A stretch of 64,000 nucleotides of DNA from Salmonirosea aquatica (lineage in GTDB: Bacteria; Bacteroidota; Bacteroidia; Cytophagales; Spirosomataceae): assembly GCF_009296315.1 (NCBI RefSeq), contig NZ_WHLY01000002.1:2294001-2358000 (forward strand). Direction: 5' to 3'. This document shows, piece by piece, positions 1-64,000 of the stretch. The notes under the pieces are model-generated. The model did no database searches. It was not told where the DNA came from and saw only the letters and a list, made by a program, of their open reading frames with translations. How positions within the stretch are numbered: the stretch's first letter is position 1; the number at the start of each line of letters is the position of its first letter. The translations under genes were made by a program, and so were the position numbers.

Positions 1-2606
1 TAGGTCATTTGGTTCAATCCTTCCGAGCTATGGGTAGTAGCCAATACGGGGCATACCGTTTCGCAGGGTGCATTATTACAATGTTGGCACATCAACGGCT
101 GAAAAGTCACCTCAGGATTTTCAGCCGCTTCTTCAAGAGCGTCGAGGCTTTCAGCAGACTTGCTGCTATAATACCGGTCAATACGAATCCAGTGCATCTC
201 ACGGCGATTGATTACCTCTTGCCGTCCTACCACCGAAACATTGTTTTCTGATTGGCAACCAATTACACAAGCTCCACAGCCCGTGCAGGAATTCAGGTCG
301 ATAACCATTCCCCACGAGTGGTTCTTATAGTTGTGCCCGTTCCAAAGTGTGATATCGGTGGCTTCTTTGGGACCTTCAGAGGTCTCTACCTCTGGGACAA
401 ATCGACCGGCCATTACATTTTTCTTGTAATCGGAAAGAACGGTATCCTGTAACACCGACTCCCTACCCATTACGGTATCGTGCGTCTGAGTCTGAGCGAT
501 ATCCCTGAAATCTCCGGTTTTGGTTATCGATGCCGTACCCGGCATGAATGACAGGTACCCTCCCACAAAAGTGGCCCATGGATACACATTCACACCCACG
601 CCATTTGCTGACTTTCCGGCCTTTTCACGACCGTAACCAATCGCGACTGCTACTGTACCTGGAGCCTGTCCAGGTTGAATAACCACTGGCAGCTCAAGTG
701 CCTTGCCTTTCAAGTCAACTTTTACTATGTCGCCCTGTTCTACTCCTAGTTCAGTGGCCGTAGCTTTGGCAAGACAGGCGTAATTGTCCCAGCAAGCTTT
801 TGTAATTGGATCCGGGAACTCCTGTATCCAAGGATTATTAGCCAGACTTCCGGTGCCCATCCCTACTTTTTCGTATAGGACAAGTTCCAGGTCAGATCCA
901 CCCGCTTTGAAAGTTCTGCTGATGGCAGCCGATGCGGCGTCCACATCGGTTGCCATTGATGTACTCGCGGGTTGAGAGGTACCTTTCTTAGGCTCAAATA
1001 CCCCATCATGCAACGACTTTATCCAGAATTGGTCAAACCCACCCCCGGCCGCTTGGGAATACATAGTACTGCGCCAGTAAGCTTTCACATATTCATGGTA
1101 ATCGGCATTTTTACCGGCCCATTTCAACAAACTGGACTCAGCCTGTCGCGTATTGTAGATAAGGCTAATGGCCGGTTGTGTGAGACTATAGTAACCCGAG
1201 CGCGGCTCTGCATCGCCCCAAGATTCGAGATAGTGGGAAGCTGGGCAAATGTATTTGGTCAAGGAAGCAGTTTCATCGGCCCGGTCAGCAAAGGATACGC
1301 TTAGGGGTACCTTGGGAAGTGCGGCTGCAATCTCGGCTCCGCGTGGGTGATCGTACACCGGATTGGCATTGAGGAACATGACGGCTCCAACACGGCCTCC
1401 TTTTAATTCGTCGATAAACCCATTCATGGCTACATCATCACCCTGACGAACGTTTAGAGGCGAACCAGTGTCGATCGTGGAGCCATAGCTGCCGAGCAGG
1501 GTATTGATCGAGCTAATAACAGTCTGAATGGCAGGGTCATTTGTACCCGCCACTACGAGCGCCTGACCTTTTGCAGCAATCAGGTCGGCTGCAGCTTTGT
1601 CTATATTAGGAATGTTTGCCGCCGATGCAGATACTGACTTGCCTCCTGTACCGGCGGCAATCTTATTATAAAGCGCCGTAACTACCGAACCAATCTGAGA
1701 AGGCTTCACAGCAGTACGGTAATCCGCATTGGAACCCGTCAGCGACAGAATTGATTCGAACTGGTAATGGCGCGACATTTCTTTCTTGCCTCCCTTTTCG
1801 CTACTCAACTTGCGCGTTTCGGCATATTGACGAGCAAAAGTACCCGGCATGAGCCAGGTTCCCAGAAAGTCACAATCGATACCGACAATGGTCTTGGCCT
1901 TGCTGAAATCAAAAGCAGGAATAATTCCTCCATTGGCCTTTAATAGCGCAGAAGCCGAATTTGCATCGTACTGAATATGAGTAGTAGCAGGGTACTTTGC
2001 TGTAAAATCGGCAATTACAGCTTTTGTAGACGGGCTAATAATGGTTGAGGAAATCAGGCGAATAGGAGTGCCGCTGCCAGCAACCTGAGCCAATTGCCCC
2101 ATGATATCCTTATCGACTTGTTCCCAACTTACTTTGGTGTCGGTTCCTTTAGCCGGGCCCTTCAATTTCTCGATATCGTAGAGCCCTAGAAGCGAACCAT
2201 GTACTCTGGCGCTGACCCCACTTGATACACTTGAGAGAGTATTAGGCTCAAGTTTGATGGGGCGGCCTTCACGGGTTTTGACCAGTACACTTGCGTAGTC
2301 TCCCCCTTCGGCGTATGTGGAGGCATACCAGTTGGCTATGGTCGGGAACTCACCTTCAGGTTTGTTCAAATAAGGAATGGCTTTTTTTACCGGGGTTTCA
2401 CAAGCAGCCAGTGAGACGGCCGCCATCCCAAAGCCCAGTACTTTCAGAAAATCGCGTCGATGCGTCCCGGTTCCATCCACCAAATTCTCATATTCATTCT
2501 CACCAGGAGGGGTTGGGGCAAATTCACTGTTGGCATTTCTGACAAAGCTGGCATCGTTACGTAGTTCTTCCAGACCTTTCCAGTACCTCTTAATAGTATT
2601 TTCCAT
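1..2606 (-). CDS. actB: Alternative complex III subunit ActB, molybdopterin-oxidoreductase-like with 4Fe-4S domain (partial, runs off left edge)
   Basis: ActB is the large periplasmic iron-sulfur subunit of alternative complex III, a quinol-oxidising complex that replaces cytochrome bc1 in many Bacteroidota. The minus-strand frame stays open from an ATG at 2606 to the window edge (about 868 codons). The N-terminus is the extended Tat type of this family: about 49 polar residues, then RRDFLK at residues 50-55 and a hydrophobic stretch ending LAAC. A long molybdopterin-oxidoreductase-like region follows. Near residue 775 there is a ferredoxin-type CTGCGACVIGC motif and near 845 CQHCNNAPCETVCPV, so Fe-S ligands are present; the rest of that domain lies outside the window. 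It follows actA with a 43-bp gap, as in act operons. Family members are thought not to bind molybdenum, which I cannot judge here. Confidence 0.93.
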   Translation of the reverse strand, partial: MENTIKRYWKGLEELRNDASFVRNANSEFAPTPPGENEYENLVDGTGTHRRDFLKVLGFGMAAVSLAACETPVKKAIPYLNKPEGEFPTIANWYASTYAEGGDYASVLVKTREGRPIKLEPNTLSSVSSGVSARVHGSLLGLYDIEKLKGPAKGTDTKVSWEQVDKDIMGQLAQVAGSGTPIRLISSTIISPSTKAVIADFTAKYPATTHIQYDANSASALLKANGGIIPAFDFSKAKTIVGIDCDFLGTWLMPGTFARQYAETRKLSSEKGGKKEMSRHYQFESILSLTGSNADYRTAVKPSQIGSVVTALYNKIAAGTGGKSVSASAANIPNIDKAAADLIAAKGQALVVAGTNDPAIQTVISSINTLLGSYGSTIDTGSPLNVRQGDDVAMNGFIDELKGGRVGAVMFLNANPVYDHPRGAEIAAALPKVPLSVSFADRADETASLTKYICPASHYLESWGDAEPRSGYYSLTQPAISLIYNTRQAESSLLKWAGKNADYHEYVKAYWRSTMYSQAAGGGFDQFWIKSLHDGVFEPKKGTSQPASTSMATDVDAASAAISRTFKAGGSDLELVLYEKVGMGTGSLANNPWIQEFPDPITKACWDNYACLAKATATELGVEQGDIVKVDLKGKALELPVVIQPGQAPGTVAVAIGYGREKAGKSANGVGVNVYPWATFVGGYLSFMPGTASITKTGDFRDIAQTQTHDTVMGRESVLQDTVLSDYKKNVMAGRFVPEVETSEGPKEATDITLWNGHNYKNHSWGMVIDLNSCTGCGACVIGCQSENNVSVVGRQEVINRREMHWIRIDRYYSSKSAESLDALEEAAENPEVTFQPLMCQHCNNAPCETVCPVLATTHSSEGLNQMT

Positions 2607-2649
2607 AAAATTGTTCAACACAAATTGTATCTTGGAATTCTCTCTGCTA

Positions 2650-3849
2650 TTAATAATGACATTTTGAACATTCCAAACCGCCAATATCAGCCACTTTCAG
2701 GGCTTCTTTGCTTTCACTGCCGTGAAGCTGCACAAGCTTGTCATAGTACGCATTGCCTTTGGTATTCACATCGGTTTTCCGGTGACAGTCAATACACCAA
2801 CCCATCGTGAGTGACGACCTTTGCTCTACTACCTCCATGTTCTGAATTTCGCCATGACACTGCTGGCACTCCAGCCCGCCTACATTTACGTGCTGAGAGT
2901 GGTTGAAGTACGCCAAGTCAGGAAGGTTGTGTACCCGTACCCATTCTATAGGCTGGTTGTTTTCAATGGCCGCATATATTTTTTGAATTTCGGGCGACTC
3001 TTTCTTTATTACGCCGTGGCAATTCATACAGATATTGGCCGAAGGGATATGGGCCGATTTACCTCGGTTGACTCCCGTGTGGCAATAGTTACAATCAATC
3101 TGGTAGGTACCGGCATGTAATTTGTGTGAATAGGCGATAGGCTGCTTTGGAGCATATCCCTGTTGGACTCCAACGTGGTAGGCTCCGTCAAGAAGCGCTT
3201 TGGTTACCAATAGTATAAATACCCAGATGGTAGCAGATCGGATAGCCGGGTTGGTGGCAGTTTTGGTCAGGGTACCCTTCAACCGCTCCATAAACGGTTG
3301 TGCCGTCTCACCCGTACCGGTTTCTCCGCTCACTGCTTTGGAAAGCAGTGTGACTATAACCAGCAATACTCCCAATACCAGAAGCATCACAACCAGCAGT
3401 GCTACAAGCACTAACACAAACAGATCGGAAGGCCCGCTGGATTGAGCTACGGCTGGTCCTGCAGCGGGTGCTCCGTCTGCCGCTGCGGCAGGAGCGGCAT
3501 TGGCCTGCTCAATGTACGCCAGAATTCCTTTGATATCATCCTCTGACAAGTTAGGAAAACTCGTCATCTGCGCCTGGTTATACTGATTGTACAACTTTAC
3601 GGCCGCAGGATCACCTGCCGCAATCATGGCCTGCGAATTGTGAATCCAGGATACCAGCCAAGGTAGGTCATGACGTTGCGCCACCCCCTTTAAACCGGGA
3701 CCTACAGACTTTTCGGCCGAGACATTGTGGCAACTGGCACAGTTGTTTTTGAAAATGGTTTCCCCTGCCGCCGCATCACCTCCGGCGTCCTGAGCCAGTG
3801 TCAAAAAAGGTAAGCAGCAAAGGGCTACTCCTACAATAAATTGTTTCAT
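2650..3849 (-). CDS. actA: Alternative complex III subunit ActA, six-heme cytochrome c
   Basis: This is the membrane-anchored multiheme cytochrome of alternative complex III, passing electrons from quinol oxidation to the next carrier. I chose the ATG at 3849 (399 aa) because it opens a signal peptide (MKQFIVGVALCCLPFLTLAQ) and because the predicted promoter lies at 3932-3962, so the longer frame starting at 3930 would begin at or before the transcript start. A monoheme cytochrome c domain has CASCH at 37-41 and a likely axial Met95. Membrane segments lie at about 143-169 and 206-222. Five more CxxCH motifs follow: CNYCH 253, CMNCH 274, CQQCH 328, CIDCH 352 and CSKCH 394, the last one residue from the C-terminus. 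Characterised ActA proteins are described as pentaheme, so the N-terminal monoheme domain is an added module or a lineage variant. actB follows directly. Confidence 0.92.
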   Translation of the reverse strand: MKQFIVGVALCCLPFLTLAQDAGGDAAAGETIFKNNCASCHNVSAEKSVGPGLKGVAQRHDLPWLVSWIHNSQAMIAAGDPAAVKLYNQYNQAQMTSFPNLSEDDIKGILAYIEQANAAPAAAADGAPAAGPAVAQSSGPSDLFVLVLVALLVVMLLVLGVLLVIVTLLSKAVSGETGTGETAQPFMERLKGTLTKTATNPAIRSATIWVFILLVTKALLDGAYHVGVQQGYAPKQPIAYSHKLHAGTYQIDCNYCHTGVNRGKSAHIPSANICMNCHGVIKKESPEIQKIYAAIENNQPIEWVRVHNLPDLAYFNHSQHVNVGGLECQQCHGEIQNMEVVEQRSSLTMGWCIDCHRKTDVNTKGNAYYDKLVQLHGSESKEALKVADIGGLECSKCHY

Positions 3850-3931
3850 TTTAAAGGGTAGATTTTTTCCAGAGAGAACGGTTTTCCTTGCTGGTAGATT
3901 CATAGTGAGGTCTCTGTGATACATCAACACG

Positions 3932-3962
3932 CAAATCTACTGCACGATTTTTTATCCACAAA
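3932..3962 (-). promoter_or_regulatory. Promoter of the act operon
   Basis: On the minus strand, TTTG (3962-3959) is followed by a 19-bp spacer and TAGATTTG (3939-3932), matching the Bacteroidota -33/-7 consensus TTTG / TAnnTTTG. Transcription would start near 3926, giving a leader of about 77 nt before the actA ATG at 3849. Confidence 0.6.
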
Positions 3963-4072
3963 AGTATTTCAGCTATATTTTCCCCTACCTACTTATTTAT
4001 ATTTTTTCTAATCTAAGCAACCCTTTTAGCAGTAAAAATAAATATCTTTTAGTTTGTCTATCAGATACTTAC

Positions 4073-4128
4073 AAAAAAAATACCATCTGAAAAAGCTAGT
4101 ATCTTAGACTTTCACAAATGGTATTTTT
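4073..4128 (-). terminator. Terminator-like hairpin after rpsA/tRNA-Cys
   Basis: Arms AAAAATACCAT (4076-4086 on the plus strand) and ATGGTATTTTT (4118-4128) are perfect 11-bp inverted repeats around a 31-nt loop. Read on the minus strand, the second arm runs into eight T, as expected for a terminator downstream of tRNA-Cys and upstream of the act promoter. The loop is long, so the call is moderate. Confidence 0.5.
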
Positions 4129-4179
4129 CCAATTCCAAAAAAGTTCCTAACTGCTAGTTGAGGCAACTGTTATCAAGCG

Positions 4180-4250
4180 AGGTTCCGAGCGGATTCGAAC
4201 CGCTGTACGAGGTTTTGCAGACCTCTGCCTAGCCACTCGGCCACGGAACC
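4180..4250 (-). tRNA. tRNA-Cys (anticodon GCA)
   Basis: The minus strand folds as a full cloverleaf: acceptor GGTTCCG/CGGAACC, a D-arm, anticodon stem GAGGT/ACCTC with loop CTGCAAA (anticodon GCA), and T-arm AGCGG-TTCGAAT-CCGCT. The discriminator base is U (4180), the identity base typical of tRNA-Cys. CCA is not encoded. It lies 65 bp downstream of rpsA on the same strand, separated by a strong hairpin, and may be on the same transcript. Confidence 0.97.
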
Positions 4251-4256
4251 CTGTTT

Positions 4257-4290
4257 CCGTTCAGTACCTCGTTCACGAGGTACTGAACGG
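4257..4290 (-). other. Perfect 15-bp hairpin between rpsA and tRNA-Cys
   Basis: CCGTTCAGTACCTCG (4257-4271) and CGAGGTACTGAACGG (4276-4290) are perfect inverted repeats separated by TTCA. The hairpin begins 25 bp after the rpsA stop codon and ends 6 bp before the tRNA. There is no T-run on the minus-strand 3' side, so a simple intrinsic terminator is unlikely. It could be an RNA-processing or mRNA 3'-end stabilising structure. Confidence 0.7.
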
Positions 4291-4315
4291 TGGCAAAATT
4301 AGAAATTATTCCGAC

Positions 4316-6169
4316 TTACTCGGCTTCTTTCTGTTCTTTTTCGGCCTTTTCTTCTTTGGCTGATTTCTTTTCCTTCTTCTCAGTATCTTCCATTTGCTCT
4401 TTCAGCGCTGACAGCACGTCCAAATCACCAAAGGTAGATTTGTCTCCCTCCTTGGTATCTTTGGCGGGGGCAGATTCGGCAGGCTTGGGCGAAGATCTTT
4501 TTGGAGCTTTTTCTTCTACGGTTCCACCCTGCCATACCTTGGTATGAGAAAGAACAATCTTCTTCTCTTCTTTTGAGAATTCCAGAACCATGCAGTCCAG
4601 GCTTTCACCGGTTTCAGGCATAGAACCATCTTCTTTCGCGATGTTTTTCAACGTGGCAATGCCTTCAATTCCGTAAGGCAATTCCAAAGTAGCGAATTTG
4701 TCGCCTTTCGACAGTAGAGTACAACGATGTACCGAACCTACTTCAAAGATCGACTCAAAGGTATCCCATGGATTCTCCTCGAGCTGCTTGTGGCCCAGCG
4801 CCAGACGGCGGTTGTCAGCGTCCAGTTCAAGTACTACCACGTCAAGATTATCACCTACCTTGATGAAATCGGAAGGATGCTTGATTTTCTTAGTCCAGGA
4901 TAGGTCCGAAACGTGTACCAACCCATCAATACCTTCTTCAAGCTCAATGAACAAACCAAAGTTGGTCAGATTGCGAACAATACCTGTGTGACGTGATCCA
5001 ATCGCGTATTTGTCCTTCAATTCAGCCTGTGTCCAGGGATCCTCGGTGAGCTGCTTGATACCCAATGACATCTTACGCTCCTGACGATCCAATGTAAGGA
5101 TAACCGCTTCCAGTTCGTCATTCACGCTCAAGAATTCCTGTGGATTACGCAAATGTTGCGACCACGACATTTCGGATACGTGAATCAATCCTTCTACACC
5201 AGGCATGATTTCCAGGAATGCGCCGTAATCGGCCACATTCACAATACGGCCTTTCACTTTGGCACCTACTACCATGTCCTCTGACAGTGAATCCCAGGGA
5301 TGAGCTTGCAATTGCTTTAAGCCAAGTGAAATTCGCTTCTTTTCTTCGTCAAAATCCAGCACTACGACGTTGGTCTTCTGATCCAGGCTTAACAGCTCGG
5401 AGGGGTGACCAATACGGCCCCACGAAATATCCGTGATATGCAGCAGGCCGTCGACCCCACCCAGATCGATAAACGCACCAAAGTTGGTCATATTCTTAAT
5501 TACCCCTTCCAGTACCTGACCCTTCTCAAGGTTGTTGAGGATGAGCTGACGCTGTGCTTCAAGATCTTTCTCAATCAATACCTTGTGCGATACTACTACG
5601 TTATCATTGGCATGGTTGATTTTGACAACCTTCACTTCCATCCGCTTGCCGACGAAAACGTCGAAGTCGCGGATAGGTTTCACATCAATCTGTGATCCCG
5701 GCAAGAATGCCTCAATGCCGTATACATCCACGATCAGACCACCTTTGGTTCTACGTTTTACGGTAGCATCCATAACGAGGTCTTCTTCAAATGATTTCTG
5801 AATATTGTCCCAGGCAGTAATCACTTTCGCCTTTTTGCGCGAGAGTACCAGTTGCCCCTGAGCATCTTCCTGATTTTCTACGTAAACTTCTACTTCGTCA
5901 CCAATTTTAAGATTGGGCAGATCCCGGAATTCGTTGGACGATACAATTCCGTCCGATTTGAATCCGATATTCAAAATCACTTCGCGGTCGGTGATACCTA
6001 CCACCGCGCCCCGTACCACTTCCTTTTCCTGAACCGGAGAAAGCGTGGTTTCGTACATTTGCTCCATCCGAGCACGATCCGCGGCCGTGTATCCCGTGCC
6101 GAATCCTTTGTCATCTGCGGTATCCCAATCAAAATCAGGCATCGCGTGGCTTTTCTTTTCCTTTGCCAT
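4316..6169 (-). CDS. rpsA: 30S ribosomal protein S1
   Basis: S1 binds mRNA on the small ribosomal subunit and aids initiation on weakly structured leaders, which matters in Bacteroidota where Shine-Dalgarno use is low. The 617-aa protein has six S1 (OB-fold) repeats: two divergent ones at about 53-120 and 135-205, three typical ones with G.V..(N)(F/Y)GAF signatures at about 220-290, 305-375 and 390-465, and a degenerate sixth at about 475-545. An acidic/lysine-rich low-complexity tail (about 555-617) ends the protein, as in relatives. The start MAKEKKSHAMPDFDWD is typical of Bacteroidota S1. No GGTACC occurs in the gene, unlike the surrounding genes. A -7-like box is at 6263-6270. Confidence 0.97.
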   Translation of the reverse strand: MAKEKKSHAMPDFDWDTADDKGFGTGYTAADRARMEQMYETTLSPVQEKEVVRGAVVGITDREVILNIGFKSDGIVSSNEFRDLPNLKIGDEVEVYVENQEDAQGQLVLSRKKAKVITAWDNIQKSFEEDLVMDATVKRRTKGGLIVDVYGIEAFLPGSQIDVKPIRDFDVFVGKRMEVKVVKINHANDNVVVSHKVLIEKDLEAQRQLILNNLEKGQVLEGVIKNMTNFGAFIDLGGVDGLLHITDISWGRIGHPSELLSLDQKTNVVVLDFDEEKKRISLGLKQLQAHPWDSLSEDMVVGAKVKGRIVNVADYGAFLEIMPGVEGLIHVSEMSWSQHLRNPQEFLSVNDELEAVILTLDRQERKMSLGIKQLTEDPWTQAELKDKYAIGSRHTGIVRNLTNFGLFIELEEGIDGLVHVSDLSWTKKIKHPSDFIKVGDNLDVVVLELDADNRRLALGHKQLEENPWDTFESIFEVGSVHRCTLLSKGDKFATLELPYGIEGIATLKNIAKEDGSMPETGESLDCMVLEFSKEEKKIVLSHTKVWQGGTVEEKAPKRSSPKPAESAPAKDTKEGDKSTFGDLDVLSALKEQMEDTEKKEKKSAKEEKAEKEQKEAE

Positions 6170-6262
6170 AAATAGTTAGAGAATCTGTCCTGTTATACAT
6201 CAGTCCCCGGACCACTGGACTGAATTTTATGAAACATACTGTTACTTTTGAAAAATAGACCG

Positions 6263-6270
6263 CAAAGGTA
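6263..6270 (-). promoter_or_regulatory. Likely -7 element of the rpsA promoter
   Basis: The minus strand reads TACCTTTG, matching TAnnTTTG, 93 bp upstream of the rpsA ATG. I see no good TTTG at the expected -33 position, so this is only a half-supported promoter. Confidence 0.4.
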
Positions 6271-6375
6271 GTGTTTTTTTTCTGGACGTCGTACAGAAAA
6301 TCAAACATTTTTCGTGCATGCTTTTAGGCATGCCGAAGAGATCGATAACCGTATGAAGTAGGTAAGCGTATTGGA

Positions 6376-6888
6376 TTAATAAACCGCTTCTCTGGCCCCA
6401 AGGTAGGGAAGCCATCCCTCGTCGACCGAGCCTGAGAAGTCACGAAGGAACATGAGAAAGGAAGGCCGGAATGGACGCTGGTGTAGAGGCATCGAGGCCT
6501 CTTCGGGAGTATAGTCGCCTTTCCGGGAATTACACCGCTTGCAGGCGGTAGCCAGGTTATCCCAATTAGTTTTACCGCCGCGTGATTTGGGCAACACGTG
6601 GTCTAGGGTAAGATCTTCCTGTGTGCCACAGTACTGGCAACTATTCCCGTCACGCTTGAAGATATTCTGCCGGGTCATCATCACACCCCGATAGGGCAGG
6701 TGGATGTACTTGTACAGGCGTACTACGGTCGGCATAGGGTACACCTCATTCACAGTTCTCAGGGCATGCGTAGAAGATTGGGCAATCATTTCGGCCTTGT
6801 GCATGTACACCAATAGAAAGGCCTTGGGAACGGAACAAACACTAAGCGCACTGTAATCCTGATTGAGAACCAAAACTTTCCTGCCCAT
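6376..6888 (-). CDS. HNH endonuclease family protein
   Basis: This 170-aa protein carries an HNH nuclease fold in its second half. Zinc ligands are C84-x2-C87 and C116-x2-C119; the catalytic core is LDHVLPKSRGG with His97, followed by N111 and N120. The N-terminal 75 residues (GRKVLVLNQDYSALSV...) are the conserved lead-in of a widespread bacterial HNH family whose physiological substrate is unknown. It sits alone between rpsA and smpB, is neither Cas9-like nor phage-associated here, and is common in Bacteroidota, so it is probably a core gene rather than a defence nuclease. Confidence 0.88.
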   Translation of the reverse strand: MGRKVLVLNQDYSALSVCSVPKAFLLVYMHKAEMIAQSSTHALRTVNEVYPMPTVVRLYKYIHLPYRGVMMTRQNIFKRDGNSCQYCGTQEDLTLDHVLPKSRGGKTNWDNLATACKRCNSRKGDYTPEEASMPLHQRPFRPSFLMFLRDFSGSVDEGWLPYLGAREAVY

Positions 6889-6995
6889 AAGTCTAATTGG
6901 TATTTTCTTTCGAGCAATTTAGAAAATATACCTTAAACTAACGCCAATTGCAGGTGATTTGTTGGTAAATTTTAGGGCAAAATTTTATTTTCTGC

Positions 6996-7454
6996 CTAGA
7001 ACTCCATTCGATCTGTTTCACGCTTTATATCCCGCTCCTTAATGGAATCACGCTTATCGTATAGTTTCTTTCCTTTTGCCAAAGCGATTTCCAGCTTAGC
7101 CAGGCCCCGTTCGTTGGTAAAGAGGCGGGTAGGAATAATCGTCAGGCCCTGATCTTTGAGATTCTCGGATAACCGCCGGAGTTCGCGCTTAGTCAGGAGC
7201 AGCTTACGGTCGCGCATCGGATCATGATTGTAATGGGTACCTTCAGTGTAGGGAGAAATGTGCAGGCTCCTGATAAACAGTTCCTCGTCAAGAAAAAGAC
7301 AGTAAGCATCCTGAAAATTCACCTTTCCCTGACGGATCGACTTGATTTCGGTACCGGTCAGAGCCATGCCCGCCGAGAACGTATCCAGAAAAAAATACTC
7401 AAATGAAGCCCGTCGGTTTACAATGTTTACGTTTTTAACTATTTTGTCAGACAT
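6996..7454 (-). CDS. smpB: SsrA-binding protein SmpB
   Basis: SmpB binds tmRNA and delivers it to stalled ribosomes for trans-translation. The 152-aa length and the order of motifs fit the family: NRRASFEYFFLDTFSAGMAL (about 12-31), GTEIKSIRQGKVNFQDAYC (about 34-52), a central HYNHDPMRDRKLLL region and a basic C-terminal tail (KGKKLYDKRDSIKERDIKRE) that enters the mRNA channel. A minus-strand -7-like box TACCTTTG is at 7477-7484 with a weak ATTG about 20 bp further upstream. The ssrA gene is not in this window. Confidence 0.96.
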   Translation of the reverse strand: MSDKIVKNVNIVNRRASFEYFFLDTFSAGMALTGTEIKSIRQGKVNFQDAYCLFLDEELFIRSLHISPYTEGTHYNHDPMRDRKLLLTKRELRRLSENLKDQGLTIIPTRLFTNERGLAKLEIALAKGKKLYDKRDSIKERDIKRETDRMEF

Positions 7455-7513
7455 TTCTCAAGTAGATAAAGGGATGCAAAGGTAGGTCATTCAAAAATAT
7501 TATTCCAATCCCC

Positions 7514-7987
7514 ATGAAATCAAGTCTCAGTCCGAAAGTACTGCTCCTGGCGTTTGTCGTATTCCTTGGGGCTCGTGTGCAGCTATACGCACAAAGCGAG
7601 CCTATGGAGGTAAAGGCGGCCGTAGACCGTCTTTTTACGGGCATGCGCACGGGCGATTCCTCCCTTGTCAGTCAGTCTTTCACCGCCGATGCGACCCTAC
7701 AATCGGTGTCGCTGACTGCTGACGGCCAAATCAAGATTGGGAAAAACGCCATCACCGGCTTTGTACGGGCGGTAGGTACCCCTCACAAAGATGTATGGGA
7801 CGAACGCATCTACGACCTGAAAATTCAGGTGGATGGACCCATGGCCACCGTTTGGGCACCCTACAAATTCTATCTGGGCGATAAATTCAGCCACTGTGGA
7901 GTCAATGCTTTCACTTTGATCAAAACCCAGCATGGCTGGAAAATCGCAAGCATAACGGACACTCGGCGAAAGGAAGAATGTCTGTAA
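7514..7987 (+). CDS. Secreted NTF2-like (SnoaL/DUF4440-type) protein
   Basis: The 157-aa product has a signal peptide (hydrophobic residues 9-22, likely cut after LYAQ) and one NTF2-like alpha+beta domain: an N-terminal helix MEVKAAVDRLFTGMRTGD, a strand region with FTADATLQSV, and the closing WAPYKFYLGDKFSHCGVNAF / GWKIASITDT strands. Proteins of this fold act as small hydrolases, isomerases or ligand-binding domains; nothing here fixes a substrate. It starts 59 bp from smpB, divergently transcribed, and is not obviously linked in function. Confidence 0.8.
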   Translation: MKSSLSPKVLLLAFVVFLGARVQLYAQSEPMEVKAAVDRLFTGMRTGDSSLVSQSFTADATLQSVSLTADGQIKIGKNAITGFVRAVGTPHKDVWDERIYDLKIQVDGPMATVWAPYKFYLGDKFSHCGVNAFTLIKTQHGWKIASITDTRRKEECL

Positions 7988-8256
7988 GAATTTAGGTTAC
8001 TAACGCCCAGGAGCTTTTGCAATTCTCATCCATCAGGAGCAATCAAATGAAAGAGTAAATTGCCAATACGATGACCAACAGATCAGTTCTTATACTACCT
8101 GTTGTAAATTTCCCGGAAAATGTGAGAAAATATACAGGTTTATCCGACGAAAAATCGTCCTACTGACAGCGATTGACAAGACATTGAACCATTGTTCGTT
8201 ACTATTTCAGCCTGCGTATTGGGCTACCTGTGTTTATCTTATATTCCTGTACCTGT

Positions 8257-10913
8257 ATGGCCCTTCTGCTGCAACCGACCAAAAAAACGTTCTACCTCTC
8301 CCTGATTACCTTATACCTTTTAGGGTGTTATGTCCGCGCGCAGTCTCCTCAGGTACCTGAAGAGAACCGTTTCACCAAAACCGTTCTTTCGAATGATCTG
8401 AACGAGCCTATGGAGTTGGCCGTGGCTCCCGACGGACGTGTGTTTTTTACCGAACGGAAGGGAAATTTTTACATGTATGATCCTGCTTCGCGACAAACCA
8501 AGCTCATCCGTGAATTTCCAGTATTCTGGGAAACTAAGTACGGCAATGGCCTCATTGGCCTGGCTCTGGACCCTGACTTTGAAAAGAACCACTTCATTTA
8601 TTTCTATAACACCCCTATCTCGGATACACCCAAGCAACACGTATCGCGCTTTACCCTTCTGGACGACAATACGCTGGATGTTACCTCGGAAAAGGTCCTG
8701 CTGGAGATTCCAATCGAGTTTGAAATAAGCCGCCATACGGGTGGGTCGCTGGCTTTCGGACCCGATGGCAACCTGTACATTTCGACGGGCGACAATACCA
8801 GTCCGTTTGCATCCAATGGCTTTACACCCATTGATGAACGCCCCGGACGAAGTCAGTTCGACGACCAACGATCCGCAGCCAATACCAATGACCTTCGGGG
8901 CAAAATTCTGCGCATCCATCCCGAGGCTAACGGTACAGCGAGTATTCCCGCCGGGAATTTATTTGCTCAAGGTACCCCCGGTACCCGTGCGGAAATATAC
9001 GCTATGGGCTTACGCAACGCTTATCGTATCACGGTAGACCAGAAAACGGGCATCCTCTACTGGGGCGAGATTGGCCCCGACAGCGGCAAGGATAGCGACC
9101 GGGGGCCCAAAGGGTACGACGAGTACAATCAAGCCCGGAAAGCGGGGAATTTTGGCTGGCCCTATTTCATTGGGGATAATAAAGCCTACCACGACTATGA
9201 TTTTGCCACGGAGAAAATCGGTCCGGCCTTCGACCCGGCACACCCGGTCAATGACTCACCTAATAATACGGGCATCAAGAACCTGCCCCCCGCCCAGAAG
9301 GCCCTGATTTGGTACCCCTACGATGATTCACCTGAGTTTCCCAAGCTGGGCAAGGGCGGGCGGAGCGCTATCATCGGCCCGGTATATCATTACGATCCTG
9401 CTCTGAAATCGGCCACAAAATTCCCTGAATACTTTGATAATAAATTGTTCATTACCGAGTGGATGCGCAACTGGGTTTTTGCTGTCGACCTGGATGAGAA
9501 CCAAAACTACCGGGGCATGGAGCCATTTATGCCAATTACGGGTGATTTCCGGCGCCCCATCGACATGACTTTCGGTCCCGATGGATCACTTTATGCACTG
9601 GAATATGGCTCTGTGTATGGCATCGACAATGAGGACGCCCGGCTGGTTCGGATTGATTACAATGCCGGGAACCGCACTCCTGTGGCAGTTATTTCCGCTT
9701 CCGATTCACTAGGGACTGCTCCCCTGAACGTCACGTTCGATACTAATAAAAGCTACGATCTGGATCAGGACGATCTTACCTACCAATGGAAGTTCGGCAA
9801 CAACACAGTAACATCTAATGGCGGAACGGTAACCTATACATTTTCTAAAAATGGCACCTACCCTATAACGTTAAAAGCCACCGATCCAACGGGTGCAAGT
9901 TCTACTGATACCTTATTGGTGCGGGTGGGCAATACGCTTCCACAGGTAGCAATCCACACTCCCAATAATAGCACGTTCTATTTTGATAATGAATCATTTG
10001 CCTACTCTGTAAAGGCAACAGATCAGGAAGATAAGGTCATTGATCCAAAAAGAATTAAAGTAAAATTCAACTTCATACCCCAGTTAGCCAATCAAGCTGC
10101 GCTCATCGGGCATCAGGAAACTTCGGAAAACGTCGATCTGGGTAAAGAGCTCATGGAAAAAAGTGACTGTAAAGCATGCCATCAGGTAGATAAGGCATCA
10201 GTAGGTCCCGCCTTTGCCGACGTTTCGAATAAATATCGAACTGACAAAGGTGCCCTGGCCAGGCTTTCCAACAAGGTCATTACGGGTGGTGGTGGTGTGT
10301 GGGGCGAAACAGCCATGAATGCCCACCCACAACTCTCCAAGGAAGAGGCCACCGAAATTGTGAAGTACGTACTGGCCCTGGGCGAAGGGCAATCATTCCT
10401 GCCCCCCAAGGTACTAGGGTACTCAAAGATCACTCAGAAGCTGGCAAGCCCGGCCTGTACCAGATCACGGCCGCCTATACCGATGGAGGAGGCGGAGGTA
10501 TCATGCCTTTAACGACCAGAACATCTTTATGGCTTCGCCCGGCCCAGGTGGAAGTCGAGCAGGCTGACAGCCTCTATCAGATCAGGAAAGAGCGCGGGGG
10601 TATTTCTGGTCTAAAAAATGGCTCGTTCTTTGTATTGAAAAATATTGATTTAAAGGAAATAAAAAATCTGACCTATCGGTATGCCGTAAGCGAACCGGGT
10701 GTTCAAATAGAAGTACACACAGGATCGCCAGGAGGTCCTTTACTAAGTACTTTATCCTACACGCCATCGGAGAGCGCCGATGCATATGCCGAAGCGAGTA
10801 CTCCTGTAAAAACCTCTTCTGGCATCCATGACCTGTACTTCGTCTTTGTTCGTAAGGAAGATAATGCTTCTAAAAATTCGGGAGCTCTGGACTGGGTGCG
10901 GTTTGGAAGGTAG
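8257..10913 (+). CDS. PQQ-type sugar (sorbosone-like) dehydrogenase with PKD and cytochrome c domains, frameshifted
   Basis: The gene encodes a secreted multidomain oxidoreductase, but the frame is broken. I start at ATG 8257 because a signal peptide follows (KKTFYLSLITLYLLGCYVRAQ). Residues about 30-465 form the six-bladed glucose/sorbosone dehydrogenase propeller (ELAVAPDGRVFFTERKG, HTGGSLAFGPDGNLYIS). A PKD domain lies at about 471-558 and a monoheme cytochrome c (CKACH, near residue 637) at about 620-710. The upstream frame then reads 35 unrelated residues to a stop at 10512, while a frame one base back continues with ITAAYTDGGGGGIMPL and a carbohydrate-binding-like C-terminus to 10913. 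Adding one C to the C6 run at 10402-10407 restores ...LPPQGTRVLKDH and an 885-aa protein. The PQQ dependence is inferred from the family. Confidence 0.8.
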
Positions 10914-10997
10914 GTGAAGTACAGTTGCTTTTTTAATTTTACTGCCGGGCCGGGTCCCGTAGTTTCGGGTTCTAATTGCACCATAACATATGCACCT

Positions 10998-11627
10998 ATG
11001 CGCACACTCTATCATTCCTTACTATGTGTCCTTGTCTTTTTCGGTAGTACGAAGGCGCAGGAATTCAAAAGACCCTACCAGGACGAACGAAATGGCTATA
11101 TGGAGATCGGCGTGGGGGCGGTAGCTTCCAAAGCGGGGGCCGCCTATACGGTCAATCCTGTTTTCCTGAGAAATACCCGTCTGGGCTGGCAGGTTTTTCT
11201 GGCACCACAGCTTCTGCTTGCCCAACGAATCAATATGGGCCTAAAGTTGGGGGGTGTATTCAGGCCTAAGTTTTATGACCAGGAGTCTAATAGCCAGCTA
11301 CAGGGCAAATTTACTCCCTTTGCCCTACCCTTTGTGGATCTGTACCTGGGGGGCACCGGTTACCATTCAGCGCGATTTCTTATTGGTGTAAGTGTGGGCG
11401 CTACCTACATTGGAAAGCTGGAAGCTCGGAATGTGGCTACTGATGAGGTATATAACCTACGCCGCCGTAACCGCGATATTTTCCTGACCGTTGCTCCACA
11501 CATCGGTGTAGTTTTAGGCGATTTGAAAGTACAGGTCGAACATATTGTCACTACCCCCTTCAACCCTGACATGACTTCCATTAGCCTCAGCAATACTATC
11601 CCAATGGGACGCCGGCGGTATTTCTAG
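10998..11627 (+). CDS. Small outer-membrane-like protein of unknown function
   Basis: I do not recognise a named family. I take ATG 10998 (209 aa), 28 codons into the open frame, because it gives a signal peptide (MRTLYHSLLCVLVFFGSTKAQ). The mature part alternates short polar turns with amphipathic strands (GYMEIGVGAVASKAGAAYTV, LGWQVFLAPQLLLAQ, FTPFALPFVDLYLGG, DIFLTVAPHIGVVLGDLKV) and ends in IPMGRRRYF, an aromatic C-terminal residue, as in 8-10-stranded outer-membrane beta-barrels. It starts 84 bp after the dehydrogenase and may be co-transcribed with it. Confidence 0.6.
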   Translation: MRTLYHSLLCVLVFFGSTKAQEFKRPYQDERNGYMEIGVGAVASKAGAAYTVNPVFLRNTRLGWQVFLAPQLLLAQRINMGLKLGGVFRPKFYDQESNSQLQGKFTPFALPFVDLYLGGTGYHSARFLIGVSVGATYIGKLEARNVATDEVYNLRRRNRDIFLTVAPHIGVVLGDLKVQVEHIVTTPFNPDMTSISLSNTIPMGRRRYF

Positions 11628-11924
11628 TAGGCTTTCCCTGGAGTACTTACAACAGAATTTTCCTATGAAGAAATTCTATATTTAGTGCATCCCCATGACT
11701 GTACACAAATAGATAAATATAAGCTCCTAACAACAATCCCTTGATGTTTGTGTTACCTTTATCCTGAGCTCCAGCCCGGGCTTAGAGTAAGTAGATAACT
11801 TCCGATAGACTTATGTAAAAAATTGCTTTATCCGTTGTACCAGAAAATGCTGAGATACGGGGCGAAAAAGCAAGTGAGGTAGGGAGCGGTGGGGAAACAA
11901 TAAGTTTATTAAGAAAACCATAGT
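11628..11924. other. Intergenic region without recognised features
   Basis: The 297 bp between the outer-membrane-like gene and the T9SS-sorted protein hold no ORF, RNA or clear terminator that I can support. A promoter for the large gene must lie here, but I see no good -33/-7 pair. Confidence 0.5.
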
Positions 11925-14822
11925 ATGTGTACGTCATTTTACAGGCCTATCCGATTAAGACAGATTTTTCTAGCAGTAAGTCTACTGGGGATCTTTATAA
12001 GCGGGTCATTTCGTCAGGTACTGGCCCAGCATCCGGGCACGCAAGCGGATAAGCAGCGGTACTTTTCACTGATGTTGCTCAATATTTCGCAGGAAAAGGA
12101 TTTTGAACTGGATGTGATTCGGCAGGCGGCGGCAGCGGGCATGAATTCTGTTCTCCTGACGGTGCACTGGGACCGGGTCTATAAAGATTCTCCCACGGGG
12201 CCAGGGGATTGGTACCGCTACGATAGTGAGATCAAACTTGCTACCGAACTAGGCCTCAAAGTAGCTATTCGAATCATGGTGGGGCGTAATAACGCTTTTC
12301 TCAAGGGCTTTTGGACCGACGCCGAAAGTATGAAGGATTATCGCCAATATCCCCTCAGGGAAGGCTATCAGTCCACCTCTTTCAGCTATCTGCACCAGCC
12401 CTCGGTGAATCTGGCCGCTGATTTTGTGAAGCAGGTAACGGAACGCTATAAGTACCTCCAAACCCAGAATAACCTGCTCTTCATATCCACCGTCGCTACT
12501 CCCACTCAGGAGGCAGGGTACCATATGTTCAGTATTCCCCCTAACGGGGAGTATAAGGATTTGTATCTCACTATTTTCGATTACTCCACACTATACAAAC
12601 AGGGTTTTGTTACCTGGCTGAGGGGTAAGTATAAGAAACTTGTCCGACTAAATCTGCTGTGGGGAAGCGATTATAAGACCTTTGATGAAATACTACCGCC
12701 GGTCACGCCCTGGGATGTCAAGGAATCCTTTTTCGGGCGCCGGGGCAAAGATTGGTACATCTACCGTCATTTGGCCTTCAAGCAGTTCAACGACCGAATG
12801 ATTCAGGCCGTTAGAGAAGTAGACAACAGTATATCCTATGTTGCAGAATTTGGAGCTGTTATTGACAACATCAGTGCCGTTCGGGCTACGCTGGCTTTTC
12901 GGGATCTATGTGAGAAAGCTGACGGCATCAAAATCCACGATTCGGAGCAGTATGACCACCGCTGGACGATGGATGTAATCCGCAGCAATTCGCGACCCGA
13001 CCAGATGGTGATGAACGAAGTGTTCTACGCCGATTACCTACCCCACAGTGAGTTCTACGAACAGATCGACGAATGTTTCGAAAGTGGTGCCAAAATGGTG
13101 GTATTTGTGCTGTCTACTACGGGTCACGTGGCTGCCGTTCGCGAGGTAATCCGGAATTCGGCGGCTAAATGGCTCAATAAACCCCTTGAGCCCATTGTGG
13201 CCACCGATACGGTTTCCTACCTGCTGTCACGCGTGATCGACAAGACAGTCAATGATGTGGGGGCCTTTGACACCTGGAAAAGGCTGGCACGAGGCGGAAG
13301 TACTCCACGACCGGTGTATGTACACCTGGAAGAGGATATCCTGACGGATGAATACTGGAAGGCGGCAGCTAATATGCCCCCTTACATATTGAATCCTATA
13401 CCCATGCAAATTATCGCGGTGAACCGGGCCTTTACCTTCCGGCTGCCGACGGATACCTTCGCCGACCGCGACGGAAGCATCATGCGCGTAGAGGTACCCT
13501 CGCTTCCTAGCTGGTTGAGGTATGAAAATGGCGTGCTGACCGGTACGCCCACCGTACTGGGAGATTCCCGGCTGCTGGTAAGGGGCATTGACGACGAAGG
13601 CGCTGTCACGGAGGCCTACCTGACCATCCGGGTTGATACCCGAGAAAATGCCAATAAACCTCCCACAGTACGGAAAAATCTGGCCAATGTGGTAACGGCG
13701 GTCAACGAGTCGTTTCTGTTTACGCTTCCTGGCGATTTATTTGTGGATGACGATGGAACGGTAAGTCGCATCGAGGCTAGTGAACTACCCCCGTGGCTGA
13801 CTTTTCAAAATGGCCAGTTTAAGGGCTTTCCAACAAAGGCTGCCGATTATCGGGTAGCTTTGAAAGCCTATGATGATCTGAATGCCTTTGTGGAGATATA
13901 CTTTACGATTCAGGTAGTAGAGCCCAGGTTTCTGAATAATGCTCCCTACGTCCAGAATACGATTCCTGTGAAATTCACGAAGGTAAACGAACCTTTTAAG
14001 TATACTTTACCTACCAACATATTCGGGGATGGTGATGGTTATATCGCTCTGATTACGGCGCAGAACTTGCCTACCTGGCTTACTTTTTCGCTCAACGAGT
14101 TTTCGGGCATTCCACCTCAGGTGGGCGAATACCGGATCATTGTCCGTGCTTACGACAATGTGGGTGGCTATGTGGATACCCCCTTTATTCTGAATGTGGA
14201 AATTCCCCGTCTTACTTTTGACTTGTTGCGCTCGGGTCGTGCAATCGATCGGCAGCTTATTCGCACGCTTAAAGAGGCTGACACGCTGCGGGCAGGGTCG
14301 ATGCCCCCCTTACTGAACATTTACGCCTATGGCAATTTTGAGTTCGACCGGGTGGATTTTAGCCTGAGCGGACCCTACAGGCACAACGCCACATCCCGAA
14401 AATTTCCGCACGCCCTTTTTGATGATGAAAGTGGTTTTGCACCCTATATTGGAAGCTACACCCTTTTAGCCAAAGCCTATAAAATGGACTCTTTGGTACT
14501 CATCAACTCGCTACGATTCAGTATTGCTCCCGGTGATTCAATCCAGACCGCAACCAGCCTCGATGAATGGCAAAGCTACCCTAATCCCTTCGAGAATGTT
14601 TTTAATATCCAGCTCCCCGAAAGCCAGCCATCGGCTGCTTACTCATTCTCGCTGGTGAATACCTCCGGGCAACGCATTTCTGTCCCCGCCAAATGGGTGT
14701 CCTTTTATAATTCAATCGCCCAAATCGACCTCTCAGGCTTATCCATCGGGGCGGGAATTTACTTTGTGCGCGTAGAATCCAACGGAGAATACGTCCGGCT
14801 ATTCAGGGTCATGAAAAAATAG
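11925..14822 (+). CDS. Large secreted glycoside-hydrolase-like protein with Ig-like repeats and a T9SS sorting domain
   Basis: The 965-aa protein has a signal peptide ending near residue 35 (VLAQ). Residues about 45-440 resemble a beta-galactosidase-like TIM barrel: DVIRQAAAAGMNSVLLTVHWDRVY, a trimmed substrate-side GDWYRYDSEI, the strand FISTVATPTQEAGYH and MVMNEVFYADYL; E in the last two is a plausible catalytic pair, but this is inference. Three cadherin-like putative Ig repeats follow (about 485-575, 583-670, 678-765), each with FxLPxxxFxDxDG and LPxWLxF motifs. After an unassigned region (770-880), the C-terminus has SYPNPFENVFNIQLPE and ends YVRLFRVMKK, a type A T9SS sorting domain. The protein should be exported by the type IX system and held at or released from the cell surface. 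The substrate is unknown. Confidence 0.82.
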   Translation: MCTSFYRPIRLRQIFLAVSLLGIFISGSFRQVLAQHPGTQADKQRYFSLMLLNISQEKDFELDVIRQAAAAGMNSVLLTVHWDRVYKDSPTGPGDWYRYDSEIKLATELGLKVAIRIMVGRNNAFLKGFWTDAESMKDYRQYPLREGYQSTSFSYLHQPSVNLAADFVKQVTERYKYLQTQNNLLFISTVATPTQEAGYHMFSIPPNGEYKDLYLTIFDYSTLYKQGFVTWLRGKYKKLVRLNLLWGSDYKTFDEILPPVTPWDVKESFFGRRGKDWYIYRHLAFKQFNDRMIQAVREVDNSISYVAEFGAVIDNISAVRATLAFRDLCEKADGIKIHDSEQYDHRWTMDVIRSNSRPDQMVMNEVFYADYLPHSEFYEQIDECFESGAKMVVFVLSTTGHVAAVREVIRNSAAKWLNKPLEPIVATDTVSYLLSRVIDKTVNDVGAFDTWKRLARGGSTPRPVYVHLEEDILTDEYWKAAANMPPYILNPIPMQIIAVNRAFTFRLPTDTFADRDGSIMRVEVPSLPSWLRYENGVLTGTPTVLGDSRLLVRGIDDEGAVTEAYLTIRVDTRENANKPPTVRKNLANVVTAVNESFLFTLPGDLFVDDDGTVSRIEASELPPWLTFQNGQFKGFPTKAADYRVALKAYDDLNAFVEIYFTIQVVEPRFLNNAPYVQNTIPVKFTKVNEPFKYTLPTNIFGDGDGYIALITAQNLPTWLTFSLNEFSGIPPQVGEYRIIVRAYDNVGGYVDTPFILNVEIPRLTFDLLRSGRAIDRQLIRTLKEADTLRAGSMPPLLNIYAYGNFEFDRVDFSLSGPYRHNATSRKFPHALFDDESGFAPYIGSYTLLAKAYKMDSLVLINSLRFSIAPGDSIQTATSLDEWQSYPNPFENVFNIQLPESQPSAAYSFSLVNTSGQRISVPAKWVSFYNSIAQIDLSGLSIGAGIYFVRVESNGEYVRLFRVMKK

Positions 14823-14848
14823 CCAGCCATTTTTTTTAGAAAGGAAAA

Positions 14849-14884
14849 GTTCGATAATAGTATGCTTGCATACTATTATCGAAC
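14849..14884. promoter_or_regulatory. Operator-like palindrome 1 upstream of the acyl-CoA dehydrogenase
   Basis: A 36-bp perfect inverted repeat has 17-bp arms (GTTCGATAATAGTATGC and its complement) around TT. Its core TAGTATGCTTGCATACTA (14858-14875) differs at one position from the second palindrome at 14909-14926. It covers the likely -33 element. No T-run follows, which argues against a terminator for the upstream gene. Confidence 0.7.
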
Positions 14885-14896
14885 TGCTTATATTTG
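14866..14896 (+). promoter_or_regulatory. Promoter of the acyl-CoA dehydrogenase gene
   Basis: TTG at 14866-14868, a 20-bp spacer and TATATTTG at 14889-14896 match the Bacteroidota promoter pattern. Transcription would start near 14903, between the two palindromes. Confidence 0.6.
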
Positions 14897-14908
14897 CCTT
14901 GTCTATTA

Positions 14909-14926
14909 TAGTATGCATGCATACTA
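14909..14926. promoter_or_regulatory. Operator-like palindrome 2 upstream of the acyl-CoA dehydrogenase
   Basis: TAGTATGCATGCATACTA is a perfect 18-bp palindrome that repeats the core of palindrome 1, with 51 bp between their starts (about five helical turns). It lies just downstream of the predicted transcription start, a position where a bound repressor would block transcription. Confidence 0.7.
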
Positions 14927-14962
14927 CTTGGTTGATTTCCCAAACCCGAAAAATAAAAGTCT

Positions 14963-16774
14963 ATGTCAGTTGTTGAAGATAAAGCTTCCATCAAGGGCGG
15001 CGAATTCCTGATTCAGGAAACCGACGCATCGCAAATATTCATTCCCGAAGAATTTACGGAGGAGCAACGCATGATTGCCGCCACCTGCCGGGATTTTCTG
15101 CGCACCGAGGTACATGCCCGGCTTGACGAAATCGACGCAGCCAAATCGCCCGAGCTGATGGCATCGCTTATGGACAAAGCCGGTGAATTGGGCCTACTGG
15201 GAACTGCCGTTCCAGAAGAGTACGGCGGTTTTGGCATGAATTTCAATACTTCCATGCTCGTGGCCGAGAGCCTGGGAACGGGCCATTCGTTCTCAGTGGC
15301 ACAGTCTGCACATACGGGAATTGGTACGCTACCTATCGTATATTACGGCAGCGAGGAACAGAAGGCCAGGTACCTGCCCAAGCTCGCCACGGGCGAGTGG
15401 AAAGCCGCCTATTGCCTGACTGAGCCGGACTCGGGATCGGACGCCAATTCTGGTAAGTCGAAAGCGGTACTTTCCGATGACGGGAAGCACTACAATCTCA
15501 ATGGGCAGAAAATGTGGATTACCAACGGGGGCTTCGCGGATTTATTCATTGTCTTTGCCAAGATCGAAGAGGGCGGCCAGACGGATAAAAACCTGTCGGC
15601 TTTTATCGTAGAAAAAGACTTCGGAGGCATCACCATGAACGAGCCGGAGAAAAAACTGGGCATCAAAGGTTCGGATACCCGCCAGATATTTTTTAACGAT
15701 TGTCAGGTCCCGGTCGAAAACCTACTATCAAGTAGAGGCAACGGGTTCAAGATTGCCGTGAACATTCTTAATATTGGCCGCATCAAGTTAGGGGTAGCAG
15801 TTCTGGGCGGGGCCAAAGGTACCTTGGATCATGCCATCAATTATGCCAACGAACGTAAACAATTCGGTATCTCGATTGGTCGTTTTGGTGCCATTAAGCA
15901 CAAACTGGCCGAAATGGCTTTGAAAATTTACGTGTCGGAAACCGCATGCTATCGCGCAGGGCAAAATATCGACGACGCCGTGGAAGATTTGAAGCAAGGT
16001 GGTATGAGCGATGCCGAAGCCAAACTAAAAGGTGTGGAGCAATTCGCCATCGAGTGCGCTATCACCAAAGTACACGGCTCAGAGGTACTTGACTACGTGG
16101 TGGATGAAGGGGTGCAGATTTACGGCGGTATGGGTTATTCGGCCGATGCTCCTATGGAGCGGGCCTACCGTGACTCGCGTATCAACCGTATTTTTGAGGG
16201 TACCAATGAGATCAACCGCCTGCTGATTGTGGATATGCTTCTGAAGCGGGCCATGAAAGGCGAACTGGACTTGATGGGTCCTGCCACGGCCGTGGCGAAG
16301 GAAATCATGTCCATCCCCGACTTTGGGATCGAGGATGACGAGGTACCCTTTGCCAAAGAGAAAAAAGTACTGAAGAACCTAAAGAAAGCCGCATTGATGA
16401 TCGCTGGTGCTGCCGTGCAGAAGTTCATGATGAAACTTTCGCACGAGCAGGAAATCCTGATGGATGTAGCGGATATGATTATTGAAATCTATGCGGCCGA
16501 ATCGGCCCTGCTGCGGGTAGAAAAACTCATGAGTCAGCAGGACGAAGCGGCTGTGGCCTTGCCCAAAGATATGGCTCTGGCATATTTGCACGAGGCCGTG
16601 GACAAGATCAATTCGGCAGGTCGCTCGGCAATCACCTCTTTTGCCGAAGGCGATGAGCTTCGGGTCATGCTAATGGGTCTGAAGCGTTTCACCAAAATCG
16701 ATCCGATGAATCTGAAGGAGGCCCGCCGCCGCATTGCCGATGCCATGCTGGCCGAAAACAAGTATATTTTTTAA
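14963..16774 (+). CDS. Acyl-CoA dehydrogenase (VLCAD-like)
   Basis: This FAD enzyme performs the first step of fatty acid beta-oxidation, making trans-2-enoyl-CoA. At 603 aa it has the extended C-terminal domain of the very-long-chain type rather than the 380-aa short-chain form. Visible motifs: N-terminal helical domain (EEQRMIAATCRDFL), the FAD strand AAYCLTEPDSGSDA near 150, KMWITNGGFADLFIVF near 180, EKKLGIKGSDTRQI near 230, the substrate-binding ERKQFG, and the catalytic glutamate in RIFEGTNEINR near 412. It stands alone without thiolase or hydratase genes. Two palindromes flank its promoter, suggesting fatty-acid-responsive repression. Confidence 0.94.
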   Translation: MSVVEDKASIKGGEFLIQETDASQIFIPEEFTEEQRMIAATCRDFLRTEVHARLDEIDAAKSPELMASLMDKAGELGLLGTAVPEEYGGFGMNFNTSMLVAESLGTGHSFSVAQSAHTGIGTLPIVYYGSEEQKARYLPKLATGEWKAAYCLTEPDSGSDANSGKSKAVLSDDGKHYNLNGQKMWITNGGFADLFIVFAKIEEGGQTDKNLSAFIVEKDFGGITMNEPEKKLGIKGSDTRQIFFNDCQVPVENLLSSRGNGFKIAVNILNIGRIKLGVAVLGGAKGTLDHAINYANERKQFGISIGRFGAIKHKLAEMALKIYVSETACYRAGQNIDDAVEDLKQGGMSDAEAKLKGVEQFAIECAITKVHGSEVLDYVVDEGVQIYGGMGYSADAPMERAYRDSRINRIFEGTNEINRLLIVDMLLKRAMKGELDLMGPATAVAKEIMSIPDFGIEDDEVPFAKEKKVLKNLKKAALMIAGAAVQKFMMKLSHEQEILMDVADMIIEIYAAESALLRVEKLMSQQDEAAVALPKDMALAYLHEAVDKINSAGRSAITSFAEGDELRVMLMGLKRFTKIDPMNLKEARRRIADAMLAENKYIF

Positions 16775-16860
16775 AGAGACGTTTTCCGACGTGGCGGAAA
16801 ATCAAGACTGTACGGGCCAAGGTCCGCGCAACTAAGAACCAATACGACTACTACGTTGAG

Positions 16861-16893
16861 AAAGCCGATTCTGATTCAGGGTCGGCTTTTTTG
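16861..16893 (+). terminator. Intrinsic terminator after the acyl-CoA dehydrogenase
   Basis: AAGCCGA (16862-16868) pairs with TCGGCTT (16882-16888) and is followed by a T-run. The 86-nt stretch between the stop codon and the hairpin holds nothing I recognise. Confidence 0.75.
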
Positions 16894-16997
16894 TAAAATG
16901 CTCAGAATAAAAAAGGCTTTTCGAATGGTCGAAACTTAACGGAATGGCATATAGTTCTTAAATCAACTATTTTGCAGCTTTTTGTTCAGTCTCCTAT

Positions 16998-17037
16998 TTC
17001 CAAAGCCATCAGCCATTCGCTAACAGCCAAAAGCTAC
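16998..17037. repeat. Degenerate AGCCA/AGCTA short repeats
   Basis: The 53 bp before bshC hold loosely repeated units (AGCCATCAGCCATTCGCTAACAGCC...AGCTACC). Similar words recur in the rpsI-rpsB spacer (41010-41112). They look like decayed low-complexity DNA, but the link between the loci is weak. Confidence 0.35.
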
Positions 17038-17050
17038 CTACCTACATTCG

Positions 17051-18598
17051 ATGAAACTTCATTCCGTTGCGCTACGTACCACGGGTCAATTTCCCCCGCT
17101 TCTGCTCGATTATCTCGATCAAAAACCCGAACTGAACGATTTTTATACTGTATTTCCTAGCCTCGACGAGGCCAAGCAAGCGATACAGCAACGAACGAAC
17201 TTTGATCCGGCCAAACGACAAACCCTGGTTGAGATTCTGTCAAAACAGTACGCAGGGATTTCCAATCCGCCTGATTTCTCGCTGTTACAGAACGAAACCA
17301 CCTTCACCGTTACCACCGGCCACCAACTGAATATCTTCACTGGGCCGCTGTACGTCATTTATAAAATCGTGACGACGGTCAATCTGGCGCGCGTTTTAAA
17401 AGAAACCTACCCTGACTACGATTTCGTGCCTGTTTACTGGATGGCCAGCGAAGATCACGATTTTGCCGAGATCGCTTCTTTTAATCTTTTCGGACAAAAA
17501 TATACCTGGTCAGGTACCCCTCGTGGGGCCGTGGGCCGGCTCGATCCGAAAGAACTTGAAACAATTCTGAACCAGCTCCCCGAAGCCGTTCCCATTTTCC
17601 GAAAAGCCTACCTTAAGAATGAAACCCTGGCCGGTGCCGTGCGATGTTATATGCATGAACTGTTTGGGAAAAAAGGACTGGTGACCCTGGACGCGGACGA
17701 CGCAGCGCTCAAAAGTCACTTCCTGCCTGTCATCGAAGACGAATTGTTTAACCAAACTTCCGGTGGCCTGGTAGCAGAAACGACTGCCCGACTCGAGAAG
17801 CTGGGGTACCACACACCGATTCACGCGCGCGAAATCAACCTGTTTTATTTAACGGAGGGCCTGCGCGAGCGCATTATCCGAGCCGAGGGTACCTTTAAAA
17901 TAATTAATACAAATCTGCAATTTACCGAAGCTGAAATCCGCCAGGAAGCCACCGAACATCCTGAGCGTTTCAGTCCCAATGTGGTACTCAGGCCGCTGTA
18001 CGAAGAAATTATCCTACCTAACCTAGCCTACATCGGTGGTCCTTCGGAGGTACCCTACTGGCTGCAGTTGAAGGATGTGTTCGACCATTATAAGGTACCT
18101 TTTCCCATGATGATTCCGCGCAATTTTGCGCTGTACGTTAATGCAGCCAGCCGCCACCGGGTCGAAAAACTGGGGCTCACGTACGAAGCTATTTTTAAGG
18201 AAAAATACCAGCTAAAACGCGATCTGGTCGAGCGGCTTTCGGAGCATACGCTTTCGCTGGATATGGAGAAATATTCCTTTGCCGAGGTACTTTCTAAGGT
18301 AGTGCACAAGGCTGTAGATGTGGACTCTACCCTGGAAAAGGCCGTGCTGGCCGAGCGGGCGCGGCTTTATAATTCCCTGGAAAAGCTGGAAAAACGCATT
18401 AGAAAGGCCGAAGAACGTAAGCACGGCATTCAGGTAGGTCAGTTGGAAAATCTGCTGGACACTTTCTTTCCCAAAGGTACCCCTCAGGAGCGACACGACA
18501 ATTTCCTGAACTTCTATCTGAACAACCGAAATTTCATCAAAATACTGTTCGATGCTTTCGATCCGCTGGATTTCAGGTTTAATATTCTAGAAGAGTGA
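17051..18598 (+). CDS. bshC: Bacillithiol biosynthesis cysteine ligase BshC
   Basis: BshC is thought to add cysteine to glucosaminyl-malate in the last step of bacillithiol synthesis, giving the main low-molecular-weight thiol of Firmicutes and many Bacteroidota. The 515-aa product has the family layout: an N-terminal Rossmann-like core with FTVTTGHQLNIFTGPLYVIY (about 78-97) and PVYWMASEDHDFAEI (about 127-141), a middle region with PNVVLRPLYEEIILPNLAYI, and a C-terminal coiled coil (about 425-470). Its last codon overlaps the next gene by 4 bp (GTGA), so the two are translationally coupled. bshA and bshB are elsewhere. Confidence 0.94.
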   Translation: MKLHSVALRTTGQFPPLLLDYLDQKPELNDFYTVFPSLDEAKQAIQQRTNFDPAKRQTLVEILSKQYAGISNPPDFSLLQNETTFTVTTGHQLNIFTGPLYVIYKIVTTVNLARVLKETYPDYDFVPVYWMASEDHDFAEIASFNLFGQKYTWSGTPRGAVGRLDPKELETILNQLPEAVPIFRKAYLKNETLAGAVRCYMHELFGKKGLVTLDADDAALKSHFLPVIEDELFNQTSGGLVAETTARLEKLGYHTPIHAREINLFYLTEGLRERIIRAEGTFKIINTNLQFTEAEIRQEATEHPERFSPNVVLRPLYEEIILPNLAYIGGPSEVPYWLQLKDVFDHYKVPFPMMIPRNFALYVNAASRHRVEKLGLTYEAIFKEKYQLKRDLVERLSEHTLSLDMEKYSFAEVLSKVVHKAVDVDSTLEKAVLAERARLYNSLEKLEKRIRKAEERKHGIQVGQLENLLDTFFPKGTPQERHDNFLNFYLNNRNFIKILFDAFDPLDFRFNILEE

Positions 18599-19185
18599 TC
18601 TTGACCAAGCAGCAAAGTCGGGTGTTTTTCCTCGAAGAAAGAGCCAAACTCACTCCCGCTGAAACGGAACATTTGAGCCGGTTGATCGCCGGTCGGTTGT
18701 TCCATATTCTTACGGAACGCTCAGTGAGGTACCTTCATTCTTTCCTGGGGGCTGACTCCCGCCAAGAAGTTGATACCCGTCTGCTGCGCCAACTGTTGCA
18801 AACCAAGATTCCGGCGTTGGACTGGGCTACTCCCCGCATTATTCCTGGTACCCGCCGCATGGAACATTACGTATGGGACGACACCACGGTATTTTCGGTC
18901 AATCGCTGGGGGATCGATGAACCCGACGCCAGTTCTGCCCAAATCTTTGACCTCCGTTCGATCGACGCCGTCCTGGTTCCTTTGCTGGCTTATGATCGAC
19001 AGGGCAACCGTGCAGGCTATGGCGGCGGTTATTACGACCGTTTCCTGGCCGAATGCCGGTCGGATACTCTAAAAATCGGCCTGTCCTTTTTTGAGCCCAT
19101 CGATGCCATCAGTGATGTGAATGCGTGGGACATTCGGCTCGACTTCTGCGTGACGCCTTTCGCGGTACACCGCTGGGACTATTGA
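18595..19185 (+). CDS. 5-formyltetrahydrofolate cyclo-ligase
   Basis: The enzyme converts 5-formyl-THF to 5,10-methenyl-THF with ATP, recycling a storage folate. The 196-aa protein shows the N-terminal KxxxR-type region (TKQQSRVFFLEERAKL) and the hallmark C-terminal loop PLLAYDRQGNRAGYGGGYYDRFL near 122-144. The start is GTG at 18595, overlapping the bshC stop by 4 bp. Symbols vary (ygfA, fthC, MTHFS). Confidence 0.93.
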   Translation: MILTKQQSRVFFLEERAKLTPAETEHLSRLIAGRLFHILTERSVRYLHSFLGADSRQEVDTRLLRQLLQTKIPALDWATPRIIPGTRRMEHYVWDDTTVFSVNRWGIDEPDASSAQIFDLRSIDAVLVPLLAYDRQGNRAGYGGGYYDRFLAECRSDTLKIGLSFFEPIDAISDVNAWDIRLDFCVTPFAVHRWDY

Positions 19186-19282
19186 TTTTCAGGTTCCCTG
19201 AATTAAGGTGTGGATATTCTTTGTATTTTTGCGCCAATTTTATCAATTCCCGTTTCATGTTTTATTCAAATCAATTCTAAAA

Positions 19283-20293
19283 ATGAAAATCGCAGTCGTA
19301 GGTGCTACCGGCTTGGTGGGCAGCGAAATCCTCAAAGTACTGGCCGAGCGCAATTTCCCCGTGACGGAATTGCTGCCCGTTGCTTCTGAGCGTTCCATTG
19401 GCAAGGAAATCACGTTCAAAGGTAAACAGGTGAAAGTGGTGGGATTTGAGGAAGCCATCAAGGCCAAACCTGCCATTGCGATCTTTTCGGCAGGCGGAGG
19501 TACCTCGCTCAATCTGGCTCCGAAATTTGCCGAAGCGGGTATTACGGTGGTAGATAATTCATCGGCCTGGCGCATGGACCCCACCAAAAAATTGGTGGTA
19601 CCCGAAATCAACGCCCACACGCTGACGCCTGAAGATAAAATCATTGCTAATCCCAACTGTTCAACGATTCAGATGGTACTGGTGCTGAATCCTTTGCACC
19701 AAAAATATAAAATCAAGCGCGTGGTGGTTTCGACCTACCAGTCGGTGACAGGTACCGGCAAAGAGGCTGTGGATCAACTTTTTGCCGAGCGAAAAGGCGA
19801 CCATTCGATCAAGAAAGTCTACCCGCACCCCATCGACCTGAACGTGCTGCCGCACATCGATGTATTCCTCGACAACGGCTACACCAAGGAGGAAATGAAA
19901 ATGACCAACGAAACCAAGAAAATCATGGGGGACGACAGCATTGCGGTCACGGCTACCACAGTTCGTATCCCAACCATCGGCGGGCATTCGGAGGCGGTCA
20001 ATGTGGAGTTTGAAAATGAATTCGACCTGGCCGAAGTACGGGCTATCCTGGAAGCCACCGAAGGCGTAGTGGTACAAGACGATCCCAAGAATTTCCTTTA
20101 CCCTATGCCATTGACGGCCCATGGCAAGGACGATACCTTTGTAGGTCGCATACGCCGCGACGAAACGCAGCCCAAAACGCTGAATTTGTGGGTTGTAGCA
20201 GATAATCTGCGCAAAGGAGCCGCTACCAACGCAGTACAGATTGCGGAGTACCTTGTTCAACATGAGTTGGTTGAAGTAACCGAAAATGTGTAA
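19283..20293 (+). CDS. asd: Aspartate-semialdehyde dehydrogenase
   Basis: Asd reduces aspartyl phosphate to the semialdehyde, the branch point to lysine, diaminopimelate, threonine and methionine. I start at ATG 19283 (336 aa), which gives the NADP-binding MKIAVVGATGLVGSEIL at the N-terminus; the open frame upstream of it is untypical. The catalytic cysteine is C126 in ANPNCSTIQ, and GGHSEAVNVE supplies the active-site histidine. A -7-like TATTTTTG is at 19224-19231. A strong terminator follows at 20328. Confidence 0.96.
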   Translation: MKIAVVGATGLVGSEILKVLAERNFPVTELLPVASERSIGKEITFKGKQVKVVGFEEAIKAKPAIAIFSAGGGTSLNLAPKFAEAGITVVDNSSAWRMDPTKKLVVPEINAHTLTPEDKIIANPNCSTIQMVLVLNPLHQKYKIKRVVVSTYQSVTGTGKEAVDQLFAERKGDHSIKKVYPHPIDLNVLPHIDVFLDNGYTKEEMKMTNETKKIMGDDSIAVTATTVRIPTIGGHSEAVNVEFENEFDLAEVRAILEATEGVVVQDDPKNFLYPMPLTAHGKDDTFVGRIRRDETQPKTLNLWVVADNLRKGAATNAVQIAEYLVQHELVEVTENV

Positions 20294-20327
20294 GTTTGCA
20301 CTAACAATCTGACACCCAATAATTATG

Positions 20328-20364
20328 AAAGCCGCTTCTGCCTTGATCAGAAGCGGCTTTTTTT
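20328..20364 (+). terminator. Intrinsic terminator after asd
   Basis: AAAGCCGCTTCTG (20328-20340) and CAGAAGCGGCTTT (20348-20360) form a perfect 13-bp stem followed by seven T. It separates asd from the convergent nuoD. Confidence 0.9.
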
Positions 20365-20414
20365 GTAAACTCAGTAATTTACAGATTTGCGGTTCAAAGT
20401 CAGGAGTTTCGCGC

Positions 20415-21632
20415 TCAGCGATCAACTTCCCCCATCACCAAATCCAGCGAGCCGATGACGGCCACCAGGTCGGCCAGCAGGCCGCCGCGTGAAATCTCGC
20501 TGATGACCGATAGATTATGGAAAGAGCACGCACGCGCCTTGCAGCGTACGGGCACATCCGAACGTCCATCGGTACGGAAGAAAAAGCCAAGCTCGCCCTT
20601 GGACGATTCGGCCCGGGCGTAGAAGTCCATGGCTTTGGGGCGGATTTTCTTAGGTACCATCGCCTGGGGGTCAAAATCGCGGGTACGGGCGTAGTCGGTC
20701 GTTAGTTTTGCCAGGCATTGCTCAATGATTTTCACGGATTCCCAGCATTCGGCCACGCGCACCCAGTTCCGATCCCAGCAGTCGCCCAGGGTACCCATTT
20801 CGCCCGTGCCGATGGGAATGTCGAAATCCAGTTCGGGATACACCGAGTAGTTGTCTACACGCCGCAAGTCATAGCGCAGACCCGAGCCGCGCAGGACCGG
20901 ACCCGTGCAACCATAATTGATCGCAGTTGGCATGGGCAGTACGCCCACATTGGCCGTACGCTGGATAAAGATTTTGTTCTCGATAACCAACTGCTGCAGC
21001 TCGATAAGCTTGGGCTTTAGATATCGGATGAATTCGGCGCACCGCTCTTCAAAATCCACGGGTAGGTCGTAGAACAACCCGCCAATCCAGATGTAGTTGT
21101 ACAGCATCCGCGCGCCGCAAACCCATTCCAACAGGCGAAGAATCTGTTCACGATCCCGCATCATCCACAGGAAAGGCGTATAAGCCCCAATGTCCATTGC
21201 ATAGGTACCTATTGCCACAAAGTGCGAAGCCAGGCGATTCAGCTCGGCCACCAATACCCGGATGTACTCTACCCGTTTGGGAATATCGTTTTCGATGCCC
21301 AGCATGCGCTCCACGCCCATTACGTAGGCATGTTCTGAGTTCATGGCCGCCACATAGTCCATGCGATCGACATAGGGGATAATCTGATTAAAAGGCAGCG
21401 ATTCGGCGTGCTTTTCAAAGCAGCGGTGCAGGTACCCCAGATGAGGGACCACATCGACCACTACTTCGCCGTCGGTAATGATCTCCAGCCTGAGTACCCC
21501 GTGCGTAGACGGATGCTGAGGACCCATGTTCAGAATCATCTCCTCTTTCCGCAAATCACTGAGCCCATATTTGTTCGGCTCCGAATGGGTCAGGTGCTCG
21601 GGGCGGTAATCGTATTGCAGAGGTACATTCAT
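20415..21632 (-). CDS. nuoD: NADH-quinone oxidoreductase subunit D
   Basis: NuoD is the 49-kDa subunit of respiratory complex I and forms the quinone-binding cavity with NuoB. I start at ATG 21632 (405 aa, [11 protein letters not shown]). Family motifs are plain: [16 protein letters not shown] near 35-50, [54 protein letters not shown] near 225, and the C-terminal [13 protein letters not shown]. No other nuo gene lies next to it: it converges with asd and diverges from a sugar transporter, which is unusual because nuo genes normally form one operon. It could be a dispersed single copy or a second paralogue. Confidence 0.95.
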
Positions 21633-21783
21633 GGGATAAAAGTACAAAAGAGAATGGCAAAGAGCGGTCAGAAAATCCGGACTTTAACAGAATATGGGGA
21701 CGTACGGGTTCATTCCCGGCTTTTTTTCCCCGAGGCAAGTATGATTCCCCCTTCCCACTCTTCCTACACTAAAAAAACACCTT

Positions 21784-23037
21784 ATGCTGAAAAAAACTCC
21801 TATCCTCCCGTTTATTCTCATCACCAGCCTGTTCCTGATGTGGGGCCTGGCCAATAACATGACCGACACGCTGCTTTCAGCCTTCAAGCGGATCATGAGC
21901 ATGTCCGACTTCCAGACTACCTTTGTGCAGTACGCTTTCTACGGAGCATACTTTTGTCTGGCCATTCCGGCTGCTATCCTCATCAAAAAATATACTTACA
22001 AAACCGGCATTCTCATTGGCTTGGGCCTTTTTATCGGCGGGTCGTTACTTTTTTATCCTGCTAGCAAAACCATGGTCTATGGGCATTTCCTGGCGGCGCT
22101 TTTCATTTTGGCGGGTGGCTTATCACTGCTCGAAACTTCGGCCAATCCCTACATTATCGCTATGGGACCTGAGGAAACCGGCACCCAGCGCCTCAATCTG
22201 GCGCAGTCGTTCAATCCCATTGGTTCCATCATCGGGGTACTTCTCAGCAAACTATTCATTCTTTCCAAACTGAATGTAGCAGGCGAAGCAGAACGCGCCT
22301 CCATGTCGCCCGAGCAATTGCAAGCTATTCAGTCCGAAGAATTGACGGGTGTGATGGGGCCTTATGTAGGGGTAGCTTTATTTCTGGTTCTGATCTGGCT
22401 ACTTATATTTTTTAATAAAATGCCTACCGCCTCAGACGAAAATAGCTCGCTCAACTTCGGTGAAGCCTGGGGACGGTTGATCAAAAAACGGTCGTATGTC
22501 TGGTCGGTGATTACCATGTTTTTTTACATTGGCGCACAAATAGGTACCTGGTCGTTTACGATCCGCTACGTGATGAAGGAATTAAACGTCAACGAAGAGC
22601 AGGCTTCCAGCTATTACCTGGCTGCGCTCGTGCTATTTCTGTTATCGCGCTTCGTATGTACCTACCTGATGCGGTTCATTGCGCCCCATCGGCTTTTGGC
22701 CAGCCTGGCCGTCCTGGCCTTGATCTTGACAGGTACCGTCATGGCTTCGGGAGGGTATGTAGGCGTATATGCTTTGGTAGGTATCTCGGGCTGTATGTCG
22801 CTGATGTTTCCTACCATTTACGGCTTGGGGCTGCGTGGTGTGGGACAGGACACCAAAATTGGCGGTTCCGGGCTCATCATGGCTATCCTGGGCGGTGCGG
22901 TATTGACGGGAGTACAAGGCCAGATTTCCGACGCTACCCAGAGTATCAATACGGCCTTTGTCATGCCGTTGTTCTGTTTTGGGGTAGTCGTGTATTTTGC
23001 CTTGCGTGAGGCAAAGGTAGCTCCACAGAATATGTGA
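21784..23037 (+). CDS. Sugar MFS transporter, FucP family
   Basis: This is a 417-aa, twelve-segment major facilitator of the FucP (L-fucose/H+ symporter) family. Typical features are the N-terminal FILITSLFLMWGLANNMTDTLLSAFK, the FYGAYFCLAIPAAIL segment, LLETSANPYIIAMGPEETGTQRLNLAQSFNPIG near 118-150, and GLRGVGQDTKIGGSGLIMAILGGA near 350-373. Family members import fucose, glucose, galactose or N-acetylhexosamines; the substrate cannot be read from the sequence and no sugar catabolic genes adjoin it. Confidence 0.9.
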   Translation: MLKKTPILPFILITSLFLMWGLANNMTDTLLSAFKRIMSMSDFQTTFVQYAFYGAYFCLAIPAAILIKKYTYKTGILIGLGLFIGGSLLFYPASKTMVYGHFLAALFILAGGLSLLETSANPYIIAMGPEETGTQRLNLAQSFNPIGSIIGVLLSKLFILSKLNVAGEAERASMSPEQLQAIQSEELTGVMGPYVGVALFLVLIWLLIFFNKMPTASDENSSLNFGEAWGRLIKKRSYVWSVITMFFYIGAQIGTWSFTIRYVMKELNVNEEQASSYYLAALVLFLLSRFVCTYLMRFIAPHRLLASLAVLALILTGTVMASGGYVGVYALVGISGCMSLMFPTIYGLGLRGVGQDTKIGGSGLIMAILGGAVLTGVQGQISDATQSINTAFVMPLFCFGVVVYFALREAKVAPQNM

Positions 23038-23087
23038 TCCGGCGGGCATTCAGCTTATACCGCTTTAGCCAGTGAACAAAAAAGGCT

Positions 23088-23115
23088 GCTTCTATAAGAT
23101 GGAGCAGCCTTTTTT
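23088..23115. terminator. Bidirectional terminator between the transporter and the cytochrome c lipoprotein
   Basis: AAAAAAGGCTGCT (23088-23100) and AGCAGCCTTTTTT (23103-23115) form a 13-bp stem with A and T runs on both sides, placed between convergent genes. Confidence 0.88.
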
Positions 23116-23132
23116 GATGATCTAGATATATA

Positions 23133-23759
23133 TTATAGGGAGTTAATCCATCTTCCCAACTTCTCTACTTCTTCTCTGGGTACTTGGGTCATGGGAGCCA
23201 TAGGTGGGTACCCCGGCCAATGCTCGGGCTGAGGTTTGTACACTAATTCCACGATTTGAGCAATGGAATATTTTTTCTTAGCAACTTCTGAATAAGCCGG
23301 GCCTACCAGTCGGTCATAGGGTTTGTGGCAGGCTGAGCAGGTATTTTTATTGAGCAGAGCCGCAATATCCGCCGGAACAGGTTTTTGCTTAGGCGCCTCG
23401 TCAGTTTTCTTAGCGGATGCTTCCTCTTTCTCCGAAACTTCCGCTATGGTTTTGCCGGCAGTTTCGGGCTTCCCTTCGGTCAGCGCGGTACTGGTACCTT
23501 GCTCCGAATCCGCATTTTCAGTTACCGAAAGCGAGTTGATCGAGTCAGGATTCACTTTCAATTCATTGTCTGCAAATGTTTCGTCATTGTCCTTACGGGG
23601 AGTAAAACTTCCACCTCCGGCGGTTTCCTCGCGCTCAGCGCGGCCACTGCCGTAAAATTTATCATACTGGGCCTTATCTTCTTTGGAAGAGCAACTTATA
23701 CCAACACAGGCGGCAAAGGCCAGCGACGAAGCAAGTAGGGTTAGTTTTTTGAGTGCCAT
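23133..23759 (-). CDS. Cytochrome c lipoprotein with long acidic linker
   Basis: I start at ATG 23759 (208 aa). A lipoprotein signal (MALKKLTLLASSLAFAACVGISCSSK) would place the protein at a membrane surface through the cysteine in GISC. Residues about 25-125 are polar, rich in E, T, A and S and probably disordered. The C-terminal 80 residues are a monoheme class I cytochrome c: CSACH, RLVGPAYSEVAKKKY, and YPPMAPMTQVP with the likely axial methionine. It is an orphan, perhaps an electron shuttle tethered to an oxidase or to alternative complex III; that role is inference. Confidence 0.82.
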   Translation of the reverse strand: MALKKLTLLASSLAFAACVGISCSSKEDKAQYDKFYGSGRAEREETAGGGSFTPRKDNDETFADNELKVNPDSINSLSVTENADSEQGTSTALTEGKPETAGKTIAEVSEKEEASAKKTDEAPKQKPVPADIAALLNKNTCSACHKPYDRLVGPAYSEVAKKKYSIAQIVELVYKPQPEHWPGYPPMAPMTQVPREEVEKLGRWINSL

Positions 23760-23966
23760 ACGGAGACTGAATTTGGGTAAGAAGTAAGTTAATAGGAGAG
23801 ATTGAAACAATCATGCCATGTTACAGACTCTCTATCAATAAAGCACAAACCTCGTACATTTTCCTAAATTGTGAACAATAAAATAGAATGAGTATTGAAA
23901 AAAAATCAATCAAAAACCGTCTGATGCCTGGGAGATGAAATAATTCTCGCTTTTTTAAAAAATGAT

Positions 23967-23997
23967 TTTGCTAATTTAGGGATAAGCCTTACTTTTG
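23967..23997 (+). promoter_or_regulatory. Promoter of rpmG
   Basis: TTTG at 23967-23970, a 19-bp spacer and TACTTTTG at 23990-23997 match the Bacteroidota consensus, 31 bp before the rpmG start codon. Confidence 0.65.
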
Positions 23998-24027
23998 CAA
24001 TCCTATTTGTAAAAAAGAAGCAAAGCA

Positions 24028-24210
24028 ATGGCTAAGAAAGGTAACAGAGTTCAGGTTATATTGGAATGCACCGAACAAAAAGGATCGGGCGTACCGGGTA
24101 TGTCACGCTACGTCACGACTAAGAATCGCAAGAATACGCCGACGCGTATAGAATTGAAGAAATTTAATTCGTACCTGCGTCGTTATACGGTTCATAAAGA
24201 GATTAAATAA
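24028..24210 (+). CDS. rpmG: 50S ribosomal protein L33
   Basis: The 60-aa product matches L33: [19 protein letters not shown] at the start, [20 protein letters not shown] in the middle and [12 protein letters not shown] at the end. The CxxC zinc-ribbon cysteines of other L33 forms are missing (single C14), so this is the zinc-free type. In many Bacteroidota rpmB (L28) precedes it; here no rpmB is seen directly upstream. It is followed by the DUF4295 gene and ftsY, a conserved order. Confidence 0.95.
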
Positions 24211-24301
24211 TATACAACCCGTTGGGGGTGGTATCGGATCAGGTTGGCTACTTCTATGAGTTCTGTCCGTATAGCCCGCAATTCATAAACTATTCATAGA
24301 T

Positions 24302-24454
24302 ATGGCTAAGAAAGTAGTTGCAACCCTGAAAAAAGAAGGAGGCAGGACCTTCGCCAAAGTGATCAAGGCGGTGAAATCGCCCAAAACCGGTGCCTACACT
24401 TTTAAAGAGGAAATGGTACCTACTGATACCGTTCAGGACGTATTAAAACGATAA
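24302..24454 (+). CDS. DUF4295 family small basic protein
   Basis: This 50-aa gene encodes MAKKVVATLKKEGGRTFAKV followed by IKAVKSPKTGAYTFKEEMVP and a short DTVQDVLKR tail. The small lysine-rich family DUF4295 is found almost only in Bacteroidota and typically lies directly after rpmG, as here. Its charge and position suggest a ribosome-associated role, but the function is unknown. The gap of 91 bp after rpmG and the terminator after it suggest a short rpmG-DUF4295 transcript. Confidence 0.9.
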   Translation: MAKKVVATLKKEGGRTFAKVIKAVKSPKTGAYTFKEEMVPTDTVQDVLKR

Positions 24455-24496
24455 GCGCAATCAGCCTAAAAGACTGATTTTACGACCGAATACACG

Positions 24497-24523
24497 AAAA
24501 GTCCCTAAATGGGACTTTTTTTG
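24497..24523 (+). terminator. Intrinsic terminator after the DUF4295 gene
   Basis: AAAAGTCCC (24497-24505) and GGGACTTTT (24511-24519) pair around TAAAT and run into a T-tract. Confidence 0.85.
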
Positions 24524-24634
24524 TTTTATTTTTGGGCAAGTTGCTAAGGTACCCCTCCAAGTGGTTCTGCGTTAGCATGGCTTTTTATAAACATAGCACC
24601 CTCAACACTTTAATGGTGGGCAACCACTTCTGGT

Positions 24635-25591
24635 ATGGGCATATTTGGTTTTTTTTCCAAAGAGAAAAAGGAAACACTCGATAAGGGACTTGAAAAGTCC
24701 AAGGATAGCATCTTCGGTAAACTTTCGCGGGCTTTGGTGGGCAAAGACACCGTGGACGAAGAGGTACTCGACGAGCTGGAGGAAATCCTGATTACCTCGG
24801 ATGTAGGGGTAGGTACCACCGTCAAGATCATCCGCCGCATCGAGGCCCGCGTGGCGCAGGACAAGTACACCTCGACCAACGAACTCGACCGCATCCTGCG
24901 CGAAGAAGTGGCGGGCTTGCTTTCCGAAGGATCTGTTGTGGGCGTTACGGATAGCTTTGAAACGGAACATCTGCCCAAACCTTATGTTATTATGGTCGTA
25001 GGGGTCAATGGGGTAGGTAAAACCACCACCATTGGCAAACTGGCGCATCAGTTTCAGCAGCGGGGCCGCAAGGTAGTATTGGGAGCGGCCGACACGTTCC
25101 GGGCCGCCGCCGTGACCCAACTCAAACTCTGGGGCGAACGCGTAGGGGTACCCGTGATCGAGCACGGTATGAACACCGATCCCTCGGCCGTAGCCTTCGA
25201 CGCGCTGAAAAAAGGCGTAGAGATTGGCGCGGATGTCATCATTATCGACACAGCTGGACGTCTGCATACCAAAGTCAATCTGATGAACGAGTTGGGCAAA
25301 ATCAAGCGCGTGATGCAGAAGGTACTCCCCGACGCTCCGCACGAAGTGATGCTGGTTCTGGACGGCAGTACCGGGCAGAATGCCGTCATTCAGGCTCGCG
25401 AATTCACAAAAGCTACTGAGGTAACATCATTGGCCGTCACCAAACTCGACGGCACGGCCAAGGGCGGCGTGGTGATCGGTATTTCCGACGAGTTCCAAAT
25501 CCCCGTGAAGTATATCGGCGTGGGCGAAAAAATGGATGATTTGCAAGTCTTCGACCGCGAGGAGTTCGTGGATTCGCTATTTAAGAAGTAG
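24635..25591 (+). CDS. ftsY: Signal recognition particle receptor FtsY
   Basis: FtsY is the SRP receptor GTPase that docks ribosome-nascent chains at the inner membrane. The 318-aa form has a short N-terminal basic stretch rather than the long acidic A domain of E. coli. The N domain helices occupy about 15-105. GTPase motifs: G1 VVGVNGVGKTTT (121-132), AADTFRAAAVTQL near 150, DTAGRLHTK near 206, and TKLDGTAKGG near 268. The C-terminal GVGEKMDDLQVFDREEFVDSL is diagnostic. Confidence 0.97.
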   Translation: MGIFGFFSKEKKETLDKGLEKSKDSIFGKLSRALVGKDTVDEEVLDELEEILITSDVGVGTTVKIIRRIEARVAQDKYTSTNELDRILREEVAGLLSEGSVVGVTDSFETEHLPKPYVIMVVGVNGVGKTTTIGKLAHQFQQRGRKVVLGAADTFRAAAVTQLKLWGERVGVPVIEHGMNTDPSAVAFDALKKGVEIGADVIIIDTAGRLHTKVNLMNELGKIKRVMQKVLPDAPHEVMLVLDGSTGQNAVIQAREFTKATEVTSLAVTKLDGTAKGGVVIGISDEFQIPVKYIGVGEKMDDLQVFDREEFVDSLFKK

Positions 25592-25664
25592 GAAAATTGC
25601 CCAATAAGTAGGTTAAATATTCTGACGCATTTCTTTGTATATTTGGAAAAAAGCCGATTGAATC

Positions 25665-26228
25665 ATGCTCCAGACTTCACAAACCACTACCGAAACCCTC
25701 CCCCAAAGCCTGGAAACTTTCCTTGACTGGGAGCCGAACGATGGCTTCAAGTATGAGTGGGATGACGGGGAAATTATTCAATTTACAGGTATGAATAAAG
25801 AACAGGCTTATATCTATGGCATCCTGAGCAGATTGTTTTTTCGCAAAGGGTATGCGGAGGTAGGCGCGCTGATCGCGGAACAGAACGTCCATCTGAGTGG
25901 AATACAACTTCGTCGCCCTGACATTGCGTATTTTACCTATGAGCAACTTGTACAAGGTAAAAAAGGGAATGAAATGATTCCGGCTTTTGTGATTGAGATT
26001 ATTTCAAATAATGATGAGATCAACAAGATGGAGCGCAAGCTCACAGAGTACTTCAAAGCCGGGGTACAAATAGCGTGGATTGTGATTCCTGAAGAGCAAG
26101 TTGTCAACGTCTATACTTCCCGCCGCGATGTGCGGGCTTGCCTGGAAAACGATATTTGCTCCGCCGCACCCGTCTTGCCCGATTTTGAGATTAGCGTAAA
26201 TGATATGCTGGTAATCAACGAAGCCTGA
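25665..26228 (+). CDS. Uma2 family (DUF820) PD-(D/E)xK-type protein
   Basis: The 187-aa product has the Uma2 restriction-endonuclease-like fold: RRPDIAYF with D86, FVIEIISNNDE with E111, then K125 in MERKLTEYFKAGV and the closing WIVIPEEQVVNVY. Uma2 proteins are abundant in cyanobacteria and some Bacteroidota, often as many paralogues; nuclease activity is predicted from the fold, not generally proven, and a role in mobile DNA has been suggested. A -7-like TATATTTG is at 25638-25645. It begins an accessory block between the core genes ftsY and rimO. Confidence 0.85.
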   Translation: MLQTSQTTTETLPQSLETFLDWEPNDGFKYEWDDGEIIQFTGMNKEQAYIYGILSRLFFRKGYAEVGALIAEQNVHLSGIQLRRPDIAYFTYEQLVQGKKGNEMIPAFVIEIISNNDEINKMERKLTEYFKAGVQIAWIVIPEEQVVNVYTSRRDVRACLENDICSAAPVLPDFEISVNDMLVINEA

Positions 26229-26251
26229 ATTATGATTTAATTTCTGTCTGG

Positions 26252-26902
26252 ATGACTACGGGCGAAACAATTCTGATTGTACTTATTACACTTGGAGGTA
26301 CCGTCGGTCCCTGGGCTTTAATAATCTATCAATTAGTTCGTGCGAGTGACGAAACTTTCGAACCGGTTTACCAGTCGCGCACCTACCGTACCTCAGCATG
26401 GTTCTACCTTTTTTCAATGGATTTTTTGCTGGTCATCTTACTCTTGGTGTTCGGCACTTTTTTCACAACCCTCTTGTCCCAGCCTCTTAGAATAAATGAC
26501 TCTACTCCTTACTGGGTAGTCTATTCTATTTATCTGCTACTCACGTTTTTATGTACCGGGGTAGCCTCCTACATCCTCCTTCTGAATGTCAACTACTGGA
26601 AATATACCAAAGATCGTATTCTAACTTTTGACCCAGAAGCACGCGTCCTGACCGTACAAACCGATGAGGATGAATACGTGTTAAGCGAAAATGATATAGA
26701 AATGGTCGATGTTTTTTCCAATGAAGGTTATAGGTTTATTTACAGCTACTTCCGTTTTACCTTGCGTGATGGCCGAGCATTGATCATCACCGACAAAACA
26801 AAGGGAGCGTATGCCATTTTTGAATTTTTCAAAAACCTTCCCCTCCACAGACATAAGCGTAGGGTACCTACCATACCCCAAGCAGCGCAATTGAACCGAT
26901 AA
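26252..26902 (+). CDS. Membrane protein of unknown function, intact copy of a tandem pair
   Basis: I do not recognise the family. The 216-aa product has three predicted membrane segments (about 6-26, 53-76 and 88-111), then a soluble domain of alternating strands (ILTFDPEARVLTVQTDEDEYVLSENDIEMVDVF) that resembles small PH-like membrane-associated domains, and a basic C-terminus. The next locus (26922-27552) encodes a paralogue of the same layout, so this is a tandem duplication. It follows the Uma2 gene by 23 bp and is probably co-transcribed. Confidence 0.7.
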   Translation: MTTGETILIVLITLGGTVGPWALIIYQLVRASDETFEPVYQSRTYRTSAWFYLFSMDFLLVILLLVFGTFFTTLLSQPLRINDSTPYWVVYSIYLLLTFLCTGVASYILLLNVNYWKYTKDRILTFDPEARVLTVQTDEDEYVLSENDIEMVDVFSNEGYRFIYSYFRFTLRDGRALIITDKTKGAYAIFEFFKNLPLHRHKRRVPTIPQAAQLNR

Positions 26903-26921
26903 GCCGAACGAATTCTTTGCT

Positions 26922-27552
26922 ATGGGTACCTTGCTTATATTCCTCTTCATTTTCGGGCTATTTGCATGGGGAATCTGGCGGCTCCTGCGCCTTACCCGCG
27001 ATACGGTTGGTGGGAATTCGCCGCTCAAAGTCCGGCGCGTGTACCAGGTTTCGAAGCGGGGATACTTTATGGGTTTTTACGGAATAATGGGCTTTATATC
27101 CATAGCGCAGGGAATAGCCTTCCTACTTGTGATTGATTATATGGGTACCCCCTTCTACTGATCTTGTCCATCCATTATTCTTCCATTTCCTGCTATTCCT
27201 GATTTTCACGGGTAGTACAGGTTTAGGCGTTTTGGCCTTCTCCCTGCTTCTCAACCACTGGCCTTACGTCCGAGGCGTCAGCATCACCACCAACCCCATC
27301 GATCATTCGCTCGAAATAAGACTTCGTGATCGGTCCCTGACATTGCGGGAAGGCGATATAGAAAGAATTGAGGCAGTGGTCCATAAAGCAAGATTAGGTT
27401 TGTCTTATCGAATTTACTACCTCACCAATGGCGACCGATTTCTGTTAGCGGAGAGCGTACGTTGGGATATAATCGACGAATACTTCCCCAAAATTCCATT
27501 TTCAGCCAGCTACTCCTACTTTGGTTTCATCAAAAAAGGATTGTTACCTTAA
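26922..27552 (+). CDS. Membrane protein, frameshifted paralogue of the preceding gene
   Basis: Two overlapping frames form one protein. The first (from ATG 26922) gives two membrane segments and stops after LLVIDYMGTPFY at 27161. The second frame carries on with STDLVHPLFFHFLLFLIFTG, another membrane segment and a soluble domain (SLEIRLRDRSLTLREGDIERIEAVV) aligned with that of the 26252 gene. Removing one C from the C5 run at 27148-27152 joins them into 209 aa, close to the 216 aa of its neighbour. The run overlaps a GGTACC motif. Either a sequence error or a recent real mutation of a duplicated gene explains this. Confidence 0.7.
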
Positions 27553-27644
27553 TTTTTCCGAACTTTGCAGCCCGAATTTCGCTTCATACTAAGCGATTTA
27601 CATAAAAAGCATCCGGCCTGGGGCTTATCGCCTGCGGCATACTT

Positions 27645-28955
27645 ATGAAAACCAAAGGAATACGTACTAATAAAGTCAACATTGTCACGCTGGGTTGCTC
27701 CAAAAACCTGGTGGACTCGGAAGTACTTTACACCCAATTGAAAGGCAACGGCTACAACGTGGCACACGAATCCAAAAAAGACGATGCGCAGATCGTGGTC
27801 ATCAATACCTGCGGCTTCATCGATGGAGCTAAGGAAGAATCCATCGACACTATCCTGCGCTACGCCGACGCCAAAGCAGCGGGTGTAGTGGATAAAGTGT
27901 ACGTGACGGGCTGCCTGTCGCACCGCTACAAGGACGAACTGGCCCTGGAAATTCCGACGGTAGATGCTTGGTTCGGTACCAACGAGCTACCCCGCCTGCT
28001 CAAAACCCTGAAAGCCGACTATAAGCATGAATTGGTCGGTGAGCGGCTACTCACCACGCCCACGCACTACGCCTACCTCAAAATTGCCGAGGGCTGTGAC
28101 CGCCCGTGCAGTTTTTGTGCCATTCCGCTCATGCGCGGCGGCCATGTGTCAAGGCCCATCGAAGAATTAGTGACCGAAGCAAAGTCATTGGCCCGACGGG
28201 GTACCAAAGAACTGATTCTCATCGCCCAGGACCTGACTTATTACGGACTTGATATTTATAAGAAAAGGAACTTATCTGACCTCCTCGCCCGGCTGTCAGA
28301 TGTGGAAGGTATTGAGTGGATCCGGCTGCAATATGCATACCCGGCGGGTTTTCCGATGGATATATTGGATGTGATGCAGGAGCGGAGCAATATCTGCAAG
28401 TACCTCGACATGCCCTTGCAATCGGGCTCGACGGAAATTCTGAAAGCCATGCGGCGCGGCATTACCCGCGAGAAAACCGAAGCGCTGATCGAAACCATCC
28501 GCGAGAAGGTACCCGGTATCGCGCTTCGCACTACGCTCATCGTGGGCCATCCCGGTGAAACGGAAGCACTTTTTGACGAAACCTACGACTTTGTGGAAAA
28601 AATGCGCTTTGACCGGTTGGGTGCTTTCCAGTACTCTCACGAGGACAATACGCACTCGCATACCATGCCCGACGATGTACCCGCCGAAATCAAGCAGGAA
28701 CGCGCCGATGCCCTCATGGAACTACAGCAGGGTATTTCGTGGGAATTGAACCAAGAGAAAATCGGACAAACCCACAAGGTACTCTTTGACCGTAAGGAAG
28801 GTGGCTATTTCATTGGCCGTACTCAGTTTGATTCACCCGAGGTGGATAATGAGGTATTGGTACCTGCCCAACACTATGTGCGTCTGGGTGATTATGCCCG
28901 GGTTCAGATCACATCCGCAGAGGAATTTGATTTGTATGGTAATGTAGTGAGCTAG
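27645..28955 (+). CDS. rimO: Ribosomal protein S12 methylthiotransferase RimO
   Basis: RimO is a radical SAM enzyme that methylthiolates an aspartate of ribosomal protein S12. The 436-aa protein has the N-terminal methylthiotransferase domain with cluster ligands C18 (TLGCSKNLVDSE), C56 (NTCGFIDGA) and C90 (VTGCLSHRY). The radical SAM triad is C151, C155, C158 in CDRPCSFC, followed by YAYPAGFP and LDMPLQSGS. A TRAM domain (about 375-436) closes the protein. LGCSKNLVDSE and the spacing favour RimO over MiaB. Confidence 0.96.
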   Translation: MKTKGIRTNKVNIVTLGCSKNLVDSEVLYTQLKGNGYNVAHESKKDDAQIVVINTCGFIDGAKEESIDTILRYADAKAAGVVDKVYVTGCLSHRYKDELALEIPTVDAWFGTNELPRLLKTLKADYKHELVGERLLTTPTHYAYLKIAEGCDRPCSFCAIPLMRGGHVSRPIEELVTEAKSLARRGTKELILIAQDLTYYGLDIYKKRNLSDLLARLSDVEGIEWIRLQYAYPAGFPMDILDVMQERSNICKYLDMPLQSGSTEILKAMRRGITREKTEALIETIREKVPGIALRTTLIVGHPGETEALFDETYDFVEKMRFDRLGAFQYSHEDNTHSHTMPDDVPAEIKQERADALMELQQGISWELNQEKIGQTHKVLFDRKEGGYFIGRTQFDSPEVDNEVLVPAQHYVRLGDYARVQITSAEEFDLYGNVVS

Positions 28956-28957
28956 GG

Positions 28958-28987
28958 TTGGCAGTTTAGGCGTTGTTTTTAATTTTG
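28958..28987 (+). promoter_or_regulatory. Promoter of the DUF4293 gene
   Basis: TTG at 28958-28960, a 19-bp spacer and TAATTTTG at 28980-28987 fit the Bacteroidota consensus, 39 bp before the GTG start codon. Confidence 0.5.
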
Positions 28988-29025
28988 CAGAATCTTTTTC
29001 AACTATCATCTTTATAATCACCTAA

Positions 29026-29502
29026 GTGTTACAACGCGTACAATCCATATTTCTGGCGATCGTGGCTATTGCCATGGGTATTTTCGTTGCTTTCCCTCTT
29101 TGGCATAAAGTTGCGATGGATGGTATACAGGAAGCCTCTATGACGGCCCTGTACCTTACTCTCAAAATAAATGCTACCCAATCCGAGGTGCAGCCTGTAT
29201 TCTATCTGGCAGGGATGGCTATTCTGGTCGTAGCGGTTGCGCTCTTTTCCATCTTCAAATTCCGCAACCGCCTGCTGCAATCCGCCCTATGCGCAGTCAA
29301 TTCAATCCTGATGACGGTCATTCTGGCTACAGTGGTGTACCAGACTTTTTACAAAGCCGCCAAACTCTTCGATCCCACGGAAACGGGAGACTATCTGGTT
29401 GGTTTCTACGCGTTGATTGTGGCTATGCTGTCCAATGTACTGGCAAATCGGTTTATCCGCCGCGACGAGCGCCTAGTGAAGGAGTCGAACCGGATGCGTT
29501 GA
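29026..29502 (+). CDS. DUF4293 family membrane protein
   Basis: The 158-aa product starts with GTG and the family opening MLQRVQSIFLAIVAIAMGIF. Four membrane segments are visible (about 7-27, 63-82, 90-112, 124-146), with short loops and a basic tail (RFIRRDERLVKESNRMR). DUF4293 proteins occur in Bacteroidota and have no known function. The gene converges with kdsD, with only 7 bp between the two stop codons. Confidence 0.85.
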   Translation: MLQRVQSIFLAIVAIAMGIFVAFPLWHKVAMDGIQEASMTALYLTLKINATQSEVQPVFYLAGMAILVVAVALFSIFKFRNRLLQSALCAVNSILMTVILATVVYQTFYKAAKLFDPTETGDYLVGFYALIVAMLSNVLANRFIRRDERLVKESNRMR

Positions 29503-29509
29503 CATTTGG

Positions 29510-30483
29510 TTAGATCAATCCTTCTTTTAACAAATCGTGCAGGTGTACAAAGCCAAGCAGTTGGTCTTCATCTACCACCACGAGCTGTGTGATGCTGCGT
29601 GCCTGCATAAGTTGTAGAGCGTTTACGGCGTATTCGTCCGGAGCGATACCAATGGGAGCTACCGTCATAATGTCGCGGGCGCTGAGGTGCAACAGTTCGG
29701 TTTCTTGGTGTTGATTAAGCATTCGCCTCAAATCTCCATCTGTAACAATCCCCACCAGTTTTTGTGAAGAATCCAGAACAGCCGTGGCGCCCAGGCGTTT
29801 AGACGTAATTTCCAGAATCACCTCTTTAAGATTGGCCGTCTGGGGTACTGTAGGCAGGGCGTTGTGTGGGTAGAGATCGCTTACCCGCAGATATAGTTTT
29901 TTGCCCAGGGTACCCCCGGATGATACCGGGCGAAATCCTGCCGCGTAAATCCTCGTGCTTCGAGTAGACAAATAGCCAAAGCGTCGCCCAAGGCCAGGCA
30001 GACGGTCGTACTGGTGGTAGGAGCAAGATTTAGCGGGTCAGCCTCATAAGGCGCATAAGCATGTAAAATAAAGTCGGCGTTACGTCCCAAAAACGAATCT
30101 TTATTACTGACCATCGCGATCAGCGTTACGCCCGTTTGTTTCAGCAGGGGCACCAGTACCTTCACCTCGGGGGTATCACCACTTTTGGAAATCGCGATGA
30201 CTACATCGTCGGGCTGAATCATGCCCAAGTCGCCATGAATGGCATCGGCGGCATGCATGAACAGGGCCGGGGTACCCGTCGAATTGAGGGTAGCTACGAT
30301 TTTCTGACCAATGATGGCGCTCTTGCCGATACCCGTAATCACCACACGTCCGCCCGCCCGCAGAATAGTCTCGACGCAGTGTTCAAAAGAGTCATCGATG
30401 CGTTCAGCGAGTTGCTGAATGGCTTCGGCTTCCTGGACCAGCACATCTTTTGCGATGGACTGAATATTTTTTACTAATTTCAA
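29510..30483 (-). CDS. kdsD: KpsF/GutQ-type arabinose-5-phosphate isomerase, frameshifted
   Basis: The enzyme makes arabinose 5-phosphate, the precursor of Kdo in lipopolysaccharide. From ATG 30483 the first frame encodes the SIS isomerase domain: GRVVITGIGKSAIIGQKI, STGTPALFMHAADAIHGDLG and VVIAISKSGDTPEV. It ends falsely at 29881 after FARYHPGVPWAKNYICG. A frame one base away continues with GGTLGKKLYLRVSDLYPH and two CBS domains (about 205-324) to 29510. Adding one base to the C5 run at 29913-29917 restores HPGGTLGKKL, the exact family sequence, and a 324-aa protein, normal for KdsD. The run touches GGTACC. A sequence error is more likely than true loss because Kdo synthesis is usually essential. 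Confidence 0.88.
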
Positions 30484-30640
30484 ATTTGAATCCTTGTTTT
30501 GGAATTGCTATTTTTAAAACTGGGAAGCAGACAAGCCCGGTTTTATGTGAAGTCGGCGCTTGCTCAAATCAATCGAAAAGCCCTTCCTTACCAACGAACA
30601 AAGATAAAGAACTTTGGAATAACCCATTTGTGACACGAAT

Positions 30641-32854
30641 ATGATACAGCAGGTCGATAGAGCCATATTGGACACCCTAAAAGAAAGATTAAAAGACATT
30701 TTCGGATATAGCCAGTTCCGGGGTGATCAGGAAGTAATTATCCAGAATATCCTCAGCCGGAAAAACACCTTCGTCATTATGCCCACGGGCGCTGGAAAGT
30801 CCCTGTGCTATCAACTGCCGGCGCTGGTCACCGACGGCATGGCCATTGTCATTTCGCCGCTGATCGCCCTGATGAAGAACCAGGTAGATCAACTCAATGC
30901 CTTCGGTATTAACGCGCAGTTTCTTAACTCGACACTTACGAAGGCCGAAATCAACCGGGTGAAGCGCGATGCCCTCGATGGTAGCCTGAAACTTCTTTAT
31001 ATCGCCCCTGAATCACTCACCAAGGAAGAAAACCTTGATTTTCTACAAAAGACCAATCTGTCCTTTGTAGCCATCGACGAAGCGCATTGTATTTCCGAAT
31101 GGGGACACGACTTCCGGCCGGAGTACCGGCGCATCCACGGTATTATTGACAATATCGGCGATCTGCCTATTATCGCCCTCACCGCTACCGCTACGCCCAA
31201 GGTACAGCAGGACATTCGCAAAAACCTGCAAATGGAAGAAGCTGAAACCTACAAGTCTTCTTTCAACCGTAAGAATCTCTACTATGAGATCCGCTCCAAA
31301 AACGACGCCAAGAAGCAGCTGATCCGGTATGTTCGCAACAACAAGGGGAAGTCAGGCATCGTGTATTGCCTGAGTCGCAAAACGGTCGAGGAGATTGCGC
31401 AGCTATTGAGTGTGAACGATGTGAAGGCACTTCCTTACCACGCCGGGCTGGACTCCAATACCCGTATGGCCAATCAGGACGCTTTTTTGAATGAAGAAGC
31501 CGATGTCATTGTGGCCACGATTGCTTTTGGCATGGGCATTGACAAGCCCGACGTACGGTTTGTGATACACTATGATGTACCTAAGTCGCTGGAGGGCTAC
31601 TACCAGGAAACGGGCCGTGCCGGACGTGATGGGCTGGAGGGCAACTGTCTGATGTTTTATAGCTACGAGGACATTCAGAAGCTGGAAAAATTCAATAAGG
31701 ACAAATCCGTTACCGAACGCGACAATGCCCGCCATTTATTGGGTGAAATGGTAGCTTATGCCAACCTGGGTGTGTGCCGCCGTCGGCAATTGCTGAGTTA
31801 TTTCGGCGAGTACATGGACCATGACTGCGGTTTTTGTGACAACTGCGTGAAACCTACTGAAAGGCATAAGGTACAGGACGAAGTAGTGCTGGCCCTACGG
31901 GCAGTCACGCTAACCGACGAGCGTTTTGACGGTGAGCATATCGCCGATCTGTTAACGGCTACGGAAAATCAGTATGTGCGCAGCTATGAGCACGATAAGC
32001 TGGATGTATACGGTAAGGGAGTGGAATATAATGAGTCGGTTGACTATTGGATATCCCTGCTCCGGCAATTGGTGATTTTTGACTACCTGGAAAAAGATGT
32101 CGAAAATTATGGTGTTCTGAAACTTTCCGAAAAGGGTAGCAACTACCTCAAAGACCCCTATCCTGTCACGATTCATGCGGATCACAACTACGCTGAAGAA
32201 GACACCAAGACTGATGATGATGAATCCAGTAATAACGGATCGGGTGGTAACGCGCATGCTTATGACGATGCCTTACTGGGATTACTGAAGGCACTCCGTA
32301 AAAAGGTAGCCAAAGAGAAAAACCTGCCGCCCTACGTTATTTTTCAGGACCCATCCCTGGAAGAAATGGCGACCACCTACCCGACCACGCAGCAGGAAAT
32401 GGCCCAGATCAATGGGGTGGGAATGGGGAAAGTCCAAAAATTTGGTCGGCAATTCCTTGAGACGATCAATCGCTATGTAGAGGAAAACGATATAGAAACC
32501 GCCAAGGACGTGGTCATTAAGTCCATGGTGAATAAGTCAAAAATAAAAATATACATTATTCAGCAAGTGGATCGGAAGGTAGATCTTGAAGAGATTGCCG
32601 AAGTTAAAGGACTCGGGATGGAAGATTTGATTGAAGAGATCGAGCACATCTGCTATTCGGGTACCAAGCTCAATCTTGATTACTACATCAACCAGATCAT
32701 GGACCGCGATCGACAACAGGATATTTATGACTATTTCATGACCGCCGAAACCGACAACATCGCCGTAGCGCTGGAAGAATTCGCCCAGGATGATATTACA
32801 GAAGAAGAACTTCGTCTCATGCGGATCAAGTTTCTCTCCGAACTAGCCAATTAA
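30641..32854 (+). CDS. recQ: ATP-dependent DNA helicase RecQ
   Basis: RecQ unwinds DNA 3'-5' in recombination and fork repair. The 737-aa protein has the Q-motif region FGYSQFRGDQ (21-30), Walker A PTGAGKSLCYQLP (48-60), DEAH box IDEAHCISEWGHDFRPEY near 145, and motif VI QETGRAGRDG near 325. The RecQ-Ct zinc site uses C380 in GVCRRRQLL and CGFCDNC near 400, followed by a winged helix. An HRDC domain lies at about 545-620. The final 110 residues (after 625) add a further helical segment with a KIYIIQQVDRKVDLEEIAEVKG helix-turn-helix-like motif, found in long Bacteroidota RecQ forms. Confidence 0.95.
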   Translation: MIQQVDRAILDTLKERLKDIFGYSQFRGDQEVIIQNILSRKNTFVIMPTGAGKSLCYQLPALVTDGMAIVISPLIALMKNQVDQLNAFGINAQFLNSTLTKAEINRVKRDALDGSLKLLYIAPESLTKEENLDFLQKTNLSFVAIDEAHCISEWGHDFRPEYRRIHGIIDNIGDLPIIALTATATPKVQQDIRKNLQMEEAETYKSSFNRKNLYYEIRSKNDAKKQLIRYVRNNKGKSGIVYCLSRKTVEEIAQLLSVNDVKALPYHAGLDSNTRMANQDAFLNEEADVIVATIAFGMGIDKPDVRFVIHYDVPKSLEGYYQETGRAGRDGLEGNCLMFYSYEDIQKLEKFNKDKSVTERDNARHLLGEMVAYANLGVCRRRQLLSYFGEYMDHDCGFCDNCVKPTERHKVQDEVVLALRAVTLTDERFDGEHIADLLTATENQYVRSYEHDKLDVYGKGVEYNESVDYWISLLRQLVIFDYLEKDVENYGVLKLSEKGSNYLKDPYPVTIHADHNYAEEDTKTDDDESSNNGSGGNAHAYDDALLGLLKALRKKVAKEKNLPPYVIFQDPSLEEMATTYPTTQQEMAQINGVGMGKVQKFGRQFLETINRYVEENDIETAKDVVIKSMVNKSKIKIYIIQQVDRKVDLEEIAEVKGLGMEDLIEEIEHICYSGTKLNLDYYINQIMDRDRQQDIYDYFMTAETDNIAVALEEFAQDDITEEELRLMRIKFLSELAN

Positions 32855-32916
32855 ATTACATTATCCCTACAAAAGGGCTCCATAAGCCCATGGAGCCCGG
32901 TCACGATTACAACTCT

Positions 32917-34206
32917 ATGAATATACTTATACTGGGTTCTGGGGGACGGGAGCATGCCTTTGCCTGGAAAATGGCTCAGAGTCCTCTTTGTGATGAATTG
33001 TTTGTGGCACCCGGCAATGCGGGCACAGCGTCAGTGGCTACTAATCTCGAAATTTCCTACAATGATTTTGAAGCAATAGCCGCCCTGATTACGGAGAAGC
33101 GCATCGAACTAGTCGTTGTGGGTCCGGAAGAACCTCTGGTAAAAGGAATCATTGATTTTCTACAAAATCGACCCGAACTGAAGCACGTACGACTGATTGG
33201 ACCGGATCAGGCAGGTGCTCAGTTGGAAGGTAGCAAAGACTTTTCCAAAAACTTCATGCAAAAATACGGCATTCCCACCGCAGGGTACCGTACGTTTACG
33301 GCCGCTACGGTGGAGGAAGGCATGGCCTACCTACAATCACACACCATGCCTGTCGTTCTTAAGGCGGATGGACTGGCCGCAGGCAAGGGTGTCATCATTT
33401 CCGAAACAGTGCAGGAGGCGCAGGAAAGCCTGCGTGAAATATTACAGGATGGAAAGTTTGGCGATGCGGGCAGCAAGGTGGTGGTCGAGCAATTCCTGAA
33501 AGGAATTGAACTGTCGGTGTTCGTCCTGACCGACGGCGAGCATTACAAAATCCTGCCCGAAGCCAAGGATTACAAACGCATTGGGGAGAACGATACCGGC
33601 CTTAATACAGGCGGTATGGGTGCCGTCTCGCCCGTAATATTTGCTGATAGCAATTTTTTGCGGAAGGTAGAAGAGAAAGTAGTGAAGCCCACCCTGCAAG
33701 GGCTTCGCCAGGAAGGCATAAAATACGTAGGCTTCATTTTCATCGGTTTGATGAATGTCAAGAGTGAGCCCTATGTAATCGAATATAATGTTCGCATGGG
33801 CGATCCCGAAACCGAAGTGGTGCTCCCACGCATTCAGTCGGATTTGGTGACGCTGCTGACGGCCACGGCCAAGGGTACCCTGCAGGATACGCCCATGAGC
33901 ATTTCGCCGCAGGTGGCCGTCACAACGGTGGTGGTGTCGGGAGGCTATCCCGGCGACTACGAAAAAGGCAAGGTAATTGCCGATACAGACAAGACCGAAG
34001 ATGTGGTGGTGTTTCACGCCGGAACCGCATTCAACGGCAACACGGAGGTCGTTACCAACGGTGGAAGAGTATTGGTCCTGACGGGTATCGCCAATTCGTT
34101 GGAAAACGCCGTTCATAAATCACAACGAGCGGCCCATACGGTGCAATTTGAAGGAAAATACTACCGCCATGATATCGGCCTCGATTTACTTCGTTTTAAA
34201 GATTGA
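32917..34206 (+). CDS. purD: Phosphoribosylamine-glycine ligase
   Basis: PurD is the second enzyme of purine synthesis and forms glycinamide ribonucleotide in an ATP-grasp reaction. I use ATG 32917 (429 aa), opening with MNILILGSGGREHAFAWKM, rather than the upstream in-frame ATG at 32890. Motifs: VGPEEPLVKGI near 74, RLIGPDQAGAQLEGSKDFSK near 98, the ATP-grasp KADGLAAGKGVIIS near 145, and FIFIGLMNVKSEPYVIEYNVRMGDPETEVVL near 275-305. The next gene starts 11 bp downstream, so the two are probably coupled. Confidence 0.96.
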   Translation: MNILILGSGGREHAFAWKMAQSPLCDELFVAPGNAGTASVATNLEISYNDFEAIAALITEKRIELVVVGPEEPLVKGIIDFLQNRPELKHVRLIGPDQAGAQLEGSKDFSKNFMQKYGIPTAGYRTFTAATVEEGMAYLQSHTMPVVLKADGLAAGKGVIISETVQEAQESLREILQDGKFGDAGSKVVVEQFLKGIELSVFVLTDGEHYKILPEAKDYKRIGENDTGLNTGGMGAVSPVIFADSNFLRKVEEKVVKPTLQGLRQEGIKYVGFIFIGLMNVKSEPYVIEYNVRMGDPETEVVLPRIQSDLVTLLTATAKGTLQDTPMSISPQVAVTTVVVSGGYPGDYEKGKVIADTDKTEDVVVFHAGTAFNGNTEVVTNGGRVLVLTGIANSLENAVHKSQRAAHTVQFEGKYYRHDIGLDLLRFKD

Positions 34207-34217
34207 GGAAAGAGATT

Positions 34218-35402
34218 ATGGGATGCATATCATGTTCATCGGGTGGCTGTGGCACGAGTGGCGCAGTAGCCGGATGTGGAAGTAACGGCAGCTGCGGAAC
34301 AGGCGGCTGCAACAAAATGAACGTATTCGACTGGCTGAGCGATATGGATATTCCTGTGGCGCAGCGGTTTGACGTACTGGAAGTAAAATTCAAAGGGGGA
34401 CGCAAGGAATATTTCCGCAACGTCAATCAGCTTGACCTTACTACCGGCGATTTCGTGGTCTGTGAGATGCAATCAGGCTACCATATCGGCATGGTTTCGC
34501 TACAGGGTGAGCTGGTACGCCTACAGATGAAGCGCAAGAAAGTACTGGTCAATGATGATCTGAAGGTGATCTACCGGGTAGCGAATGAGAAGGATCTCGA
34601 AAAACACACGCAGACTATCGCCCGTGACCTACCCGTGATGTACCGAAGCCGCGAGATTATCCGCGAGCTGAAATTAAATATGAAGTTGTCGGACGTAGAA
34701 TTCCAGTCGGACAACACCAAGGCTACCTTTTACTACTCCTCCGAGGAGCGCGTGGATTTCCGGGAGTTGATCAAACTACTGGCTTCTGAATTCAGAGTAC
34801 GGGTTGAGATGCGACAAATCAGCCTGCGGCAGGAGGCCAGCCGCCTGGGTGGCCTGGGTTCCTGTGGACGCGAGCTTTGCTGCTCTACCTGGCTCACCGA
34901 TTTCAAAAGCATTTCTACCTCAGCGGCCCGGTACCAGAATTTGTCACTCAATCCGTCGAAGCTTTCCGGACAGTGTGGTCGGCTGAAATGTTGTCTCAAT
35001 TATGAATTGGAGACCTACATGGATGCTCTCAGCGATATTCCGTCCGTAAATGCGCCACTCAAGACCAAGAAAGGCAACGCCTTTCTACAAAAGACGGATA
35101 TTTTCAAGCGGATTATGTATTTCGGCTTCGAGAAGGACAACAACTGGTACCCCGTAGCCGTGGACAAAGTGCGGGAAATCCTGGACATGAACAAAAAAGG
35201 GATTGTACCCGAATCACTGGAAATCATGTTGATGCCGGAGATGGCACTGGCGCAGGAACGTAAGGAAGCCGGCTCGCTCAATACCGATCTGGAAAGTCTG
35301 GATCGTAAGTACAGCGAGTCACCACAAAAGAAAAAGAAGAAGAAAAACCGCAACAACCGGAATAAGAACCGGAATCAATCGCCTAAAGCGGAAAAATCAT
35401 GA
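34218..35402 (+). CDS. ricT: PSP1 domain protein, RicT (YaaT)-like
   Basis: RicT of Bacillus is part of an Fe-S-containing complex affecting RNA maturation and development; the role in Bacteroidota is not established. I use ATG 34218 (394 aa), preceded by GAGGAAAGAG. The first 33 residues are unusual: six cysteines (3, 6, 11, 20, 26, 31) in a Gly/Ser background. The PSP1 core follows (about 40-270) with YHIGMVSLQGEL, RVEMRQISLRQEASRLGGLG, then cysteine pairs in CGRELCCSTW and CGRLKCCLNYE. The C-terminus (about 360-394) is a lysine/asparagine-rich tail. It follows purD by 11 bp; a terminator lies at 35436. Confidence 0.88.
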   Translation: MGCISCSSGGCGTSGAVAGCGSNGSCGTGGCNKMNVFDWLSDMDIPVAQRFDVLEVKFKGGRKEYFRNVNQLDLTTGDFVVCEMQSGYHIGMVSLQGELVRLQMKRKKVLVNDDLKVIYRVANEKDLEKHTQTIARDLPVMYRSREIIRELKLNMKLSDVEFQSDNTKATFYYSSEERVDFRELIKLLASEFRVRVEMRQISLRQEASRLGGLGSCGRELCCSTWLTDFKSISTSAARYQNLSLNPSKLSGQCGRLKCCLNYELETYMDALSDIPSVNAPLKTKKGNAFLQKTDIFKRIMYFGFEKDNNWYPVAVDKVREILDMNKKGIVPESLEIMLMPEMALAQERKEAGSLNTDLESLDRKYSESPQKKKKKKNRNNRNKNRNQSPKAEKS

Positions 35403-35435
35403 AGTAAAGAAATAAAAGTAGGGGCGTGTTGCGAG

Positions 35436-35467
35436 AAAGAGGCTGTTCGGTTCGGGCAGCCTCTTTT
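35436..35467 (+). terminator. Intrinsic terminator after ricT
   Basis: AAAGAGGCTG (35436-35445) pairs with CAGCCTCTTT (35457-35466), followed by T. Confidence 0.75.
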
Positions 35468-35519
35468 ACAACCACATGGTAGCAAACGCCTTCCTTCAAG
35501 TGTATAAAAAAGACAGGAA

Positions 35520-36716
35520 GTGAACCCTCAACTCGAAAAACTGTACCACCTGGCGGGAAGCTCCACCCGGCGGATCATTGGACTCATGTCGGGTACCTCC
35601 CTCGATGGTCTGGACATAGCGCTATGCCGTATCACGGGTAGCGGCCTGACCAGCGAGCTAAGTGTCGAGCAGTTCGCTACGGTACCTTATAGCGAGGATT
35701 TTCGAGATGAAATACGATCCGTCTTTGCCAGGAAAGAAATTGATTTCCAACAGCTATGTCTCCTGAATCCTTATATCGGGATTCGGCATGGGCACATGGT
35801 ACTCGACTGTTTGCAAACCTGGAATATTCCTGCCCAAGATATCGACCTGATTGCTAGCCATGGTCAAACGGTGTATCATGCACCCAAAAAACAGCATGGC
35901 TTGACTCGGTTCCCTAATGGTACCTTGCAAATCGGTGATGGCGATCATATAGCCGTTACGACGGGCATCATCACCATCAGCGATTTCCGGCAAAAGCACG
36001 TTGCGGCGGGCGGTGAGGGGGCTCCCGTGGCCGTGTACGGTGATTATCTTTTATTTTCTAAAAAAGGAGAAAACAGGATTCTGCTGAATATGGGCGGTAT
36101 CGCCAATTTCACCTACCTATCCGGGTCACAGGATGCCCGTGAAGTTTTTACAACCGATACGGGCCCCGGTAACATCCTGTTGGATGCCTTCACCCGGTTA
36201 TATTTTCACAAACCTTTCGACGAGAATGGAACACTGGCCGCTGCAGGTACCCCCCACGAAAGTTTGCTTCATGCCCTGAAAGATCACGCTTTTTTTACAT
36301 CGGATTTTCCCAAAACCACCGGACCGGAGGTTTTCAATATCGAATATGTGCGACGGGCCCAGCAACAAAGTAGTACCGAAACAATCGAACCCAGGGACCT
36401 GCTTGCTACCCTCACCCGGTTTAGTGCCGATACAATTGCGGATGCCATCAAAAAAACAATTCATCTAGATCAATATCATACCCTGTATGTCAGTGGTGGG
36501 GGCGCGCACAACCGGGCTTTGATGGGGGAGATCCAACGTCAGGTACCTGATTTCAAGATACTACCTATGCAGGAGCTAGGGGTAGCGGGGGATGCCAAGG
36601 AGGCGGTACTTTTTGCTCTACTGGCCAATGAAACTGTGGCCGGAGGAGCGGTTGATTTTGGTGGGCGGCAGGGGGTACCCAGCATTACGATGGGGAAAAT
36701 CTCGTTCCCGGGATAA
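35520..36716 (+). CDS. anmK: Anhydro-N-acetylmuramic acid kinase
   Basis: AnmK hydrolyses and phosphorylates 1,6-anhydroMurNAc to MurNAc-6-phosphate, recycling cell wall. The 398-aa protein begins at GTG 35520 after AGGAAG. Motifs: GLMSGTSLDGLDIALC near 21-36 (phosphate binding), IASHGQTVYHAP near 110, TTGIITISDFRQKHVAAGGEGAPVA near 145-170, NMGGIANFTYL, TDTGPGNILLDA near 218, and VSGGGAHNRALM near 328. No muramic acid etherase gene adjoins it. Confidence 0.95.
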   Translation: MNPQLEKLYHLAGSSTRRIIGLMSGTSLDGLDIALCRITGSGLTSELSVEQFATVPYSEDFRDEIRSVFARKEIDFQQLCLLNPYIGIRHGHMVLDCLQTWNIPAQDIDLIASHGQTVYHAPKKQHGLTRFPNGTLQIGDGDHIAVTTGIITISDFRQKHVAAGGEGAPVAVYGDYLLFSKKGENRILLNMGGIANFTYLSGSQDAREVFTTDTGPGNILLDAFTRLYFHKPFDENGTLAAAGTPHESLLHALKDHAFFTSDFPKTTGPEVFNIEYVRRAQQQSSTETIEPRDLLATLTRFSADTIADAIKKTIHLDQYHTLYVSGGGAHNRALMGEIQRQVPDFKILPMQELGVAGDAKEAVLFALLANETVAGGAVDFGGRQGVPSITMGKISFPG

Positions 36717-36904
36717 ATGTCATTGATAGAAACAAATAATAGAGCAAAGGTACCAACGTGTGTAAGAAGCATCAGCCCTCTGGGTGATTCATGATTCAAC
36801 ATCTTCAAATGAAATGAGTAATCCATTATCCTTATATAGATACCTGCCATCTTCTTTCAACCAAAACGATTCCACGACTACTCAAACCAACAATTCAGCG
36901 TTAA

Positions 36905-38104
36905 ATGTACGATATCATCATCATCGGCGGCGGCATCGTCGGACTTGCCACTGCCCTGCAATTGAAAGAGCAACGGCCCCAGCTGAAAGTGCTCGTACTG
37001 GAAAAAGAGAAACGGGTGGCCGAGCATCAGACCGGCCACAATAGCGGCGTCATTCATTCGGGGCTTTACTACAAGCCGGGCAGCCTGAAGGCCACCAACT
37101 GCATTCGGGGCTACCGGATGTTGCTGGATTTTTGCGACCGTGAGGGCATTCATTATGACTTGTGCGGGAAAATTGTCGTGGCTACGCGTCCCGAGGAGGT
37201 ACCTATTCTTAATGGCCTGCATGAGCGCGGCCTGCAGAATGGTCTGGTGGAAAACCGCAAAATTACCTTGGAGGAAATGCGGGAAATCGAGCCCCACGTG
37301 CGGGGCCTGGAAGGAATATGGGTACCCTACACCGGCATCATCGACTACAAGGCTGTATCGGAAAAATATGCGAAGCGAATCAGGGAATTGGGCGGTGAAA
37401 TCCGGTTGGGCGAGAAGGTTGTCCAGGTACATGCTACCGATGGACGTTCGCAGATCAGCACCGAAAAGGGTGGAGAATATAAGGCAAAACTTATTATCAA
37501 CTGTGCCGGCCTATACTCCGACAAAGTAGCTCAACTCACGCAGGAAGACTCCATGAAGGTACGTATCATTCCTTTCCGGGGTGAATACTACAAGCTGAAA
37601 GCGGAGAAAGAGCATCTGGTCAAAAACCTCATTTATCCCGTTCCCGACCCCAACTTTCCCTTTCTGGGCGTTCATTTTACGCGCATGATCGAAGGCGGCG
37701 TGGAGGCGGGCCCTAATGCTGTGCTGGCCTTCCGGCGCGAAGGATACGGCAAGCTAGATATTGATTTTAAAGAATTCATCGAAACGCTGGCCTGGCCCGG
37801 CTTTCGGAAAGTCGCGGCCAAATACTGGCAAACGGGGCTAGGTGAAATGTACCGCTCGTTTTCCAAAGCCGCTTTTACTAAAGCATTACAGGAGCTCATT
37901 CCCGAGATCCAGGCTGAGGACCTTGAACCTGGCGGCGCGGGCGTCCGAGCCCAAGCCTGCGACTACGACGGCGGACTGCTCGACGATTTCGCCATTCTGG
38001 AAAGTACCACAGCCATCAACGTAATCAACGCCCCGTCGCCAGCGGCTACCTCGTCGCTTTCCATTGGGCAGACGGTATCAGAACGGGCATTGGCGCGGTT
38101 GTGA
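36905..38104 (+). CDS. lhgO: L-2-hydroxyglutarate oxidase
   Basis: This FAD oxidoreductase of the DAO family oxidises L-2-hydroxyglutarate to 2-oxoglutarate. The 399-aa protein has the N-terminal dinucleotide fold DIIIIGGGIVGLATALQL, the LEKEKRVAEHQTGHNSGVIHSGLYY signature (about 31-56), INCAGLYSDKVAQL near 200, and the C-terminal GGAGVRAQACDYDGGLLDDF. In E. coli the orthologue feeds electrons to the quinone pool. The next gene's open frame overlaps its stop codon, but its likely start is 66 bp further on. Confidence 0.92.
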   Translation: MYDIIIIGGGIVGLATALQLKEQRPQLKVLVLEKEKRVAEHQTGHNSGVIHSGLYYKPGSLKATNCIRGYRMLLDFCDREGIHYDLCGKIVVATRPEEVPILNGLHERGLQNGLVENRKITLEEMREIEPHVRGLEGIWVPYTGIIDYKAVSEKYAKRIRELGGEIRLGEKVVQVHATDGRSQISTEKGGEYKAKLIINCAGLYSDKVAQLTQEDSMKVRIIPFRGEYYKLKAEKEHLVKNLIYPVPDPNFPFLGVHFTRMIEGGVEAGPNAVLAFRREGYGKLDIDFKEFIETLAWPGFRKVAAKYWQTGLGEMYRSFSKAAFTKALQELIPEIQAEDLEPGGAGVRAQACDYDGGLLDDFAILESTTAINVINAPSPAATSSLSIGQTVSERALARL

Positions 38105-38169
38105 GAGTATTTTCTATTTGTGTAGGTAATGGCAATTTTTCTAATGATCCAATTATAACCATCAAATTC

Positions 38170-39966
38170 ATGAAGTATTTTATAGGGCTGATTTGTCTGT
38201 TTGCTCCCGCCTACGCCCAAACTCACCACGACTACCAGATCGCCTTCCCAAATGCCGTTCACCACGAGGCAGAGGTGTCAGCCACCTTCAAAGGACTGGA
38301 AGATAAGGTACTCGAACTACGCATGAGCCGTACCTCGCCGGGCCGATACGCCATCCATGAGTTTGCCAAGAATGTTTATAACGTCAAGGCCACCGATGAA
38401 AACGGCCAAGTACTGTCCGTAACCCGGCCCAACCCCTATCAGTGGAATGTGAGCGGCCACCACGGTACCGTCAAGCTTTCCTATACGCTCTTTGCCAATC
38501 GGGGCGATGGTACCTACTCACAAGTAGACGAAACTCACGCGCACCTCAACATCCCGGCTACGTTCATGTACCCTCCGCAATATCCAAATCGGCCTATTAG
38601 GGTTCATGTCAAAGTTCGCGACGACCTGAACTGGAAGGTAGCGACGCAACTCAAAGACTTAGGCAACAATACCTACCTGGCGCCTGATTTAGATTATTTC
38701 ATGGATAGTCCTACTGAAATCAGCAACTTTCAAATTCGGGAATTTATAGAAACCTCCAATGGCAAACCCTATACGATCCGCTTTGCACTGCACCACACAG
38801 GAACCGAAGCAGAATTGGATACCTACATGGAAAGTGTAAAGAAGATCGTTAGGCAGGAAAAAGCCGTGTACGGCGAGTTGCCCGATTACGACTTTGGCCA
38901 ATATACCTTCCTGGCCTGCTACCTGGGCCATGTGTCAGGCGATGGCATGGAACACCGTAATTCCACAGTGCTCACCAGCACCCGGAGCTTGGAGGCAGGA
39001 GGTCTGAAGGGCAATGCCGGCACGATTTCCCACGAATTTTTCCACTGCTGGAATGTCGAGCGTATCCGCCCCAAATCCCTGCAGCCCTTTGACTACACTG
39101 AAGCCAATATGTCGGGGGAGCTGTGGTTTGCCGAAGGTTTCACACAATATTATACCAGTCTGATCCTTTGCCGGGCGGGTTTGATTACTCCTCAGGAATA
39201 CGTGGAAGGACTGGCGGGTAGCCTCAATTACGTCTGGAATTCGCCCGCTCATAAGTATTTTACACCCATCGAGATGAGCTACCAGGCACCCTTCGTAGAT
39301 GCAGCCACCTCGCTCGATCCCGTCAATCGGGAAAATACCTTTATCTCGTACTATACCTACGGCAGTGTACTGGGCCTGGCGCTAGACCTATCCTTACGAA
39401 AGTTGGATAAAGGCCTTTCGCTGGATGGTTTCATGCAGGCAGTATGGCTCGCCTATGGTAGGGGCGAGGTACCTTACACAGTCCGGGATCTTGAATTGGC
39501 CCTCAGCAGCTATGCCGGGGAAAACTTCGCCCAAGACTTTTTTGGCTCTTATATTTTTAAATCACAGATGCCGGACTACCAGAAATTACTGGCAGACTTC
39601 GGGGTAAATCTCAATAAAGCTAATCCCAAAACGGCCAGTTTGGGAGCTTATCTGGTTATCCGCGATGGAGCCGCCCTGGTAGCCTCCAATCCGATCGAAG
39701 GTGGCGCCGCCTATCTGGCAGGCCTGGCGCAGGGCGATCGGATCTTATCGCTTGGCTATAAGCCCGTTGGCAATGATACAGACACCCAAAAATTATTGGC
39801 CGAGTTTAAGGTAGGCGAAACCGTTGAGGTTATTTTCGAGCGATTTGGAAAAAAGCAGAAATCAGCCGTCACTTTTCAGAGTGACCCATCGTATTCTACT
39901 ACGCTGAAAACGGAGGTACCGGCCAAAGCTCAGAAAATGCAACAGGAATGGCTGGGAGGCAAATAA
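38170..39966 (+). CDS. M61 family glycyl aminopeptidase-like protein with PDZ domain
   Basis: I start at ATG 38170 (598 aa), which gives a signal peptide (MKYFIGLICLFAPAYAQ). The zinc peptidase core has HEFFHCWNVERIRPKSL near 288 (HExxH motif) and a further zinc-binding glutamate in GELWFAEGFTQYY near 318. The N-terminal beta-domain (about 25-230) is typical of M61. A PDZ-like domain lies at about 480-575 (YLVIRDGAALVASNPIEGG, AYLAGLAQGDRILSLG). M61 members cleave N-terminal glycine or related residues; the true substrate here is unknown. It is likely periplasmic. Confidence 0.9.
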   Translation: MKYFIGLICLFAPAYAQTHHDYQIAFPNAVHHEAEVSATFKGLEDKVLELRMSRTSPGRYAIHEFAKNVYNVKATDENGQVLSVTRPNPYQWNVSGHHGTVKLSYTLFANRGDGTYSQVDETHAHLNIPATFMYPPQYPNRPIRVHVKVRDDLNWKVATQLKDLGNNTYLAPDLDYFMDSPTEISNFQIREFIETSNGKPYTIRFALHHTGTEAELDTYMESVKKIVRQEKAVYGELPDYDFGQYTFLACYLGHVSGDGMEHRNSTVLTSTRSLEAGGLKGNAGTISHEFFHCWNVERIRPKSLQPFDYTEANMSGELWFAEGFTQYYTSLILCRAGLITPQEYVEGLAGSLNYVWNSPAHKYFTPIEMSYQAPFVDAATSLDPVNRENTFISYYTYGSVLGLALDLSLRKLDKGLSLDGFMQAVWLAYGRGEVPYTVRDLELALSSYAGENFAQDFFGSYIFKSQMPDYQKLLADFGVNLNKANPKTASLGAYLVIRDGAALVASNPIEGGAAYLAGLAQGDRILSLGYKPVGNDTDTQKLLAEFKVGETVEVIFERFGKKQKSAVTFQSDPSYSTTLKTEVPAKAQKMQQEWLGGK

Positions 39967-40046
39967 TAGCAGCGGATTTGCCTGCGTGAGCTTCTCTGCC
40001 GTCGCCTTTATCGCTGGATATCGAAACATTAATTTCTTACACTGCC

Positions 40047-40077
40047 TTGTAATTCAAAATGTTAAACTCTATATTTG
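40047..40077 (+). promoter_or_regulatory. Promoter of the rplM-rpsI-rpsB-tsf operon
   Basis: TTG at 40047-40049, a 20-bp spacer and TATATTTG at 40070-40077 match the Bacteroidota consensus. Transcription would begin near 40084, giving a leader of about 70 nt. A 6-bp inverted repeat (GTCCCA at 40080, TGGGAC at 40094) sits at the predicted start. Confidence 0.65.
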
Positions 40078-40153
40078 CAGTCCCATTTTCAGGTGGGACA
40101 GGCATTTTATTGTGTAAAATACTGAATATCAATTATAAAACTTTTTGTTAATC

Positions 40154-40603
40154 GTGGATACGTTAAGCTACAAAACCATCTCGGCGAACAAAAACACAGT
40201 CAAAAAGGAGTGGATCGTGGTGGATGCCAAGGATGTGGTACTGGGCCGTTTGGCCAGTGAAGTAGCCAAAATCATCCGGGGTAAGCACAAACCCGACTTC
40301 ACCCCGCACGTTGATTGTGGTGATAACGTGATCGTTATCAACGCCGATAAAATCAAACTGACCGGAAAGAAAATGACCGACAAGGTCTATGTTCGGCATA
40401 CAGGCTATCCAGGCGGACAGCGTTTTCAAACGCCACGCGAATTGTTGGCCAAGCACCCCGAGCGCATCGTCGAGAAGGCCGTCCGGGGCATGCTGCCCAA
40501 GAGCCGTTTGGGTCGTCGCTTGTTCACCAATTTGTTTGTGTACGCTGGCGCTGAACACAAGCATGAAGCTCAGCAGCCCAAGCAAGTCAAATTTAATTTG
40601 TAA
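40154..40603 (+). CDS. rplM: 50S ribosomal protein L13
   Basis: L13 is an early-assembly protein of the large subunit. The start is GTG at 40154 (150 aa), giving [20 protein letters not shown], the usual Bacteroidota N-terminus; an upstream TTG would add three untypical residues. Family motifs: [37 protein letters not shown] and HTGYPGG, then [15 protein letters not shown]. First gene of an rplM-rpsI-rpsB-tsf operon. It has no GGTACC motif. Confidence 0.97.
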
Positions 40604-40614
40604 GCCAACAGCAC

Positions 40615-41001
40615 ATGGAAGTTATCAACACAATCGGTAGAAGAAAAACCGCCGTGGCGCGGATTTACATGACGCCCGGAAATGGAGAAATTAAGGTCAA
40701 TGGCCGCGACTACAAAGAATATTTCCCCTTTGAAGTTCACCAGATCATTCTCCAGCAACCTTTCACGACGCTTAACGCGACGGGAACCTACAACCTCAAA
40801 GTGAACGTACGCGGTGGCGGCGTGACCGGACAGGCCGAAGCGACCCGCATGGCGATTGCCCGGGCATTGGTTGAGAATAGCGCAGAAAACCGTCCCGCTT
40901 TGAAGAAAGAAGGATTCCTTACCCGCGATCCTCGTATGGTCGAGCGTAAGAAATACGGACGTCGGAAAGCTCGCCGGAAGTTCCAGTTCTCGAAGCGTTA
41001 A
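40615..41001 (+). CDS. rpsI: 30S ribosomal protein S9
   Basis: S9 contacts P-site tRNA with its basic C-terminus. The 128-aa protein starts MEVINTIGRRKTAVARIYMT and ends YGRRKARRKFQFSKR, the conserved tail. GGGVTGQAEATRMAIARAL is the central motif. It lies 11 bp after rplM, a near-universal pairing. Confidence 0.98.
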   Translation: MEVINTIGRRKTAVARIYMTPGNGEIKVNGRDYKEYFPFEVHQIILQQPFTTLNATGTYNLKVNVRGGGVTGQAEATRMAIARALVENSAENRPALKKEGFLTRDPRMVERKKYGRRKARRKFQFSKR

Positions 41002-41191
41002 TATCTGGCCCATGGCTTATAGCAGCTGGCTGGTAGCTTTTTAGAAATGCGCAGACAGTCCTAGTGCTTCTTAGTATTTTTAAGAAACCCAATAGCCAGT
41101 AGCTGATAAATGTCCAGACAGTACTTATCGTGCCCGATGTGCTGTGCTGCGTAATTTTTATTTTTTTATACTCATATTTATTTAATCAGAA

Positions 41192-42019
41192 ATGGCACAA
41201 ATAGAATATAAGGATTTGCTGGATGCAGGTGTGCATTTTGGCCACCTTACCCGCAAGTGGGATCCCCGCATGGCCCCGTACATTTTCATGGAAAAGAACG
41301 GCATCCATATTGTGGATCTGAACAAAACCCTGAGTTGCCTGGATCAGGCCGAGAACGCTATCAAGCAAATTGTCCGGTCCGGTCGTAAGATCATGTTCGT
41401 GGCAACTAAGAAGCAGGCCCAGGAAATTGTGACCGAAGAGGCCAAGCGCCTGAAAATGCCCTACGTCACTGATCGTTGGTTAGGGGGTATGCTCACCAAC
41501 TTCGGTACGATTCGCAAATCACTTAAGAAGCTACAGACGCTCGACAAGATGCTTAGCGACGAAGCTACGGTGAATAATATTGCGAAGCGCGAGCGGCTTA
41601 TGCTGAGCCGTGAGCAGGAAAAACTGAACAGAGTGTTAGGTGGTGTAGCTGACCTGACGCGCCTGCCAGCTGCCTTGTTTGTGGTAGATGTAAAGCGTGA
41701 GCATATTGCCGTATCCGAGGCCCAGCGATTGAATATTCCGGTGTTTGCGATCTGTGACACCAACTCAAATCCTGACCTGGTGGATTTCCCGATTCCGGGT
41801 AATGACGACGCCTATAAGTCGATCTCCCTGCTTACGCTAGCTGTAGGCAAGGCCATCGAAGAAGGTCTAATGGAGCGCAAGCAAGATAAGGACGATCAGC
41901 GGTTGGCCGAAGAAGAAGAAGCCAAGCGTCAGAGCGACCTGCGGAACGAGACTGAAAGTGACGAAGAAACCAAGGCTGCTGCTCCCAAAGCAGTTGTTGA
42001 GGAGAGCGACGAAGAGTAA
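41192..42019 (+). CDS. rpsB: 30S ribosomal protein S2
   Basis: S2 joins late in 30S assembly and helps recruit S1. The 275-aa protein shows [25 protein letters not shown] at the start, [35 protein letters not shown] and [23 protein letters not shown]. The C-terminal 45 residues are acidic low complexity ([20 protein letters not shown]), a Bacteroidota feature. A 190-bp spacer separates it from rpsI and 196 bp separate it from tsf, so internal promoters or attenuators are possible. Confidence 0.98.
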
Positions 42020-42095
42020 ACCGTCCGGCACCGGGTACCACCACGTGGAGTACGGTTCAGCACCAGCTATTCTTAGGAAAATCTGAATATAGATG

Positions 42096-42126
42096 AGTAG
42101 CCCGTAGCCTCCCGCTATGGGCTACT
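42096..42126 (+). other. Hairpin between rpsB and tsf
   Basis: AGTAGCCCGTAG (42096-42107) pairs with CTATGGGCTACT (42115-42126) in a 12-bp stem with one G-T pair and a 7-nt loop. No T-run follows. It may set relative rpsB and tsf transcript levels; this is inference. Confidence 0.55.
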
Positions 42127-42215
42127 GTATTATTAAAATACCAGTAACGTTACTAGAGGTACCTTTACCAAAATTTTGACCAACAAATAACAAACATTAA
42201 TCGAAAAAGAAGACC

Positions 42216-43052
42216 ATGGCAATAACTGCGCAAGATGTAAACAAACTTCGCCAAATGACTGGCGCCGGCATGATGGATTGTAAAAAAGCCCTCACTGAAG
42301 CCGATGGCGATTTTGACAAAGCAGTAGATGTTCTGCGTAAGCAGGGACAAAAAGTAGCCGCCAAACGGGCCGACAATGCTACTTCGGAAGGTACGGTATT
42401 AGTACAAATCAGCGAGAACGGAAAGAATGGTAAACTAATAGCACTGGCTTGCGAAACCGAGCCGGTTTCTAACGTAGAAGATTTCAAAAACCTGGCTCAG
42501 GCTATTCTGGATACAGCCGTAGCTACCGATGCCGCTGATAAAGAAACACTTCTGGCCACAACGGCGGAAGATGGTCGCCCGTTGAGTGAGCACATCGTGG
42601 ACCTGGTGGGTAAATTGGGTGAGAAACTCGATGTTGTGGCCTACGAAAACATATCGGCTGAGGAAGTGGTGTCTTACATTCATTCCAACGGTAAGTTGGG
42701 AGTACTGGTAGGTTTCGAGGGTGTTAACGGTACTGACGTAACCGATTTAGGCAAGGATGTGGCCATGCAGATTGCGGCTATGAAACCTGTGGCCCTGGAC
42801 AAGGACGGCGTAGATGCTGCTACCATCGAACGTGAAATCGAGGTAGGTAAGGATCAGGCTCGCGCCGAAGGCAAGCCTGAGGCCATGCTGGAGAAAATCG
42901 CCATGGGCAAACTCAACAAGTTCTATCGTGACAATACGCTCCTGAATCAAGACTTCGTAAAGGATTCTTCTTTGACTATCCGCCAGCTCTTGGAAAAAAC
43001 CGCCAAAGGACTTACAGTGAAAGATTTCAAGCGCGTTGCGATTGGCGCCTAA
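42216..43052 (+). CDS. tsf: Elongation factor Ts
   Basis: EF-Ts recycles EF-Tu by GDP/GTP exchange. The 278-aa protein has the N-terminal UBA-like domain with KLRQMTGAGMMDCKKALTEADGDFDKAVDVLRKQG (the TGAGMMDCKKAL motif is diagnostic) and the core dimerisation domains with ALACETEPVSNVEDFK and MQIAAMKPVALDKDGV. A strong terminator at 43085 closes the operon. Confidence 0.98.
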   Translation: MAITAQDVNKLRQMTGAGMMDCKKALTEADGDFDKAVDVLRKQGQKVAAKRADNATSEGTVLVQISENGKNGKLIALACETEPVSNVEDFKNLAQAILDTAVATDAADKETLLATTAEDGRPLSEHIVDLVGKLGEKLDVVAYENISAEEVVSYIHSNGKLGVLVGFEGVNGTDVTDLGKDVAMQIAAMKPVALDKDGVDAATIEREIEVGKDQARAEGKPEAMLEKIAMGKLNKFYRDNTLLNQDFVKDSSLTIRQLLEKTAKGLTVKDFKRVAIGA

Positions 43053-43084
43053 TTCTGATTTATATAATAATTATAGTATCAAGA

Positions 43085-43117
43085 AGCCCGGCAATTTTAG
43101 ATTGCCGGGCTTTTTTG
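43085..43117 (+). terminator. Intrinsic terminator after tsf
   Basis: AGCCCGGCAAT (43085-43095) and ATTGCCGGGCT (43101-43111) form an 11-bp perfect stem followed by six more T. Confidence 0.92.
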
Positions 43118-43176
43118 TGTTATTTGAAATAATATATAGCAGAAAGTGTACTCAGGGCAAGTTACCTTCCCACCCT

Positions 43177-43809
43177 ATGGACGTCCTAACATTCCAGGAT
43201 AAAGCAATTGACGTATATAGTGACGAGGAACTCGTTCATCGATTCATCATTACCCAACGCAATTTGTTTTTTGAAGAACTGTACCGACGGTATGCCGATA
43301 AGGTATACCGAAAGTGCCTGTCGTTTGTGAAGGATTCTGCCCGGGCAGAGGATTTCACCCATGATATCTTCCTGAAATTGATTCTCAAGCTAGGTACCTA
43401 TAAGGAAGATGCCCGATTCTCAACCTGGCTGTATTCTATTACCTACAATTATTGTATGGATCAATTGCGGATCAACAAAAAACGTAGCGAGGTATACGCT
43501 GAGGAGGAACTGGAAATTCCGGACGATACGAATCTGGATATGGCCTTTGAGGAGCCTGATGTGGAGATACGGCGGTTGAATGAAGCCCTTAACTACCTGC
43601 ATACCGAAGAAAAAGGAATTCTGATGATGAAATACCAAGATGACCTCAGTATCCGGGAGATTGCACAGGCTTTCCGCATTACAGAAAGCGCGGTCAAGAT
43701 GCGCCTGCTGCGATCGCGGGAAAAACTCAGGACCAGGTACCTGGAAACCATCGTGTTCTGGGGCTTGCTGTTCGCCAAGCTACTGGAATTGTTACGATAC
43801 ACTAAATAG
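43177..43809 (+). CDS. ECF-type RNA polymerase sigma factor with a hydrophobic C-terminal tail
   Basis: I start at ATG 43177 (210 aa); the longer open frame would begin inside tsf. Region 2 covers about 28-95 (FEELYRRYADKVYRKCLSFV, EDFTHDIFLKLI, FSTWLYSITYNYCMDQLR). Region 4 is at about 130-190 (LSIREIAQAFRITESAVKMRLLRSREKLR). The linker is acidic. The last 20 residues (TIVFWGLLFAKLLELLRYTK) are hydrophobic and could touch the membrane or fold over region 4. No classic anti-sigma gene follows; instead a 60-codon ORF begins 5 bp after its stop codon. Confidence 0.9.
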   Translation: MDVLTFQDKAIDVYSDEELVHRFIITQRNLFFEELYRRYADKVYRKCLSFVKDSARAEDFTHDIFLKLILKLGTYKEDARFSTWLYSITYNYCMDQLRINKKRSEVYAEEELEIPDDTNLDMAFEEPDVEIRRLNEALNYLHTEEKGILMMKYQDDLSIREIAQAFRITESAVKMRLLRSREKLRTRYLETIVFWGLLFAKLLELLRYTK

Positions 43810-43814
43810 TCCCT

Positions 43815-43997
43815 GTGGAGAACGACGCATTCAAACAGCTGGATCCCGACCATCAGGCTCCTGCCTACCTGAAGGAAGCACTGGTGTCGGAGATTGATTT
43901 CATTCGTGATACGTTGCAGATCGTCACCCATTTTACAGAAGGCTTTTTAGGTGCGGCTATTAACAACCTTTCCCAACTTGTTGATTCAGAACCCTAG
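43815..43997 (+). CDS. Small acidic protein of unknown function after the sigma factor
   Basis: This 60-aa ORF starts with GTG and encodes an acidic protein (PDHQAPAYLKEALVSEIDFI, then RDTLQIVTHFTEGFLGAAIN). Its tight placement (5 bp after the sigma gene, 12 bp before the channel gene) and helical amphipathic composition suggest a real gene. It has no membrane segment or recognised domain. A role as partner or inhibitor of the sigma factor is a hypothesis from position only. Confidence 0.6.
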   Translation: MENDAFKQLDPDHQAPAYLKEALVSEIDFIRDTLQIVTHFTEGFLGAAINNLSQLVDSEP

Positions 43998-44009
43998 TCC
44001 CGATCCTGT

Positions 44010-44852
44010 ATGCAAACAATTCCTAACATTACTCAAATACTCATCAATACGTTCAACACGCTTATCAATCAATTCATTGATTTCGTGCCTCGTTTGATGG
44101 GCTGTCTTGTCATCCTCATCGTGGGGTACCTAGTAGCCAAGGGCGTATCGGTGTTAGTCGGCAATATACTGGGTCGGGTAGGTTTCGACCGGATTGGTGA
44201 GAAATTGAACGAAATCAGCATCATCAAGCAACTAAAGACAGAAATCAAACTCAGCGAGATCACCGCCAAAGTACTGTACTACTTCATACTGCTGGTGTTC
44301 TTGACGGCAGCGACCGAAACCCTGGGTGTAGATGCCATCACGAGCATGGTATTGTCCATCGTTAATTTTATTCCGCAGCTGATTGCCGCCGCCATTATGT
44401 TACAGGTAGGTATCATGCTGGCCGATGTTATCAAAAATACCGTCACGGGACTATGCAAATCGTTCAATATACCTTCGGCCAAGCTCATCGGCAACCTCGT
44501 ATTCGTGTTTTTTCTTATCATTACCTTCATCAGCGCTCTGGGCCAGATCGGCATCGAAACCACTTTGCTAATCTCCAGCTTCAACCTCATTCTTGGCGGC
44601 ATCGTAGCGGCTTTCGCTTTGGGCTATGGCATTGCTTCGCGCGATGTGCTGGCCAATATGATTTCGGCGATGTACAGCCGTAAAAAGTACAAGGTAGGCC
44701 AGACCGTAAAACTGGATGACGTCAAGGGAATCATTACCCAACTGGACAATGTGTCCGTGACGATTCAGAGCGCCGAGGCTACTATTGTGTTGCCTTTACA
44801 GCTTTTCCAGTCCAGGAAAGTGGAGATTTTTAACGAAACCATCCCTCAATAA
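44010..44852 (+). CDS. MscS-like mechanosensitive channel family protein
   Basis: The 280-aa protein has about four membrane helices (20-47, 85-107, 115-140, 156-178), with a further pore-like helix near 187-210 rich in Gly and Ala (LILGGIVAAFALGYGIASRDVLANMISAMYSRKKYKVGQ), as in the MscS pore helix and its amphipathic extension. A short beta-domain follows (VKLDDVKGIITQLDNVSVTI). The protein resembles the small CmpX/TM-helix-repeat group rather than E. coli MscS. It probably gates under membrane tension. It is followed by DUF3078 and mscL. Confidence 0.85.
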   Translation: MQTIPNITQILINTFNTLINQFIDFVPRLMGCLVILIVGYLVAKGVSVLVGNILGRVGFDRIGEKLNEISIIKQLKTEIKLSEITAKVLYYFILLVFLTAATETLGVDAITSMVLSIVNFIPQLIAAAIMLQVGIMLADVIKNTVTGLCKSFNIPSAKLIGNLVFVFFLIITFISALGQIGIETTLLISSFNLILGGIVAAFALGYGIASRDVLANMISAMYSRKKYKVGQTVKLDDVKGIITQLDNVSVTIQSAEATIVLPLQLFQSRKVEIFNETIPQ

Positions 44853-44864
44853 ATCCTATACAGC

Positions 44865-45770
44865 ATGAAATGGAGTTATATTTTCCTTGTCATAACCGCC
44901 ATTCTGAATTCATTTCCCGCTTTTTCCCAAGACGAGATACTCATTGATTCCGTACGCAACGAACTCGCCGTGGATACTTCCTGGAAGAAAAAAGTGGAAT
45001 TCGGTGCTAATTTGAATCAGGGCAGTTTTAGTTCCAATTGGACAGGGGGAGCCGTCAATTCCATCGCGGTAGGAGTTCATTTGAACGCAGTTCTAACGTA
45101 CGAAAAGGACCGCAACAGCTGGCGTAACGATTTTCAGGGTCAATACGGCATCGTGCGCAACAAGGGTCAGGAAAGTCGTAAAAGTGTGGACCGGCTGTTT
45201 TTCGATACCAAATACGGTCGCGAACTTACCGAGCATTGGAGCATGATCGCCAGCCTGAATTTCCTATCGCAGTTTGCGCCCGGCTATGATTACGACGAAT
45301 TACCCACCGGCGAATTAGTAAGAAGGAAAGTATCAGGCCTTTTCTCACCGGCCTACCTGACCGAAGCCGTGGGTATCGAGTACCAGCCAGCGGATTACTT
45401 TTTCCTGACATTTTCACCCGGTGCAATCCGGCAGACCATCGTATCTGATCTGAATCTTTACAAGACCTTTCCCAAAAATTACGGGGTACCTATCGGTCAG
45501 CGCGTGCGCACCGAGGTAGCTCTGATGCAACTCATAGCTAATTTTGATAAAAAAATCGCCAAGAATCTAAACCTTAAATTCCGCTATCAGTTGTTTGCTA
45601 ATTATAAGGATTTAGGAGCGGTGGATCATCGCCTGGACGCAAGTTTCACGGCCAAAATCAATAAATATTGGAATGTCAACTTGGGCGCAATCCTGATTTA
45701 TGATCAGGATCAGAGTCTGGACGTCCAGCTTGCCCAGTCGCTTTCAATCGGTTTTCTCTACACTTTCTGA
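44865..45770 (+). CDS. DUF3078 family outer-membrane protein
   Basis: The 301-aa product has a signal peptide (KWSYIFLVITAILNSFPAFSQ). The mature protein shows regular amphipathic strands and typical DUF3078 wording: WKKKVEFGANLNQGSFSSNW near 40-60, NSWRNDFQGQYGIVRNKGQE and YFFLTFSPGAIRQT, ending LSIGFLYTF with a C-terminal aromatic residue. DUF3078 proteins are beta-barrel-like and restricted mostly to Bacteroidota; the function is unknown. It starts 12 bp after the MscS-like gene, so an envelope-stress link is plausible. Confidence 0.85.
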   Translation: MKWSYIFLVITAILNSFPAFSQDEILIDSVRNELAVDTSWKKKVEFGANLNQGSFSSNWTGGAVNSIAVGVHLNAVLTYEKDRNSWRNDFQGQYGIVRNKGQESRKSVDRLFFDTKYGRELTEHWSMIASLNFLSQFAPGYDYDELPTGELVRRKVSGLFSPAYLTEAVGIEYQPADYFFLTFSPGAIRQTIVSDLNLYKTFPKNYGVPIGQRVRTEVALMQLIANFDKKIAKNLNLKFRYQLFANYKDLGAVDHRLDASFTAKINKYWNVNLGAILIYDQDQSLDVQLAQSLSIGFLYTF

Positions 45771-45815
45771 ATACATACACTTTTCATATTTCAATCAAAT
45801 CTAAACAGTACAACT

Positions 45816-46148
45816 ATGCTGAATGAATTCAAAATTTTCGTGGCCAAGGGAAACGTCCTCGATTTGGCGGTCGGTGTGATTATTGGCGCGGCGTTCGGGA
45901 AAATCACTACTTCGCTGGTGGAGGATATCCTGAATCCAATTCTGGGCCTGGTCATAGGCGGGGTCAATTTCGAAAATCTGAAAGTTGTATTAAAAGAAGC
46001 GGTAGGCGAAGAACCCGAGGTGGCGATTATGTATGGCAATTTCATTCAGACTATCATACAGTTCTTGCTGGTTGCGCTGGTAATCTTCTTTATCGTACGT
46101 TTTGCCAACCGCATCAAAGCCTCAGAAAGCGTAGAAGTGACGAAATAG
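45816..46148 (+). CDS. mscL: Large-conductance mechanosensitive channel MscL
   Basis: MscL is the emergency release valve for hypo-osmotic shock. The 110-aa protein is a short form (E. coli 136 aa), with the N-terminal amphipathic helix MLNEFKIFVAKGNVLDLAVG, the pore helix IIGAAFGKITTSLVEDILNP, and TM2 FIQTIIQFLLVALVIFFIVR (about 75-95). The periplasmic loop and cytoplasmic bundle are both trimmed. It lies 45 bp after DUF3078, so two tension-gated channels share this locus. Confidence 0.96.
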   Translation: MLNEFKIFVAKGNVLDLAVGVIIGAAFGKITTSLVEDILNPILGLVIGGVNFENLKVVLKEAVGEEPEVAIMYGNFIQTIIQFLLVALVIFFIVRFANRIKASESVEVTK

Positions 46149-46170
46149 AATTGTATTATTAATGGAATTC

Positions 46171-46200
46171 AGGGGAAGGCAGGTACCTTCCCCTTTTTTT
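46171..46200 (+). terminator. Intrinsic terminator after mscL
   Basis: AGGGGAAGG (46171-46179) pairs with CCTTCCCCT (46186-46194), followed by T. A GGTACC lies in the loop and stem. Confidence 0.9.
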
Positions 46201-46294
46201 GTATAAAATATTTGTAGCAAAAGAGCCGGTCTTTTCTTTGAATAAAGGCCCATTTTCTGCGAAATTTACCCTGAATTACCTTTTGCGCAACCCA

Positions 46295-47656
46295 ATGACA
46301 CCGTCGTACACCGCTAAAAAACTTGTGATTCTGGGAGGGGGGGAGAGTGGCGCGGGGGCCGCACTTTTGGGCAAGGCGCGAGGCTATGATGTCTTCTTAT
46401 CCGATCACAATCTTCTACAGCCTACCTACCGCGACTTACTGGCAAAAGAAAATATAGCCTTTGAAGAGGGGGGTCATACCGCTGAACGCATTCTGTTGGC
46501 CGATGAAGTAGTCAAAAGTCCTGGTATTCCTGACAAGGTACCCCTGATCCAAGAATTGTATCGCCGGAAAATTCCGGTTTTATCCGAGATCGAATTCGCG
46601 GCGCGCTACACCCGGGCCCGGATGATCGCCATTACAGGCAGCAACGGCAAGACCACCACCACCCTGCTGATTTACCATCTTCTGAAGGAAGCCGACTTAT
46701 CGGTCGGGCTGGCCGGAAACGTGGGGAACAGTTTTGCCCGGCAGGTTTTGGAAGATCCCAAAGAATATTATGTATTGGAAATCAGCAGCTTCCAGCTGGA
46801 CAATATGTATGATTTTCACGCCCATGTGGCCGTATTGCTCAACATTACGCCCGATCATCTGGACCGCTATGACTATGATTTCCAGAAGTACGTGGCCTCC
46901 AAATTCAGAATTACGCAGAATCAAACGCCGGACGACGATTTCATCTACTTTGCCGAAAGCGAAGCGCTGACTGCTGAATTATCCCGACGTACCCTCTCCG
47001 CCCGTCAGTGGCCCATCTCCCTGCAAGGTACCCTACCGCAGGGCGGTTTTCTGGAAAATGGTATCCTGATGGCACGGAGGCATGGCCGTGAATTCACCGA
47101 CGCCATGAGCGAGCTACCTTTGCAAGGTCCACACAATGCAATCAACGTTCTGGCTGCGGTACTCACCGCTCAGGCCGTCGGCCTCACCGACGCACAGATC
47201 CACGCCGGCTTACGGTCGTTTGTGAATGCACCGCATCGGCTTGAATTGGTAGCTACCCTGGACGGCGTGGCGTACGTAAACGATTCCAAAGCCACGAATG
47301 TCGATTCGGTTTTCTATGCGCTAGGTAGCTTCCAAGAGCCCATTATTCTTATTATGGGAGGCGTGGACAAAGGCAACGATTATGACCAGATTGCTCCCCT
47401 GGTGCGCGAAAAAGTAAAAGGAATGATCGCGTTAGGAAAAGATAATACCAAGCTGACAACGTATTTCGGAGAAATGGTGCCGGAATTTTACGCCACTCAG
47501 AGTTTACACGACGCCTTGCAAAAGGCCCGCTCCTGGGCGGGGCCGGGCGAAGTGGTGCTATTGTCGCCCGCCTGCGCCAGTTTTGACCTGTTCAAAAGCT
47601 ACGTGGACCGTGGTGACCAGTTCAGGAATGAAGTACTAAATCTGGCAAATAACTGA
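46295..47656 (+). CDS. murD: UDP-N-acetylmuramoylalanine-D-glutamate ligase
   Basis: MurD adds D-glutamate to the peptidoglycan precursor. I use ATG 46295 (453 aa); the upstream part of the open frame overlaps the mscL terminator and is not MurD-like. Motifs: LVILGGGESGAGAALLG near 9-25, the ATP loop AITGSNGKTTTTLL near 110, EISSFQLDNM, LNITPDHLDRYD near 188, VNDSKATNVDSVFYAL near 327 and LSPACASFDLFKSY near 424. It is the first gene of this part of the division/cell wall (dcw) cluster; mraZ, mraW, ftsI, murE and mraY are not in the window upstream. Confidence 0.95.
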   Translation: MTPSYTAKKLVILGGGESGAGAALLGKARGYDVFLSDHNLLQPTYRDLLAKENIAFEEGGHTAERILLADEVVKSPGIPDKVPLIQELYRRKIPVLSEIEFAARYTRARMIAITGSNGKTTTTLLIYHLLKEADLSVGLAGNVGNSFARQVLEDPKEYYVLEISSFQLDNMYDFHAHVAVLLNITPDHLDRYDYDFQKYVASKFRITQNQTPDDDFIYFAESEALTAELSRRTLSARQWPISLQGTLPQGGFLENGILMARRHGREFTDAMSELPLQGPHNAINVLAAVLTAQAVGLTDAQIHAGLRSFVNAPHRLELVATLDGVAYVNDSKATNVDSVFYALGSFQEPIILIMGGVDKGNDYDQIAPLVREKVKGMIALGKDNTKLTTYFGEMVPEFYATQSLHDALQKARSWAGPGEVVLLSPACASFDLFKSYVDRGDQFRNEVLNLANN

Positions 47657-47658
47657 GT

Positions 47659-48807
47659 ATGGAAACAATACTGAATTTCGGAGAAGATATCCAGGCCTGG
47701 TTTGCCCGCAATCTCAAGGGCGATCCGGTTTTATGGGGTGTCGCCGTTTTTTTGCTGGGGAGCGGGGTGTTGGTCGTATACAGCGCCAGCGTGATGGAGT
47801 CGTACCTTGAGTACAACGGCGATACGGAGTACCTGCTGTACAAGCAGATTCAGGCAGCCGTCATGGCTTTTCTGGTGATGTACGTGGTACACCGGATGCC
47901 TTATACCAAATTCGTGGTTTTCTCTCGGCTGGGAGTATGGGTGTCGGTCATTCTGCTACTGTTTACTTTCTTCAAGGGCGTCAGCGTCAACGACGCCGCA
48001 CGGTGGGTCGAAATTCCTCTCATCAAGCAGCGCTTCCAGCCCTCCGAGTTGGCCAAGGTAGCTTTAATCGCTCATCTGGCCCTGGTACTGGCCCGGCGTT
48101 TCAAGACCAGCTATAGCATGGAATCCATGGCCGAACCCATTTTCATGATCGGGATGGTGTGTGCCTTGATCTTTCGTTCCAATATATCTACCGCTGCGTT
48201 GCTGGGAGCTACCTGCTTTATGATGATGTACGTAGGTAGGGTACCTGTGCGGTACCTATTGTCGACCCTGGCCATCTTCCTCATTGCATCCGGTTTTTTG
48301 GTGGTCCTCAAATTGGGGCAACGGGGTAGTACTGCCGAGAGCAGGATCGAACAATTTATGGATAAAGACAAAGTGGCCTACCAGGCTTCCCATTCGTTTA
48401 TTGCCATGGCACGCGGGGGGCTGTTTGGAGAAGGGGTGGCCAAAAGCCGCCAGCGCCGCATTCTGCCCCACAGCAATAGCGACTTTGTCTTTGCCATCGT
48501 AGTAGAAGAATATGGTACCATCGGCGCTATTCTGATGATCGGCGCTTTTCTACTCTTGCTCTACCGGGGAATGCGGGCCATCGAAAAGCCCAAGCGACCA
48601 TACGGTGGCCTGCTGTCGGCGGGTCTGACATTCAGTATTGTATTTCAGGCTTTCGCCACCATGGCTGTTACGGTAGGCCTCTTGCCCGTTACGGGCCAGA
48701 CCTTGCCTTTTGTCAGCAAGGGAGGTACCTCCATGCTCTTTACCGGGCTGGCCATGGGTATTATCCTCAGTGTAAGCCGGGGCGAACTGGAAGAAAAAAC
48801 CATTTAG
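47659..48807 (+). CDS. ftsW: Septal peptidoglycan polymerase FtsW (SEDS family)
   Basis: SEDS proteins polymerise lipid II into glycan strands, FtsW at the septum. The 382-aa protein has about ten membrane segments, the first at 28-48 (GVAVFLLGSGVLVVYSAS). SEDS signatures include RWVEIPLIKQRFQPSELAKVALI near 115-137, SDFVFAIVVEEYGTIGA near 273 and LLPVTGQTLPFVSKGGTSML near 336-355. The position after murD and before murG favours FtsW over RodA. It begins 2 bp after the murD stop. Confidence 0.94.
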   Translation: METILNFGEDIQAWFARNLKGDPVLWGVAVFLLGSGVLVVYSASVMESYLEYNGDTEYLLYKQIQAAVMAFLVMYVVHRMPYTKFVVFSRLGVWVSVILLLFTFFKGVSVNDAARWVEIPLIKQRFQPSELAKVALIAHLALVLARRFKTSYSMESMAEPIFMIGMVCALIFRSNISTAALLGATCFMMMYVGRVPVRYLLSTLAIFLIASGFLVVLKLGQRGSTAESRIEQFMDKDKVAYQASHSFIAMARGGLFGEGVAKSRQRRILPHSNSDFVFAIVVEEYGTIGAILMIGAFLLLLYRGMRAIEKPKRPYGGLLSAGLTFSIVFQAFATMAVTVGLLPVTGQTLPFVSKGGTSMLFTGLAMGIILSVSRGELEEKTI

Positions 48808-48814
48808 AATACCT

Positions 48815-49912
48815 ATGTCAAAGCGCATTATTATTAGTGGTGGAGGGACGGGAGGGCATATTTACCCGGCCATAGCTATCGCGAATGCGCTGAAAATGGA
48901 GGACCCCTCGATCGACATACTCTTTGTGGGGGCCGAGGGGAAAATGGAAATGGAAAAAGTGCCCAAAGCAGGGTACCACATTGTGGGCCTTCCCATTGTG
49001 GGCATCAAAAGAGAAGTATCGCTCGACAATGCCGCCTTTCCATTGAAGTTGACGCGCAGCTTATTAAAGGCGCGGACGGTACTGAGGAGCTTCCGACCCG
49101 ACGTAGCCGTGGGTGTAGGCGGGTTCGCCAGCGGTCCCTTATTAATGGTAGCATCGCTACTGAGAATTCCTATTTTGATTCAGGAGCAAAACTCCTACGC
49201 GGGAATCACCAACAAGCTCCTGGCGCGCCGGGCCAAAACCATTTGTGTGGCGTATCCCGGCATGGAAAGCTTTTTTGCCAAAAGAAAAATCAAACTTCTG
49301 GGAAATCCTGTCCGCAGCGACATCATCGGCAGCAGTAGCAAACGCCTCGAGGCACTCGCTCATTTTGGCTTTGCCAATCACCGCAAAACACTCTTCATTA
49401 TGGGAGGAAGTCTGGGAGCACGTAGCATAAATGAGAGCATCCGGGAAGGCCTGAAGGCACTCAATGATTCGGGATATCAGATAATATGGCAAACCGGTAA
49501 GGCTTATATCCAAACTGCCCGCGAAGCCATTGCCCAGGTAGGGAGCGAACGAACCAAAGCCTTCGACTTCCTTTACCAGATGGACTTGGCCTATGCCGCC
49601 GCCGATGTGGTAATCTCACGAGCAGGCGCATTGTCGGTTTCGGAACTGTGCCTGGCTGCCAAACCCGCCATTCTGGTACCTTACCCGGCCGCTTCCGAAG
49701 ACCACCAGACGAAGAACGCCATGAGCCTGATTCGACAGAACGCTGCGCTGTTGGTAACGGATGCCTACGCGCACCGGGATTTGATCGAAACGGCCATCCG
49801 GCTCCTCGAAGACCCCGGCAAACAGAAAGAACTGAAAACCAATATCGCGAAATTGGCGCGGCCCGACGCGGCCACCGAAATCGCCCACGAAGTAATGAAA
49901 CTAATCGATTGA
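48815..49912 (+). CDS. murG: UDP-GlcNAc:undecaprenyl-PP-MurNAc-pentapeptide transferase
   Basis: MurG makes lipid II from lipid I at the inner face of the membrane. The 365-aa GT28 enzyme has ISGGGTGGHIYPAIAIANAL (G-loop 1), GVGGFASGPLLMVA near 94, LIQEQNSYAGITNKLLARRA near 120, FIMGGSLGARSIN near 190, and the donor-site RAGALSVSELCLAAKPAILVPYP plus EDHQTKNA near 270-305. It lies 7 bp after ftsW; murC starts 5 bp downstream. Confidence 0.97.
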   Translation: MSKRIIISGGGTGGHIYPAIAIANALKMEDPSIDILFVGAEGKMEMEKVPKAGYHIVGLPIVGIKREVSLDNAAFPLKLTRSLLKARTVLRSFRPDVAVGVGGFASGPLLMVASLLRIPILIQEQNSYAGITNKLLARRAKTICVAYPGMESFFAKRKIKLLGNPVRSDIIGSSSKRLEALAHFGFANHRKTLFIMGGSLGARSINESIREGLKALNDSGYQIIWQTGKAYIQTAREAIAQVGSERTKAFDFLYQMDLAYAAADVVISRAGALSVSELCLAAKPAILVPYPAASEDHQTKNAMSLIRQNAALLVTDAYAHRDLIETAIRLLEDPGKQKELKTNIAKLARPDAATEIAHEVMKLID

Positions 49913-49917
49913 AGCAA

Positions 49918-51309
49918 ATGACTCTTTCGCCCGACGGAAAATTATCCTGGAAGCACGTCTATTTCGTGGGCATCGGGGGCATTGGTATGAGTGCCCTGGC
50001 GCGCTGGTTCAACGTGAACGGATTCGCAGTAGCAGGTTACGACCGTACGCCCACCACGCTGACCGAAACTCTCGAACAGGAGGGCATCGATGTGTGTTTC
50101 GATGATGCGGTAGACCAGGTACCTGCACCATTCCTAGCCAATCCTGAAGGTACCCTGATCGTATACACCCCGGCCATTCCTGCCGGACACCGGCAAATGG
50201 AATATTTCCGGGAACACGGTTTCGAAGTATACAAACGCTCGCAGGTGCTGGGCTGGATCACCCGTACCCTACGCACGGTGGGTGTAGCGGGCACGCATGG
50301 CAAAACCACCACTTCCTCCATGGTGGCTCACCTGTTACGGTCGGCGGGCATCAACTGTACGGCTTTCCTGGGGGGCATCACCCAGAACTACGGGACAAAT
50401 TTTTTATTGAACGAACCTACCGATCGCCCCGAAGAAATCGTTTGTGTGGTAGAAGCCGACGAATTCGATCGGTCTTTCCTTACCCTTTATCCCGATTGGG
50501 CCATTGTTACCTCAACCGACGCCGATCACCTCGATATTTACGGCCAGCACGATGTCTTGCTCGATTCGTTCCGGGCTTTTGTGGGACAAATCAAACCCGG
50601 GGGTGTACTATTTATGCGAAAAGGACTGGAATTGATGCATAGTACTACGGCCGAAGTACGGGACTATTCGCTGGATGCAGGAAATTATCGAAGTGCAAAT
50701 CTGCGCATTGAGCAAGCCAGGTTTGTCTTTGATATTGTTCATCCCCAGGGTACCATCGAAGAAATACGCATGACTGTACCGGGTTACCATAATGTAGAAA
50801 ATGCGGTGGCCGCTTCGGCCGTAGCGCTACAACTGGGCGTTTCTCCCGAGCATATCCGGTCGGGCCTGGGCTCTTACCGGGGTGTAAAGCGCCGCTTTGA
50901 ATATTGGATTGAGACTGGAGAAAAAATATTGATTGACGATTATGCCCATCATCCGGCCGAGATTGAAGCATTCCTGAAATCGGTAAGGGCCTTGTACCCC
51001 GGACGGCACATAACGGCTGTTTTCCAGCCCCATTTGTTCAGCCGCACCCGCGATTTTGCCGATGAGTTTGCCGTCAGCCTGAGTTTGGCAGATCGTCTGC
51101 TCCTGCTGGATATTTATCCCGCCCGCGAGTTGCCTATGGCGGGCGTTACTTCAGAAATGTTACTCAATAAAGTGACTATACAAGATAAAGTGTTACTTTC
51201 AAAAGAAGATTTGCTTTATGAGCTTAAAACACTTCCTACCGACGTGGTAGTAACCCTGGGTGCAGGAGATATAGACAAGCTGGTTGGGGAAATCAGGGCA
51301 ATCCTGTGA
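49918..51309 (+). CDS. murC: UDP-N-acetylmuramate-L-alanine ligase
   Basis: MurC starts the pentapeptide by adding L-alanine to UDP-MurNAc. I use ATG 49918 (463 aa); the open frame extends 90 codons upstream inside murG, but that part is murG read in another frame. Motifs: VYFVGIGGIGMSALARWF near 16-33, VGVAGTHGKTTTSSMVAHLL near 122-141, VVEADEFDRSFL near 176, STDADHLDIYG and DDYAHHPAEIEAFL near 340. Confidence 0.96.
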   Translation: MTLSPDGKLSWKHVYFVGIGGIGMSALARWFNVNGFAVAGYDRTPTTLTETLEQEGIDVCFDDAVDQVPAPFLANPEGTLIVYTPAIPAGHRQMEYFREHGFEVYKRSQVLGWITRTLRTVGVAGTHGKTTTSSMVAHLLRSAGINCTAFLGGITQNYGTNFLLNEPTDRPEEIVCVVEADEFDRSFLTLYPDWAIVTSTDADHLDIYGQHDVLLDSFRAFVGQIKPGGVLFMRKGLELMHSTTAEVRDYSLDAGNYRSANLRIEQARFVFDIVHPQGTIEEIRMTVPGYHNVENAVAASAVALQLGVSPEHIRSGLGSYRGVKRRFEYWIETGEKILIDDYAHHPAEIEAFLKSVRALYPGRHITAVFQPHLFSRTRDFADEFAVSLSLADRLLLLDIYPARELPMAGVTSEMLLNKVTIQDKVLLSKEDLLYELKTLPTDVVVTLGAGDIDKLVGEIRAIL

Positions 51310-51354
51310 TTTCCATTTGCTAATTTATATTTAAAGCCTTTTAATATTATCACC

Positions 51355-52131
51355 ATGTTACGTAAATTTGACTATTCCAAAAAATGGCTCGGTAAAACCC
51401 TGTGGCTGCTGGTCTTTTTGCTGGGCGTGGGAATGGCTGAAAGTAGGGTAAGTACCCAACAGTGTGACAACCTGCTGGTGAATGTGGATTATGATTCGGG
51501 AATCCGTTTCATTAACCAGTCGGATGTGGAAAACCTCCTGACTGCCAATGGGCACGAGCCTTTGCATGGGAGTAAGCAGAAGAATATTCAGTTGGCTACC
51601 CTCGAGAAGCGGATCAGAATCAACAAGCTTGTGAGGGACTGTCAGGTATACCACGATCTGGCCGGTAATTTGGTCGTCGACATAGAGCAGGAAAAGCCAG
51701 TGGCCCGTTGGATCAATAGTTCGCAAAATGAGGAATGGCATAAGTCCAGTGGCTTTTATATCAATGGCGATGGTGACTTCATTCCCCTGTCCGACCGCTA
51801 CTCGGCGCGGGTCTTAATGGTAGCCGGCCCTTTTTTTCAGAATCGGGCCGATCTGCGCACCGGGTCGGGAGAAGCAGTGCTGGATCTGATCAAGTACATA
51901 CAAGAAGATCCATTCTGGCAGGCTCAGGTAATCCAGATGAACGTGTCAAAGAATGGGGAAATAGACATGCTAACCGCCCTGGGTAACCAGCGGATTGAAT
52001 TCGGAAAAGCCGAAGATATTAAAACGAAGTTGACAAAACTTCGTATCTTTTACCAAAAAGTGATGGCTTCTGATTGGAGTCGTTACTCGCGCATAAGTAT
52101 AAAATATCACGACCAGATTGTTTGTGAGTAA
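51355..52131 (+). CDS. ftsQ: Cell division protein FtsQ
   Basis: FtsQ is a single-pass divisome protein bridging cytoplasmic and periplasmic division factors. The 258-aa product has one membrane segment (about 13-29, LGKTLWLLVFLLGVGMA), then a POTRA-like domain (about 40-110: LLVNVDYDSGIRFINQSDVE, LEKRIRINKLVRDCQVYHDL) and a beta-domain to about 250. Sequence similarity to proteobacterial FtsQ is low; gene order between murC and ftsA supports the call. Confidence 0.88.
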   Translation: MLRKFDYSKKWLGKTLWLLVFLLGVGMAESRVSTQQCDNLLVNVDYDSGIRFINQSDVENLLTANGHEPLHGSKQKNIQLATLEKRIRINKLVRDCQVYHDLAGNLVVDIEQEKPVARWINSSQNEEWHKSSGFYINGDGDFIPLSDRYSARVLMVAGPFFQNRADLRTGSGEAVLDLIKYIQEDPFWQAQVIQMNVSKNGEIDMLTALGNQRIEFGKAEDIKTKLTKLRIFYQKVMASDWSRYSRISIKYHDQIVCE

Positions 52132-52159
52132 TCCATAGATCCATAACACCGTTCAAATT

Positions 52160-53524
52160 ATGAAAAAAGGCACCATTTGCGTAGGCCTTGATATAGGAAG
52201 CACTAAGGTAGCCGCTGTTGCCGTAGAAAGCCAGGGCAACCTCTACAGCGACCACGACACAGTAGAAATCATCGGATTTAGTGAGGTAGCCGTACCAAGC
52301 GATGCCATTGTGAGAGGAGCGGTAAAAAACGTAAAGCAGGTAGGGATGGCTATCCGTAGCGCCCTATCAGAGCTAACGATGCGCTCTGATCTGGAGATTG
52401 GAACAGTAAATGTAAGTTTTGGGGGAAGTCACATACAGGTAGCGTCCCTTAGCAGTTCGATGGTCCGCCCCACGTCGGCCACCAGCAACGAAGTAACGCA
52501 GGAAGATGTAGAGCATCTTATTAAAGATCTGTACCGTGCCCAAACGGAACCCAACAACGAAGTGATGCACGTTATCCCTGGTGAATTCATGGTAGACAGC
52601 AGCCGGGGTGTGCGAGTACCCGTCGGGCGTATCGGAGTACGTCTTGGAGGCGACTTCCTGGTGGTTTCTACGGATAAGCAAGTCATTGACGTTACTCGAA
52701 AGAGCTTGATTACGGCCGATCCTACACTCGAATACGATCAACTTCTGCTAGCTCCCATTGCGGCGGGACTAGCCGTACTGAGTGAAGATGAAATACAGGC
52801 CGGTATCGCCTTAGTCGATATTGGTGATCATACCACCGATATTGTCATTTACCAGGGAGGCATTATTCGCCATATCTCCTCTTTGCCCATTGCGGGTCAC
52901 CACATTACGGCCGACCTGAAAGCCGGATGCGGGATTCAGCTTGAAAATGCCGAGCTTCTGAAAAAGGAGTTTGGCGAAGCCCTATCGGCGCATACGGCTC
53001 TGAACATTGAAATTCTGGTCAATTACCTCAAAGGACGGCCCGCCAAGCAGGTACTTAAAAAGAATATAGCCCTTATCATCGAGGAGCGCCTGAAGGAAAT
53101 CGCTGCCCTGGTATATGCCGATATTCTTGAATCGGGCCTGGCCGACGAGCTTATTGGTGGCATCGTGCTTACAGGGGGCACGGCTAATCTGCCGGAAATA
53201 GAAACCTTGTTCAGCCGGGTGGCCAATGACATGCCTGTGCGGGTGGGAATTCCCGAACGTCTGGCTCATACGCCCAAAGCCGACGAGGTAAGCAACACCA
53301 GCTATGCCACCGCCTTGGGCCTGGCCTGGGCAGGCATCAAGAAAATTGACAAGCGCCTTAACTCGATTTGCGCGCCTCACACGACCCATCAAAAAACGAC
53401 GCACAAAGAGCAAGACGACTCCACCGAGAGAACAACCGATTTCTTTTCAAATTGGAATTTGAGGAGCCGCTTCTTCGGTACGGACCGAAATGATAAAGAG
53501 GATAAGACCGGAGGAGGATACTGA
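52160..53524 (+). CDS. ftsA: Cell division protein FtsA
   Basis: FtsA is the actin-like protein tethering FtsZ to the membrane. The 454-aa protein has the phosphate loops VGLDIGSTKVAAVAVE near 8-23 and ALVDIGDHTTDIVIYQGG near 218-235, the 1C subdomain between (about 85-165), and GGIVLTGGTANLPEIETLF near 332-350. The C-terminal 60 residues are a polar linker ending in aromatic/basic sequence (FFSNWNLRSRFFG), which could act as the membrane-targeting helix. ftsZ follows by 47 bp. Confidence 0.97.
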   Translation: MKKGTICVGLDIGSTKVAAVAVESQGNLYSDHDTVEIIGFSEVAVPSDAIVRGAVKNVKQVGMAIRSALSELTMRSDLEIGTVNVSFGGSHIQVASLSSSMVRPTSATSNEVTQEDVEHLIKDLYRAQTEPNNEVMHVIPGEFMVDSSRGVRVPVGRIGVRLGGDFLVVSTDKQVIDVTRKSLITADPTLEYDQLLLAPIAAGLAVLSEDEIQAGIALVDIGDHTTDIVIYQGGIIRHISSLPIAGHHITADLKAGCGIQLENAELLKKEFGEALSAHTALNIEILVNYLKGRPAKQVLKKNIALIIEERLKEIAALVYADILESGLADELIGGIVLTGGTANLPEIETLFSRVANDMPVRVGIPERLAHTPKADEVSNTSYATALGLAWAGIKKIDKRLNSICAPHTTHQKTTHKEQDDSTERTTDFFSNWNLRSRFFGTDRNDKEDKTGGGY

Positions 53525-53571
53525 TCCGAATTTAGTAGTTCATCAAACAGACTGAAACGAAGTACACGCCC

Positions 53572-55083
53572 ATGAATACCAATTTGTTAAACGCCTTAGA
53601 ACAAGACTACATCGTGAACGGAATAGAGGATAAAGCCGTAGAACAATCAATCATCAAGGTGATTGGAGTAGGGGGTGGAGGTAGTAATGCGGTCAACTAC
53701 ATGTTTGAGAAAAAAATCAAAGATGTGGAGTTTGCCATTTGCAACACCGACCGCCAAGCCTTGCTCAAAAGTCCGGTTCCTACCAAAATCCAGTTGGGGG
53801 CCGCCCTCACGAAGGGGTTGGGAGCAGGAATGGAAATTTCAAGAGGTCGCGAGGCTGCCCTGGAAACGATTGAAGAACTGAAATCCCTGCTTGGCGGCTC
53901 CACCCAAATGGTATTCATTACGGCAGGTATGGGAGGAGGAACCGGAACTGGTGCTGCCCCGGTGATTGCCCAGATCGCCAAGGAAGAAATGAATCTGTTG
54001 ACGGTAGCCGTGGTCACGGCCCCGTATTCGTGGGAAGGTACAGTCAAGAAAAAACATGCCTTTGAAGGAATTGAGCAGCTCAAGAAATACTGTGACACCG
54101 TACTGGTGGTTCTTAACGACAAGCTGGAAGAGCTGTTTGAAGACATGCGCATTACGGAGGCATTTGCCCAAGCCGACAGCATTCTCCTCAACGCCGTAAA
54201 AAGTATTTCCGAAATCATTACCACCAGCGGGAATATCAATACCGACTTCCGGGACGTCGAGAAAGTTCTTAAGCAAGCCGGACAGTCGGTAATGGGTACC
54301 GCTGAGGTAGAAGGTGAAAACCGGGCGCACGAGGCCATCCGCCGAGCGCTGGATTCTCCCCTGCTGAATGACCGTGACATCAAGGGTGCGAAGCGGATTC
54401 TGGTCACGCTGGCATCCAGTAATAAAAGGGAGGCCATTGTTAAGGAACAGCGAGAAATCTGGAAGTACATTCTTGACCAGGTGGGAGGCGAAGCACATCT
54501 GTTCAAATTAGGTACCATTACCGATGATACCCTAGGTGAAAAACTCCGGGTCACGGTAGTAGCGGCGGGCTTTGATAGTGTCGATTCGCCCATTGCGGGA
54601 GTAGAAGCGACCATGGAACCGGAAGATGAAACCGTGGTTCAGGAAACAGAGCCCGAGATCGAGGAAACACCAGAGGCTACACTGGAAGACATGCCTACTC
54701 CCCCCGAAGAGAGTCCCACCAAGCCCGAAACCATTATTGTAGCCGAGGCTGGGATAGGTACCCCTACCAGTCCTTTTGTGGCGCCGCCCACTGAGATGGT
54801 ACCCACCAGCGAATTACCTACCCAACCCGAAACATTCTTCCCTGCCTACGACCCCTCACCCGTCCATACGTACGGCGGCATGGTACCTGGACAAGCCGAG
54901 GGCGATGATTGGTCAGATGCGGAATACGATCGGATTAAAGAAATGGTAGAGCGGTTTCGAGACAAGAAAAAAATAAACTGGGACGATCTTGATCGCAGCC
55001 CGGCCTTTCGGCGTAGCCAGATCGACCTTTGGCGCAAGCCCAGCATTCCGGCCAGTGAAATGGAGCAAATCCGATTGAACTAA
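53572..55083 (+). CDS. ftsZ: Cell division protein FtsZ
   Basis: FtsZ is the tubulin-like GTPase that forms the division ring. The 503-aa protein is long because of a 150-residue C-terminal linker. The GTPase core has IKVIGVGGGGSNAVNYMFEK near 27-46, the tubulin signature MGGGTGTGAAPVIAQIAKEE near 123-142, and the T7 loop NTDFRDVEKVLKQAG near 222. The linker (about 345-455) is rich in Pro, Glu and Thr and contains several GGTACC motifs. The C-terminus (AEYDRIKEMVERFRDKKKIN, then a short RSQIDLWRKPSIP region) differs from the short proteobacterial tail. Confidence 0.97.
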   Translation: MNTNLLNALEQDYIVNGIEDKAVEQSIIKVIGVGGGGSNAVNYMFEKKIKDVEFAICNTDRQALLKSPVPTKIQLGAALTKGLGAGMEISRGREAALETIEELKSLLGGSTQMVFITAGMGGGTGTGAAPVIAQIAKEEMNLLTVAVVTAPYSWEGTVKKKHAFEGIEQLKKYCDTVLVVLNDKLEELFEDMRITEAFAQADSILLNAVKSISEIITTSGNINTDFRDVEKVLKQAGQSVMGTAEVEGENRAHEAIRRALDSPLLNDRDIKGAKRILVTLASSNKREAIVKEQREIWKYILDQVGGEAHLFKLGTITDDTLGEKLRVTVVAAGFDSVDSPIAGVEATMEPEDETVVQETEPEIEETPEATLEDMPTPPEESPTKPETIIVAEAGIGTPTSPFVAPPTEMVPTSELPTQPETFFPAYDPSPVHTYGGMVPGQAEGDDWSDAEYDRIKEMVERFRDKKKINWDDLDRSPAFRRSQIDLWRKPSIPASEMEQIRLN

Positions 55084-55092
55084 TAGGCAAAG

Positions 55093-55116
55093 GCGGGGCT
55101 CAAACCCCGCTTTTGT
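55093..55116 (+). terminator. Intrinsic terminator after ftsZ
   Basis: GCGGGG (55093-55098) pairs with CCCCGC (55105-55110) and is followed by TTTTG and TTTTTG. Confidence 0.8.
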
Positions 55117-55147
55117 TTTTGTTCCTCCCCTAAAAATCTTCCAATCG

Positions 55148-55843
55148 GTGGAAAATATCCGAGCCGCGCTAGCCCAACTGGCTGACGAATCACGGGCGGT
55201 CCAGGTAGCAAGATTCTTCCAGACCGGACCTGGACAATACGCCGAGGGTGATGTATTCTGGGGAATTTCTAATCCAGAAGTACGAAAGGTAGCCCGTCAA
55301 TGGCAACATCTGGAATTTGAAGCGGTGGAAAATCTGCTTCGCGATCCGGTACACGAATGCCGTTTTGCCGCGTTGCTCATTTGGGTAAGGCAGTACCCTA
55401 AAGCTTCAGAAGCACAGCGGCAAGCCATTTTCGAAAGCTACCTGGCCCATTTGGAATATATTAATAACTGGGATTTGGTTGATTTGTCAGCCCGGGATAT
55501 TGTGGGAAGGCACCTATTTGATAAGGACAGAAGTGTATTGTACGATCTGGCGCAGCGTTCTCATCTGTGGTCGCAGCGGGTGTCGCTGATTGCTACTTTT
55601 TATTTCATTCGTAAAAATCAATTTGCCGATTTCCTGGCACTAGCCGAGCTTTTACTATCTCACGAACACCATCTCATCCATAAGGCTATCGGCTGGATGC
55701 TGCGCGAAACCGGGAAGCGCGATCTGGATGTGATGGAGGAATTTCTGCACCGCCATATCGAGCGCCTACCGCGTACTTCCCTGCGCTATGCCATTGAACA
55801 CCTACCCCCTTTCCGCAGGCAATACTACCTGTCGCTGCGCTAG
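55148..55843 (+). CDS. DNA alkylation repair protein, AlkD family
   Basis: AlkD-type HEAT-like repeat proteins are glycosylases that remove N3- and N7-alkylated bases without flipping them. The 231-aa protein (GTG start at 55148) shows the repeat features VFWGISNPEVRKVARQW near 37, ECRFAALLIWVRQYPKAS near 75, NNWDLVDLSARDIVGRHL near 111 (the family NWDLVD motif) and HLIHKAIGWMLRETGKRD near 178. Catalytic residues W and D are in place in NNWDLVD. It stands alone between ftsZ and accD. Confidence 0.93.
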   Translation: MENIRAALAQLADESRAVQVARFFQTGPGQYAEGDVFWGISNPEVRKVARQWQHLEFEAVENLLRDPVHECRFAALLIWVRQYPKASEAQRQAIFESYLAHLEYINNWDLVDLSARDIVGRHLFDKDRSVLYDLAQRSHLWSQRVSLIATFYFIRKNQFADFLALAELLLSHEHHLIHKAIGWMLRETGKRDLDVMEEFLHRHIERLPRTSLRYAIEHLPPFRRQYYLSLR

Positions 55844-55944
55844 CCAATGCAATTATTGCTATATTTGAAACCCAAACATGGAGCGAACGCCGCTTTATGT
55901 TAAAGATTAGACTTGTTCCAACGCTGCAATAACTTCCTAGCATC

Positions 55945-56786
55945 ATGTCTTGGTTTATTCGAAAAGAAAAAGGAATCAGTACGCCCACGGAAATGAAACG
56001 CGAGGCGCCCGATGGACTTTGGTACCAGTGTCCCAATTGCAAGAAAATCATGCAAACCCGTGAGCATAAGCTTAATGCCTATACCTGCGAGCATTGTAAC
56101 TACCATGAAAAAATCGGTTCCGAGGCGTACTTTGAAATTTTGTTCGACAACAATGAATTTACCGAACTTGATGCGGACATGACTTCGGCTGATCCGCTAA
56201 ATTTCACGGATACCAAAGCATATCCGGACCGAATTCGAACGACCATGCTCAAGACCGGCCTGAAAGATGCCGTACGCACCGGCTACGGTAAAATGAACGA
56301 GTCCGACATCGTGGTGGCCTGTATGGATTTCAATTTTATTGGAGGCTCTATGGGTTCGGTCGTCGGTGAGAAAATCGCCCGGGCGATCGACCACGCCCTG
56401 AAAACCAAAACACCCTTCCTGATGATTTCCCGATCGGGCGGCGCGCGCATGATGGAGGCTGGCTTCTCGTTGATGCAAATGGCCAAGACTTCAGCCAAAC
56501 TCGCCCTGCTTTCCGAAGCGGGGTACCCTATATTTCTTTACTGACTGATCCTACCACGGGTGGCGTCACGGCCTCGTACGCCATGTTGGGTGACTTCAAC
56601 ATTTCCGAACCCCAGGCGCTCATCGGCTTTGCCGGCCCGCGGGTCATTCGCGAGACCATCGGCAAAGACCTGCCCAAGGGCTTTCAGAGCGCCGAATTCG
56701 TGCTGGAACATGGCTTCCTGGATTTTATCGTAGACCGTAAAGATCTGAAAGACAAACTTACCAGTCTGCTCGGCATGCTTACCTAG
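55945..56786 (+). CDS. accD: Acetyl-CoA carboxylase carboxyltransferase subunit beta, frameshifted
   Basis: AccD forms the carboxyltransferase that makes malonyl-CoA with AccA. The frame from ATG 55945 has the zinc finger (CPNCKK...[11 protein letters not shown], residues about 31-54), [18 protein letters not shown] near 132 and [20 protein letters not shown] near 163. It ends falsely at 56544 after EAGYPIFLY. The next frame continues [20 protein letters not shown], then [20 protein letters not shown] to 56786, clearly the rest of AccD. One added base after 56529 gives [15 protein letters not shown] and a 280-aa protein of normal length. Since accD is essential, a sequence error is the likely cause. 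The break lies beside GGTACC (56522-56527). Confidence 0.93.
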
Positions 56787-56842
56787 GTGTCCGTTGGCGG
56801 CACCCGTGCTGCCTCTCATCATTCACCCTTCATCCTTACGAA

Positions 56843-57820
56843 ATGCGGCTGGTTTCCCATCCTGTCCTGTGCAATTATTACCTAACCTACCGTTGTAATG
56901 CCACGTGTGGGTTTTGTGATATCTGGGAACGGCCCTCGCCCTACGTAACCCTCGACAACTTCCGGCAAAACGTCCGTGATCTCAAGGCATTGGGGGTAAA
57001 AGTCATCGACTTTACGGGCGGAGAGCCCCTGTTACACCGGCAATTGGACGAGCTGTTGCGCGAAGCCAAGAAGCAGGGGATGATCACCACTGTCACGACC
57101 AACGGGCTACTGTACCCCAAATACGCCGAACGGCTGCACGGCCTGGTCGACATGCTCCACTTCTCCCTGGATTCGCCCATTCGGGAAGAGCATGATCAAT
57201 CACGGGGCGTAAAATGCTTCGATAAGGTGATGGAATCCATCGGGGTAGCGCGCCGGCTGGGCGAGCGGCCTGATATTCTTTTTACTGTTTTCGAAGAAAA
57301 CATTCATCAGATCCGCCGTCTCTGGGAGGACATCTGCATACCTAATGACCTGGTACTGATTCTGAACCCCGTTTTTGAATACAACGACGTAGGCGGTCGG
57401 CTTTCCCCGGCCGCGCTGGAAGAACTGACCCGCTGGGGCAAACAAAAGAACGTGTACCTCAACGACGGTTTCGTGCAACTCCGTCTGGACGGCGGCAACC
57501 ACGTCGCGGATCCTGTTTGCAAAGCGGCCAGCACTACGCTTGTCATCTCACCCGAAAACAAACTGGTGCTTCCGTGTTATCACCTGGGATTGAAGGAATT
57601 TCCCATTGAGGGGAATCTGAAAGCGCTCTATCAATCCGAAGAAGTCCAGAAGCTTGTGGCCCTGGAAGGCCGGCTGCCGGCCTGCGAGGGCTGCGCCATT
57701 AATTGCTACATGCAGCCTTCCTTTGCCGTAGAAATGAACAAATACTGGTGGAAAGCCCTGCCGAGCACCCTGAAGTACAATCGGATCAAAGGTACCTGGA
57801 AGCAAATGCTGCGGTTTTAA
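56843..57820 (+). CDS. Radical SAM protein with a SPASM-like C-terminus
   Basis: The 325-aa protein has the radical SAM core: C18-x3-C22-x2-C25 in RCNATCGFCDIWERPS, FTGGEPLLHRQL near 59 (SAM GGE motif), TVTTNGLL near 86 and MLHFSLDSPI near 103. The C-terminal part has C227 (DPVCKAAST), then PCYHLGLKEF near 247 and ACEGCAINCYMQPSF near 278-292, cysteines that could bind an auxiliary [4Fe-4S] cluster as in SPASM or twitch domains. Such enzymes modify peptides, sugars or lipids; the substrate is not known. It follows accD by 56 bp and starts a run of metabolic genes. Confidence 0.85.
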   Translation: MRLVSHPVLCNYYLTYRCNATCGFCDIWERPSPYVTLDNFRQNVRDLKALGVKVIDFTGGEPLLHRQLDELLREAKKQGMITTVTTNGLLYPKYAERLHGLVDMLHFSLDSPIREEHDQSRGVKCFDKVMESIGVARRLGERPDILFTVFEENIHQIRRLWEDICIPNDLVLILNPVFEYNDVGGRLSPAALEELTRWGKQKNVYLNDGFVQLRLDGGNHVADPVCKAASTTLVISPENKLVLPCYHLGLKEFPIEGNLKALYQSEEVQKLVALEGRLPACEGCAINCYMQPSFAVEMNKYWWKALPSTLKYNRIKGTWKQMLRF

Positions 57821-57957
57821 GCTCATTTTCCTCATTCTCCTACCTACCTCGGTTGTTCCGGTCGATCGGGCATTTTCAGCTTTTAAAATAATATTTTGGT
57901 AAGTTTGTAGAGAGCAGGAACACATTTCAACTACACCAAGAAGCAACACATTAGAAC

Positions 57958-59484
57958 ATGGGAATGGTCAACGACACGGTGGTATGGTTCATGAAGCGGC
58001 GTTTGCCGCGCATTCAGGAATTCATGGCCCGGCCCGTCGAAACCCAGCAACGCATGTTTTCTGAACTGGTCGAAACCGCCCGCTACACCGAGTGGGGCAT
58101 GCGCTACAACTACAGCCAGATCAGAACCATCCGTGAATTCCAGGAGCAGGTACCCGTTTCGACTTACGAGGATTTATTCCCCTACATTGAGCGCGTACTG
58201 AAGGGCGAACCCAACGTACTGTGGCCATCGCCGGTAGAGGTGTTCTCTAAGTCATCAGGTACCACCAATGCCCGCAGTAAGTACATTCCCGTCACGCCCG
58301 AGTCGCTGGAAGAATGCCACTACATGGGCGGCAAGGACATGATGACGCTGCTCATCGCCAACCGGCCCGATACCCAGGTGTTCGATGGCAAGGGGCTTTC
58401 CATCGGGGGTACCATCCATGCCAACCCGTACGATCCCCGCACCCAGGTGGGCGATGTATCGGCGGTAATCATGCAGAACCTCCCCGCTTGGGGTCAGTTC
58501 ATCCGTACCCCACCGCTGGAAGTGGCCCTCATGGATAATTGGGAAGAAAAGCTGGAAAAAATGGCTGAAATCTGTTCGCAGGAGAACGTAACCAGCATTT
58601 TGGGGGTACCTACCTGGACTATCGTACTGCTGGACCGGATTATGGCGCAAACGGGTGCAAGCTCCATGCTCGACGTATGGCCCGACTTTGAGGTATTTGT
58701 CCACGGCGCGGTGGCTTTCCACCCTTACCGCAATCTGTTCTCCCAAAAATATTTTCCTTCCGGCCAGACCTATTACCTCGAAACGTACAACGCTTCCGAA
58801 GGCTTCATTGGCCTGCAGGACGATCTGAGTAAGCCCGGCGAAATGCTCCTGATGCTGGATTATGGCATCTTTTATGAATTCATTCCCCCGGAAGAGGTAG
58901 GCAAACCCCATCCGCGGACGCTGACGCTGGACGAGGTGGAACTGGATAAGAATTACGCCATTGTCATCTCTACCAACGGGGGCCTCTGGCGTTACCTGAT
59001 CGGCGATACCATCAAATTCACTTCGAGGTACCCCTTCCGCCTGAAAGTCAGCGGCCGCACCAAGCATTTCATCAATGCCTTCGGGGAAGAGTTGATCGTG
59101 GAAAATGCCGAAGCCGCCATTACCGAAGCCTGCGCACAAACCGGGGCCATTGTCAGTGACTTCACCGCCGGCCCCGTGTATATGGGCGACGGCTCAAAGG
59201 GCCGGCACGAATGGATCATCGAATTCTCGCAGGAACCCCACGATCGAAACGTCTTTTTTGAAATTCTGGACACCACCCTACGGCAAGTCAATTCCGACTA
59301 TGATGCCAAGCGTTTCCAGGACATGGCCCTGCTCACGCCTTTGGTGCATACGGTGGCGCCAGGTACCTTTTACGAATGGATGGGGCGCCGCAAAAAACTG
59401 GGCGGCCAGAACAAGGTACCCCGGCTGAGCAACGACCGCAAGTACCTGGAAGAAATACTGGAGATAATCAGTCAGGAGAAATAA
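57958..59484 (+). CDS. GH3 auxin-responsive promoter family acyl-acid amido synthetase-like protein
   Basis: GH3 proteins adenylate carboxylic acids and transfer them to amines; plant members act on auxin and jasmonate, bacterial ones are mostly uncharacterised. The 508-aa length is near the family norm. Motifs: FSKSSGTTNARSKYIPVT near 96 (ATP-binding SSGTT), AFHPYRNLF, TYYLETYNASEGFIGLQDD near 272, and LLMLDYGIFYEF with a following RYLIGDTIKFTS near 340, plus RTKHFINAFGEELIVENAE near 363 of the C-terminal lid. It lies 137 bp after the radical SAM gene. Candidate -7 TAAGTTTG at 57900-57907. Confidence 0.9.
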   Translation: MGMVNDTVVWFMKRRLPRIQEFMARPVETQQRMFSELVETARYTEWGMRYNYSQIRTIREFQEQVPVSTYEDLFPYIERVLKGEPNVLWPSPVEVFSKSSGTTNARSKYIPVTPESLEECHYMGGKDMMTLLIANRPDTQVFDGKGLSIGGTIHANPYDPRTQVGDVSAVIMQNLPAWGQFIRTPPLEVALMDNWEEKLEKMAEICSQENVTSILGVPTWTIVLLDRIMAQTGASSMLDVWPDFEVFVHGAVAFHPYRNLFSQKYFPSGQTYYLETYNASEGFIGLQDDLSKPGEMLLMLDYGIFYEFIPPEEVGKPHPRTLTLDEVELDKNYAIVISTNGGLWRYLIGDTIKFTSRYPFRLKVSGRTKHFINAFGEELIVENAEAAITEACAQTGAIVSDFTAGPVYMGDGSKGRHEWIIEFSQEPHDRNVFFEILDTTLRQVNSDYDAKRFQDMALLTPLVHTVAPGTFYEWMGRRKKLGGQNKVPRLSNDRKYLEEILEIISQEK

Positions 59485-59497
59485 CAACCTGGGTACC

Positions 59498-59974
59498 CTA
59501 CCCCCGCACCAGTCCTTTCTCCCGCAGGAAATGATGCGTCATGACCGGCTTGTCGGGATGCAATACCAGCTGTTTCAGCACTTCACAAATAACAAGCTCG
59601 TGGTCGCCCCCATCGGCGTAGCCCGTCACCCGGCCTTGTACATAACCCACTGCTTCGGTGAGATAGGGGCAACCACGCTCGTCGAGGGCGTAGGGCAGGT
59701 TTTTGAATTTATCCACCTCCCTCCCGCTTTGGCGGCCTAGTTTGGCAATCAGCCGGGTTTGCTCTTCGGACAGTAGATTTATGTTCACAATTCCGCTTTT
59801 CTTCACCAGTTCCAGCGTATAGTCGGTTTTGTCCAGAGCTACGCACAGCATTTTTCCACCCATGGCCGTCTGCATGACCCACATGGCAATGTTGGCGTTT
59901 TTTCGCCCGTCGGGAGTAGCTGTGGTGATCGAGTGAATGTCGTAGTTTTTGTATTTGAGTAATTTTCGTGGCAT
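59498..59974 (-). CDS. Flavin reductase family protein
   Basis: The 158-aa protein has the FMN-binding split barrel of the flavin reductase-like family: ITTATPDGRKNANIAMWVMQ near 17-36, DKTDYTLELVKKSGIVNINL near 49-68, and GCPYLTEAVGYVQGRV near 100-116. It may reduce FMN/FAD for a partner monooxygenase or act alone; no partner is evident. It converges with the GH3 gene, with 13 bp between stop codons. Confidence 0.85.
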   Translation of the reverse strand: MPRKLLKYKNYDIHSITTATPDGRKNANIAMWVMQTAMGGKMLCVALDKTDYTLELVKKSGIVNINLLSEEQTRLIAKLGRQSGREVDKFKNLPYALDERGCPYLTEAVGYVQGRVTGYADGGDHELVICEVLKQLVLHPDKPVMTHHFLREKGLVRG

Positions 59975-60144
59975 TCGCTTCCAGCTGTTGTGAAAAAATA
60001 AATTCTTCCTACTTCGATCAACTCGGATACTCCGACATTGTTGTCAGTTCAGTTGCGTTCACGAAGAACATCAGCGGGGATGGAAGTACTTCCCGGAAAA
60101 TAATTAATTTTGCCCGACTGAAAAAAATCTAATTACCCCGCCTA

Positions 60145-61026
60145 ATGACCCACCAGGACTTTTTGCACGCCCTCGTTTGTCCCACCACTCATACCCCGCT
60201 CCAACTGGCCGATGACGAAAAAAGCCTGACCAGCCAGGATGGGGTCACCTACGAAGTGGGCGACACGGGCATCGTCAATATGCTTTACCCGAAGGAGTTG
60301 CTTCCTGATGACGCCCGTGAGCAGTATCTCTACGACCAGGCTTTCCTGCGTTACGACCGGGGCGTTTCCTGGGTTTTCGAAACCCTCAACCATTCCGACG
60401 AAGCCGCCACACGTGCGTTTATGATTGGCCTGATGGATCTCAAGCCCGGCATGACCGCCCTGGAAGTGGGAGCCGGAACGGGCAAAGATTCAGCGCTGAT
60501 TCTTGAAAAAGTTAAACCCGGTGGTACCGCCGTTCTTTCGGACCTGTCGCCCAATATGCTGAAACTGGCACAGGACAAACTGGCCGTCGACGATGTTAAC
60601 GTGCATTATTTCCTGGGTAATGGTTCCTACCTGCCCTTTGCCGACGACACCTTCGATGCCGTTTTTCATTTCGGAGGGATCAATACCTTTTCGGAGCGCA
60701 AAAAAGCCTTCGACGAGCTCACCCGTGTGGTGCGTCCGGGCGGAAAGGTCGTGATCGGCGACGAGAGCATTGCCCCCTGGATGCGCAACCAGCCCACCTA
60801 CCAGACCCTCTGGAAGGCCAACCCGCTGTTCCGCGCCGAGGTACCCCTGGAAGATGTGCCCCCCAATGTGGCGAATTTCAGACTACACTGGGTTTTTGGA
60901 AATGCTTTTTACGTCATGGAGTACACCGTAACGGCTCAGGCCCCCGAAATAGATATTGACCTGCCCATTCCCGGCAAGGATTTTGTGGATAATTGGCGGA
61001 TCAGGGCCGAGAAAGCCGGGGAGTAA
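60145..61026 (+). CDS. Class I SAM-dependent methyltransferase with a degenerate Trm112-like N-terminus
   Basis: The 293-aa protein has a Rossmann methyltransferase fold: motif I TALEVGAGTGKDSALIL near 103-119, VLSDLSPNMLKLAQ near 130, LPFADDTFDAVFHFGG near 168 and LTRVVRPGGKVVIGD near 193. The first 45 residues (FLHALVCPTTHTPLQLADDE, GVTYEVGDTGIVNML) resemble a Trm112-type zinc ribbon but keep only one cysteine, so metal binding is probably lost. The substrate is unknown; neighbours suggest a glycan or small molecule. Confidence 0.85.
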   Translation: MTHQDFLHALVCPTTHTPLQLADDEKSLTSQDGVTYEVGDTGIVNMLYPKELLPDDAREQYLYDQAFLRYDRGVSWVFETLNHSDEAATRAFMIGLMDLKPGMTALEVGAGTGKDSALILEKVKPGGTAVLSDLSPNMLKLAQDKLAVDDVNVHYFLGNGSYLPFADDTFDAVFHFGGINTFSERKKAFDELTRVVRPGGKVVIGDESIAPWMRNQPTYQTLWKANPLFRAEVPLEDVPPNVANFRLHWVFGNAFYVMEYTVTAQAPEIDIDLPIPGKDFVDNWRIRAEKAGE

Positions 61027-61117
61027 ATTTTTGAAACGAGTTTGTGAAGTGTATGGGTGTATGAGTGAAAAGTTCATGAGTCGATAGGGGGGGTACCCTG
61101 TTCTGACCTCACAAACT

Positions 61118-61162
61118 AATGAACTCATAAACTCCTGAACTCCTGACTCCTCAACTCATCAA
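61118..61162. repeat. Short ACTCMT-type repeats
   Basis: Between the methyltransferase and the next gene, units such as GAACTCAT, AACTCCTG, ACTCCTGACTCC and AACTCATC repeat loosely. They look like decayed microsatellite DNA. The words TGAGT and ATGAGT occur just upstream (61055-61083), so weak hairpins are possible. Confidence 0.4.
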
Positions 61163-61163
61163 T

Positions 61164-62099
61164 ATGTGGATTAAAAAAGGAATAGTATATAAGCCTGATG
61201 GTACCCTGCCGCACAGCCTTTCGCACGCGCAGGTACCTTTTGCCTATAAGCACCAGGATTTTCTGAGGATTTATTTTTCGTCGCGCGACGCCCAGGGGCA
61301 ATCCCGGCCTACCTTCATCGACGTAGATTACGACGATCCGGCCCAAATTTTATATATCCACGACAAGCCCGTTCTGGAACTCGGTGGACCGGGCGAGTAT
61401 GACGAAACCGGAGCCATGCCCGCGTGGTTTGTGGACCGTCCCAACGGCGATATCTGGCTGTATTATACCGGCTGGAACCGGACCTGGAACTCCTACCGGC
61501 TCTCGATGGGCTTGTCGGTGAGCCATGACGGCGGGCTTACATTTAAGAAAATGTTTACCGGCCCCATTATGGATCGCAGCATACAGAACCCCATCTGGGC
61601 GGCGCAGCCGTCGGTCCTGATCGATGAGGACGGTACTTGGCGGATGTGGTACATATCGGGCCATAAGTGCGAGTACATACACGGCTATCCCGAACCCTTC
61701 TACCGGGGGCAATCGGCAATTTCGAAAGACGGAATTCACTGGGAAATCAGCGAGGTACCTACCCTGGAATTCGACGATTTCCTGCACGCCGTGGGGCGCC
61801 CGAGTGTGTTCAAGGAGGATGGGCTATACAAAATGTACTATTCCTACCGCCATACCCGCGACTACCGCACCGATCGCAACCAAAGTTACCGGCTGGGGTA
61901 CGCGGAGTCAAAAGACGGTACCCACTGGGAACGGAAAGACCATTTGGTGGGAATAGCGAAATCTGAGAATCCGGAGGATTTTGATTATACCATGATTAAT
62001 TACGCCCACCGCTATGAACATAATGGCAAAAAGTACCTCCTCTACAATGGTAACGGCTTTGGAGCGGCGGGTTTTGCCTATGCCGTCTGGGAGGATTGA
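61164..62099 (+). CDS. Glycosidase-like five-bladed beta-propeller protein (GH43/GH32-type fold)
   Basis: The 311-aa protein lacks a signal peptide. Repeated blade motifs are visible: NGDIWLYYTGWNRTWNSYRL near 92-111, ISKDG and SHDGGLTF turns, DGTWRMWYISGHKCEY near 155, DGLYKMYYSYRHTRDYRTDR near 219 and DGTHWERKD near 250. Proteins of this shape include GH43, GH32 and GH130 glycosidases and phosphorylases, and such intracellular members are often found in polysaccharide biosynthesis loci. Catalytic residues cannot be assigned with confidence. Confidence 0.75.
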   Translation: MWIKKGIVYKPDGTLPHSLSHAQVPFAYKHQDFLRIYFSSRDAQGQSRPTFIDVDYDDPAQILYIHDKPVLELGGPGEYDETGAMPAWFVDRPNGDIWLYYTGWNRTWNSYRLSMGLSVSHDGGLTFKKMFTGPIMDRSIQNPIWAAQPSVLIDEDGTWRMWYISGHKCEYIHGYPEPFYRGQSAISKDGIHWEISEVPTLEFDDFLHAVGRPSVFKEDGLYKMYYSYRHTRDYRTDRNQSYRLGYAESKDGTHWERKDHLVGIAKSENPEDFDYTMINYAHRYEHNGKKYLLYNGNGFGAAGFAYAVWED

Positions 62100-62283
62100 T
62101 TGGAGTGGATGGTAGTAAATTATATCGCAACACTGAATGCTTTAGCATTTAAATCAATTCAATCTCTAAACGAACCAACGCACCACTAGCTAAAATCAAT
62201 GTACGAACTGAGGTGGGTCAGTCGTTGGCGCAAAAAAGAGTAGTACCTAGCACTATCTTTTTACACACATCTAAAACAAAACC

Positions 62284-63102
62284 ATGACAACGCATAAGGA
62301 AGAGTTCAATAAAAACGGCTACGTGTTGCTGCGTAACTTTCTGGACCAGGAAACCGTAGCGGAAATTTATCGCGAGGCGCGGGAGATTTTTGCCACCCAA
62401 ATCAAACGGGTTGCGGGGCAACCGGTCGATATCGAGGATCGGGATGCCTTTGAGGCGGCCATGTTTGATTTCTTTGAAAAAGATTTCGACGCTTTCGTCA
62501 ATACGGGTAAGACCGTTCAGCATTCATTTTCGCTTCATCGCCTGGCGGTAAGCAAGCAAATTGAAGCTATTTTAAAAGAAATCGGCATCGAAAAACCCGT
62601 GATTGGGGCGCGTCCTGCCATGCAGTTCAATAGCCGGTTCCTGTCCAAAGACGGCAGCAAGCACTGGAAGCTCGATGCTCACCAGGATTGGCGTACTGGA
62701 CAAGGCTCGCTGGACAGTACCGTGATCTGGTTTCCGATGGTGGAAGCTGGCGCCGAAATCGGCGCGTTGCAGGTGATTCCGGGCAGTCACAAATCGGGGC
62801 TGTTGGAAGCCAATACTTCCGGCTATCAGGGCGGCATAACGGCCACCTTGAAAGAAGAGGATTTTGTGCAGACAGAATTCCGGGCAGGTGATGTTCTTAT
62901 TTTCTCCGCTTTTTTGGTACACCAGTCGGGCAATAATGTTACCCGTAACATCCGCTGGTCGGTGCAGTTGCGCTACAACAATCTGGCCGAGCCTACTTTT
63001 ATTGAACGGGGATACCCCATGGCTTATATTTACAAGCCGGAACCCGATTTGGTGACACCAAATTTTCCTACCCCTCAGCAATTGAAGGATTTGTACAGAT
63101 AG
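62284..63102 (+). CDS. Phytanoyl-CoA dioxygenase (PhyH) family protein
   Basis: This is a 2-oxoglutarate/Fe(II)-dependent oxygenase of the PhyH superfamily (272 aa). The iron triad is visible as H133-x-D135 in LDAHQDWRTG and H213 in AFLVHQSGNNVT, with a nearby arginine (R221 or R224) for 2-oxoglutarate. Family members hydroxylate lipids, sugars, mitomycin-type metabolites and others. It lies between a glycosidase-like and a glycosyltransferase gene, so hydroxylation of a sugar or lipid carrier is plausible but unproven. Confidence 0.88.
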   Translation: MTTHKEEFNKNGYVLLRNFLDQETVAEIYREAREIFATQIKRVAGQPVDIEDRDAFEAAMFDFFEKDFDAFVNTGKTVQHSFSLHRLAVSKQIEAILKEIGIEKPVIGARPAMQFNSRFLSKDGSKHWKLDAHQDWRTGQGSLDSTVIWFPMVEAGAEIGALQVIPGSHKSGLLEANTSGYQGGITATLKEEDFVQTEFRAGDVLIFSAFLVHQSGNNVTRNIRWSVQLRYNNLAEPTFIERGYPMAYIYKPEPDLVTPNFPTPQQLKDLYR

Positions 63103-63178
63103 GAGTTATGAGCTATGACGGGGTTGCACGGGCAAATACCACTAAGGAGCACGCCGTCTTTCATTCACTCATTCAGCC

Positions 63179-64000
63179 ATGACCAAAGTCAGCGTAACGA
63201 TACTTACATATAATCAGGTAGCTTTTATTGGGCAAGCCATCGAAAGCGCACTCAATCAGATTACGGATTTTCCGTACGAGATTCTAGTGGGTGACGACTA
63301 TTCTACGGATGGTACCCGGGATGTGATCCTAGATTACCAGAAACGCTACCCTGACAAGGTAAAGCCCGTTTTGCACAAGACTAATCTTGGCCAAAACGGG
63401 CTTTTCAATACCATCGAAACCCTCAAGCTGGCAAAGGGAAAGTACATTGCTCCGCTGGATGGCGACGACTATTGGACAAGCCCGCACAAGTTGCAAAAAC
63501 AGGTGGATTTTATGGAAAGCCATCCTGATTTCTCGGCCTGTTTTCATAATGCCCTCATTACCTATGAGGACGGCTCGCCCGCGCGGGAAGTCAACGCCCC
63601 TGATCAGAAGCAGGTCATTGGGATGGACGATCTCATTGGCGAAGACGAAATATGGTTCATGGCTACCTCGGCGGTGATGTTTAAGCATGGCCTGATTCAC
63701 TATCCCGAATGGTTTTTGAAATCGACGAGCGGCGATATACCCCGCTACGTGATTCTGGCTAAGAACGGCCCTATCGGTTATATTCCTGACACTATGTCGG
63801 TTTATCGAAAAAACCACGCGGGAGCAAGCTTTAAAGACCACTATCGCGACGCTCGTTTTCTCAGCAACCGCATTATGATGTACGAGGGAATCAATGCCGA
63901 AACCAGGCACCAATACAACTCATTGCTTCGCAAGAATATAGCCCGCTACCACCGCATGATGCTCGACGCCCGGCAATATGGCAGAAGCTATTTTCGGCGC
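63179..64000 (+). CDS. Glycosyltransferase family 2 (partial, runs off right edge)
   Basis: The visible 274 residues start MTKVSVTILTYNQVAFIGQA and include ILVGDDYSTDGTRDVI near 37 and the DxD-containing APLDGDDYWTSPHKLQKQV near 91-109, the GT-A fold of GT2 enzymes using nucleotide sugars. A later DIPRYVILAKNGPIGYIPDTMS region fits GT2 acceptor-side motifs. The frame is open to the window edge. It suggests that a polysaccharide biosynthesis locus continues to the right. Confidence 0.9.
   Translation, partial: MTKVSVTILTYNQVAFIGQAIESALNQITDFPYEILVGDDYSTDGTRDVILDYQKRYPDKVKPVLHKTNLGQNGLFNTIETLKLAKGKYIAPLDGDDYWTSPHKLQKQVDFMESHPDFSACFHNALITYEDGSPAREVNAPDQKQVIGMDDLIGEDEIWFMATSAVMFKHGLIHYPEWFLKSTSGDIPRYVILAKNGPIGYIPDTMSVYRKNHAGASFKDHYRDARFLSNRIMMYEGINAETRHQYNSLLRKNIARYHRMMLDARQYGRSYFRR

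Follow-up and report, generated by a model that had tools for sequence, protein, structure and literature searches.

Our analysis revealed a conserved five-gene operon in the window, the whole stretch of 64,000 nucleotides of Salmonirosea aquatica DNA that was analysed. On the evidence of sequence, its ECF sigma factor and an MscS-like channel are relatives of SigX and CmpX of Pseudomonas, and an ECF-type element recurs ahead of the sigma gene. We propose, with a probability of about 0.45, that this is an autoregulated envelope-tension operon with a core that corresponds, in this phylum, to the SigX–CfrX–CmpX module of Pseudomonas. Membrane tension would be sensed at the channel, a small protein would control the sigma factor, and a DUF3078 protein may have a part in the response.

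Organization and conservation of the operon

The run at 43177–46148 consists of an ECF sigma gene, a 60-aa ORF, an MscS-like channel gene, a DUF3078 gene and mscL, separated by intergenic gaps of 5, 12, 12 and 45 bp and bounded by two terminator-like stems, one on each side. Its features, with the basis of each in brackets, are:

43081..43115, + strand: terminator-like stem before the operon (terminator scan)
43161..43188, + strand: bipartite ECF-promoter-like element, GTTACCTT-N14-GTCCTA (recurrence upstream of sigma genes)
43177..43809, + strand: SigX-like ECF sigma factor, 210 aa, start codon uncertain (ORF, Pfam, profiles, tree)
43738..43806, + strand: hydrophobic C-terminal tail of the sigma factor, residues 188–210 (family comparison)
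43815..43997, + strand: 60-aa protein of a small conserved gene family, GTG start, CfrX-like position relative to the channel gene (ORF, alignment, profile)
44010..44852, + strand: CmpX-like MscS-type channel, 280 aa (ORF, Pfam, profile)
44865..45770, + strand: DUF3078/DUF481 protein, 301 aa, signal-peptide-like start (ORF, Pfam)
45816..46148, + strand: mscL, large-conductance mechanosensitive channel, 110 aa (ORF, Pfam, TIGR00220)
46171..46194, + strand: terminator-like stem after mscL (terminator scan; hairpin check across family loci)

The ORFs, gaps and Pfam matches bear out the preliminary description of the locus as a sigma factor, a tiny ORF, two channels and DUF3078 following one another in steps of 5–45 bp. 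At the end of the run, where it placed a terminator, there is a terminator-like stem. The scan by itself is weak, since the region gave 8 sites of this kind and shuffled sequence 5.9; a stable hairpin lies 3' of mscL in 20 of the 22 family loci with sequence to test. In our reading, the gene upstream of the operon looks like tsf and the one downstream like murD.

An orthologue of the channel is present in 29 of 37 genomes of the window's family; the other genomes of the order (n = 22) gave weak channel matches only, in five. The order sigma gene–small ORF–channel gene is kept in all 29 family loci, and all five genes occur in 25 (the sequence taken for L024 ends within mscL), which places the arrangement beyond chance. 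Among the four loci short of five genes, L008 is without DUF3078, L017 is without DUF3078 and mscL, also across about 12 kb downstream (L276), and L028 and L029 run into contig ends. The synteny check that the preliminary description had suggested thus came out in favor of a conserved order, in the family (29/29 for the core) and in other families.

The core and its additions in other families

Across the phylum, the channel profile matches 128 of 392 genomes at E 0.001, many of them over part of the profile only. Outside the family we took one locus per genome in the 17 best-matching genomes (L037–L053), leaving out second matches in G095 and G234 and weaker long matches in G122 and G350. All 17 have a sigma gene of this type ahead of the channel gene, and in 16 one small ORF of 58–97 aa lies between the two, L053 being unclear in this respect. 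The small-ORF profile built from the window's family recognizes 13 of the 17 loci at E < 0.01, and L043 at 0.01. Nine shortened channel relatives (L054–L062) have no such sigma gene alongside (0/9).

What follows the channel gene varies among these loci, as seen in the 16 whose downstream content was inspected after widening (f- and g-numbers are labels for families and genera). DUF3078 comes next in all four f26 loci; in the f28 locus a canonical MscS gene precedes DUF3078; and one f42 locus continues with a bactofilin, a coiled-coil ORF, Porin_O_P and OprB. The next gene has no Pfam match in L053, encodes DUF2807 in one of the eight f25 loci, and lies on the opposite strand in the other f42 locus and the remaining seven f25 loci. 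In those seven the unit comprises sigma gene, small ORF and channel gene only, so DUF3078 and mscL stand outside the core. The core is therefore the sigma–small ORF–channel trio, to which outer-membrane type proteins and another tension channel have been added repeatedly; the latter was seen twice, as mscL in the window's family and as canonical MscS in L264.

Relation to the Pseudomonas SigX–CfrX–CmpX module

Because the parts of the operon resemble those of the sigX region, we compared it with 80 loci around oprF. Profiles from the window's family match both cmpX and sigX in 77 of them, the exceptions being L069, which is cut inside sigX, and L079 and L103, which have neither gene; each of the 77 also has a readable CfrX frame. 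The sigma factor of the window, in which Pfam finds Sigma70_r2 and r4_2, and SigX are reciprocal best matches: the family's sigma profile ranks sigX as the top ECF in five of five Pseudomonas-group genomes (109–113 bits, the next at most 63.8), and a SigX profile places the window's sigma factor first of the 13 in its genome (76.7 versus 64.0 bits). Profile–profile alignment with hhalign gave E values of 1.5e-33 for the channel and 1.2e-29 for the sigma factor. As judged from sequence, we regard the system as one that would work like the SigX module, with a sigma factor and a channel of its families, and do not file it as ECF102.

Both systems have a related ECF sigma factor, a related channel of equal length, a small-protein gene adjoining the channel gene, and a gene for an outer-membrane type protein in the cluster. 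They differ in gene order, which is cfrX–cmpX–sigX–oprF in Pseudomonas, whereas the sigma gene comes first here; in the presence of DUF3078 in place of OprF and the addition of mscL; in a small protein that is not recognizably CfrX; and in the hydrophobic tail of the sigma factor. There is also no sign here of a wide regulon, unlike in P. aeruginosa, where 307 genes are given for a sigX mutant (PMC3832394).

Does the module have a single origin? The sigma tree, in which 22 of the 46 Bacteroidota-side sigma factors were set against the 12 other ECFs of the window's genome and 11 other ECFs of Pseudomonas-group genomes, leans that way: the linked sigma factors from the two phyla group together (93/82, below the tool's support mark), with L053 outside this group and a very long-branch ECF, L247, inside it. 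The channel tree does not. Its sigma-linked channels form one group per phylum (25 rows at 99/95 and 13 rows at 97/92), 17 of 20 unlinked relatives fall on the Pseudomonas side, weakly (89/76), and three of these 17 share a 98/89 fork with the Pseudomonas group and L053. Because unlinked channels lie nearer the Pseudomonas group, we do not claim one origin.

In Pseudomonadota, 36 of 398 genomes match the channel at 1e-20. Among 30 loci of that phylum, the sigma gene adjoins the channel gene in 22, of which 17 have a strong CfrX match, and eight have the channel without this sigma gene. The sigma–channel pair with a small ORF extends beyond Pseudomonas (L161–L164).

The 60-residue protein

That the 60-aa ORF is a genuine gene is shown by 29 aligned homologues, in which Glu26 is invariant. 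Of 222 family genomes, 143 are hit by its profile with E no higher than 0.1, a number that falls to 132 once nine weak g12 matches (393-aa frames) and two in g32 are set aside. No fusion to the sigma gene is evident in the 143 genomes with a match (a 353-aa frame of G930, which has an internal stop, was left out). The protein matches no Pfam or NCBIfam family, and a sequence search of its family against solved chains returned one chance-level chain only.

We do not claim that the protein is a CfrX homologue. Its position beside the channel gene agrees and its length is comparable, 60 residues against 78–87 for CfrX in Pseudomonas-group loci; profile–profile comparisons gave no significant match, and the comparison with divergent Pseudomonadota small ORFs added (hhalign, shuffled decoys) gave P 0.046, which is not significant.

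The two channels and the DUF3078 protein

The MscS-like channel matches MS_channel_1st_1 (PF05552) at 76 bits, with a cut-off of 22. As in E. coli-type MscS, it has a pore helix and beta-domain region, for which MscS chains of solved structure give alignments (best E 1.3e-8); unlike it, the window's channel has two PF05552 stretches, a beta-domain below the Pfam cut-off (PF00924, 18.2 bits against 20.2) and no match up to E 1 to the C-terminal MscS domain PF21082, which is present in the second channel of L264. MscL is an ordinary member of its family by Pfam (PF01741, 125.4 bits, cut-off 27.4) and TIGR00220, unusual only in its place behind a SigX-like sigma gene.

The fourth gene encodes a protein well above the cut-off of the DUF3078 family (PF11276, 87.9 bits against 25), with DUF481 at 37.2 bits (cut-off 21.1); it is probably an outer-membrane barrel. 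It had no sequence match among solved chains up to E 10, and single-sequence structure models of this protein and of the sigma factor were unusable (mean pLDDT 29.8 and 40.1, respectively).

Promoter-like element, sigma start codon and tail

The element recurring upstream of the sigma gene has the form GTTACYTT-N13/14-GTCHWA. It was first picked by eye, so the first shuffle comparison flatters it; the strict family count, made later on held-out loci, found it in 5 of 16 (shuffles, 0.00); the 11 loci lacking it include all six held-out g31 loci. A looser form, fixed after the other families had been inspected and hence biased for them, occurs in 7 of 16 of their loci (shuffles, 0.00). The whole genome of the window holds two strict matches, one of them at the operon, against five for a reversed control, and 150 family genomes hold 94 against 97; 22 of the 94 lie 604–720 bp from the small ORF. 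A strict match repeated in five g36 genomes (L206–L210) has no module gene within about 1.5 kb on either side. Given no excess of the element elsewhere, the operon may be its own regulon, and the element fits autoregulation with a very small regulon. We do not claim a wider one, the strict element being no commoner than its reversed control, although there may be weaker promoters.

The annotated ATG at 43177 sits between the two boxes, so any transcript started at the element would not contain it. At a codon where the window has ATT (43207) and L004 has ATA, 10 of the 29 family sigma genes have ATG, and in some relatives the sole sigma start codon comes directly after the second box. The annotated start is doubtful, and in view of this difficulty the role of the element as a promoter is graded as probable. 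The preliminary description had not recognized the relation to SigX, the significance of where the tiny ORF sits or the promoter-like element.

Every one of the 29 sigma factors of the family has a C-terminal hydrophobic tail of 20–25 residues, in which a lysine (arginine in L005) follows a tyrosine by 13 residues. Measured as the best 18-residue mean within the last 30 residues, hydrophobicity is 0.91–1.28 in these proteins, versus 0.03–0.54 in the 24 module sigma factors that come from other families and 0.29–0.38 in 33 Pseudomonas SigX proteins. The tail is not unique, since two of the 12 other ECFs of the window's genome (L245 and L246) have equally hydrophobic ends; another, L241, reaches 0.75, and its sequence is probably cut.

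A model for the operon and its alternatives

We propose the following model. At rest, the small protein would keep the sigma factor from acting, probably at an inner-membrane site close to the channel; the hydrophobic tail seen in the window's family may contribute to holding the sigma factor there. A change in membrane tension or stiffness would act through the channel to free the sigma factor, which would then transcribe mainly its own operon from 43161–43188, raising the MscS-like channel, MscL and the DUF3078 protein together. The locus had been suggested to be an osmotic or envelope-stress unit, which is partly borne out. An envelope-stress unit gains in likelihood from the SigX/CmpX relationship, the DUF3078 or porin genes (Porin_O_P, OprB) after the channel gene in several lineages and the second tension channel found twice; DUF3078 and mscL do not keep their place in the core of such a unit.

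The model is drawn by analogy from the studied relative. In P. aeruginosa, CfrX is called a putative anti-sigma factor, and a mechanosensing complex of CfrX, CmpX and OprF has been proposed (PMC8999054); the targets of SigX include cfrX and cmpX, and membrane stiffening and cold raise sigX mRNA (both PMC7641640). Several observations run against the tension-operon reading: the CfrX comparisons without a significant match, the channel tree and the placement of L053 and L247 in the sigma tree; the strict element absent in 11 of 16 loci, with an ATG between its boxes and 94 matches versus 97 for its control; and the channel without the sigma gene in eight of the 30 loci from Pseudomonadota and in all nine of L054–L062. 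To these the literature adds that low osmolarity and high sucrose are both reported to raise sigX (PMC7641640) and that cmpX overexpression did not alter sigX or cfrX expression (PMC10965496).

The last result also speaks for a different reading, which we consider somewhat unlikely, that the channels and DUF3078 serve purely as outputs, with the 60-aa protein as a small anti-sigma factor for another signal and no sensing role for the CmpX-like channel. In P. aeruginosa, overexpressed cmpX left the expression of both sigX and cfrX unchanged (PMC10965496), and the additions behind the core (mscL, MscS, porins, DUF3078) resemble effectors. However, the channel is the most constant partner, the sole gene besides sigma gene and small ORF in seven of eight f25 loci, and the introduction of the same paper states that cmpX deletion lowers sigX transcription (PMC10965496).

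It is conceivable, though unlikely, that the tension operon takes a more specific form and acts as a private thermostat. A sigma factor tethered to the inner membrane by its tail, a helix with a central lysine, would be gated by the 60-aa protein and the channel; with a regulon close to its own operon, membrane tension would set the number of channels and outer-membrane proteins in a closed loop, and lineages would swap effectors (porins, DUF3078, MscS, MscL) around an old core shared with Pseudomonas.

We think it improbable that the 60-aa protein serves the channel as a subunit or adaptor and does not bind the sigma factor, the latter being regulated by its own expression through autoregulation, a weak start codon and the membrane tail. 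The element before the sigma gene, the doubtful start codon and a small protein unlike any Pfam or NCBIfam family or CfrX agree with this; yet all 29 family loci, and 16 of the 17 others, have the small gene placed between those for the sigma factor and the channel. An anti-sigma gene usually adjoins its sigma gene, as the small ORF does here. Very improbable is an old cluster inherited together behind tsf without functional coupling, for although tsf lies upstream in 16 of 29 family loci, so that part of the conservation is inheritance of place, the core order is kept in other families with different neighbors, the sigma–channel pair recurs in Pseudomonadota, and the hairpin after mscL persists in the family (20/22).

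Relevance of a second branch

The large ECF reclassification may contain a group covering these sigma factors. Literature searches for CfrX with Bacteroid- and for CmpX with Bacteroid- and mechanosensitive returned nothing, and a wider search of titles and abstract starts, with subscription papers mostly outside it, found no such operon. The portion of a flavobacterial transcriptome study searched (PMC9723704) describes ECF motifs and not this unit. Such an operon in this phylum is thus not described in the literature searched.

Can a mechanosensitive channel be the receptor of a sigma factor? For control of an ECF factor by a mechanosensing complex there is one studied case, P. aeruginosa SigX, in which CfrX and CmpX have so far only proposed roles (PMC8999054, PMC7641640). 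The question becomes testable in a second branch, distant from the first, that offers a compact operon, a reduced three-gene version in other lineages, an additional channel and a recognizable promoter-like element. The operon also provides a lead for an unnamed family of proteins of about 60 residues. Only three of the papers searched mention DUF3078, and its recurrent place behind the sigma–channel core is a new lead to its role.

Start codon of the sigma factor gene

Within 43177-43209 of the window, the annotated ATG of the ECF sigma factor gene sits between the two boxes of the bipartite promoter-like element, GTTACYTT-N13/14-GTCHWA. In an alignment of the 29 sigma genes from the window's family, 10 carry an ATG at a codon that reads ATT in the window (43207) and ATA in another of the family's loci, L004. 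The ATT and the ATA may serve as rare start codons. At the other end of the protein, where all 29 family members finish in a hydrophobic tail, a very hydrophobic C-terminal stretch is also present in two further ECF sigma factors of the window genome (L245 and L246).

Related elements and genes at other loci

The sole other strict form of the promoter-like element in the window genome lies at positions 1501-1528 of locus L204 (G000:C2:1690277), where, read by eye, it overlaps the 3' end of a thioredoxin-like ORF and lies near the start of another. Five genomes of genus g36 (L206-L210) share a copy of this strict element whose spacers resemble one another, with none of the module's genes nearby.

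Two loci of genus g18 (L232 and L233) carry a tandem pair of module-type sigma genes upstream of the module. At G028:C1:909714-910805 there is a second channel, 49% identical, which is accompanied by a weak small-ORF match, and two small ORFs adjoin each other at G970:C37:286120-286578. Shortened channel relatives, lacking a module-type sigma gene alongside, are found at L054-L062; their frames span 229-319 aa, and the match stops near model position 221-226.

Genes downstream of the channel were also read at two widened loci of the same phylum, outside the window's family. At L262 (family f42), the channel is followed on the same strand by a bactofilin gene, a coiled-coil ORF, and then genes for a Porin_O_P protein and an OprB porin. 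At L264 (family f28), a CmpX-like gene precedes a canonical three-domain MscS gene and then DUF3078.
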